DNA from: a virus
Virus record (IMG/VR): IMGVR_UViG_3300048835_000988
Coordinates: 1 to 32,686 of that record
Reading direction: 5' to 3' (one strand)
Length of the DNA stretch: 32,686 nt
In this document: positions 1 to 32,686 of the stretch, in pieces
How the letters are laid out: each line of letters begins with the position of its first letter
How positions within the stretch are numbered: position 1 is the first letter of the stretch
Program-made: the position numbers and the translations under genes
The notes under the pieces: generated by a model
Told to the model about the DNA's origin: nothing
Database searches by the model: none
The model's input: only the letters and a program-made list of their open reading frames with translations

Positions 1-1305
1 ATGGGTGCAGCAAAAATGTGTAAAATGGCAGGTTGGAATGTTGCTGTAGTTGATTCAAGACCATTCGGAGGCACCTGTGAATTACGTGGTTGTGATCCTA
101 AAAAAGTTCTGGTTGGGGCGGCAGAACTTATGGATTGGATTCATCGCATGAAAGGCAAGGGTTTTGAAACAGCCGGTGAAATAAACTGGTCCGACTTAAT
201 GGCCTTTAAAAGAACGTTTACAAAGGGTGTTTCTGAAAACAGGGAAAAAGCTCTTCAGTCAGCTGGAATAATTACATTGCATGGTCATGCTGAATTTGCT
301 GGTAATAATAAAATTGAAGTGGCCAATCATCTTTATGAGGCGCAACATATATTAATTGCGACAGGAGCCATACCCATGCACTTGGGTTTTAAAGGCACCG
401 AGTATCTGATAGATAGTGAAGCATTTCTTGAACTAGATCAATTGCCAAAGAAAATAATTTTTGCGGGCGGCGGTTTCATAGCTTTTGAATTTGCTCATAT
501 TGCTGCTAGAGCTGGTGCTGAAGTTCATATTGTTGAAATGCAGGACAGTCCCCTTGCTAATTTCGACCGTGATATTGTTAATATTCTTGTGGCGAAGTCA
601 AAAGAGATCGGCATCCACATACACACCGAAACAAGTGTTGATTCGGTGGAAAAGCTTGAACGCGGTTTTATTGTTCATTGCCTGAAAAAAGGGGAAAAAG
701 TCGATATAGAAGGTGAACTGGTCGTCCATGGAGCAGGCCGGGTGGCGAATATAATGAACCTGAATCTAGACGCGAGTAATGTTGAATTCAATCGGAAAGG
801 AATTGTTGTTAATGATTATTTGCAGAGTGTCAGCAATCCTGGCATTTATGCCGCTGGAGATGCAGCTGCCTCTCCAGGGCTTCCCCTCACTCCATTTGCA
901 AGTCGGGAAGGAAAAATAGCTGCTACGAATATGCTAAGCGGCAATAAAGCCAGAACCGACTATCCGGTTATGCCAACAGTGGTATTTACGATTCCAAAAA
1001 TAGGAACTGTAGGCCTGACTGAAAAACAGGCTATTGAAAAAGGATATTCATATGAAATGATTAAAGTTGATATGTCAAATTGGTATACCTACCGAAGAAC
1101 AAACGATTCATATGCCATGGCAAAAGTGATTGTCGATAAAGAATCGGATCGGATTTTAGGGGCACATATAATCGGAAGTCAAGCTGATGAGCTGATTAAT
1201 ACTTTTGCAATCGCAATCACGTTTGGCCTACCGGCAAAAGATCTGAAAAAAATGATTTTTGCATATCCATCAACTTCGTCAGACATTTCGTATATGCTTC
1301 CCTGA
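1..1305 (+). CDS. Pyridine nucleotide-disulfide oxidoreductase (glutathione/mercuric reductase-like), 5' end missing
   Basis: FAD- and NAD(P)-dependent dithiol oxidoreductase, a cytoplasmic host enzyme. The redox-active motif GGTCELRGCDPKK puts the cysteine pair at residues 26 and 31 of the visible protein. The second Rossmann motif (FAGGGFIAFEFAH) is near residue 155, the FAD-contact motif (YAAGDAAAS) near 282, and the dimerisation domain fills the last 100 residues. The first FAD motif GxGxxG, which normally lies about 10-15 residues before the visible start, is absent, so the real start is upstream of the window and the ATG at position 1 is only where the window opens. The C-terminus reads YPSTSSDISYML where classical glutathione reductases have an HPTxxE His-Glu pair, so this is one of the reductase-like enzymes without that catalytic His. 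The substrate cannot be told. It lies outside the prophage. Confidence 0.9.
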   Translation: MGAAKMCKMAGWNVAVVDSRPFGGTCELRGCDPKKVLVGAAELMDWIHRMKGKGFETAGEINWSDLMAFKRTFTKGVSENREKALQSAGIITLHGHAEFAGNNKIEVANHLYEAQHILIATGAIPMHLGFKGTEYLIDSEAFLELDQLPKKIIFAGGGFIAFEFAHIAARAGAEVHIVEMQDSPLANFDRDIVNILVAKSKEIGIHIHTETSVDSVEKLERGFIVHCLKKGEKVDIEGELVVHGAGRVANIMNLNLDASNVEFNRKGIVVNDYLQSVSNPGIYAAGDAAASPGLPLTPFASREGKIAATNMLSGNKARTDYPVMPTVVFTIPKIGTVGLTEKQAIEKGYSYEMIKVDMSNWYTYRRTNDSYAMAKVIVDKESDRILGAHIIGSQADELINTFAIAITFGLPAKDLKKMIFAYPSTSSDISYMLP

Positions 1306-1394
1306 GCAAAAAATATACTCTTTGAACACTAGGTATAGCAACCCGCTGATTCTGCCCGTCACTTAGTTTTTTGGATATTTGACAAGATAGCTTA

Positions 1395-1438
1395 GGAGTT
1401 CAAGCCCAACCAGGTTAATGAACTCCAGGGCTTTTTTT
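1395..1438 (+). terminator. Rho-independent terminator after the oxidoreductase
   Basis: Two competing stems can form. GGAGTTCA (1395-1402) pairs with TGAACTCC (1419-1426). AAGCCC (1402-1407) pairs with GGGCTT (1428-1433) directly before a run of seven T. It lies about 90 bases after the oxidoreductase stop codon and would end that transcript before the attachment site. Confidence 0.6.
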
Positions 1439-1523
1439 GACAGTCGGTCATCCTTTAGGTGGAGAATAAAATCAAAAATCCGCTAATTAAAGCCATTCTT
1501 TTAAGTAAATATTATTTTTTTAC

Positions 1524-1560
1524 TGGAGCTGTCAGGGGGAATCGAACCCCCGACCTACTG
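1524..1560 (-). other. tRNA 3'-end fragment; probable prophage attachment site (att)
   Basis: Read on the minus strand this is the last part of a tRNA: variable loop GTAGGTC, a T-arm GGGGG-TTCGATT-CCCCC, the 3' acceptor strand TGACAGC, a discriminator base and CCA. No matching 5' acceptor strand (GCTGTCA on the minus strand) is found around 1590-1600, so this is not a whole gene. The bases just before it resemble the anticodon-stem end of bacterial tRNA-Thr. Such 3' tRNA halves are the usual crossover sites of phage tyrosine integrases. The geometry predicts that the functional tRNA gene, completed by the phage copy of this sequence, lies at the other end of the prophage, beyond the right edge. 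The tRNA identity is a guess. Confidence 0.72.
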
Positions 1561-1658
1561 AAATATCAAAGTTTGTTTACTGTAATTTTCGAGCATTTGC
1601 AAATGCCTTTATTATGCGGTTTTTCGGTTGTTTTGATTTTTTGTTTTTTAAACAATAA

Positions 1659-1679
1659 GGGGCAAAAAAGGGGGCAAAA
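1659..1679. repeat. Tandem GGGGCAAAA direct repeats beside the attachment site
   Basis: GGGGCAAAA occurs at 1659-1667 and again at 1671-1679, about 100 bases inside the prophage from the tRNA fragment. Short G-rich direct repeats beside att sites are typical arm-type binding sites of tyrosine integrases, so this may be an integrase arm site. The assignment rests only on position and repetition. Confidence 0.4.
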
Positions 1680-1706
1680 TCACCCCGGATAAAGGCCTAT
1701 TCATTC

Positions 1707-1736
1707 TATAACTAATAGCTATAGCTTTTAGTTATA
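1707..1736. repeat. 30-bp near-perfect palindrome in the att region
   Basis: TATAACTAA (1707-1715) is the exact reverse complement of TTAGTTATA (1728-1736), and the centre AGCTATAGCT (1717-1726) is itself a palindrome; only one T-T mismatch per side interrupts it. No T-run follows on either strand, so it does not look like a terminator. It may be a binding site for a dimeric protein near the prophage end. Apart from this palindrome and the direct repeats I see no gene between 1561 and 1794. Confidence 0.5.
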
Positions 1737-1794
1737 CTTACACTTCGACGGCATATATTATTGAAAATTAACTCTACGAGAAGCATTCCTTTAT

Positions 1795-2436
1795 TTAATG
1801 TACTATAAATCCGCATTTTTTCTTTATATCTAAAATATCAATTAAATCATCTATCTCAATTTTGCTATGTAAGCCTAATTTATATGTGCAATTTGATGAA
1901 TAATTCACGTCTAAATGATTAAGAGGATGTAACTCTCCATTTTCATGTTCCTCATCCATATCGTATCTAATGTATCCTAATTCCATAGCTAACATTCTTG
2001 TCATAACTTTCCATGCACTTTCGATAATAGAATATTCATATTCTTCACAAATATCTCTACAGAAGTCATCATAAATTTTTTCTACTGAAACTTCATCAAA
2101 ATCAAAGTTATGTATAATTCTAGTAATAATCGAAAGCATTTTATTGTCAATTTCGACATCAGAGTTATTATCATATATTCGATATTCTTGTTCAATTTGT
2201 TCAAGATAAAATGGAAAGGCAATTGAAAAATATTTATTCTCTATCCTATAAAACACTCTACTCATTTTATCAATAGCGATAACTACACTCCCTTTGTTTT
2301 CATGAATATGGTCGTCAACAAAAAATAATTTTACAGTGTCTAATAATAAAACCAAAAAATCTTTTTTTGTTCTTAATGGTCTTGCTATTTTTTTATAAAA
2401 ATAGTTATTTATTGGGAACTCAAGTCTTTTTGCCAT
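1795..2436 (-). CDS. DUF2290-like protein, partner of the helicase
   Basis: This is a 213-residue protein of unknown function. It has no signal peptide or membrane segment and is acidic in its middle part. Near residues 157-190 it reads IRYDMDEEH, then HPLNHLDV, then YKLGL. That spacing of R-x-D, HPxxH and a basic-hydrophobic strand is how I remember the C-terminal signature of DUF2290, whose members are also about 200-230 residues; I could not align it. The gene starts 10 bases after the helicase stop codon, and its ribosome site GAGGG overlaps the helicase end, so the two are co-transcribed and probably act together. Codons are very AT-rich, unlike the structural genes, which suggests separate acquisition. 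The position between lysin and attachment site is the usual place for lysogenic-conversion genes. Function as a defence component is inference. Confidence 0.7.
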   Translation of the reverse strand: MAKRLEFPINNYFYKKIARPLRTKKDFLVLLLDTVKLFFVDDHIHENKGSVVIAIDKMSRVFYRIENKYFSIAFPFYLEQIEQEYRIYDNNSDVEIDNKMLSIITRIIHNFDFDEVSVEKIYDDFCRDICEEYEYSIIESAWKVMTRMLAMELGYIRYDMDEEHENGELHPLNHLDVNYSSNCTYKLGLHSKIEIDDLIDILDIKKKCGFIVH

Positions 2437-2446
2437 ACCAAATCCC

Positions 2447-4465
2447 TCAATTCATCAAACTATAATTCATTCTTATTATTTCATATAATTTATCTTTATC
2501 TAATTCTTCTTTGTGGAGTATACTAATCATTTTATGCAATTTCTCTCTATCTTTTTTATTTACATTAATTTGATCCATAATTTCTTCCACTATATCGCGC
2601 TGTGACTTGTAGATATTCCCCCTATTGATAATAGCATTGTTCAACCTTCTTTTCTCAGCTTTATCGGGTTCAATAAGATGTAAATATCCCTTCTCATTAA
2701 CATCATTTATTCCCTTTGATATTTGTTCAACAGTTTTCATATCAATATCTGGAATTATAAAATATGATGTTATAAAAGATCGTGTCAACATCATGTATAC
2801 CGAATTTCTTGTTTGTAAATCTGTATTTAAATTCCCTTGCATTAAACAAATGACAAATGGAAACTCCAATCCTTTTACATTATTTCTATTACTGATAAAC
2901 AAAGATCCCTTTTTCTTTTCTTTTGTCTCATAACCAATATTAACATCCCAATTAAACATCTCACTTATTTCTACCTCTAATTGGTTCGCCAAAAAATAAT
3001 TAGCATTTGTATTTTCCAAAAACATAATTCCTATATCATCTGGCTCTATACTTGGATTCTCAATCTTTAGATCCTTGATTATTGTTAATATCTTATCAAG
3101 ATATTTCTCCTTTTTTTCTGGTATTATCTCAATACTTTTAATGTTAGCATTAGTTATGTCCTCAAATCGCCTTAATGGTTTTCTAGATAAATCACAAAAC
3201 CCATCAGGAGTCCTATTGATCTCATATCCACAATCCTCCCATGCTCTGTCTTCTAGCCATCTTAAACGATTTCCGACTTCGAAAAGCCCCATTCCAATAG
3301 CATGTGCACACATTAACGTCCTAGGGTCAGTTCTATAACACTTATTCAATAAAAAATCTGGATTTACTTCGCTAATAATTTCACTTTCAAAAACATTTTG
3401 AAAGATATCTCCAGCTACATACAAACAATTTTTTGTCACTTTCGCACATAACGAAAAAAAGTTCTCAGTAAAATCTTGGCTCTCATCAATCAATATATAA
3501 TCAAAGCATGGTTCGAAATTTGATATACTTTGTAAATACCCCAAAGCTCGTTTACAGATACTATCAAATGTTGTATGATAAGAAAATCTTTCAAAAGGAA
3601 GATTATAATAATCGCAAATATAACTGTAAACTCCTGAATCAGGAGCACCTTTTGACCCCCAGCCACTCATTACCCATAATTTTTCCTTCCATTTTATTTG
3701 TTCATCTACTTTCATGAAATCGAAAAACTCCGGTATTCTTTCTCTAAGATTCTCAGCAAGAATTTTATTATGACAGGTAAAAGCTATTCTCACATCCTCA
3801 CTTTTAACGTATAATTCTTTAACTTTATGAAGTAATAATTCCGTTTTCCCCGTTCCAGCTAGACCCTGTATAGTTATTCGATTTTTAGTAGGCTCATCAT
3901 AAATAAAACGTGTTTGATCTCCATCAAATAGAATTATCTTTCTTTTTATTTTTTCCAAAATTGTTTCTGGATACTCCACACCAGTTTTTTTAATATCGTT
4001 TATACTCCCAGTAAGTAACGATATTAAAAACTCACCTTTTCTTTCATTTTCCTTGGTTCCTAATTTATATCTTTTAAGCAGCTCTGATATTTCTTCATTT
4101 TTTATATCATTATATTCTACCACTTCGATAAATTCTTTTCGCCAATTCCTTGCTCTTCCCAAAACTTTCGTATAATTATATTTATCCGAGATGTGTCCTA
4201 AATCATCTAAAAAATCTTCTACATAGTTAGTAAAAGCGTCAGCATTATTTCCGTAATTCAAAAACAATACTTTGTGTTTTGGGATAAGTATTACGAAGAC
4301 TTTTTCATAACTATACTCATATTTTTTTTCACCCAATGGTTTGTTGATAACATAAACCGAATTGCCATTTGTAAAACTTATTGCATATTCTCTCAATTTA
4401 TCCAAAAAACTATCAATTTCAGTATTCGTATCAAAACTTTTGTAAAACAGACTTTTATCTTTCAT
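2447..4465 (-). CDS. UvrD-like superfamily 1 helicase with unknown N-terminal domain
   Basis: Full SF1A helicase core, counted from the longer start at 4483: Q-motif glutamine near 190, Walker A GLAGTGKT 207-214, Walker B LIDESQD 331-337, motif III GDIFQ 358-362, motif IV region NKCYRTD 380-386, motif V VKGLEF 536-541, and motif VI MMLTRS 564-569. Residues 1-180 are a separate domain that I do not recognise. The tail after 600 is charged and probably helical. The protein should unwind or translocate on DNA or RNA using ATP. I chose the ATG at 4465 because GAGGG lies 4 bases before it; the ATG at 4483, six codons earlier, has no clear ribosome site. It is the first gene of a two-gene operon with the DUF2290-like gene. 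It resembles neither a phage replicative helicase nor an AddA/PcrA housekeeping enzyme in length, and its location suggests a defence role (inference). Confidence 0.85.
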   Translation of the reverse strand: MKDKSLFYKSFDTNTEIDSFLDKLREYAISFTNGNSVYVINKPLGEKKYEYSYEKVFVILIPKHKVLFLNYGNNADAFTNYVEDFLDDLGHISDKYNYTKVLGRARNWRKEFIEVVEYNDIKNEEISELLKRYKLGTKENERKGEFLISLLTGSINDIKKTGVEYPETILEKIKRKIILFDGDQTRFIYDEPTKNRITIQGLAGTGKTELLLHKVKELYVKSEDVRIAFTCHNKILAENLRERIPEFFDFMKVDEQIKWKEKLWVMSGWGSKGAPDSGVYSYICDYYNLPFERFSYHTTFDSICKRALGYLQSISNFEPCFDYILIDESQDFTENFFSLCAKVTKNCLYVAGDIFQNVFESEIISEVNPDFLLNKCYRTDPRTLMCAHAIGMGLFEVGNRLRWLEDRAWEDCGYEINRTPDGFCDLSRKPLRRFEDITNANIKSIEIIPEKKEKYLDKILTIIKDLKIENPSIEPDDIGIMFLENTNANYFLANQLEVEISEMFNWDVNIGYETKEKKKGSLFISNRNNVKGLEFPFVICLMQGNLNTDLQTRNSVYMMLTRSFITSYFIIPDIDMKTVEQISKGINDVNEKGYLHLIEPDKAEKRRLNNAIINRGNIYKSQRDIVEEIMDQINVNKKDREKLHKMISILHKEELDKDKLYEIIRMNYSLMN

Positions 4466-4538
4466 TGATCCCTCTATTTTCATTTTTCTTTTTTTCTACC
4501 TAACTGTTATTTTATCAATTATATTCAAATATAACAAG

Positions 4539-4571
4539 ATTATACCTTGGCATACTTTTATTATATTTCAA
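4539..4571 (-). promoter_or_regulatory. Possible promoter of the helicase cassette
   Basis: On the minus strand TATAAT (4539-4544) lies about 75 bases before the helicase start, with TTGAAA (4566-4571) upstream. The 21-base spacer is longer than the preferred 17, so only the -10 box is convincing. The whole 4484-4686 gap is AT-rich and holds no gene that I can support. Confidence 0.3.
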
Positions 4572-4686
4572 TTACAAAACACTTCATACTTAAATATAAG
4601 CTTCTTTAATAGATCCAATTGAATTAATTCACTTCATATCAAAAAAACATCACACCTATGATTCTTTAATAAAAAGTGATATAGAT

Positions 4687-5442
4687 TTAATAATTTTTAA
4701 TAATCAATTCTTTATATTCTTTATCTTTCCCATCGTACCGTTCAAGTAGCGAATTTCTCCGGCAAACTTCTATCAGGTTAAAGCCCTGATATAATTTCTG
4801 GACAAAATCATCATTGTTATAACTCAGTATAAACTTTCCTTTGATTTCTTTCAAGCAGTCTCTCAATCTTTCATGATCTACATCACAAAATCCGGTCTGA
4901 TAATATTTTTCTGTCCCATGATATGGTGGATCAAGATAGAAAAGCGCCCCGGGTCGATCATGAACCTTGATGATCCGTTCAAAATCTTTGTTTTCAATCA
5001 CCACACCGTTTAATCGGTCACTGATCTCACTCAAGTAGTCGGAGCTTTTAATCAGGTTTTTCTTAGTCCCGCCAAATGACTTTCTGTCAGCACCGTATGA
5101 AGTCTTGATAATCATAAAATACCGCCCAGCCCGTTGGATGTCGGTTAATCCTCGCATATCAAGCTGTGATTTGAAATCGTCAAAGAACTCCCGGGAATTC
5201 AAAACACAGGATATTTCCTTTTTCACCTCATCCGGATGATACTTCACGCACCGGAACAAATTGGTCAGCTGACCATTAAAATCGTTATAAATCTCCAGAT
5301 CGGCATGCTTATCTTTTGCAAAGAGCACCCATCCGGCCCCACCAAAGACTTCAATGTATCGATCAAAGTCCTTTGGAAACATATCAATTATTGTTTTTCT
5401 TAACAGGCGTTTCCCGCCAATCCATGGTATAAAACTATTCAT
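4687..5442 (-). CDS. DNA adenine methylase (Dam / D12 class)
   Basis: S-adenosylmethionine-dependent N6-adenine methyltransferase of the MethyltransfD12 family. Visible motifs are FIPWIGGKRLL at residues 4-14 (AdoMet/target region), EVFGGAG at 31-37 (motif I), YNDFN at 52-56, and the catalytic DPPY at 171-174. The length of 251 aa is near that of Dam enzymes. The start has a perfect AGGAGG ribosome site. No restriction nuclease gene is next to it, so it is an orphan. In phages such enzymes usually modify phage DNA to escape host restriction or alter gene expression. The target cannot be read from the sequence; GATC is common for the family but not certain. It lies just after the lysin in transcription order, in the accessory zone. 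Confidence 0.9.
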   Translation of the reverse strand: MNSFIPWIGGKRLLRKTIIDMFPKDFDRYIEVFGGAGWVLFAKDKHADLEIYNDFNGQLTNLFRCVKYHPDEVKKEISCVLNSREFFDDFKSQLDMRGLTDIQRAGRYFMIIKTSYGADRKSFGGTKKNLIKSSDYLSEISDRLNGVVIENKDFERIIKVHDRPGALFYLDPPYHGTEKYYQTGFCDVDHERLRDCLKEIKGKFILSYNNDDFVQKLYQGFNLIEVCRRNSLLERYDGKDKEYKELIIKNY

Positions 5443-5465
5443 TTTTCCTCCTAAATATTAAATAG

Positions 5466-5483
5466 GGCCACCCGAAGGTGGCC
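5466..5483 (-). terminator. Hairpin terminator after the endolysin gene
   Basis: GGCCACC (5466-5472) and GGTGGCC (5477-5483) form a perfect 7-bp stem with a 4-base loop. On the minus strand it is followed by CTATTTAATATTTA, a T-rich but broken tail. It lies about 75 bases after the endolysin stop and before the methylase start, and probably ends the late transcript. Confidence 0.55.
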
Positions 5484-5558
5484 GTGAAACTTGCTTGACA
5501 AATTTTGGGTCAAGATCATTGTATTTTCAATATCAAAACGTCAAAACCTACATATATC

Positions 5559-6551
5559 TTAAAACCAATCGTAAATGCCTTGAGTAACGACCTCACCAAA
5601 TGCTGAAGCGTTGGTCAATACTCCGATATCCGGACGAATGCCGCCAGTTTCAAAAATGCAGGCAGTCATGCCTGTATCAGCAACCTCCCAATCGTCTCGC
5701 TGGATCACGCCCCGGGTACCAAGTCCCAGGCGAACCTGAGCTGAACCAATCAGGCAGTTTGCAATCCGGATGCCGTCGCCACTTCCTGGGTAGACAATTG
5801 GCAGTGTTCCAGACGGAGCCTGATTATAATCACAATGCAGCGATACGTAAAGATCGGCTCCCCACGAATTCGCTTCGTTGACGCAGACGGCAATGTTTTT
5901 ATCATTATTAGTATCAGCATCCGTCAGGACCGTAAAACCGAGATCACGTAATCTTGCTGCCGCCACCTTCCCGATGGCCAGCATTAAATCGGCTTCGGTA
6001 TACTGGCCATCTACACACCCACAGTCCCACGATCCGTCACTTGAAACGCCATGCCCAACCGCCAGATAAATCTTTCCAGACTTCTTACCCTGTACAGATG
6101 CCACCGGCGTTGAAGCCGGTACCGGAACAGGCGCAGGTGCTATTACAAATGTAGAACGGTGATCATCAACGCTAATCGGTTCATCACTTTTTAATAACCG
6201 GATCGCTTCTATTCTCAGACCCCCACCAGTCGTTCCGGCCATTTCTCCATTTCTGGCAAAATCCAACCATCCGACATTCTGTACATGAACCTGATAATTC
6301 AGATTTTCGCATTCAATCTCAATTGCTTCGATTCTCAGGCCTTGGCCAACGGTACCGGCAATCTCATCTTCCTGAACCCAATCCATCCAGCCGATGTTCT
6401 CGACATGGACGCGATAACGCTTAACGCCCTGGATTCGAATCGCTTCTATCCGTAGTCCCTGACCGACTGTCCCGGCCAAGCGCCCTTCCTGGACCCAAGC
6501 GCCCCAACCTTTGTTTTCGACATGAACTTTATACAGTAACGTATTTGCCAT
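5559..6551 (-). CDS. Endolysin: N-acetylmuramoyl-L-alanine amidase with three ChW repeats
   Basis: Cell-wall hydrolase that frees the phage at lysis by cutting between muramic acid and L-alanine. Counted from the in-frame ATG at 6557, three about 40-residue ChW repeats (clostridial hydrophobic repeat with conserved GW) cover residues 7-43, 47-83 and 87-123 and should bind the host surface. A Pro/Ala linker (about 140-155) leads to an Amidase_3 domain with zinc ligands H169, E188 and H241 and catalytic E303 (FETGG). The usual order in phage lysins is catalytic domain first; here the binding repeats come first. I chose the ATG at 6551 because AAGGTG lies 7 bases before it; the one at 6557 is too close to that site. 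It follows the holin directly. Confidence 0.93.
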   Translation of the reverse strand: MANTLLYKVHVENKGWGAWVQEGRLAGTVGQGLRIEAIRIQGVKRYRVHVENIGWMDWVQEDEIAGTVGQGLRIEAIEIECENLNYQVHVQNVGWLDFARNGEMAGTTGGGLRIEAIRLLKSDEPISVDDHRSTFVIAPAPVPVPASTPVASVQGKKSGKIYLAVGHGVSSDGSWDCGCVDGQYTEADLMLAIGKVAAARLRDLGFTVLTDADTNNDKNIAVCVNEANSWGADLYVSLHCDYNQAPSGTLPIVYPGSGDGIRIANCLIGSAQVRLGLGTRGVIQRDDWEVADTGMTACIFETGGIRPDIGVLTNASAFGEVVTQGIYDWF

Positions 6552-6553
6552 TT

Positions 6554-6985
6554 TCATTCACCTTCACTTTCTTTTTCTGTTTCTGCTTTGTTTCCAATCT
6601 GTTTTAATGCCTTGGTAAGAGCTTCCGGGAGGGGAACGCCTAAATTTCCGGTATTCTCCAAGATGCTCAGCCCTTCATTGGCAATGAACATCAGGCAGAC
6701 GATGTTTTTAAAATATGATCCGCCCTGGTTGGTGGCAATATCAATCTGAACGGCCACCATGACCACGACCAACTCAGCCACCTTTTTAAACAGTCCTTTT
6801 AACCCAATGGATGAGGACAGTTCTTTGTTCTGGAACGCCACCATTAACCCGGTGATATAATCTAAAGCCATCAGCGCTACCAAAACACACATCAACGTAT
6901 CCCACCCTCCAAATAACCATGTCACAAATCCTACTACTGCCGTAAAAATGCTTGAAACTAAGGGGTTGTCTGTAAAATATCTCAT
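6554..6985 (-). CDS. Holin, phage_holin_4 / TcdE-like family
   Basis: Small inner-membrane protein (143 aa) that opens the membrane to time lysis and lets the amidase reach the wall. Hydrophobic segments are seen at about residues 11-26, 30-52 and 70-85, with a weaker one near 92-108. The sequence DYITGLMVAFQNKELSSS is typical of phage_holin_4. The C-terminal 25 residues are charged and cytoplasmic-like. The ribosome site AAAGGATG precedes the ATG. It lies directly before the endolysin. Confidence 0.9.
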   Translation of the reverse strand: MRYFTDNPLVSSIFTAVVGFVTWLFGGWDTLMCVLVALMALDYITGLMVAFQNKELSSSIGLKGLFKKVAELVVVMVAVQIDIATNQGGSYFKNIVCLMFIANEGLSILENTGNLGVPLPEALTKALKQIGNKAETEKESEGE

Positions 6986-7010
6986 TTGATCATCCTTTCT
7001 TTTTGGAAAT

Positions 7011-7031
7011 AAAAAAACAGCCTAAGCTGTT
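7011..7031 (-). terminator. Rho-independent terminator between tail genes and lysis genes
   Basis: On the minus strand AACAGC (7026-7031), loop TTAG and GCTGTT (7016-7021) are followed by a run of seven T (7017-7011). It overlaps the stop codon of the small gene at 7022-7162. It would reduce read-through from tail genes into holin and endolysin unless late transcription is antiterminated. Confidence 0.65.
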
Positions 7032-7162
7032 ACAATCAATTCTCCATGTCCTTCTGCAATTAAATATTCGTCAATCCCAGTTTTCAAATCTGGTCTTGCT
7101 AAAACAACCTCTGCATAGGCATTTTTGCCCGCAATAATTCTTTTTGCCATAAATACTGCCAT
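7022..7162 (-). CDS. Small tail-end protein, CD1375/XkdX-like (46 aa)
   Basis: This short gene encodes a 46-residue protein beginning MAVFMAKRIIAGKNAYAEV and ending in ELIVTA. The pattern (hydrophobic start, Lys-Asn near residue 13, ending in (D/E)LI) matches what I remember of the CD1375 family, small proteins encoded between receptor-binding and lysis genes in clostridial phages. Start and stop overlap as TAATG with the upstream gene, whose last codons hold the GGGAGGTG ribosome site. The role is unknown; this position suggests a minor tail or assembly function. Confidence 0.7.
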   Translation of the reverse strand: MAVFMAKRIIAGKNAYAEVVLARPDLKTGIDEYLIAEGHGELIVTA

Positions 7163-7437
7163 TACATTACACCTCCCATAATCAGCTCAGCAATTGCATC
7201 CTCAACCGTTGCAACTCTGTCTTCGATTGGATCAGCTGGTTTGTCAACATAGTCATACCAGACTTCACTTGTTGCCTTTTTACATTTTAAAACGGGAACT
7301 TTGCCAAGTTGCTCTTCTACTACCGGTAACACTTCTAATGCAATACCTTTTGATTTGTGATTATCATTAAGTGATTCTTCCTCATACACAACACTAGCTG
7401 TTCCATCATAATTTTCAAAAACATATATCATTTTCAT
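7162..7437 (-). CDS. Small tail-region protein, XkdW-like (hypothetical)
   Basis: Acidic 91-residue protein with no membrane segment. The C-terminal part (VWYDYVDKPADPIEDRVATVEDAIAELI) has the common pattern of small proteins encoded after tail-fibre genes of Gram-positive siphophages, with a Trp-Tyr strand followed by a short helix. It overlaps the upstream gene by ATGA and the downstream one by TAATG, so it is translated as part of the tail-end cluster. Function is unknown, and the XkdW comparison is based on position and general look. Confidence 0.65.
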   Translation of the reverse strand: MKMIYVFENYDGTASVVYEEESLNDNHKSKGIALEVLPVVEEQLGKVPVLKCKKATSEVWYDYVDKPADPIEDRVATVEDAIAELIMGGVM

Positions 7438-8567
7438 GCACTCCTATAATTTTTTATTTTTTCAACCAATTCACATTTGACTATTTCTCTTGTATCTGGA
7501 TTGATGAAATGAATATCCCCATTACTGCTGAATGAATATTGAAATGTAGCTGATTTAAAAATTCCAGTTAAATCAATTTCTGTTATTTCATCAGTTATAA
7601 CGTTATAAGATAACCCTTGGCTTGTTACAATGCAATCTCCAATCTTTCGTATCTCTCGACCATAATACATTTTTGGATATGTTGAACTCAAATCACTTGG
7701 CCAAAACGGTTCGGGTATTGCTTTAACAATTTCAAGTGTATTTAAGTCAAATTTGTACAGACAATATTGATACCCTCTGTTACCAGAAGAAGTGTTAGTC
7801 ATATAACCAACGGTGTACAAATAGTTCCCATCAATTAACGGTTGCGTATATAAGGGCCAACTTGACGCCATATAAAATCCAGAACTACCAGATGCTTGAA
7901 GCGTTCCGGTAGCAACATCATATTTTTGTAAACTATAATAATAAGTAGCCACTGTGCTATTATAAGTCTCTTTTAACGTATAAAAATAATCACCTTTTAC
8001 AACAATCGTTCTGGTAGCATTAGGCGTTGTAAAAGATGCTGAGATAGTCATAGTAGCTAAGTTTATTTTTTGCACTGCGTTAGTAGAGTTGGCTCCGGTA
8101 TGTAACAACGCATAAAGACCGTCTTGAGAAATCTCGAATTGAAAACAGTTACTTCCCAAATGAGTACGAGAAGATAATAGCGTTAGAGTTGAAAGATTGA
8201 ATTTATACAGTTGCATTGTATTAGTTGTTGTGTAATATAAGTAGTCACCAACTATTCTAAAAACATGTTTGTACCCTGCCGTCAAATTCGCTTGACTAAG
8301 CATATTTGTATTAGACGTTGCAACAACTTCTAAAGAGTCTTTATTTATCTTCTGCACATATGGCCTTGCTAACAGTAAAACTCCGTCTACTTCTACTATT
8401 TGATACCCCTCATAAGTTGATGTATTACTGTAATATGTATCGTAAGCAGATCTATCAAACAGTCTTTTTACTTGTTTGTACCCCAAGGAAATTTCGGGGA
8501 TTAAGTCATTGCCATTTATATCTTTTAAGCCACTTATTAATGGTGCATCGCTCACATATTTCCCCAT
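7434..8567 (-). CDS. Putative receptor-binding protein with beta-propeller-like repeats
   Basis: This 377-residue protein has at least six repeats of about 45-55 residues. Each pairs a strand such as GDYLYYTTT, DGLYALLHT, GDYFYTLKE or GNYLYTVGY with a second strand like LYKFNLSTLTLLSS, VQKINLATMTISA or LYKFDLNTLEIVK. This is the layout of a beta-propeller. It sits at the end of the tail operon just before the lysis genes, where host-recognition proteins are normally found. It is rich in Tyr, Ser, Thr and Asn and more AT-rich than the tail core, as often seen for exchanged receptor-binding modules. The first 30 residues may be the attachment part. It should be an adhesin at the tail tip, target unknown. 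No signal peptide, as expected for a virion protein. Confidence 0.7.
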   Translation of the reverse strand: MGKYVSDAPLISGLKDINGNDLIPEISLGYKQVKRLFDRSAYDTYYSNTSTYEGYQIVEVDGVLLLARPYVQKINKDSLEVVATSNTNMLSQANLTAGYKHVFRIVGDYLYYTTTNTMQLYKFNLSTLTLLSSRTHLGSNCFQFEISQDGLYALLHTGANSTNAVQKINLATMTISASFTTPNATRTIVVKGDYFYTLKETYNSTVATYYYSLQKYDVATGTLQASGSSGFYMASSWPLYTQPLIDGNYLYTVGYMTNTSSGNRGYQYCLYKFDLNTLEIVKAIPEPFWPSDLSSTYPKMYYGREIRKIGDCIVTSQGLSYNVITDEITEIDLTGIFKSATFQYSFSSNGDIHFINPDTREIVKCELVEKIKNYRSA

Positions 8568-8905
8568 TACTCAATCGCCTCCTCATACCCATAGATTGTG
8601 ACAATCAAGTCGGTCCCAGTGTCCTGGCTCATAGCCAATACTTCCCCGGCAGTTAAAATAATTTTATTCTCTAACATCCCGGCGCTTGAATCCTTTATTA
8701 CCGAAACATTCCGATGGATCTGGTTGCCGGATGCTGTGCCATGGGCGTAAATATTGAATTTTCGGTCGGTCGTTGTGTTTTGGTTTACAACCAGCACATC
8801 AGCGATGTGCGCCCGGTATCCTACCGGCACTGTATAAACGGCCGTCACCGCAGTGCTTAAAGGCCCTTGGAACAATTTCTTTGGCATTACATCCCCGATA
8901 GCCAT
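8567..8905 (-). CDS. Baseplate/tail-tip accessory protein (hypothetical)
   Basis: This 112-residue, beta-rich protein of the type MPKKLFQGPLSTAVTAVYTVP...ADVLVVNQ occurs next to receptor-binding genes in Firmicutes siphophages. No catalytic motif is visible. It overlaps the next gene by TAATG and starts 2 bases after the upstream gene ends, so it belongs to the same translational chain. A structural role at the tail tip is likely from position; the exact one is unknown. Confidence 0.65.
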   Translation of the reverse strand: MAIGDVMPKKLFQGPLSTAVTAVYTVPVGYRAHIADVLVVNQNTTTDRKFNIYAHGTASGNQIHRNVSVIKDSSAGMLENKIILTAGEVLAMSQDTGTDLIVTIYGYEEAIE

Positions 8906-8906
8906 T

Positions 8907-9785
8907 TTACATCCCCCCCATTCTTAGTTTTCTGCTCAGGTTTATGTATGCATTTTTTGTGTCATTGTCTAATAAGCTTATTGCATCTGCATTACCTTTT
9001 ATTGTTTCTGTTGTTCTCCCTACCCCTGATATTGATTCAATTGATTCTTTATTAGCCTGTATAGCCGCAGTATTATCATTTATCATCACAAACATATTTG
9101 TAGCTACATCCCCGGAAAGAGCCCCCTCCAGAGAATCCATAAAATTTAAAAATTCACTCTGAAAATCTGATTTCAGTTGATCAATCTCAATCTGCTTTCC
9201 AGCCGCATAGCCAACCAAGCTCAAATCAAATTGCGATTGCTTTTCTGAAATCCATGCTTGATACTGATTAAAAAGCGTCGTCGTATCCAGCTGATCAAAC
9301 AAACCATGGACAATTCCACAATAAGCCGAATTTAATCTCAAGTCGGTTATATTAGCTTGCGAGATACTCACCGCACCATTTACAATGTAGATATCCGCCA
9401 AACCTAACTCATAAGCATCAGCATCTCGTTGTAATGCCGGAGCTGCTGGAGTACTTGCAAATGATCCTTTTTTTACCTTACTGTAAGTGTCACGCTCTAA
9501 AGTTATGTCGCTTACAACGATCCGATCAATTCTTTTTAAAACGCCATCTGCAACATCAAGTGTAATAACTTTATCCGCCGTGTTCTCATAGAACACACCA
9601 TTGACCCACGCTTTTCCGGCCTTAACCGTCACCGTCATGTCGCCGTTAGCAATTACCTGCAAATTGGTGCTCGGATTCGGATAGACACCATTGCCGATAA
9701 AACTCCCTAAAAGTCGTGCCCAAAAATCAGCTTTGTATCGCCGATCACCGTTCTCTGAACCATGGAATCCACTAATTTCTGCCAT
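8907..9785 (-). CDS. Baseplate / tail fibre protein, BppU-like N-terminus with coiled coil
   Basis: This 292-residue structural protein has an N-terminal beta-rich domain of about 160 residues (FHGSENGDRRYKADFWARLLGSFIGNGVYP) of the type that anchors receptor-binding proteins to siphophage baseplates. Residues about 170-290 are mainly helical and heptad-like (IEIDQLKSDFQSEFLNFMDSL; AAIQANKESIESISG), probably a trimeric stalk. The ATG at 9785 follows GGGGTG by 6 bases; a TTG one codon earlier is possible. It lies between the Gp37/Tal-like gene and the smaller tip proteins. Confidence 0.7.
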   Translation of the reverse strand: MAEISGFHGSENGDRRYKADFWARLLGSFIGNGVYPNPSTNLQVIANGDMTVTVKAGKAWVNGVFYENTADKVITLDVADGVLKRIDRIVVSDITLERDTYSKVKKGSFASTPAAPALQRDADAYELGLADIYIVNGAVSISQANITDLRLNSAYCGIVHGLFDQLDTTTLFNQYQAWISEKQSQFDLSLVGYAAGKQIEIDQLKSDFQSEFLNFMDSLEGALSGDVATNMFVMINDNTAAIQANKESIESISGVGRTTETIKGNADAISLLDNDTKNAYINLSRKLRMGGM

Positions 9786-9798
9786 CAAATCACCCCTT

Positions 9799-10887
9799 TC
9801 ATAATAGTTTTATTTTCTGTGCAATTGTCCGGGGCATCTCTTTCCCAAAAACAATATTTACTTCCATGCCAGATTCCTCATAAACCTCTTCAATTTCATT
9901 GATCCGGCTGTCAATGGCAATACCCCATTTTCTGGACAGACACGTCACAATATCGCCAAGGTCGAAATCTGTTTTGTACCGCAAGTTTGAATTCATATTG
10001 ATGCCATTCACAAAGGTCTGAACCTTCTTTGTTTCGGCAATGGTTTCATTGCCCTTGCTGCTTAACAGGGCCAGATATTCAGGATCTGTCATGGCCACAT
10101 TATCCACCATGTTGGACAAGCCTTTTTGGTCGTTAAAAACTTCAAAGCGATCCAGTCCGGTACCACTTCCAACGGTTACTAGCCGCCGATCAGCGTCTTC
10201 ACCGATGCCTCCAACTAACGCAACGTTGCGATAATCCATAATGCTGTCGGTATATTCCTGATCTAAGATATTGTCAAATTCCTTGCTGAAAATACATTGC
10301 GGATTAATCGCCTGGCCAGATGTCCGATCCAAGCCCTGAAAGATTTCAAACTTCAATTTTTTTAAATCCTTATCAAATCGGACCCGGTTTCCCAGCTCGG
10401 CTTCCAGGCACAAGGCTTCAACCACTTTGAGTAAGTTCTGATACGAGACCTGTAAATTGACATTTCCGGTAAAACTACCAAGATCGCCCAGCATCAACGT
10501 ATTAATGTTTCGGTTCGCATCTGTTGGGTTGATGCAATTTTTATCCACCAACGTCCGCATGGCCAGCTCATAGGTAGTATTTAATATCTCACGCCCCCAT
10601 ATAATGCGTCGGTTGAGGTAGCCTTCACCCAATTTTCCTTTAATCACCAAGTTTTCTTTGTCTGTTTCATCCTTCTTGATATTTCGGTACTCAATAAAAC
10701 CGATCTCATCACTGTCTTTTTTCCGGATGAGGTTATCCTGTGCTAATAGCTGCAGGTTTTCAACGGTAAACGGGCAATGCAGCTCAAATTCGCCACACTC
10801 GTTGTACCGCCTAACCCACCGGAGTGATCCATAGGTATCCATGACATTCTGCAGAGCCAGTGCTTTATTGTAAATATACAGATTCAC
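9799..10887 (-). CDS. Tail-associated protein, ReqiPepy6 Gp37-like (Tal/hub)
   Basis: This 362-aa tail hub protein matches the Siphovirus ReqiPepy6 Gp37-like family in its N-terminal pattern (LYIYNKALALQNVMDTYGSLRWVRRYNECGEFELHCP has the typical start) and in its place right after Dit. These proteins form the tail tip hub onto which fibres assemble. No lysin domain is fused here; the wall-cutting domain of this phage is on the tape measure. The start codon is GTG, preceded by GGGGGT 5 bases upstream. The gene starts 2 bases after the Dit gene ends. Confidence 0.85.
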   Translation of the reverse strand: MNLYIYNKALALQNVMDTYGSLRWVRRYNECGEFELHCPFTVENLQLLAQDNLIRKKDSDEIGFIEYRNIKKDETDKENLVIKGKLGEGYLNRRIIWGREILNTTYELAMRTLVDKNCINPTDANRNINTLMLGDLGSFTGNVNLQVSYQNLLKVVEALCLEAELGNRVRFDKDLKKLKFEIFQGLDRTSGQAINPQCIFSKEFDNILDQEYTDSIMDYRNVALVGGIGEDADRRLVTVGSGTGLDRFEVFNDQKGLSNMVDNVAMTDPEYLALLSSKGNETIAETKKVQTFVNGINMNSNLRYKTDFDLGDIVTCLSRKWGIAIDSRINEIEEVYEESGMEVNIVFGKEMPRTIAQKIKLL

Positions 10888-10888
10888 A

Positions 10889-11752
10889 CTACACCCCCAG
10901 ATAATTGTTGTAATGGTAGATTGTCACTTCCAGATTATCCAGTCCAGAGTCGGCATCGTAACGAAACAAGTTATCGCCTTTATCAAGCTGCAGGAAGGTT
11001 GAATCTTCATCGATAGCATAAAACGCATTTGTTTCCATGCCATTCAGCTTGCTTATGATTCGCTTATCACCAAAATAGGTGGATACTGAAATTACTTCAC
11101 CGGCTGCCATGGTTTTTTTGATCTTAATAAATTCTCTGGTGTTGACATTAAAAAGTGATGGGTTTATGAGAGTGGCCTGGGCTTTAAATTCAATGCGGAT
11201 GCCAGTTTCGACATCTCCTTCATTCAAACAGTTTACAATCAGACTCGGTTCCCGGTGGCTGATCTCAATGCCGATATCCTCCGGTATCTCCAAATCAAAT
11301 TCAAAATCTGCCACCCATAGCGCAATTTCATCTCTGCTTTCCAGTAAATCTTTCCAGAACGGCTCATAGGCCGTTAGGTTAATAAGACCGGTTCCGGATC
11401 TAATTGCATCCTTTAAAAACGGGAGTTTCTCCGGAATACACTTAATTTTACGCTCCTTGAGATAGTCGTCATAGACAAGGTAGCCCTGACCAAGCTTCGG
11501 ATTAAATACCCGGTAAAGCTTTTCTTTATACTGGTTATATAAGTCGGATGTCTTTGCGATAATCGCAACCGTGAGGTTGACGTCTTTGGGATCTAGGGTG
11601 TTACCAAGATAGGTTTCCCCATCCTGGCCGACACCTTTGAAATTATAGTTATTGACACCCTGACTTTCTTCAAATTTCTGCAAAATAAAAGGGGCTGAAT
11701 TGCCAAAAAGCAACTCTTCCCCTAAGGAATTGATGTATTTTATTCTTCGCAT
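10889..11752 (-). CDS. Distal tail protein (Dit), Sipho_tail family
   Basis: This 287-aa protein forms the hexameric ring linking tail tube to baseplate. The N-terminal half follows the Sipho_tail pattern, including the LTAYEPFWKDL segment near residue 128 that is typical of Dit proteins. The C-terminal half is a galectin-like beta-domain (residues about 150-287). The order tape measure, Dit, Tal is the fixed order of siphophage tails. It starts 9 bases after the tape measure gene ends. Confidence 0.88.
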   Translation of the reverse strand: MRRIKYINSLGEELLFGNSAPFILQKFEESQGVNNYNFKGVGQDGETYLGNTLDPKDVNLTVAIIAKTSDLYNQYKEKLYRVFNPKLGQGYLVYDDYLKERKIKCIPEKLPFLKDAIRSGTGLINLTAYEPFWKDLLESRDEIALWVADFEFDLEIPEDIGIEISHREPSLIVNCLNEGDVETGIRIEFKAQATLINPSLFNVNTREFIKIKKTMAAGEVISVSTYFGDKRIISKLNGMETNAFYAIDEDSTFLQLDKGDNLFRYDADSGLDNLEVTIYHYNNYLGV

Positions 11753-11761
11753 TCCAGCCTC

Positions 11762-14700
11762 CTAATTCTTCATCAATAATTCTTGTACTGACCGTTTGAA
11801 CAGCTTGGCACTTTTAGCAGGCGATAAAGCCGTTGGGCTATTAACGGTGATGTTCATGGTTACATTGCCGTTAGCAAGCAGCTCGCTTGTATCGGCATCA
11901 TAGACCCTTTCGCCACCTTTAAAATTAACCAGCTCTGGACCTTTTTCACCTACCCAATGTAAACCCGAAGTCGCATAGTCTGTTCCAGATGCATATCCAA
12001 AAATACTGGATGGATCAACCCACGCACCGTCTTCCATAACCCCAAAATGTAAATGGGGACCCGTTGAATTTCCTGTACTTCCCACCAAACCAATGGTCTG
12101 TAATTGGGTTACTAAATCGCCAACATTAACCAAGACTTGTGAAAGATGGCCGTATAAGGTCTCTAACCCGTTTCCATGGTCAATAATAACTGCATTTCCG
12201 TATCCACCGTACCAACCGGCCTGAGTAACTGTTCCTGCTCCAGCAGCTCCAACGGGAGTTCCCTCAGCAGCACCAATATCGATACCCATATGATCTGAAG
12301 AACCTACCCCAGCAACATCATCACGATACCCAAAGCCAGAAGTAATGTCACCGCCGACTGGAACCGTTAAGCTTCCAAAATCAGAACCGCCAATACCGAT
12401 GCTCTTGAAGAATTCTGCAGCACCGCTTCCGATGAAATCAATGGCAGCTTTTAGATTGAAATTTCCGTTGGTAAAGGCAGATTTAATGTCTTCGACCATG
12501 CTGTTGACAAATGCCATGAGGTTGTCACCATTCAGGCCATTAATTAGACCTTGGACGATATACTTCCCAATTTCAAGCATAACTCTGGCTGGTGAGTGTA
12601 TCCCGAAGCCTTCTTTAAACTTTGTGATAACATCGTTGACAAGACTGGTTACCGCTCCATAGACATTTCCAGCTGTTTCCTGAATTCCTGCAACCATTTG
12701 ATTTATCATGTCACTTGCAATGTTTTTCAGGTCGGTCGGTAAATTTTGAATTTTTGAGATAATATTGTCTTTGACTTCCTGCCATTTAGTCCCGGCAGTC
12801 TCTTTTATTTCCTGCCATTTACCGGGCAAGTCTTCAACAATTTCTCTTACTTTATCAGTAACATTCAGGAAAATTTCACCAGCCTTTTGAGCCAGATCAT
12901 CCCTGATCGCTGCCCATTTTGCTTGAGAATCATCTTTACTGGCTTGCCATTTGGCTGCCACATCATCAGCGGTTTCTTTTATTTTACTGGTCACATTTGA
13001 ATAAATCTCACCAACCTTATTGGCCAGATCGTCACGAATATTTGCCCACTTTGTTTGGGTATCACTTTTTGTTTCTTCCCATTTAGCAGCAACGCCCTTT
13101 GCCAGTTCCGTAATTTTCCCAATCGTGTTGTCATAAATCAACTGCCATGCTGTCTGTAGAAAGGTTACAATTCCATTCCAGGTTTCAGTTGTTCGTGTAA
13201 CAAGTCCAGTCCAGATGCCAACTATAAAATCAAGAATGCTCTGGAAAATGAGCGCTACCCAGTTATAAAGCCCCTGAAATACGTTAACCAAAAAATCAAC
13301 TGCATTCTGACCCATTGCCTGGGCAAACTGCCAAGCTGCAGCCCAATCACCATTTAATAAAGCGACAACTAAGCCGACAAAATTTCCGATAAAACTGAGC
13401 AAGTTCCCGATAGCTGCGATAAACGGCGCAATGGCCACAATGATATTGGCAAAGCCATTGATAAATGATCCAATGAACTGCTCCACCACCGGCACGATAT
13501 AGGTTCCGATAAAGTCTCCAATCTGCTGCAGCACCGGGGTTAATCCGGTTGCAAATCCCTGGAAGGACTCCATCGCTGGGCCTAATGCCTCGCTGATCCT
13601 CCCAAAGGCATCTTGCGCTGTATTTTTGATGGACTCAAACGCCCCGGAAACTGAATTTCTGAACGTCTCCGAACTTTGATAAGCGCCAACAAGTATCGCC
13701 ACTAACCCGGCAATAACCGCAACCACAATGGCCACCGGCCCCGTTAACGCCGCCAGGGAAGAACCCATTCCCACAGCTCCCTCGGCACCAATGCCAAAGG
13801 CTGCCGATGCTGATCCAAGCGCCCCGTTTAATAGGCCCCCGGTTGCGAATAATCCGGCAACATTGGAAACCGCTCCAGCGAGGCCTCCTAAAATCAGCAA
13901 AAGCGGCCCAATTGCCGCTGCCACCATCCCTATTTTTACAATAAACTCCTGTTGTCCCTGATCCAGATTACTGAACCATTCACCCAGATCGCTGACCTTT
14001 TGCGCTGCTGTTTCCAGCATTGGTGCTAATACATTTAAGATCGTTTCGCCAAGATCAGCCCCGGCCTGCTGCATTTTCTGAAATGATAACTGAAACTTAT
14101 CCCCGGCATCCAAAATGGAATTAAAGGTATTGTCCAGCGTCCCATCAGAGCCTTCAATGACAGCCAGAAATTCTTCATATGAAAAACGTCCACCTTTAAT
14201 AGCATCCGCTAAATCTGGCCCCGCCTTTTGGCCAAAGACTTCAATGGCCATAGATGTTGCTGTTGCAATATCCGGAGTCTCACCGATGGCCTGCAAGGTC
14301 TTTTTAAATTCTTCCCTGGCATCTTTACCATCGGCTGACCAATTTGAGATTGCTTTTTTCATCCCGGAAAAAGCAATTTCAGTATTGACACCCGCCTTTT
14401 CCCACCCGGCAAAGATGGCAATGGATTCCTGGGTATCAAACCCCAGTGCTCGCATTGGTGCCCCATACTTAGTCAGGTTTTCGGTCAGTGTTTCAATACT
14501 GATGCCCGAAGTTTGGCTTGCTTTGGTCAGCTGATCCAATACGCTTTTGTACTGCTCTGCCGGGATACCGGCATCACCCATGGCTCTAGAAACAAGCTGT
14601 ACCGATGTCGCCACGTCTGTTCCGGTCACCCGTGAAAACTTAAGAAAATCCTCACTCATGGATTGCAGCTGATCCCCGGTTACATCAAACCGGGCGCTGA

Positions 14701-15076
14701 CATCTCCGACCGCTGAAGAAATGTTGTCAAAGGTATCCGGAATGGTCTTACCGACATTTTTATAGACATTCTCAAGGTCTTCAGCCTTGGCGCCCATAGC
14801 CCCGGTGGTCGTGATGATTTTATCCATCCCGTCATCCACCACATTAAAAGCCAAAACGCTGGCTGTTCCCAGGGCGGTTAACGGTGCCGTTACATAGGTT
14901 GTAAAACCTTTTCCAACGCTACTTAAGCCATTGCTGATATCATCGGCTTTCTTGGCTACATCGCCAAACTTTTTCCCCAGGATCTCGGCATTGTTTCCAG
15001 CCCGATCCATCTCATTATTGGCTTCACTGGTATCAACGAAAATCGAACCAAACAGTTTAAAGATCTCAAACGCCAT
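11762..15076 (-). CDS. Tape measure protein with C-terminal M23 peptidase domain
   Basis: Long helical protein (about 1104 aa) that sets tail length and passes through the wall and membrane at DNA injection. The N-terminal third (residues about 40-330) is the phage tape measure core (TTTGAMGA, KFSRVTGTD, AMGDAGIPAEQ). A hydrophobic middle with several membrane-like stretches follows (about 380-640). Then come tandem 45-residue repeats with KW motifs (about 665-775). Near residues 915-1030 lies an M23 metallopeptidase with DHMGIDIG and GPHLHFG, carrying the zinc-binding His/Asp and HxH residues. The peptidase should cut peptidoglycan cross-links during entry. GTG at 15085 is possible, but GGGGGTG fits the ATG at 15076 better. 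The start overlaps the end of the tail chaperone gene. Confidence 0.93.
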   Translation of the reverse strand: MAFEIFKLFGSIFVDTSEANNEMDRAGNNAEILGKKFGDVAKKADDISNGLSSVGKGFTTYVTAPLTALGTASVLAFNVVDDGMDKIITTTGAMGAKAEDLENVYKNVGKTIPDTFDNISSAVGDVSARFDVTGDQLQSMSEDFLKFSRVTGTDVATSVQLVSRAMGDAGIPAEQYKSVLDQLTKASQTSGISIETLTENLTKYGAPMRALGFDTQESIAIFAGWEKAGVNTEIAFSGMKKAISNWSADGKDAREEFKKTLQAIGETPDIATATSMAIEVFGQKAGPDLADAIKGGRFSYEEFLAVIEGSDGTLDNTFNSILDAGDKFQLSFQKMQQAGADLGETILNVLAPMLETAAQKVSDLGEWFSNLDQGQQEFIVKIGMVAAAIGPLLLILGGLAGAVSNVAGLFATGGLLNGALGSASAAFGIGAEGAVGMGSSLAALTGPVAIVVAVIAGLVAILVGAYQSSETFRNSVSGAFESIKNTAQDAFGRISEALGPAMESFQGFATGLTPVLQQIGDFIGTYIVPVVEQFIGSFINGFANIIVAIAPFIAAIGNLLSFIGNFVGLVVALLNGDWAAAWQFAQAMGQNAVDFLVNVFQGLYNWVALIFQSILDFIVGIWTGLVTRTTETWNGIVTFLQTAWQLIYDNTIGKITELAKGVAAKWEETKSDTQTKWANIRDDLANKVGEIYSNVTSKIKETADDVAAKWQASKDDSQAKWAAIRDDLAQKAGEIFLNVTDKVREIVEDLPGKWQEIKETAGTKWQEVKDNIISKIQNLPTDLKNIASDMINQMVAGIQETAGNVYGAVTSLVNDVITKFKEGFGIHSPARVMLEIGKYIVQGLINGLNGDNLMAFVNSMVEDIKSAFTNGNFNLKAAIDFIGSGAAEFFKSIGIGGSDFGSLTVPVGGDITSGFGYRDDVAGVGSSDHMGIDIGAAEGTPVGAAGAGTVTQAGWYGGYGNAVIIDHGNGLETLYGHLSQVLVNVGDLVTQLQTIGLVGSTGNSTGPHLHFGVMEDGAWVDPSSIFGYASGTDYATSGLHWVGEKGPELVNFKGGERVYDADTSELLANGNVTMNITVNSPTALSPAKSAKLFKRSVQELLMKN

Positions 15077-15431
15077 TAGCTTCACCCCCTTTCAGGGTTA
15101 GATTGATGATCTTTTCAACCTTCTCATTGATTTCGTTAATGGTCTCCTGTTTGGTTTTCGGGGCGGCCCTTGATTGGATACTTTCGCTTTGAGCCAGCTT
15201 CTTGTAATCATCAAAAGTGATAAAGTTCTCAGGCCCCATATGCCGGTAATCAACTAAATAGCGATCCCACAATTTCGCATCCTCTTCTTTTTCAAAGGCT
15301 TTGCGAATAAATGCAAGACCGCTATCAATATCTATGTTTAAAATATAGTCGATGTTGTTATATCGTCTTAGGAGCAACTCCTCGATTTCAGTAACATCTA
15401 CTGAGTTGCTGACTTGAAAAAAGACGCCCAC
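15066..15431 (-). CDS. Tail assembly chaperone, downstream (gpT-like) frame, expressed by -1 frameshift
   Basis: This open frame lies between the first chaperone gene and the tape measure gene, as T does in lambda. It has no own start signal: its first codon in the open frame is a GTG inside the upstream gene with no ribosome site. Ribosomes that slip back one base at 15416-15422 would continue from ASF into FQVSNSVDVTEIEELLLRR and end at 15066. This gives a fusion of about 250 residues from the start at 15805. The frame encodes a charged helical protein with IEELLLRRYNNIDYI and a C-terminal helix. It should chaperone the tape measure during tail assembly and not stay in the virion. Confidence 0.82.
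   Translation of the reverse strand: MGVFFQVSNSVDVTEIEELLLRRYNNIDYILNIDIDSGLAFIRKAFEKEEDAKLWDRYLVDYRHMGPENFITFDDYKKLAQSESIQSRAAPKTKQETINEINEKVEKIINLTLKGGEANGV
15373..15422 (-). promoter_or_regulatory. Programmed -1 ribosomal frameshift signal (slippery site plus stem)
   Basis: On the minus strand the heptamer T TTT TTC (15422-15416) is in the zero frame of the upstream chaperone (codons TTT TTC). Five bases later AGCAACTC (15410-15403) pairs perfectly with GAGTTGCT (15380-15373), and a small inner hairpin CAGTA/TACTG fits in the loop. A -1 slip joins exactly to the frame ending at 15066. All parts of a standard -1 frameshift element are present. Confidence 0.85.
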
Positions 15432-15805
15432 TTCTGGGCATCAGCCACTTCTTTAAGTTTTTCAATTGTATCCATCAGATCATTTTCGGCAACTTCTTCC
15501 GATGTGCATTGGAAGGGCCGGGCAATGAACGTATAGATTTCCGCTTCAGCTTTCTGGTTCGCAAAAATCTCCATAATCGCAAAGGCCATTTCAATACCAA
15601 CCTCTGCCTGGGATGGCACTTCTTGAACAATGAGTTCCGGAGAATTATCATCACCTTCTTCAACAACCTTCAATTGTGGCTTCTTCTCTTTTTTCGGCAT
15701 ATTCTTAGCAACCTTTTTAAGTTCATCCTTAACCCCGGTTCGCTTAACCATCCGCATAAATTCAAACAGATCCGCTGTATTTAGTTTTCGTACATTTTCA
15801 ATCAT
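15398..15805 (-). CDS. Tail assembly chaperone, gpG-like
   Basis: This 135-residue protein lies between the major tail protein and the tape measure, the fixed place of the G/GT chaperones. It has an acidic linker near residues 45-60 and a helical C-terminal part (MDTIEKLKEVADAQKWASFF). Most ribosomes should end at the TAG at 15398-15400 and a minority shift to make the longer product. The ribosome site GGAG is 8 bases before the ATG. The start follows the major tail gene by 4 bases. Confidence 0.82.
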   Translation of the reverse strand: MIENVRKLNTADLFEFMRMVKRTGVKDELKKVAKNMPKKEKKPQLKVVEEGDDNSPELIVQEVPSQAEVGIEMAFAIMEIFANQKAEAEIYTFIARPFQCTSEEVAENDLMDTIEKLKEVADAQKWASFFKSATQ

Positions 15806-15809
15806 TTAA

Positions 15810-16652
15810 TTATTCTCCAATTCTGTAAGTTTCGGTCATGGTCGCACTATCGGCCATGCCGGATTTGATTGCTTTAGCTTTTAAAATCGTATCGGCTGCC
15901 ACTGTGATTGATGTTGAATAAGACGTATCATCTGCCGTTGGCTCAAAGCCGTTAGTGGTGTAGTAGATCGTTGCACCAGATGTCGCACAAGTCAAGGCGA
16001 CCGTTTGAGTCAGGGCATAGGTGCCACCCTTGACGCTGGCAACCGGGGTGGCCACGTTATTACCTTTTGGATAATAGATCCGATAAGGTGGCGCATCCAG
16101 TGTCCCTTCCCCGGTATCCTTGTAATGTCCATAAACGGTAACGGGGATGACCCCTTCTTTCTTGTCCTCAACTTTGATGTTTAGGCCATCAGTGGATAAA
16201 GCATTAAAGACCTGTATAATGATCGGCTCCTCACTACCGGTGATGGTACCAATGTAGGTGATGTTCCCGATATAATCATCATCCTCAAAGGCGTTTCTCC
16301 CAGTGATGATGTCATAGGTGCCATTGGTAGTCGTGTCAATATCAGCTGCTCCTAGAGCCATGGCTAAAATAGCCGGGGTTGTCTCGATAAAGTTCATGCC
16401 CATTGACACATCAATATAGTCAATAATCTCCGTGCCTTGGCCTTTCCCGGGAAGCCCATCAATCTCAATGTTTCGGATCTCAGCGGAAGCCTTAAACTCA
16501 CCACCGCCCTGAGTCGCACCAATGAGTTTTCCACCAAGTCGGGCAGATTCATAGGTGTCTGTGCCGACAATAAAGTTTTTAAAAAACGCCCCGGCGCCAG
16601 TATGGAGATTCTCCATTGTTTTCTGATTGTAGCCTGTTCGTACTTTTCCCAT
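15810..16652 (-). CDS. Major tail tube protein with Ig-like (chitobiase C-terminal-type) domain
   Basis: This protein builds the tail tube. The first about 190 residues fit a siphovirus major tail protein (MGKVRTGYNQ..., IRNIEIDGLPGKG, VTVYGHYKDTGEG). After a Pro-rich joint (PVASVKGGTY) the last about 75 residues form a separate domain with SGATIYYTTNGFEPTADDT and DTILKAKAIKSG. This is the pattern of the CHB_HEX_C_1 / FN3-like fold that is often displayed on virions or found in carbohydrate-active enzymes. The extra domain would cover the outside of the tail and could help weak surface binding. The ribosome site AAGGAAG precedes the ATG. Confidence 0.88.
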   Translation of the reverse strand: MGKVRTGYNQKTMENLHTGAGAFFKNFIVGTDTYESARLGGKLIGATQGGGEFKASAEIRNIEIDGLPGKGQGTEIIDYIDVSMGMNFIETTPAILAMALGAADIDTTTNGTYDIITGRNAFEDDDYIGNITYIGTITGSEEPIIIQVFNALSTDGLNIKVEDKKEGVIPVTVYGHYKDTGEGTLDAPPYRIYYPKGNNVATPVASVKGGTYALTQTVALTCATSGATIYYTTNGFEPTADDTSYSTSITVAADTILKAKAIKSGMADSATMTETYRIGE

Positions 16653-16655
16653 TTA

Positions 16656-17015
16656 TTATTCTTCCTTTCCAAAATAGCGGATCAGATAAGATTCATTGAT
16701 CCGCTTAATAATTGTTTCGTCCAACCGTTGCCGGTCGTCATTTTTATAAATCGTTATGCTGTGATGCTCATTTGTAAGCGTATATTTATTCAAAAATTCG
16801 CCCACATTATCCGCTAATGTTTCCAGCTCAATAGAGTCCGGTTTGTCCGTCCAATAGTCCAATTCCAACTTTTTACTGGCCCCAATATCGCTTATTTGAA
16901 AGGTTATATAAGGGTAAGGAGTGGTTTTGGTCGTACCAATATAAAAAACGCCCATATGGACGTTTTGAATGATTTTTTTGATCTCTTCAATTAGCAGAAC
17001 CGTTTTACTCGCCAT
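16656..17015 (-). CDS. Tail terminator / minor tail protein (hypothetical)
   Basis: This 119-residue protein sits between the gp10-like protein and the major tail protein, where phages of this type encode the tail terminator that caps the tube. It has the pattern ITFQISDIG followed by the LDYWTDKPDSIE strand and a helix, common in such proteins. The ATG at 17015 follows AAGGTG by 6 bases; an earlier in-frame ATG at 17042 has no ribosome site. It overlaps the end of the upstream gene by 11 bases. The function comes from gene order more than from motifs. Confidence 0.68.
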   Translation of the reverse strand: MASKTVLLIEEIKKIIQNVHMGVFYIGTTKTTPYPYITFQISDIGASKKLELDYWTDKPDSIELETLADNVGEFLNKYTLTNEHHSITIYKNDDRQRLDETIIKRINESYLIRYFGKEE

Positions 17016-17463
17016 CTGAGCCACCTTCATATTCCTCTTCATTGATTTTGGCCAATGCAGCAGCTTCTGACTCCAATGAGCTTAGATATTGAGATTCAAT
17101 CTCAACGATTTTTGCAATATTGTCCTGGGTAACTTTTGTCAGCAAACCCAGCGCCGGAGTCTTAGACGATCCTTTTTCCTGGAAGCCGCCATAAAATGCA
17201 TTGGGTTTCAAACCAACCTGAAGATCACAATCTTTTTTCCTTACCCAGTATTGAGTAAACTTTCCAACCTTGCCCCGGCGTTTTTTGAAGTTGCCATAAT
17301 AAGCCAGGCGAAATTCTTTAGTCAGGTACTTGCCAACATCCCGGAGCGCTGCCCGGGTTAATTCAGACAGGGTATACTTCACCCTATCCACATTTGATGT
17401 GTACTGAATCGTTGTTTTCCCTTTCTTAACCAACACTTTCGTCACTGATGGCGGCATCCCCAT
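17005..17463 (-). CDS. HK97 gp10-like neck/tail completion protein
   Basis: This basic 152-residue protein has the pattern of the HK97-gp10 family: an N-terminal helix with LTRAALRDVGKYLTKEFRLAY, a KRRGK/KKD basic stretch, then HVx-like strand GFQEKGSSKTPALG and a C-terminal helix. Members sit between head closure and tail terminator and probably join head and tail. The ribosome site AAGGGGG is 8 bases before the ATG. It overlaps the head closure gene by 38 bases. Confidence 0.82.
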   Translation of the reverse strand: MGMPPSVTKVLVKKGKTTIQYTSNVDRVKYTLSELTRAALRDVGKYLTKEFRLAYYGNFKKRRGKVGKFTQYWVRKKDCDLQVGLKPNAFYGGFQEKGSSKTPALGLLTKVTQDNIAKIVEIESQYLSSLESEAAALAKINEEEYEGGSDGE

Positions 17464-17761
17464 GTTTAATCCCCCTTTCCAGAATCAGTTCGATGTCTTC
17501 CTTATCCGGCTCATACGTCCGGATCACAGTAAAAACATCCCCTTCAAACATCACATACCGCTGGGCTTCATAGTCAGCCTGTTTAAGTACCAGCGTCAGC
17601 GTGGGTTTAAAATCGGTGACGGCTGCCTGGTAGAATTCAGCCATGCGGATTGATTTCTTGTCACAAAAAATATAATCACCATAAGTGACCTGTTCAAACT
17701 TTTCACCAAGAGCGTTTTCCACATCGTCTTCAACGCCCAAATAACAGATACTTGTCCACAT
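17426..17761 (-). CDS. Head closure protein (head-tail joining)
   Basis: This 111-residue beta-rich protein is of the type that closes the portal channel after packaging (SPP1 gp16-like, Phage_H_T_join). Segments FTVIRTYEPDKEDIELILERG and YGDYIFCDKKSIRMAEFYQA fit a small beta-barrel. The start codon directly follows the stop of the connector gene (TAA ATG) with GAGGGTG upstream. The order connector, head closure, gp10-like is standard. Confidence 0.75.
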   Translation of the reverse strand: MWTSICYLGVEDDVENALGEKFEQVTYGDYIFCDKKSIRMAEFYQAAVTDFKPTLTLVLKQADYEAQRYVMFEGDVFTVIRTYEPDKEDIELILERGIKHGDAAISDESVG

Positions 17762-18055
17762 TTACACACCCTCTTCCGGTATAACTATCGGTGCCACATT
17801 ATAATCTCCGCATAAAGCCAGATGGCGTTTGATCGCTTCATAGCTTTCCATGTACTTCTCACCGTCTTTATTATCCAAACCGAAATTTGCTTTAACATAG
17901 GTTTTGACCGCCTGCTTAATCAGCGGATCGCTATCCTCAATGATCTTAATGCCGGATATGGAAAGATCCAGTTTGCAAGCATTAATCAAATCTGTTATTT
18001 CATCATCAAAGACTGTATTTTTAATTCTCAGGGCATTTCTGATTGATTCAAGCAT
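17762..18055 (-). CDS. Head-tail connector (gp6-like / Phage_connect)
   Basis: Helical 97-residue protein that forms a ring below the portal. The pattern IRNALRIKNTVFDDEITDLINACKLDL, then DPLIKQAVKTYVKANFG, is typical of the gp6-like DNA packaging/connector family. ATG at 18055 with GGGTGA 5 bases upstream is preferred over a GTG three codons earlier. It is the first gene after the capsid gene, separated by a strong hairpin. Confidence 0.85.
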   Translation of the reverse strand: MLESIRNALRIKNTVFDDEITDLINACKLDLSISGIKIIEDSDPLIKQAVKTYVKANFGLDNKDGEKYMESYEAIKRHLALCGDYNVAPIVIPEEGV

Positions 18056-18072
18056 TTTGTTCACCCGTTAAA

Positions 18073-18089
18073 AGGGGGCATTGCCCCCT
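18073..18089 (-). terminator. Hairpin between capsid and connector genes
   Basis: AGGGGGC (18073-18079) and GCCCCCT (18083-18089) form a perfect 7-bp GC-rich stem with loop ATT, followed on the minus strand by only four T. It lies in the 43-base gap after the capsid stop codon. It may act as a weak terminator or an RNA end that keeps capsid mRNA more abundant than the genes after it. Confidence 0.5.
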
Positions 18090-18098
18090 GATACCCTT

Positions 18099-19334
18099 CT
18101 ATACCTTTTTGATAAGAGCAAAAGCCTTGTTTGTAACCACATCGCCATCAATGATGGAATAGCTCATGTAGGTGGTTGTTCTTGCCTTAATATGATCTTC
18201 CTGATATAAGGTAATATCCTGATTGACGTTCATAGCATAACCTTTGCCATAATTACCAATAAGAATATTACCAGCAGCTGCAGCTTCTTCTTTTACTGGC
18301 AACCCAAACATACGACCAACACCAGCACCGGTTGGGTCAGGAACAAAATATGGATTTCCCATTTCATTTAATACATTAGCCAGCTCATTCCAGATCGTAG
18401 CGTTGTCTGCGTAAATGGCTGCACCACTTCCCAGATACCCACTTTTGATTTTTGCCAAAGCCGATGTAATCTTTTTGTATGACAGTGGATCAGCTGTGGC
18501 AAAAGTGACAACCTGTGGTGTTCCTACTTCTGCGTTCAGAGCTGTTACAACACCTTTAGGCTGAGCTTTAAAGGTATCTCCCTCACCTGGTTTACCTTTT
18601 CCTGTAAACACAGACTTAGCAATGGCATTTCCCATTTTTTCAGCAATTTTTCTGGCAATATAAGGGATATAATCTGCCATTGACATTTTCTTAATCTTCC
18701 ATGACACATCAACCGCTTTTGGCAGTTCACAGCCTGTTAACTCAACAGTTCCAAACCCTACATCATCCCCTTCAGCGGCAGTTGCTTCATCAATCCACTC
18801 TGCATCTGTGATGCTATCATCATCTTTAATCAGAGTTAGATCCCCAGGTACATTAGTTTTTAGAATATCCTTTAACACAGGATGAGTGTCCGCAATTTCC
18901 TGCCAAATCATAGCCGTTACCGTTTCTGGAATAACAACCTGATGATCGGTGGCCGTTTGTACTGCATTTCGATAATCGGCATTGATCCGGTCGAACACCG
19001 CTTTTTCTTCCTGGGTTGAAGGTTTGTTTACCAGAAAATTATAAAAGGCTCGTTCATGCAGCTCTACTTCGGTCGTTGTTTCACCGAAACTTGCAAGCAC
19101 TTGTCCAAATTCAATGCCCTGGTTAATTACTGATTGTGTTTCAATATTTACAATCGGTGCCCCTCGTAACGCTGCAGCATTGGCCTGGGCGGTTCGCTCT
19201 GCCTCAAACTTGTTATCCAGAGCTGTAACCTCTGCCATTTTTGCATTGGCATTTTCCACATCACCGCCGTTAATTAGCCCATCAACCTCTGCCAACAATT
19301 CATTTCTCATTTTCAAATACTGTTCTTTAGTCAT
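18099..19334 (-). CDS. Major capsid protein, HK97 fold
   Basis: This 411-residue shell protein belongs to the Phage_capsid family. The first about 100 residues are helical and charged (EQYLKMRNELLAEVDGLINGG), the scaffold-like delta domain that the prohead protease removes. The rest has the HK97 pattern, with VIPETVTAMIWQEIADTHPVLKDI and the tail LYQEDHIKARTTTYMSYSIIDGDVV. The gene overlaps the protease gene by 8 bases, with AAAGGTAATG upstream. No separate scaffold gene is present, as expected for this type. Confidence 0.93.
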   Translation of the reverse strand: MTKEQYLKMRNELLAEVDGLINGGDVENANAKMAEVTALDNKFEAERTAQANAAALRGAPIVNIETQSVINQGIEFGQVLASFGETTTEVELHERAFYNFLVNKPSTQEEKAVFDRINADYRNAVQTATDHQVVIPETVTAMIWQEIADTHPVLKDILKTNVPGDLTLIKDDDSITDAEWIDEATAAEGDDVGFGTVELTGCELPKAVDVSWKIKKMSMADYIPYIARKIAEKMGNAIAKSVFTGKGKPGEGDTFKAQPKGVVTALNAEVGTPQVVTFATADPLSYKKITSALAKIKSGYLGSGAAIYADNATIWNELANVLNEMGNPYFVPDPTGAGVGRMFGLPVKEEAAAAGNILIGNYGKGYAMNVNQDITLYQEDHIKARTTTYMSYSIIDGDVVTNKAFALIKKV

Positions 19335-20100
19335 TTTTCACATTACCTTTCAGTTTTAAATAATTTAAATAAGCCTTTGCTGATTCAAGGTTCTGATCAA
19401 CAAGGGCTTTTAGTTCATTTTCTGATTTTTCGTTTTTCTCCGGAGCATTCTCCCGGGACTCCCGCATTTTTGCAATCACCCCAGGGCTTAACCGGGGGAT
19501 CGCTGCATACATGGCCTTGGCGTTTTCTTTTAAAACACTGTTAAATAATTGATTCTGATAGAATCCCTCTTCATCATCAACCTCAAACAGCACCTTATCC
19601 ACAAGCCCCAACGCCTTGGCATCCTGGGCTGTCATCCATGTGGTATCATCCATCATTTTTAACGCTGCATCCATGGCCATGCCAGATTTGACACAATAGG
19701 CATTCGCAATGGAGCGATTGGCTTTCTTCAAACTCTCACTGGCTGAATCCATATCCCGGTAATCCCCACTCTGACACGTCCACACATTATGGACCATCAT
19801 CTGGGCCGTTGGACTCATTTCACAATAACCGGCCATCGCAATAACCGATGCAGCACTGGCCGCTAAACCCGTCACCTTGATTTTGACGTTTTTATAATTT
19901 TTCAATGCGGTATAAATCTCCGAAGCAACAAAGATATCGCCACCAGGACTATTCACCGAAACTTCCAGCACATCACCGTTAGCCGACCGAATCTTATTTT
20001 TGATATCCGCTGCCGTGGTGCAGGGCTGCTCAAAATAATCATAGATCCACTTGTCCCCATCCGGAACAATGGCCCCTTTTACTTCAATTTCAACAGACAT
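19327..20100 (-). CDS. Prohead maturation protease, ClpP-like
   Basis: Serine protease that cuts the capsid delta domain during head maturation. The ClpP fold is clear: VNSPGGDIFVASEIYTAL at residues 49-66, the nucleophile Ser82 in GLAASAAS, and catalytic His104 in MMVHNVW. An Asp in the following helical part should complete the triad. The C-terminal about 75 residues are helical and charged. The gene lies between portal and capsid, the normal order, and starts 3 bases after the portal gene ends. Confidence 0.92.
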   Translation of the reverse strand: MSVEIEVKGAIVPDGDKWIYDYFEQPCTTAADIKNKIRSANGDVLEVSVNSPGGDIFVASEIYTALKNYKNVKIKVTGLAASAASVIAMAGYCEMSPTAQMMVHNVWTCQSGDYRDMDSASESLKKANRSIANAYCVKSGMAMDAALKMMDDTTWMTAQDAKALGLVDKVLFEVDDEEGFYQNQLFNSVLKENAKAMYAAIPRLSPGVIAKMRESRENAPEKNEKSENELKALVDQNLESAKAYLNYLKLKGNVKND

Positions 20101-20102
20101 TC

Positions 20103-21278
20103 TTACTCACCTCCACTCTCTACTTTCGTATATTCCTTAACCGGTTGGGTGTCCAGTCGCCGGATCGCTTCATCGCCACCGGGTAGCGGGGTCAGGTTTC
20201 CTAAAATCTTTCGCCATTCGTTTGGTGTCATGGAACCACGATCCACTGCCTGATATAATGCCAGTTTTGTAGTCATGCTGGCATACTGCAGATTGGAAGA
20301 CTCAAACATAATGGAGTTACCAAACCCACGCTGTTTGCGACTGAATAACTTCCGGGTAAACTCTCCGGAAGCCTGCAACGCAAAAGGCTCAATCTCGGCT
20401 TCATAGTAAGCATTCCATTCGTCCTCGTTGTACCGGCTCTGGATAATCTTCTCGTTGGTGCCAAAAAATGAAAAAATACGCTGAGTGGTTTTATCCATCT
20501 GTAGCGCATTGGGTACATAATCATGGGGGGTGACCTGAATGGCATCCATCTTGGCATCGGTCGATGCAGCTCCACCAGAGTTTTCGATACTCAAAAATGT
20601 ATTCGTAAACTGATCTGTCTCTTTCTTGAGATCCTCTGGTCTCAAGGTCGTATTAAATTTAAGCAACCATTTTACGACCGCACTGTTTTTAATCGCCTTG
20701 ATAATCCCCTGATCGGTGGTGTTGACAATCTCCATCAGTGGAGCCAGCGCCTGTTGCGGGCTTTCTCCGAAAATGTCATTGGTATTAAAATCCTGTCGAA
20801 GGTGAATGACATCAACATAAGGAAAAGTAACCAGCTTACCGTTAAGCAAGAAGCAACGCAAAAACAAATCCCCAGTGTTATTATAAACCGCTTCCACGGT
20901 TGTCGCCGGGATTGGATAAATCGCCACCGGCATTTCACTGCCATCCCGGACGATATAGGCAAAAGCATTATTATTAAGCTGCAGCTGTGTAGCCAGCTTT
21001 TCCTGCAGCATCTGCCCGGTCATGTAAGGGTTGGGTTCTTCCAGTAGGAACCGCATGTAAACTTCTGGGTTAACCTGAAAATCAGATCCAGTTTGCCGGA
21101 CGTGTTTAGCGGTCAGCTTACCAATGGCTTTTACCTTTGGCCGGATGCACGACCTCACCAGGTCGGAATGATAAAGATTCCCATTCCAGGCAAAGAACCC
21201 ATTCCCCTGTTCGGTAATCATTTCCATTCTGGAAACAGTTGGACTCTTATTAAAAAATTGTTTTACTTTTTCAAACAA
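20103..21278 (-). CDS. Portal protein, HK97 family
   Basis: This 391-residue protein forms the dodecameric ring through which DNA enters and leaves the head. Phage_portal patterns are seen: NGFFAWNGNLYHSDLVRSCIRPKVKAIGKL near the N-terminus, VDVIHLRQDFNTNDIFGESPQQAL near 170, and QMDKTTQRIFSFFGTNEKII near 270. The start codon is TTG, supported by a perfect GGAGG 6 bases upstream; no better ATG is near. It starts 10 bases after the terminase gene ends. Confidence 0.93.
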   Translation of the reverse strand: MFEKVKQFFNKSPTVSRMEMITEQGNGFFAWNGNLYHSDLVRSCIRPKVKAIGKLTAKHVRQTGSDFQVNPEVYMRFLLEEPNPYMTGQMLQEKLATQLQLNNNAFAYIVRDGSEMPVAIYPIPATTVEAVYNNTGDLFLRCFLLNGKLVTFPYVDVIHLRQDFNTNDIFGESPQQALAPLMEIVNTTDQGIIKAIKNSAVVKWLLKFNTTLRPEDLKKETDQFTNTFLSIENSGGAASTDAKMDAIQVTPHDYVPNALQMDKTTQRIFSFFGTNEKIIQSRYNEDEWNAYYEAEIEPFALQASGEFTRKLFSRKQRGFGNSIMFESSNLQYASMTTKLALYQAVDRGSMTPNEWRKILGNLTPLPGGDEAIRRLDTQPVKEYTKVESGGE

Positions 21279-21288
21279 GACACACCTC

Positions 21289-22944
21289 CTAAATCATATT
21301 TAAATATTCTGCCATTTTATCCCGTAGGATAACCTTGGCAATAATCATGGCCACAGCTCCATCAATTTTTTGTGTCTGGGACACGCCTTTGACCGGTTGA
21401 ATATTACCGTTGATGTCCACCTTCACTTCCAGATTCTTCAGGCACCATTTATCAATAGGATGGTCATTATAAACCGACTGATTGGCGATCAGCTCGGCCT
21501 TAAGCTCCTTCATGGGCATAGATAAGGTATACGACCCCTGCCGGACTGAAATCATCGCATTTTTACCAAAGTGACTATGAAAAGCCTGGAGCAAACTGGC
21601 ATCCACATGCCAGGGATCATAACCAATCCAGGGAATATAAATGTCATACTCATTTTGAATTTCAACAAACCACTCCAATATCGCATAAGGATTGATCCGG
21701 TTTCCCGGACAAACTCTAAGCAATCCCTGTTTTTCCCACAACAGGTAAGGCACCTGATCCAGTAATTCTTTGTTGTTCAAGTTTTCTTCCGGAAGCCAGT
21801 ACATCGACAGATAATAATCTTTTTCATCGTCCCTTTTTCTGCAGACAACTTTTGCTGCGGCAAGGTCGGTTGTTTCAGCCAAATCAAAGCTGCCAATGCC
21901 ATACCGGAAACCCATTTCTTTCGCTTCGAATTTCTCAGGGTTATAAAGTTCTTCCCAGCGAAGCCATGCTGTAGCTGCATTTTCAGTCGCACAAAAATCT
22001 TTGACCATAACCGTGGCTTTAAAAGCCGGATCTTCTTTTGCTTTATTTACAAAGCCCCGGAGAACTTCGGTTTTCTTGATAACACCAAGCCCCGGGTTTG
22101 CTTTTTGCCAGCATTCTTCTTTATCCCATTCGTCCCGATCGTCAAGCTCATAAATAAATGGCAGAAACCTTTGATCAATCATCTTGCCATCCAGCACCTT
22201 ACAAGCATACTCATACTGACTGTCAAAAATACACTCCCTGACAAAACCATTGGTGGAGATGCAGGTTAACAGCGGCTGGTCTCGGGATGATGTTGATTGG
22301 ATCATCAGATCATAGAGATCACGGTTCTTAATAGCTGCCAGCTCATCAATAATCACACAATGTGAGTTAAGACCATCAAGGCCGTTGCGGTTACTGGACA
22401 ATGCTTTGATAAACGAAAAGCTGGGATCAAAATAAAGATCTGATTTCCGTTTCCGAATATACTTTGACAAATCTTTGCTCTGTGCGATCATATTCCAGGC
22501 TTCATTAAATCCCTTTTGGGATTGGTCAAGCTTGGTCGCAATAAAATAATTTTCTGCAGCACTCTCATTATCAGCAATTGTCATATAAATAGCCGTGGCA
22601 GCAAGCTCAGTCGTTTTTCCATTTTTCCGGCCCCGGATATCCAAGACCTCACGGTATTGCCGAAGCCTGGTATCCTTATCAACAAAACCAAATATTGCCT
22701 GATACTTTGCTTTCTGAAAAAGCATCAGCTTGATTGGCGCCCCCAGCGTTCCCTGGGCCTGCTTGCAAAATGTTTCGATGAAATTAATGGGCCGGTTGGC
22801 CAATTCTTCATCAAAGACAAACTGCCCCGGGTTCTTCAAGTCATGCATCAGCTTGTTACAGACCTGCTTGATCCGGCGACCGGCCACAATGTCCCCGGAC
22901 ATGATGGCATCGTAATATTCCTCAATAAATTCTGCTCGGCTCAT
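21289..22944 (-). CDS. terL: Terminase large subunit
   Basis: ATP-driven DNA packaging motor and nuclease, 551 residues. The ATPase part has Walker A GRKNGKT at 105-111, Walker B VIIDE at 197-201 and the coupling motif STNG at 230-233. The RNaseH-like nuclease part has acidic residues D354 (SFDLAET), D443 (GYDPW) and D528 (KIDGAV). It matches the Terminase_1 (HK97-like, cos-type) family by length and pattern. It overlaps the small subunit gene by 4 bases. Confidence 0.95.
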   Translation of the reverse strand: MSRAEFIEEYYDAIMSGDIVAGRRIKQVCNKLMHDLKNPGQFVFDEELANRPINFIETFCKQAQGTLGAPIKLMLFQKAKYQAIFGFVDKDTRLRQYREVLDIRGRKNGKTTELAATAIYMTIADNESAAENYFIATKLDQSQKGFNEAWNMIAQSKDLSKYIRKRKSDLYFDPSFSFIKALSSNRNGLDGLNSHCVIIDELAAIKNRDLYDLMIQSTSSRDQPLLTCISTNGFVRECIFDSQYEYACKVLDGKMIDQRFLPFIYELDDRDEWDKEECWQKANPGLGVIKKTEVLRGFVNKAKEDPAFKATVMVKDFCATENAATAWLRWEELYNPEKFEAKEMGFRYGIGSFDLAETTDLAAAKVVCRKRDDEKDYYLSMYWLPEENLNNKELLDQVPYLLWEKQGLLRVCPGNRINPYAILEWFVEIQNEYDIYIPWIGYDPWHVDASLLQAFHSHFGKNAMISVRQGSYTLSMPMKELKAELIANQSVYNDHPIDKWCLKNLEVKVDINGNIQPVKGVSQTQKIDGAVAMIIAKVILRDKMAEYLNMI

Positions 22945-23324
22945 TTTTTAACAGCTTCCTTTCCGGATTGGAAAAACTGCATGAGCTGATCCTGCTCTTC
23001 ATCCTTTACCTGCACCGGCATCAAATCAATCAACTGCTTCATGGTGTTGGCATACTGCTTCATGAAATTAAGAAACAGTTTGGCTTCCGGTTTTTCCCGC
23101 ATGAACTCCTGAGATCCATTCTTAAACTTTTCCATCAGCCCTTCTTTGATCAATTTCTCTTTTATTTCTTCAATTGCGATTCTCATAAAAGCAGCATCAG
23201 ATACAAGACCTTCTAGAACTTTAATAATCTTAGCATCAAGCTTTATGTCTTTATAAATCTTCAGTATTCTGTTTTTCTCAGCCCTGATCTTCTTTTCTTT
23301 TTCCAATTGTTCGGCAATGCCCAA
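22941..23324 (-). CDS. terS: Terminase small subunit, P27 family
   Basis: DNA-recognition subunit that brings the large subunit to the packaging start. The 127-residue protein is helical, with segments LEKEKKIRAEKNRILKIYKDI, then IIKVLEGLVSDAAFMRIAIEEI, and an amphipathic C-terminal region. The pattern and place suit P27-type small terminases. I chose a TTG start at 23324 because AGGAGGGGGG lies 7 bases upstream. The open frame runs further to 23405, but that extension crosses the ribosome site and looks non-coding. Confidence 0.85.
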   Translation of the reverse strand: MGIAEQLEKEKKIRAEKNRILKIYKDIKLDAKIIKVLEGLVSDAAFMRIAIEEIKEKLIKEGLMEKFKNGSQEFMREKPEAKLFLNFMKQYANTMKQLIDLMPVQVKDEEQDQLMQFFQSGKEAVKK

Positions 23325-23425
23325 AAATATACCCCCCTCCTTTTTTGAATTTCCCCCGTGGAGGAACAGATTTCTTCCACCTCCGACGGTCCTTTCAGGC
23401 CCCACCCCATGTTTTTTAAGGGGGG
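23325..23425. other. Gap between HNH and terS genes; candidate cos/packaging region
   Basis: About 100 bases with no gene. It holds GTGGAGGAA (23358-23366) facing TTCTTCCAC (23372-23380), a 9-bp stem with one G-T pair and a 5-base loop. It also holds a G-run and a C-run around the HNH stop codon (23420-23433), and an A+T patch TTTTTTAA. In HK97-like phages that have an HNH protein beside terminase, cos lies in this interval. The exact cleavage points cannot be read from one integrated copy. Confidence 0.35.
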
Positions 23426-24157
23426 CTACCCCCTGCGGTTGCGAAAGTACCGGGTGATGATTTGCTTCTGTAACTCCTTGTCTTTTCTGCTATCATCCAG
23501 CATGGCTCTGCCCAGACAGGTTTCATAATCAACATCAATCGCAATGATGGCTGCTTTTAATCGCTCAGCAATCAGTTCACGCTCGTTCTGCTTGGGAAGC
23601 GATGCAATGATCCAGATGTTTCTTGCATCAACCTTCTCTGTCTCAACCAACTGATAGAGATGATCCCGAACACTGGCCACTGTCTCCACCAGATTGTCCG
23701 GCAGCCCATCCTTGCTTTGCAGACTGAGCGCCTGACCAATCAGATCAAAGTCAATGACCAGATCTCCATGGTCCATATGCTCCATCACATAGGTTGTCTT
23801 GCCAGATGCCGGAGCACCACAGACCAGCCACCGCTTAACAGGCTGAGGATTGCCAGCAGCATCAAAGTAGACGCCGTTGTTTGTCAGCCTTACCCGACGC
23901 TTGAAGTTATCACCCAGCGGGTTAGTCTTTCGATGTTCATCAAAGTGACAGTCCCGGCAGAGCAGCTCAAGGTTATCCTCACCATAAACTATTTCAGGAT
24001 CATGGATATTCTCAGGTGTCAGATAAATCTTATGATGGACTTCCTCACCTGGTCTGCCACACCGTTCACAGATTCCAAATCGTTTCTGAAAAATGTAATC
24101 TCGTTTTGAGCTCCAGCGTTTGGAACTGTATATTCTTTTTGCAAATGCACCAGCCAT
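23426..24157 (-). CDS. HNH endonuclease fused to a P-loop kinase-like domain
   Basis: This is a two-domain protein of 243 residues. Residues 1-80 are an HNH nuclease: structural CxxC at 30/33, catalytic HH at 41-42, Asn62 in EDNLELLC, and a second CRDCH with C67/C70 and His71. Residues 105-243 are an AAA_33-type P-loop domain with Walker A GAPASGKT at 114-121, an IDFD acidic motif at 135-138 and a lid-like arginine region (GRAMLDDSRK) near 216. It resembles the kinase part of polynucleotide kinases. HNH proteins next to terminase are known to help cos cleavage in HK97-like phages; the added kinase might act on the cut 5' ends, which is inference. The ribosome site GAGGTG precedes the ATG. It is the first gene of the packaging operon. 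Confidence 0.88.
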   Translation of the reverse strand: MAGAFAKRIYSSKRWSSKRDYIFQKRFGICERCGRPGEEVHHKIYLTPENIHDPEIVYGEDNLELLCRDCHFDEHRKTNPLGDNFKRRVRLTNNGVYFDAAGNPQPVKRWLVCGAPASGKTTYVMEHMDHGDLVIDFDLIGQALSLQSKDGLPDNLVETVASVRDHLYQLVETEKVDARNIWIIASLPKQNERELIAERLKAAIIAIDVDYETCLGRAMLDDSRKDKELQKQIITRYFRNRRG

Positions 24158-24180
24158 AAATCACCTCAAATCTTAAAATA

Positions 24181-24228
24181 AAAACCCGAACATTATTTGC
24201 TATTTATAGCGTTAATGTTCGGGTTTTT
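24181..24228. terminator. Strong bidirectional terminator between recombinase and packaging operon
   Basis: AAAACCCGAACATTA at the left arm is the exact complement of TAATGTTCGGGTTTT at the right arm, a 15-bp stem with T-runs on both strands. A second small hairpin (GCTAT-TT-ATAGC) lies in the loop. It would end transcripts of the recombinase on the minus strand. Late transcription into the packaging genes must start after it or read through it. Confidence 0.85.
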
Positions 24229-24232
24229 CCGT

Positions 24233-24346
24233 TTGAATGTTTAATTATCTTAGAGAATCACACATTCAGTTTTTCATCTCTCTACTTACTAGAGTATAAG
24301 AAATTCTGACCTTTAATGTTCACCCACTCATTTTTTAAACATTCAA
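24233..24346. repeat. 12-bp inverted repeat enclosing a promoter-like segment
   Basis: TTGAATGTTTAA at 24233-24244 recurs exactly in reverse complement at 24335-24346, 90 bases apart. Between them lies, on the minus strand, a -10-like TATACT (24293-24298) overlapping a dyad CTCTA-N5-TAGAG (24280-24294). The core AATGTT or AACATT occurs five times between 24188 and 24343, including in the terminator arms. The recombinase gene ends 22 bases away at 24368. Either a set of protein-binding sites or a small invertible element would explain this. Confidence 0.5.
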
Positions 24347-24367
24347 CATCAAAAAAATAAAAAAAGC

Positions 24368-24982
24368 TCACCGTACAAAGTCAGCTAACGCCTTTGTGTA
24401 CTCGTGATACTTCTCTTGATCCAGTCCTAAATATAGTTTTGTCTCTTCGATGGAGGAATGCCCCAGCAGTTCTTTTACTGCCACAACATCCTTTCCGCTG
24501 TCCATGTAAATCTTATAAGCATAGGTTTTACGCATACTGTGTGCCGTGATCCCTTTGATCCCAAAGTAAGCAGCAGCGTCTTTCAAGATATTGCTTATTG
24601 CCTGAACGCCAATGGCTCCACCCTTACGGGATGGAAACAGCCACTCGTAATCCCGCTTATCTTTGATGTATAATTTCAACTCCCTGGCTACCTTGGGAAT
24701 AATCTCAGCCTGCCGGGGTTTCCGGTTCTTCTGCCGGATGTTCTTAGAATTGTATTTCTTCCCTTCCTGAATCAGGAAGTACCCATGCCGGATCGCTTCT
24801 CTGGCATCCCTAACTTTTAGGCCAACCAGATCCCCGGCCCGGTAGCCGGTTGTGATGCCGATTAAAAATAAAATGTAATTACGTCTGCCCTCAACCGTTC
24901 TGTTGGCTGCTGCTTTCAAATAGTCTTGTATATCCAAAACGTCGCGGGTTCGCTTGATCGGCTTTGATGGTTGTTTTCTCAA
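24368..24982 (-). CDS. Stand-alone tyrosine recombinase (catalytic domain only, FimB/Xer-like size)
   Basis: This 204-residue recombinase has the full active site: Arg48 (TGYRAGD), Lys in the beta-hairpin near 78-90, His148 and Arg151 (HSMRK), His175 (LGHSS) and nucleophile Tyr184 (KLYLGL). It lacks the N-terminal arm-binding and core-binding domains of phage integrases, which are usually 350-400 aa. It is close in length to the FimB/FimE inversion enzymes. It is therefore unlikely to be the enzyme that integrates the prophage, as it is also far from the att site. The start is TTG, with AAGGAGG about 12 bases upstream. It lies between the late regulator and the packaging genes and ends at a strong terminator. 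It may act in inversion, dimer resolution or genome-end processing. Confidence 0.88.
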   Translation of the reverse strand: MRKQPSKPIKRTRDVLDIQDYLKAAANRTVEGRRNYILFLIGITTGYRAGDLVGLKVRDAREAIRHGYFLIQEGKKYNSKNIRQKNRKPRQAEIIPKVARELKLYIKDKRDYEWLFPSRKGGAIGVQAISNILKDAAAYFGIKGITAHSMRKTYAYKIYMDSGKDVVAVKELLGHSSIEETKLYLGLDQEKYHEYTKALADFVR

Positions 24983-25040
24983 TTCATATCATCTCCTCCT
25001 TAAAAATTAAAGAAAAATAAACTTATTTTAAAATTTCAAT

Positions 25041-25625
25041 TTAGAACAAATCATCATACATCTGTACCTTTTTAACAATGATTGATTTGTACAATTTTTT
25101 AACTTTATCCTCAGAATGAATAAAAAATCCATATAGATCTGTGAAAATTACACACACAAAAAAAACAATGCTTGCAAATAAAAGTTTTAGATTCATTTCT
25201 TCATCCATTGCGTTCTTAAACGAATACCAAAATGCCATGAGTGAAATAATAATTAATGCGTAATTATAAAATGCTTTCTGTATCTTAAAAACAATTTTAT
25301 AAGAATCTCCAGAACTAAATAAATAGTATCCTAGTTCAATGGCTGCATTTACAATCAAAACAAAACAGAATATTAAAAAAATATAAAATACAATCTGCAA
25401 CCAACTATCATCGCTCATATAATTATCAAATATAAATTCAATTTGTTCGGCAAATAGTACATAAGTTAAGCAAAAAATAACTGGCTGATAAATAACTCCT
25501 ATAATAAAATTTAATAAAACATCCTTTACAATAAAAATTGTAAAGAAAATCATTTTTGCAAACTCCCACACCCCAAATGCTATAAGTCGAATGAATATAA
25601 TCAATCTTAAAAATACTAATTTCAT
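25041..25625 (-). CDS. AT-rich multi-pass membrane protein of unknown function
   Basis: This 194-residue protein has about four to six hydrophobic segments (about residues 5-40, 45-60, 78-100, 124-142 and 150-170 of the mature frame) and a positively charged C-terminal tail (KVKKLYKSIIVKK). It is very rich in Phe, Ile and Tyr, and the gene is far more AT-rich than the packaging genes. I recognise no family. I chose the ATG at 25625 because TAGGAG precedes it; the open frame begins 12 codons earlier with no ribosome site. It has its own sigma70-like promoter and is insulated by a terminator upstream, so it can be expressed in the lysogen. A moron acting at the membrane, for example in superinfection exclusion, is possible but unproven. 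Confidence 0.7.
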   Translation of the reverse strand: MKLVFLRLIIFIRLIAFGVWEFAKMIFFTIFIVKDVLLNFIIGVIYQPVIFCLTYVLFAEQIEFIFDNYMSDDSWLQIVFYIFLIFCFVLIVNAAIELGYYLFSSGDSYKIVFKIQKAFYNYALIIISLMAFWYSFKNAMDEEMNLKLLFASIVFFVCVIFTDLYGFFIHSEDKVKKLYKSIIVKKVQMYDDLF

Positions 25626-25666
25626 ATATACTCCTATATTATAAATTTTTAAACTAATCAATATTT

Positions 25667-25695
25667 ATTATATAGGAATCACTGTTTATGGGCAA
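25667..25695 (-). promoter_or_regulatory. Sigma70-type promoter of the membrane protein gene
   Basis: On the minus strand TTGCCC (25690-25695), a 17-base spacer and TATAAT (25667-25672) lie about 42 bases before the ATG at 25625. The spacing is ideal and the -10 box is perfect. Confidence 0.65.
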
Positions 25696-25730
25696 TTATA
25701 AAATTCATTCAACTTTTATGCTCAACAAAT

Positions 25731-25756
25731 AAAAAAAGCAACCACCTTCGGCTGCT
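25731..25756 (-). terminator. Rho-independent terminator after the late regulator gene
   Basis: On the minus strand AGCAGCC (25756-25750) pairs with GGTTGCT (25743-25737) with one G-T pair and a 6-base loop. Seven T follow (25737-25731). It ends the early operon after the regulator at 25840-26277 and precedes the promoter of the membrane protein gene. Confidence 0.8.
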
Positions 25757-25839
25757 CTTAATTCTTTACCTTCTTTTTCACTTTAGATACTATCATGGTT
25801 TTAAAAAAATTGCTGTACCCTATTTTGTTCACTATTCGC

Positions 25840-26277
25840 CTATTTTTTGTTATTTTTTTCTTCCTGATCCAATTTTGACGATATTTTTCTAATATACCCA
25901 TATCCATAACCCAGCACCAGCGCAATCTCCTGCAAGCTGTAACCAACCTGATCCCTCAGATATTTGACCTTTGTATTCACATTATCAATACTACTTATCT
26001 GCTCAAGAATCTGGTTTTTCAAATTACCGAGAACATCAATCTCCCGGTTGTGTTCATTAATTTGTTGCTGCAACTCCATGACCTCCGGAAGAATGTCTTC
26101 AAATGCTTTTGATCGGCTGCCATGAATACATGAAGCATCCAGATCATCCCCTAATTTACTTGTTTTAATACCATCTGGAGCAAGCTGGCTCATTAATCTC
26201 CCTTTTCTCCGAATCAGATTATCCCTACACGTCGTCTCTATATTGATCATTGCCGTTATACTCTTAACCTTTGACAT
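25840..26277 (-). CDS. Late transcription regulator, sigma-70 region-4-like (DUF1492/RinA/ArpU type)
   Basis: This is a 145-residue protein with an N-terminal coiled-coil-like region (FEDILPEVMELQQQINEHNREIDVL) and a C-terminal helix-turn-helix (TKVKYLRDQVGYSLQEIALVLGYGYGYIRKIS). This is the layout of the small sigma-like activators that end the early operon of Gram-positive siphophages and switch on packaging and structural genes. It is the last gene before a strong terminator. It would be expected to act on the promoter region at 24230-24367. Start ATG is preceded by GGGGGGAAG. The family choice is by architecture. Confidence 0.72.
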   Translation of the reverse strand: MSKVKSITAMINIETTCRDNLIRRKGRLMSQLAPDGIKTSKLGDDLDASCIHGSRSKAFEDILPEVMELQQQINEHNREIDVLGNLKNQILEQISSIDNVNTKVKYLRDQVGYSLQEIALVLGYGYGYIRKISSKLDQEEKNNKK

Positions 26278-26290
26278 CCGCTTCCCCCCA

Positions 26291-26337
26291 TGTTAAAATA
26301 ATTTCATGAGCAATTTGGGGCGAAAGCTCCTTTTTTT
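26291..26337 (+). terminator. Plus-strand hairpin with T-run and extended -10-like box
   Basis: On the plus strand, opposite to the operon, GGGGC-GAAA-GCTCC (26317-26330) is followed by seven T (26331-26337). TGTTAAAAT (26291-26299), an extended -10-like sequence, lies just before it. It could end antisense transcription or release a very short RNA. The 26278-26351 gap holds no gene that I can see. Confidence 0.4.
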
Positions 26338-26351
26338 GTTTCTTGCAAACA

Positions 26352-26876
26352 TTACTTTAAAATCATATACATCAGTAACCACGCATCATTATCATTATTT
26401 TTGTCTCCGTCATTTTCATTATCCATTAATTCTTGAATGATCATATAGTCAATGTAATTTGACATAAATGAACTCCCGTAATAATGGACACTACTTCCCA
26501 TGTTTGAGTAATTAAAGTTCTTCATCGACTTGTAGGGTCTTGAAAAATCAAATTTGTTCTTACCGCCCGAGCTTAAATTGCTGATAGTGGCATAACTACT
26601 ATTTTTATTGGGTTTAGCTGTGTAGCTTATTGTTTTGCTCGACTTTGTTACTGGTTTTGTACTGATCTGAGGCTTACTCGTTGTCGAACTGTTATTTGTA
26701 GCAGTGGGTTTACTTGTTATTGGCTTACTGGTTGAAACGCTTGGTTTTGCGGAAACGCTTGGCTTTGCAGATACCGTGCTCCCTTTGGCTTCCGCCGCTC
26801 CAGAGCAAGCTACAAATACAAATGTCAATAAAAACAATATTGCGATGGTCGATTTTAGCCATTTTGGTGATTTCAT
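26352..26876 (-). CDS. Prophage surface lipoprotein with Ser/Thr/Lys/Pro-rich linker
   Basis: This is a 174-residue exported protein. A signal peptide with a hydrophobic core (residues 10-23) ends at a lipobox-like FVAC with Cys24, followed by GAAEAKG. Residues about 30-85 are a low-complexity linker with repeats of the type SAKPSV and SKPITSKP, likely wall-spanning. The C-terminal 80 residues are rich in Tyr, Asn, Ser and Met, with SSYATISNLSSGGKNKFDFS and an acidic patch DNENDGDKNNDND, and then a hydrophobic end. No enzyme domain is seen. Small lipoproteins from early regions of Gram-positive prophages, such as Ltp of TP-J34, block DNA injection by other phages, and this one may do the same (inference). 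GAGGTG precedes the ATG. Confidence 0.78.
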   Translation of the reverse strand: MKSPKWLKSTIAILFLLTFVFVACSGAAEAKGSTVSAKPSVSAKPSVSTSKPITSKPTATNNSSTTSKPQISTKPVTKSSKTISYTAKPNKNSSYATISNLSSGGKNKFDFSRPYKSMKNFNYSNMGSSVHYYGSSFMSNYIDYMIIQELMDNENDGDKNNDNDAWLLMYMILK

Positions 26877-26901
26877 CCATCCACCTCAATCTTTTTCTTT
26901 T

Positions 26902-27060
26902 TCATTTTCTTCTTCTCGCAATCCCACTGATCACACCACCGGCAACTCCACAAACAACCGCACTCAGGAAAAGCAAGCCGATCAGCGCCACAGCAATCCC
27001 AGACGTTGCCAGTGTGAACCAAAAACACAAAGAAGCAATATTGATTAATATTTCAATCAT
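26902..27060 (-). CDS. Tiny membrane protein (52 aa)
   Basis: This 52-residue protein has one or two hydrophobic segments covering residues 3-45 (LINIASLCFWFTLATSGIA, then VALIGLLFLSAVVCGVAGG) and ends RRRK. The start overlaps the upstream gene stop as ATGA, with GGGTGG as ribosome site. It lies just before the lipoprotein gene, so the two may work together at the membrane. Function is unknown. Confidence 0.7.
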   Translation of the reverse strand: MIEILINIASLCFWFTLATSGIAVALIGLLFLSAVVCGVAGGVISGIARRRK

Positions 27061-27297
27061 ACAGCCACCCGCTTCAAAATCCGTCCACCAACCACCATGG
27101 AAACCTTTTTTGCGTTCGAAGATAGGAACTCAATACTCTTTCCCCTCCGACAAGGAACATGGATGATACACTCACCTTTCAACATTTCATCAGTTATTTT
27201 TTTGAAACAATCCCGCATCAGCATAAAAAGCATCACTGTTACCCTCTCTATAAAGTATTTCGATAAATCCATAATACTCACATTCATATTTACTCAT
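27057..27297 (-). pseudogene. Small early gene split by a frameshift at an A7 tract
   Basis: ATG at 27297 has a good ribosome site (GGTGG, 6 bases) and overlaps the stop of the previous gene. This frame reads MSKYECEYYGFIEILYREG and ends at 27190 after 35 codons. The following sequence is open in the -1 frame to 27057 and looks protein-like (GECIIHVPCRRGKSIEFL, then KKVSMVVGGRIL). That frame has no own ribosome site; its first ATG (27287) is inside the first frame. A slip of one base at the A-tract (27197-27203; A AAA AAT in frame) joins both into a protein of about 79 residues. It may be a broken gene, a sequencing slip in the homopolymer, or a programmed frameshift. No function is known; Cys residues are at 6, 38 and 44 in the joined product. 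Confidence 0.55.
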
Positions 27298-27508
27298 AAT
27301 GTTCCACCATCTCCATTATTTCCAGGGCCAATAAATTAGCCTTCTTCAAATCTACTGAAAAAGCTCCATTTTTACCTGAGACGATGACCAGGCTATCACC
27401 CTTTATAATATATCTCAGACCAATAAATCGGTCGCTTTCTACCTCAAACCCTTCTTTCCTGTCCCTGCTTTGGGAATTGAAGTTATAAATCCTTTTGATA
27501 AAGTCCAT
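27290..27508 (-). CDS. Hypothetical early phage protein (72 aa)
   Basis: This small protein has beta-strand-rich sequence, RYIIKGDSLVIVSGKNGAFSVD, and a C-terminal helix LLALEIMEMVEHYE. No family is recognised. The ATG at 27508 is chosen because GGGATGA precedes it; the open frame runs further but overlaps the zinc-finger gene in another frame. Its stop overlaps the next start (ATGAGTAA). Confidence 0.6.
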   Translation of the reverse strand: MDFIKRIYNFNSQSRDRKEGFEVESDRFIGLRYIIKGDSLVIVSGKNGAFSVDLKKANLLALEIMEMVEHYE

Positions 27509-27600
27509 CTCATCCCGCTTTTCTCTTTCCTTGGGCAACCCCATATACAAATATAGGGTGAACCTGCTATATACTCACAGCCATCACAAACCCATTTCAT
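27439..27600 (-). CDS. Small four-cysteine zinc-finger-like protein (53 aa)
   Basis: The protein begins MKWVCDGCEYIAG and continues with CIWGCPRKE, giving C5/C8 and C18/C22, a possible zinc-binding knuckle. Its start overlaps the upstream stop as TAATG and has AAGGCGG as ribosome site, which supports it. The last 24 codons overlap the next gene in a different frame, so its C-terminal part is less certain. No function is known. Confidence 0.55.
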   Translation of the reverse strand: MKWVCDGCEYIAGSPYICIWGCPRKEKSGMRWTLSKGFITSIPKAGTGKKGLR

Positions 27601-27767
27601 TATTCCGCCTTGTTTCCATACCACTTAAATTTGACTTCCCGAATCTCTCCCTTGACCTTTTCCAGCAGAGCCTTTTCTTGCTCGATATCTTTAGAATCTG
27701 CATCCGGCCGAGTGATGTAATATTGCAAAGCATGTTTGATCGTCTGTAATTTTCGGTATTTATTCAC
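27600..27767 (-). CDS. Small helical early protein (55 aa)
   Basis: Charged helical protein, with LQTIKHALQYYITRP and then KDIEQEKALLEKVKGEIREVKFK. GTG start with GAAGGGG 6 bases before it. It overlaps the upstream regulator gene by 8 bases and the downstream zinc-finger gene by TAATG. No family is recognised. Confidence 0.65.
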   Translation of the reverse strand: MNKYRKLQTIKHALQYYITRPDADSKDIEQEKALLEKVKGEIREVKFKWYGNKAE

Positions 27768-27972
27768 TTTCCACCCCTTCTTTCACAAACTGCATTCGAA
27801 ACCCCATAGCTCCCATGATTTTATTAATAGTCACCGATTGAGGATCTCTTTGTCCAAGTTCATAATGCCCAATACTTCTTTGCGAAATTTCTGATGCCAA
27901 AGCTAATGCTTCCTGTGACCATCCAAGAATTTCACGCTCTTTTTTGATTCGTTCACCTATTGTCATTTTCAT
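27760..27972 (-). CDS. XRE-family helix-turn-helix regulator (70 aa)
   Basis: DNA-binding protein that is almost entirely one HTH_3 domain: IGERIKKEREILGWSQEALALASEISQRSIGHYELGQRDP. The ATG at 27972 has GGAGG 4 bases upstream; the open frame continues upstream for 29 codons but that part is non-coding overlap with the next gene. It is in the middle of the replication/early operon, so it may tune early or lysogenic expression. Confidence 0.82.
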   Translation of the reverse strand: MKMTIGERIKKEREILGWSQEALALASEISQRSIGHYELGQRDPQSVTINKIMGAMGFRMQFVKEGVESE

Positions 27973-28141
27973 GTTCCTCCGTTCCAAAACATTTTTTATT
28001 CCATCCAGGTAGATACATAGGCATAAGCAACTTCCCACTTTCCCCGCAGAATAAGGCATTATTTACTCGTGTCAATTTTTCGCATTGCTCACATGGCGAA
28101 TTTTTTCTTTCCAAAGCCATTTCTAAAGCTGTTCTTTTCAT
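27953..28141 (-). CDS. Small cysteine-containing early protein (62 aa)
   Basis: Cysteines at 17, 20, 32 and 51 (CEQCEKL; LFCGESGK; KKCFG) form a possible zinc site. GGAGG precedes the ATG by 5 bases. ATGA overlap with the upstream gene. This type of small CxxC...C...C protein recurs in early regions of clostridial phages; function is unknown. Confidence 0.65.
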   Translation of the reverse strand: MKRTALEMALERKNSPCEQCEKLTRVNNALFCGESGKLLMPMYLPGWNKKCFGTEEHENDNR

Positions 28142-28326
28142 TCTTCCTCCGGAAATTTATAAATTCTAGCAGGGATACCATGGAAAACTTTCGTTTTGTG
28201 TTTCCTGGTGATAATCGTACAAATATCACTCGCCTTAACTCCACACATCTTTGCCAGTTCATTCAGACTGCCTGCTGTAGCCAATGGCCATTCATATTCG
28301 CTCGTATCAGCAATCAAATAAATCAT
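28138..28326 (-). CDS. Small HTH-like early protein (62 aa)
   Basis: The segment GSLNELAKMCGVKASDICTIITRKHKTK looks like a short helix-turn-helix of the type seen in small clostridial phage proteins that start with a YLIADTSEYEWPLATA strand. ATGA overlaps link it to both neighbours. The target is unknown. Confidence 0.65.
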   Translation of the reverse strand: MIYLIADTSEYEWPLATAGSLNELAKMCGVKASDICTIITRKHKTKVFHGIPARIYKFPEEE

Positions 28327-28730
28327 CTGATCACTTCAATACGGCCAAGCTCAGTATGCCGGTGAAAACCAAGCTTAACCGTCGGGAAATGCGGATATAG
28401 ATTCCCATTTTGACAGCTGCACCTGGCAACGCATTCATGGCCATCCGGTTCTAGAATGAATATCATTCCACGACCATGGCAAAGCTCGCATTCAACAGGA
28501 TTCACAACAATCGCCTTATGCATCGTTCTTGCCAGTGATAGAATATCCCCCGGCTTTGGCTCCCGGGTTTCCCCTGATTTCAGGTATTTGATATATGCTT
28601 TGTGGCAGGTATCATATGGCACATTATCCAGGATCTCTTTCCATGTTTCAATGGTCACATCTCTTACATTAATCCGAGGAAAGCACCCCTGCATTTCCAT
28701 CAGAAAGTTGGTTGTTTCTGCGTGATTCAA
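28323..28730 (-). CDS. Replication accessory protein, G39P-like N-terminus with zinc-binding C-terminus
   Basis: This is a 135-residue protein. The first about 70 residues (TTNFLMEMQGCFPRINVRD, then EILDNVPYDTCHKAYIKYL and REPKPGDILSLA) resemble helicase loader/inhibitor proteins of the G39P type. The C-terminal part has CELCHGRG and CVARCSC, a DnaJ-like or zinc-ribbon arrangement. It should act in loading the host replicative helicase at the phage origin. Start is TTG with GGAGG 9 bases upstream, located inside the preceding gene. The family is assigned by pattern and position. Confidence 0.65.
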   Translation of the reverse strand: MNHAETTNFLMEMQGCFPRINVRDVTIETWKEILDNVPYDTCHKAYIKYLKSGETREPKPGDILSLARTMHKAIVVNPVECELCHGRGMIFILEPDGHECVARCSCQNGNLYPHFPTVKLGFHRHTELGRIEVIR

Positions 28731-28974
28731 TTTTCAATTCCTCCAGTCTTTCAAATTGCAGCAGCTTTTCGATTTTAGCGGCTTCGATGATATCCGCTGG
28801 GGTTGGTGGAAATTTGCAGCATCTTAATAACCCGGTAGTAGCCGCTACTGCATGCTGAAACTCTGTTTCTTTGAGCAATTCAGCCCAGATATTTTGCTTA
28901 AAGTTGTTCACATCAAAATTCTGGTAAACAGCAGCGATCGTTGCGAGTATTTTAGCTGTTTCGGTATTAGTCAA
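28669..28974 (-). CDS. Helicase loader/inhibitor, G39P-like (101 aa)
   Basis: Helical protein with the pattern AAVYQNFDVNNFKQNIWAE, then FQHAVAATTGLLRCC and KFPPTPADIIEA, the typical FPPTxADI motif of phage G39P/loader proteins. It follows the initiator gene, as in SPP1-type replication modules (initiator, loader). The TTG start at 28974 has GGAGG 8 bases upstream. The open frame extends to 29088, but that part overlaps the initiator in another frame. The next gene carries a similar first domain, so the two may be paralogues. Confidence 0.72.
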   Translation of the reverse strand: MTNTETAKILATIAAVYQNFDVNNFKQNIWAELLKETEFQHAVAATTGLLRCCKFPPTPADIIEAAKIEKLLQFERLEELKIESRRNNQLSDGNAGVLSSD

Positions 28975-29797
28975 AGATTGATCCTCCCTGTTCCATTTCG
29001 AATTGATTTTGCAAATTGGACAACGCTCCCTGCATGTTTCTGGGGATCTGGGTTTTGTTATCATAGTTCCCCTCAATGATCTTGACAAAATTCTCAGGCT
29101 TCATGATCCAGTCAAAGCTGGCCATCCATCCCCGGTCATTGACTCCACAGAGAAAATCACTTTTGCCAGCCTTGAAAAAACAAACACTGACCGCTTCCCG
29201 GCCATGCTCCTTAATCCGCTGCTGGATAGTATTTCGACGTTTTGGTGTCAAGGCCGTTACCTTAGGCAGACGAGAAACAACCTGATTGAATTCCACAACC
29301 ACATTATTCAGTTCCACTTTTTTCGGTTTTCCTGCCAATTCAATTTCAGTGTTTTCGAGGGTACTCTCTCTATCTGTGTTTACATCTGTGTTTATATCTG
29401 TGTTTATATCTGTGTTTATATCTGGTATAGGTTCGACATTCTTGTCACTTCTATTTGACAAATCTGGCACTTTCATTTGACAATTATGTAAAATGGAAAT
29501 GCCATAATCAGTAAATGCATACCACAAAGTTCGATCATACTTTAATTCATTATAATTGCCTTTTATAATTATTCCTTTGCTAATTAAATCATCCAAAATC
29601 TTCCGGATCTGTCGATCCGACCAGAATGGAAATAGATCTTTCCAAGCCTTGATGCTATTAAACGTCCAATAACGGCCATCGTGGAAATGCTTATCATTGG
29701 CTTCATTCTTTTTAATCCAGAATTGAAGATTTTGAACAACAATGGCAGCACTGACTCCCAGCTCCTGAGCTATTGCTATGTCAAAACTATAATTCAC
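28967..29797 (-). CDS. Phage replication initiator with winged-helix N-terminus (DnaD/O-like)
   Basis: This is a 276-residue origin-binding replisome organiser. The first about 110 residues form a winged helix (AIAQELGVSAAIVVQNLQFW, then GRYWTFNSIKAWKDLFPFWS and RQIRKILDDLISKGII), the usual start of phage initiators. A linker at about 125-143 has four D-(I/V)-N-T units. The C-terminal part (PKRRNTIQQRIKEHGREAV, then FDWIMKPENFVKIIEGNYDN) matches the DnaB_2/DnaD-like replication tail. GTG start, GGAGG 7 bases upstream, GTGA overlap with the preceding gene. The origin is probably inside the gene, at the repeats. Confidence 0.85.
   Translation of the reverse strand: MNYSFDIAIAQELGVSAAIVVQNLQFWIKKNEANDKHFHDGRYWTFNSIKAWKDLFPFWSDRQIRKILDDLISKGIIIKGNYNELKYDRTLWYAFTDYGISILHNCQMKVPDLSNRSDKNVEPIPDINTDINTDINTDVNTDRESTLENTEIELAGKPKKVELNNVVVEFNQVVSRLPKVTALTPKRRNTIQQRIKEHGREAVSVCFFKAGKSDFLCGVNDRGWMASFDWIMKPENFVKIIEGNYDNKTQIPRNMQGALSNLQNQFEMEQGGSIFD
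29374..29421. repeat. Four 12-bp iterons inside the initiator gene; candidate replication origin
   Basis: CTGTGTTTATAT is repeated four times in tandem on the plus strand (29374-29385 with one mismatch, 29386-29397, 29398-29409, 29410-29421). It encodes the D-I-N-T repeats of the initiator. Lambda O and many Gram-positive phage initiators bind repeats within their own gene, so this is the best origin candidate. AT-rich sequence flanks it. Confidence 0.6.
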
Positions 29798-30021
29798 GCC
29801 ACATCCTCCAGCTTTTCAACGCCTGCCCATTCCAGGGCAGTTCTCAGATTGGTTGTAAATTTAGTTAGCACCTTAAAATAATGCTTAACACCATCTGATT
29901 TCATCTTGATTTCTTTATATCCCGGAGCCGTAAAATGCAGTACCCCATTATTTTTTGATTCTTCTGGTACAAATCCCTTTTTTTCTAAAATTTCAATTAC
30001 TCTCTGTAATGAATAACTCAT
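29794..30021 (-). CDS. Hypothetical early protein (75 aa)
   Basis: Small basic protein, SLQRVIEILEKKGFVPEESK followed by strand-like segments and a helix TNLRTALEWAGVEKL. The alpha-beta-beta look recalls small HicA-type folds, but no catalytic His is seen, so I do not assign it. GGAGG precedes the ATG. It overlaps the initiator by GTGA. Confidence 0.6.
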   Translation of the reverse strand: MSYSLQRVIEILEKKGFVPEESKNNGVLHFTAPGYKEIKMKSDGVKHYFKVLTKFTTNLRTALEWAGVEKLEDVA

Positions 30022-30188
30022 GTTTCTTCCTCCAAATATTCCGGTTCCAGTTTAATACTTTCCCGGAACCGGTTAATCATTTTTCTAAATTTCTCATCGC
30101 CTTTTTGACGTGTTGATTCCCTTTCATAAAGAGACATCATTTTCAGATACTGAATCTTATCCTCATCACTCGTTCTATTTTTCTTCAT
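30018..30188 (-). CDS. Small charged early protein (56 aa)
   Basis: Highly charged and helical, MKKNRTSDEDKIQYLKMMS with ESTRQKGDEKFRKMINRFRE and an acidic end. AAAGGTCGGG precedes the ATG; ATGA overlap with the next gene. No family is recognised. Confidence 0.6.
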   Translation of the reverse strand: MKKNRTSDEDKIQYLKMMSLYERESTRQKGDEKFRKMINRFRESIKLEPEYLEEET

Positions 30189-30224
30189 CCCGACCTTTCC
30201 CCACTATACAAACGCATTTTTTTA

Positions 30225-30300
30225 TGCTAAAATTTACAAAAGAATGTTTACCTCGACAGGCTAATAACTTGAGATCGCTGTTCCCGCAGCGGTCTTTTTT
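30225..30300 (+). other. Candidate short plus-strand RNA with terminator
   Basis: TGCTAAAAT (30225-30233) is an extended -10-like box. About 40 bases later GATCGCTG (30273-30280) pairs with CAGCGGTC (30287-30294), followed by six T. A transcript of roughly 60 bases would run antisense to the end of the regulator gene at 30248-30751. No clear -35 box, so this is only a candidate. Confidence 0.35.
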
Positions 30301-30751
30301 CTATTGCGGAGAAAATCAAACTCCACCCGGACATAATGCCCTCCATCAATTCTTTTATAAATGTTTCCGAGGTTTCTATTTCGTGTTCATCAATATGATT
30401 ATCCAGGATAACTTTTCTCATTTCGCTTTCTAAAGGCTGTATATCACCTATTTCCGCTTGAAACTTTAAAAATGCCAGTGGTAGATCAGTTAATTCCACA
30501 TCCGGGAATATTTCCCTGCCAATTAATGTATTTTCTTTAAGATGAATTAACGGTAACCATGGTGTACCGTATAGTTTTGCCATGTTTAAAACGATATCTT
30601 CCGGGGGCATATGTTTCCCAACATCGATTGAATAAGCTTCATAACTACCCAATGCCCGAACCGAAATACTAAGCTTTGGCGCTGCTTCTTCCTGGGTTAA
30701 ACCGGAACGATCTCTGCAGATTCTGTAAATACTTCTGTATGATTCTTTCAT
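30248..30751 (-). CDS. HTH-XRE transcription regulator with C-terminal extension (167 aa)
   Basis: Residues 1-65 form an HTH_3 domain (YRICRDRSGLTQEEAAPKLSISVRALGSYEAY). The rest is helical and acidic, with PLAFLKFQAEIGDIQPLESEMRKV, of the kind seen in phage regulators that sense or bind a partner. The AAAGGATC ribosome site lies about 10 bases before the ATG. A plus-strand hairpin overlaps its last codons. It is in the early operon and may regulate lysogeny. Confidence 0.8.
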   Translation of the reverse strand: MKESYRSIYRICRDRSGLTQEEAAPKLSISVRALGSYEAYSIDVGKHMPPEDIVLNMAKLYGTPWLPLIHLKENTLIGREIFPDVELTDLPLAFLKFQAEIGDIQPLESEMRKVILDNHIDEHEIETSETFIKELMEGIMSGWSLIFSAIEKRPLREQRSQVISLSR

Positions 30752-30837
30752 GTTCTTTTCTGATCCTTTCGTATAAAATTAAAATATAGAAAATAAATTC
30801 TCCCAAATCTCTTCAACTACCTCAACATGATCCACGC

Positions 30838-31104
30838 TTAATTCTTTGATCTTTCTTCAACCCATTTTTCAGCCAAAGCTATGTTTACGTAGTACCGCTG
30901 ACCAATTTTAAAAGCCGGAAATGTGTCATCGTAAAGGTATAATGACCGTATACGATTATAGGGTAACCCCAGCTTCTCAGCAGCTTCCCTTGGCTTAAGC
31001 AGTAACGTTTCTGGCTCTGCTTTTGGTTTAGCAACTTCTTCCTTTACCAACTGCTCGATTATGGTTCCAAGTAATGTTAAAATACCTGTGTTTTGTGCTT
31101 GCAC
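30838..31104 (-). CDS. Excisionase-like HTH_17 DNA-binding protein (88 aa)
   Basis: The C-terminal half is a MerR-like winged helix of the HTH_17/excisionase type: LLKPREAAEKLGLPYNRIRSLYLYDD, then FPAFKIGQRYYVNIALAEKWVEE. The N-terminal 35 residues are a hydrophobic helix and Pro/Glu linker. GTG at 31104 has GAGGTG 6 bases upstream and is preferred over GTG at 31113. It could help the integrase at excision or act as a regulator. Confidence 0.78.
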   Translation of the reverse strand: MQAQNTGILTLLGTIIEQLVKEEVAKPKAEPETLLLKPREAAEKLGLPYNRIRSLYLYDDTFPAFKIGQRYYVNIALAEKWVEERSKN

Positions 31105-31139
31105 TTTTCTCACCTCTTATCTGTTTTATATTTTTACTC

Positions 31140-31168
31140 TTGTTTCAACTTCAAAATAAACCTATAAT
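31140..31168 (+). promoter_or_regulatory. Promoter of the plus-strand DUF4145 gene
   Basis: TTGTTT (31140-31145), a 17-base spacer and TATAAT (31163-31168), 35 bases before the ATG at 31204, with AAAGGAG as ribosome site in between. Spacing and -10 box are optimal. It points away from the minus-strand operon. Confidence 0.7.
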
Positions 31169-31203
31169 GATCCTAATCATTTGACTTACCAAAGGAGTTT
31201 ACA

Positions 31204-31890
31204 ATGGAGTTTGAAATAACCTCTCAAAATATTGATTACATAGCACCTGATGGATCTTTTGAACTTTGCGACGATCAGTATGATATAAATTTTGATACAT
31301 TATGCCCTCACTGCAAAACTACTTTTAAGCCAATTGCATTGAATGCTTATCATTCTGAAGACTTGATTTACGTAACTTTTCTATGTCCACATTGCAAGCA
31401 AATTTATTTTGCAATATTCTTTGAGTCAATCAGAAATGAAGTCACACTTGAAAAAATATTCCCAAATAATCACAGATCTTCTATCCTTCCAAAAGAAATT
31501 GAAGCTATATCACCTGGTTTTATTAAAATTTATGATCAAGCTTCAATTGCTGAAGAACAACAACTTGATGAAATATCAGGCATGGGTTACCGAAAGGCAC
31601 TTGAATTTCTAATTCGAGATTATGCTATTTCTAAACAACCTGACAAAAAACCTGAAATACTTAGCTCACCTTTGGTACAATGTATAAAAAGCTATATTGA
31701 TAATGACTCTATCAAAACCCTCGCAACAGTATCTGCATGGATCGGAAATGATGAAACTCATTATTTACGGCATCATGAAGATCGCAATATTAACGACTTA
31801 AAAAAATTCATTGATACAATTGTCAGTTTTTTTATGTTTGAAATTACATTAAAGGATGCTCAGAGCATTACTCACAAAAATAAGAAATGA
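31204..31890 (+). CDS. DUF4145 protein with double CPHC zinc ribbon (moron)
   Basis: This 228-residue protein is the only phage-region gene on the plus strand. It has CPHC at residues 34-37 and again at 61-64, a two-knuckle zinc ribbon, then GYRKALEFLIRDY at 128-140 and WIGNDETHYLRHHEDRN at 179-195. The GxRxALE...GNxxxH pattern is DUF4145, a helical domain found in restriction systems and stand-alone proteins; I recall it being linked to the HEPN superfamily, and no canonical RxxxxH nuclease motif is clear here. It has its own promoter and an AT-rich base composition. This fits a gene expressed in the lysogen. A role in immunity against other phages is inference. Confidence 0.82.
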   Translation: MEFEITSQNIDYIAPDGSFELCDDQYDINFDTLCPHCKTTFKPIALNAYHSEDLIYVTFLCPHCKQIYFAIFFESIRNEVTLEKIFPNNHRSSILPKEIEAISPGFIKIYDQASIAEEQQLDEISGMGYRKALEFLIRDYAISKQPDKKPEILSSPLVQCIKSYIDNDSIKTLATVSAWIGNDETHYLRHHEDRNINDLKKFIDTIVSFFMFEITLKDAQSITHKNKK

Positions 31891-31891
31891 T

Positions 31892-32068
31892 CTATTCCAT
31901 CCCTACTTTTATTTCAAAATCATAATTCTCAAGTTTTTCAATTGTGTTTTTGAGCTGTTGCATTTGAACTATCGCTTGTTCTAATAATTCTTCGAATGCT
32001 TTATTGCTTCTTGCAGAAATATACAATGAATTTTGGTTAGTATGCATAATTATTTTTGATTCATCCAT
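31892..32068 (-). CDS. Small helical early protein (58 aa)
   Basis: Helical protein with FEELLEQAIVQMQQLKNTIEKLENYDFEI, coiled-coil-like in the C-terminal half. AGGAGG 8 bases before the ATG at 32068. It ends one base after the DUF4145 stop on the other strand. No family is recognised. Confidence 0.65.
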   Translation of the reverse strand: MDESKIIMHTNQNSLYISARSNKAFEELLEQAIVQMQQLKNTIEKLENYDFEIKVGME

Positions 32069-32080
32069 CCCTCTCACCTC

Positions 32081-32374
32081 CTAAATTGAAACATATAATA
32101 AACTCAATAAATCGTCATACCAGCCTGTCCCATCATACTCAACACTTCTCTCTGTTGCCACTGGAACATCATCATCCTCTGTACCTGGGATATAAGCAAA
32201 GAAATTTCCCCAACAATTTACTAATGCTTGCACGTACCGTTTATCCATATCACGTACCCAAAACCAATCACTTCCATTTTTCTCCCATGCTGTTGCATCT
32301 AATTCCCAGTGACCGTCTTTTTCACAATCTTTTCGAATTTGTTCTAAAGTTTTCATTCCTTTAAAACGTTTCAT
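32081..32374 (-). CDS. Hypothetical early protein (97 aa)
   Basis: Acidic protein rich in Trp and Asp: WELDATAWEKNGSDWFWVRDMDKRYVQAL, then IPGTEDDDVPVATERSVEYDGTGW. Strongly negative charge could suggest DNA mimicry, but no known anti-restriction family is recognised. AAGGAG precedes the ATG. Confidence 0.65.
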   Translation of the reverse strand: MKRFKGMKTLEQIRKDCEKDGHWELDATAWEKNGSDWFWVRDMDKRYVQALVNCWGNFFAYIPGTEDDDVPVATERSVEYDGTGWYDDLLSLLYVSI

Positions 32375-32470
32375 TTCTTATTCTCCTTAATTTAAATAAA
32401 TTCTTTTATTGCTCTTTTCGTCTGATATCTTTTTAAATTCTATTTACTTACTTCTCAACTGCTTTTCTTT

Positions 32471-32686
32471 CTATTCATTAAACATTTTGGTTACTTCACT
32501 CTCAAAAAAAATCTGTTCAATCGGTAGCTCAAAGATTAATGAAACTATATTCGCTTCTTCTAGCGAGAACTTTCTTTCTCCTCGTTCCTTCAAACTATAC
32601 GCATTCTTACTCTTTAATCCCATTTTTTCTGCCATATAATCTTGAGTGTATCCATATTTTTGTCGCAGCTTTCTAACTTTGCTCAT
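32471..32686 (-). CDS. Cro-like XRE repressor at the right edge (71 aa)
   Basis: One HTH_3 domain: VRKLRQKYGYTQDYMAEKMGLK, NAYSLKERGERKFSLEEANIV, followed by the hydrophobic end IEQIFFESEVTKM typical of phage Cro/repressor-like proteins. The start codon is the last base triplet of the window, so an upstream extension cannot be excluded. It is the first early gene visible and has the orientation of Cro; the CI-type repressor and integrase are expected beyond the edge. Confidence 0.8.
   Translation of the reverse strand: MSKVRKLRQKYGYTQDYMAEKMGLKSKNAYSLKERGERKFSLEEANIVSLIFELPIEQIFFESEVTKMFNE

Follow-up and report, generated by a model that had tools for sequence, protein, structure and literature searches.

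The stretch of DNA analysed in this study (32,686 nucleotides, referred to as the window) is an incomplete IMG/VR provirus record that carries two adjacent genes on its minus strand. The upstream gene (2447–4483) encodes a 678-aa SF1 (UvrD/PcrA-like) helicase of the STM2767 family (NF053713) with all helicase motifs intact, and the downstream gene (1795–2436) encodes a 213-aa protein of the STM2766 family (NF053714), a putative effector. A first-pass annotation had described a spacing of 10 bases between the two genes, a second gene of 213 residues and an R-x-D...HPxxH signature in its product, all of which were recovered exactly (YIRYDMD at residue 155 and HPLNHLD at residue 170). Its statement that both genes are strongly AT-rich was also confirmed: the GC content is 29.9% for the helicase gene and 26.3% for the small gene, compared with 38.8% for the neighbouring methylase gene, 50.1% for the amidase gene, and 40.1% for the window.

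Genes encoding a D12 methyltransferase (4687–5442) and an amidase lysin with ChW repeats (5559–6557), both identified by Pfam, are located upstream of the pair. The AT-rich gap between methylase and helicase (4484–4686, minus strand) holds a promoter-like site with an extended −10 element (4537–4509, minus strand), identified by consensus matching; as a class, promoter-like sites show a modest excess in the window (31 versus a shuffled mean of 21.9, sd 4.5). Terminator-like hairpins, four of which were found against 1.5 expected, occur on the minus strand 3′ of the pair (1671–1686, by consensus matching) and after the lysin gene (5466–5483), where the hairpin parts the late genes from the segment containing the methylase and the pair. 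These consensus matches, which lie in AT-rich DNA, weakly suggest that the pair forms its own transcription unit. The D12 methylase was considered as a further member of the two-gene unit and rejected because the closest phage keeps the methylase without the pair.

A partial tRNA gene, comprising the T-arm and acceptor side of the 3′ half, was recognised by eye at about 1526–1562 on the minus strand and is presumed to be the attachment site; ARAGORN reported no whole tRNA and did not call this half. The earlier placement of the pair between the lysin/methylase genes and a tRNA attachment site therefore stands for the lysin and methylase, which do flank the pair, and only in part for the tRNA, of which the 3′ half alone was seen, with no second att copy within the window. 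A 204-aa tyrosine recombinase catalytic domain encoded upstream of the packaging genes (24368–24982, minus strand), far from the attachment site, is unlikely to be the integrase of this prophage, whose gene may be situated beyond the ends of the record. Next to it is a second very AT-rich island (about 25001–26000, 26% GC) with a gene for a 206-aa membrane-like protein (25041–25661, minus strand) that has no Pfam match and is possibly another cargo gene. Another possible cargo protein is encoded at 31204–31890 on the plus strand, opposite to most phage genes; this AT-rich gene specifies 228 aa with CxxC pairs and no Pfam match. The tape measure protein (11762–15085, minus strand) has a C-terminal M23 peptidase domain.

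The helicase matches the NCBIfam equivalog model NF053713 with 883.2 bits (cut-off 550) over residues 10–675 and contains the Pfam domains AAA_19 and UvrD-helicase. Motifs I, II, IV-like, V, and VI are all intact (GLAGTGKTE at 207, DESQD at 333, YRTD at 383, NVKGLE at 535, and MLTRS at 565). A PDB sequence search returned matches to the PcrA core only, and no Pfam match was found for residues 1 to about 180, in agreement with the previous description of an intact SF1 helicase with an unmatched N-terminal region. AlphaFold2 predicted an alpha/beta fold for this N-terminal domain (residues 1–182; 3938–4483, minus strand) with a pLDDT of 86 and a pTM of 0.80. The first ten Foldseek matches of the predicted domain were all human Schlafens, at weak scores (E 0.025–0.31, TMq 0.30–0.34), and we treat this resemblance of a modelled structure as a lead only. 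In the helicase tree, which covers seven phyla, the nearest relative of the window protein is a Lachnospiraceae protein (73% identity); identity to the enterobacterial members is about 40%.

The small protein matches the equivalog model NF053714, named as a helicase-associated protein, with 182.5 bits (cut-off 70) and has neither a Pfam nor a PADLOC match; the 2023 PADLOC library contains no model for it. PDB sequence searches with its family gave zero matches. The predicted structure (pLDDT 93, pTM 0.89) consists of a five-strand run, three helices, and then three strands that would bear R157, D161, H170, H174, D176, and K186, and searches of the fold against PDB and BFVD returned no match below E 0.1. 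In an alignment of 82 sequences, Y155, R157, D161, H170, P171, H174, D176, K186, and G188 (1870–1974, minus strand) are invariant and D159 is nearly so. This cluster is a candidate active site, part of which appears to be common to DUF2290: R157, D159, H170, P171, and H174 are kept in both the STM2766 and DUF2290 branches. An enzymatic role for the small protein is a guess from this conservation.

The first-pass annotation had regarded the pair as a module of a type that could not be matched to a named system. This did not hold, since NCBIfam contains curated models of both families and Helicase+DUF2290 is identifiable as their closest relative with a name. Comparison of the STM2767 and Helicase+DUF2290 helicase profiles with hhalign gave E 4.3e-47 over 564 columns, and in the tree a branch with a support of 100 sets the STM2767 helicases apart. 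The PADLOC model PDLC03002, shown by bona fide pairs to be the helicase model of Helicase+DUF2290, matched the window helicase only partially (E 2.8e-32, best stretch residues 169–368 only), whereas three bona fide pairs matched it over nearly the full length (1.7e-111 to 2.5e-127). All five lower-identity plasmid relatives with a complete helicase that were opened, and the viral loci L099, L100, L102, and L105, are helicase + DUF2290 pairs.

For the small proteins, the STM2766 and DUF2290 profiles matched at E 4.1e-5, and at E 2.2e-5 when more sequences were included (score 42.2 versus a maximum of 22.7 in 100 column shuffles); the motif region alone gave E 7.8e-9 (score 36.3 versus a shuffled maximum of 17.2). 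The window protein has no match at the DUF2290 cut-off (PF10053, 25 bits), and the best family member tested, from Prevotellaceae (L086), scored 20.6 bits (E 3.3e-4), below the cut-off. The earlier label "DUF2290-like" thus survives as a remote relationship seen with profiles and falls below the Pfam threshold. Because the DUF2290 cut-off is not reached, we place the pair, on profile and tree evidence, as a divergent sister branch of Helicase+DUF2290 and not as a member of it.

A profile scan recovered 80 bacterial and 19 viral loci. In every bacterial locus with a continuing contig (77 loci from seven phyla), the small gene is located directly 3′ of the helicase gene on the same strand; this count includes shortened or split copies (L017 and L049) and one locus with a 231-base gap (L080), and it leaves out three contigs that break off within the helicase or shortly after it. 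The spacing between the two genes is mostly −14 to +16 bases. The same arrangement is present in 11 of 11 full-family viral (prophage) loci, and the genes are paired on all six plasmids (Acinetobacter, Lactobacillales, Salmonella, and Pantoea), one of which carries a pair broken by IS256. Among sampled genomes, both families occur in exactly the same genomes of Clostridia (2/245), Bacteroidia (2/247), and Gammaproteobacteria (1/229), where each count includes the centre genome already known to be positive. The pair was identified in 37 of 5426 E. coli genomes and was chromosomal every time. A single-sequence viral scan and a tblastn search of GenBank phages found no relative, whereas a query built from an alignment did. 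Being rare, mobile, and never separated, the two genes follow the pattern of an accessory system.

Several copies are damaged: IS256 is inserted in the small gene of L002, the small gene of L116 is frameshifted, IS1 lies between both genes of L120, whose helicase is slightly shorter, and the small gene is split in L049 and L092. These damaged or interrupted copies suggest recurrent loss. The Salmonella IncHI2A plasmid L004 (NZ_CP110658.1) carries hin, fljB, and fljA in addition to the STM2767/STM2766 pair, and represents a chromosomal flagellin segment that moved to a plasmid along with the pair.

In the four P2-like E. coli prophages that were opened (L115, L121, L156, and L157), the pair is located between the replication endonuclease gene gpA and the portal gene gpQ, and a DinI-like gene is also present on the gpA side of this site. 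In L115 it occupies 3093189–3095839 of NZ_CM165877.1. GPA and portal domains likewise flank the pair in the viral contigs L088 and L089 (Pfam, both flanks). The gpA–gpQ interval of P2, home of old and tin, is a defence hotspot (Rousset et al., PMC9122126). The other type of E. coli site follows the tail fibre assembly gene of lambdoid prophages. A gene with an AbiTii domain adjoins the pair in two E. coli lambdoid prophages (L113:15074–15994 and L114:15075–15995) and possibly represents a second defence cargo at one site. More PADLOC models were matched among 141 adjacent genes than among 136 distant genes (157 versus 54), a modest enrichment that counts models rather than genes and includes redundant methylase models. 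Homologues are accordingly seen beside each other, at 77 of 77 loci, and beside defence genes such as those for AbiTii, and the helicase falls in the STM2767 family, sister to Helicase+DUF2290, rather than matching a housekeeping repair helicase.

The closest phage relative (L151) shares 83% DNA identity with the window over about 4629–7029, and the similarity stops at about 4629, in the gap between methylase and helicase. This phage has the lysin and the methylase, lacks the pair, and carries other cargo at the corresponding site, which indicates that the pair is swappable cargo. The segment in the pair's place (L151:9900–16993) contains IS3-type transposase genes and a gene for a 240-aa protein of unknown kind.

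Judged from homology and genomic context, the pair very probably protects the bacterium against other viruses or plasmids. A role in defence or MGE exclusion is highly probable, and a prophage-borne two-component defence system, with the helicase as sensor and the small protein as effector, is the probable form of it; the sensor–effector mechanism itself has about an even chance of being correct. In this mechanism, the SF1 helicase would detect the foreign or abnormal DNA of an invader, either a phage or a plasmid, by loading at its ends, gaps, or replication intermediates, and would hydrolyse ATP. The STM2766-family protein would be bound to the helicase and held inactive until the helicase engages, whereupon the helicase would license this enzyme-like partner in the fashion of HamAB or GajAB. 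The activity of the effector would probably reside in its invariant cluster (R/D/H/H/D/K), and cleavage or modification of nucleic acid or nucleotides is the most likely form of it. We infer the complex between the two proteins, its ligand or trigger, its chemistry, and the phage target. The defence module proposed in the first-pass annotation is thus retained on good but indirect grounds, namely the gene linkage, the prophage cargo and P2 hotspot sites, and the apparent sister relationship to a tested system, and loses only the notion that it has no named relative.

The two proteins may instead serve to exclude plasmids or other MGE rather than phages, with the helicase disturbing replication of the incoming replicon and the small protein helping or restraining the helicase. 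This is possible, and we hold it tentatively. The Helicase+DUF2290 pair of PAO1 consists of PA1372 and PA1371 (PMC11637435), and once PA1372, the sister helicase, is lost, plasmid pNUK73 no longer imposes its fitness cost, to which SOS induction and stalled-replication genes belong (PMC4410645). The window's family is also plasmid-borne. Against exclusion as the sole function, Helicase+DUF2290 specifically inhibits phage T7 (PMC9122126), and the E. coli copies are found at phage cargo sites. Plasmid exclusion and anti-phage activity are compatible and not mutually exclusive.

We consider it unlikely that the pair is a toxin–antitoxin or addiction unit kept selfishly by the prophage, in which the small protein would be the toxin and the helicase its antidote. 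An ATPase of 660–690 aa makes an unlikely antidote, a resemblance of the small protein to the toxin TumE failed a profile test (see below), and the plasmid-free PAO1 mutant of the sister helicase is unchanged in fitness and has no differentially expressed genes (PMC4410645); these observations speak against such a unit even though the strict two-gene linkage, the mobility, the invariant polar cluster, and the existence of broken copies (L120, L116, L049, and L092) would fit it. An accessory for phage replication or repair, comprising a helicase and its loader and serving the prophage's own lytic cycle, is less likely still. The UvrD-like SF1 core and the presence on a phage would agree with that role, but the pair is located beyond the lysin and methylase genes, after a terminator-like hairpin and adjoining the attachment site, the nearest phage relative does without it, and it is also found on plasmids and in the chromosomes of bacteria from seven phyla. 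In addition, the P2 gpA–gpQ slot holds variable accessory cargo (PMC9122126).

Both window proteins are clear members of NF053713 and NF053714, families that are curated by name only, with no function stated, and their gene order is that of the Salmonella plasmid L004 and of E. coli L113 and L115. Literature searches by locus tag and protein accession returned only typing papers that name STM2767, and found no phage-challenge data or function. As a model of how a defence pair may work, a helicase sensor with a separate effector, the pair resembles Hachiman (HamAB) and Gabija (GajAB) (PMC12278908, PMC10952713). Unlike Gabija, the pair lacks a GajA OLD/TOPRIM nuclease partner, as neither Pfam nor PADLOC recognises the small protein, and the likeness of the helicase to GajB is limited to the core motifs (E 2e-5, PADLOC). 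Unlike Hachiman, it has no match to HamA, and its helicase is SF1/UvrD-like whereas HamB is SF2. The small-protein motif also resembles by eye the R-Y-D...H-x-H style motif of TumE (DUF6516), a translation-targeting toxin. This kinship was rejected: the motif region scored 11.2 against PF20126, a value that 16 of 100 shuffles equalled or exceeded, and the full-length score of 25.9 (null maximum 24.2) came from an alignment of the wrong segment.

Helicase+DUF2290 (the Rst system of Rousset et al., 2022) is the anti-phage system to which the pair is homologous. It differs in that the helicases are about 26–31% identical and that the window's small protein falls under the Pfam and PADLOC thresholds for DUF2290. 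We regard as rather unlikely the broader idea that STM2766 and DUF2290 together constitute a new class of immune effector enzymes, with a fold unmatched in the PDB and an R/D/HPxxH/K active site gated by a Schlafen-related SF1 helicase; if true, the Schlafen-related N-terminal domain would link bacterial prophage defence to vertebrate Schlafens. The two systems have in common two genes in identical order, an SF1 helicase (about 700 aa) that has an N-terminal region of its own, RxD...HPxxH in the small partner, and prophage and P2 cargo sites, and Helicase+DUF2290 pairs likewise occur on plasmids, in prophages, and, in L100, adjoining the P2 portal gene. STM2767/STM2766, always paired across seven phyla and located in recognised phage defence slots, broadens the sequence range of the Helicase+DUF2290 lineage, and the five residues common to both branches point to a candidate functional site of the small protein.
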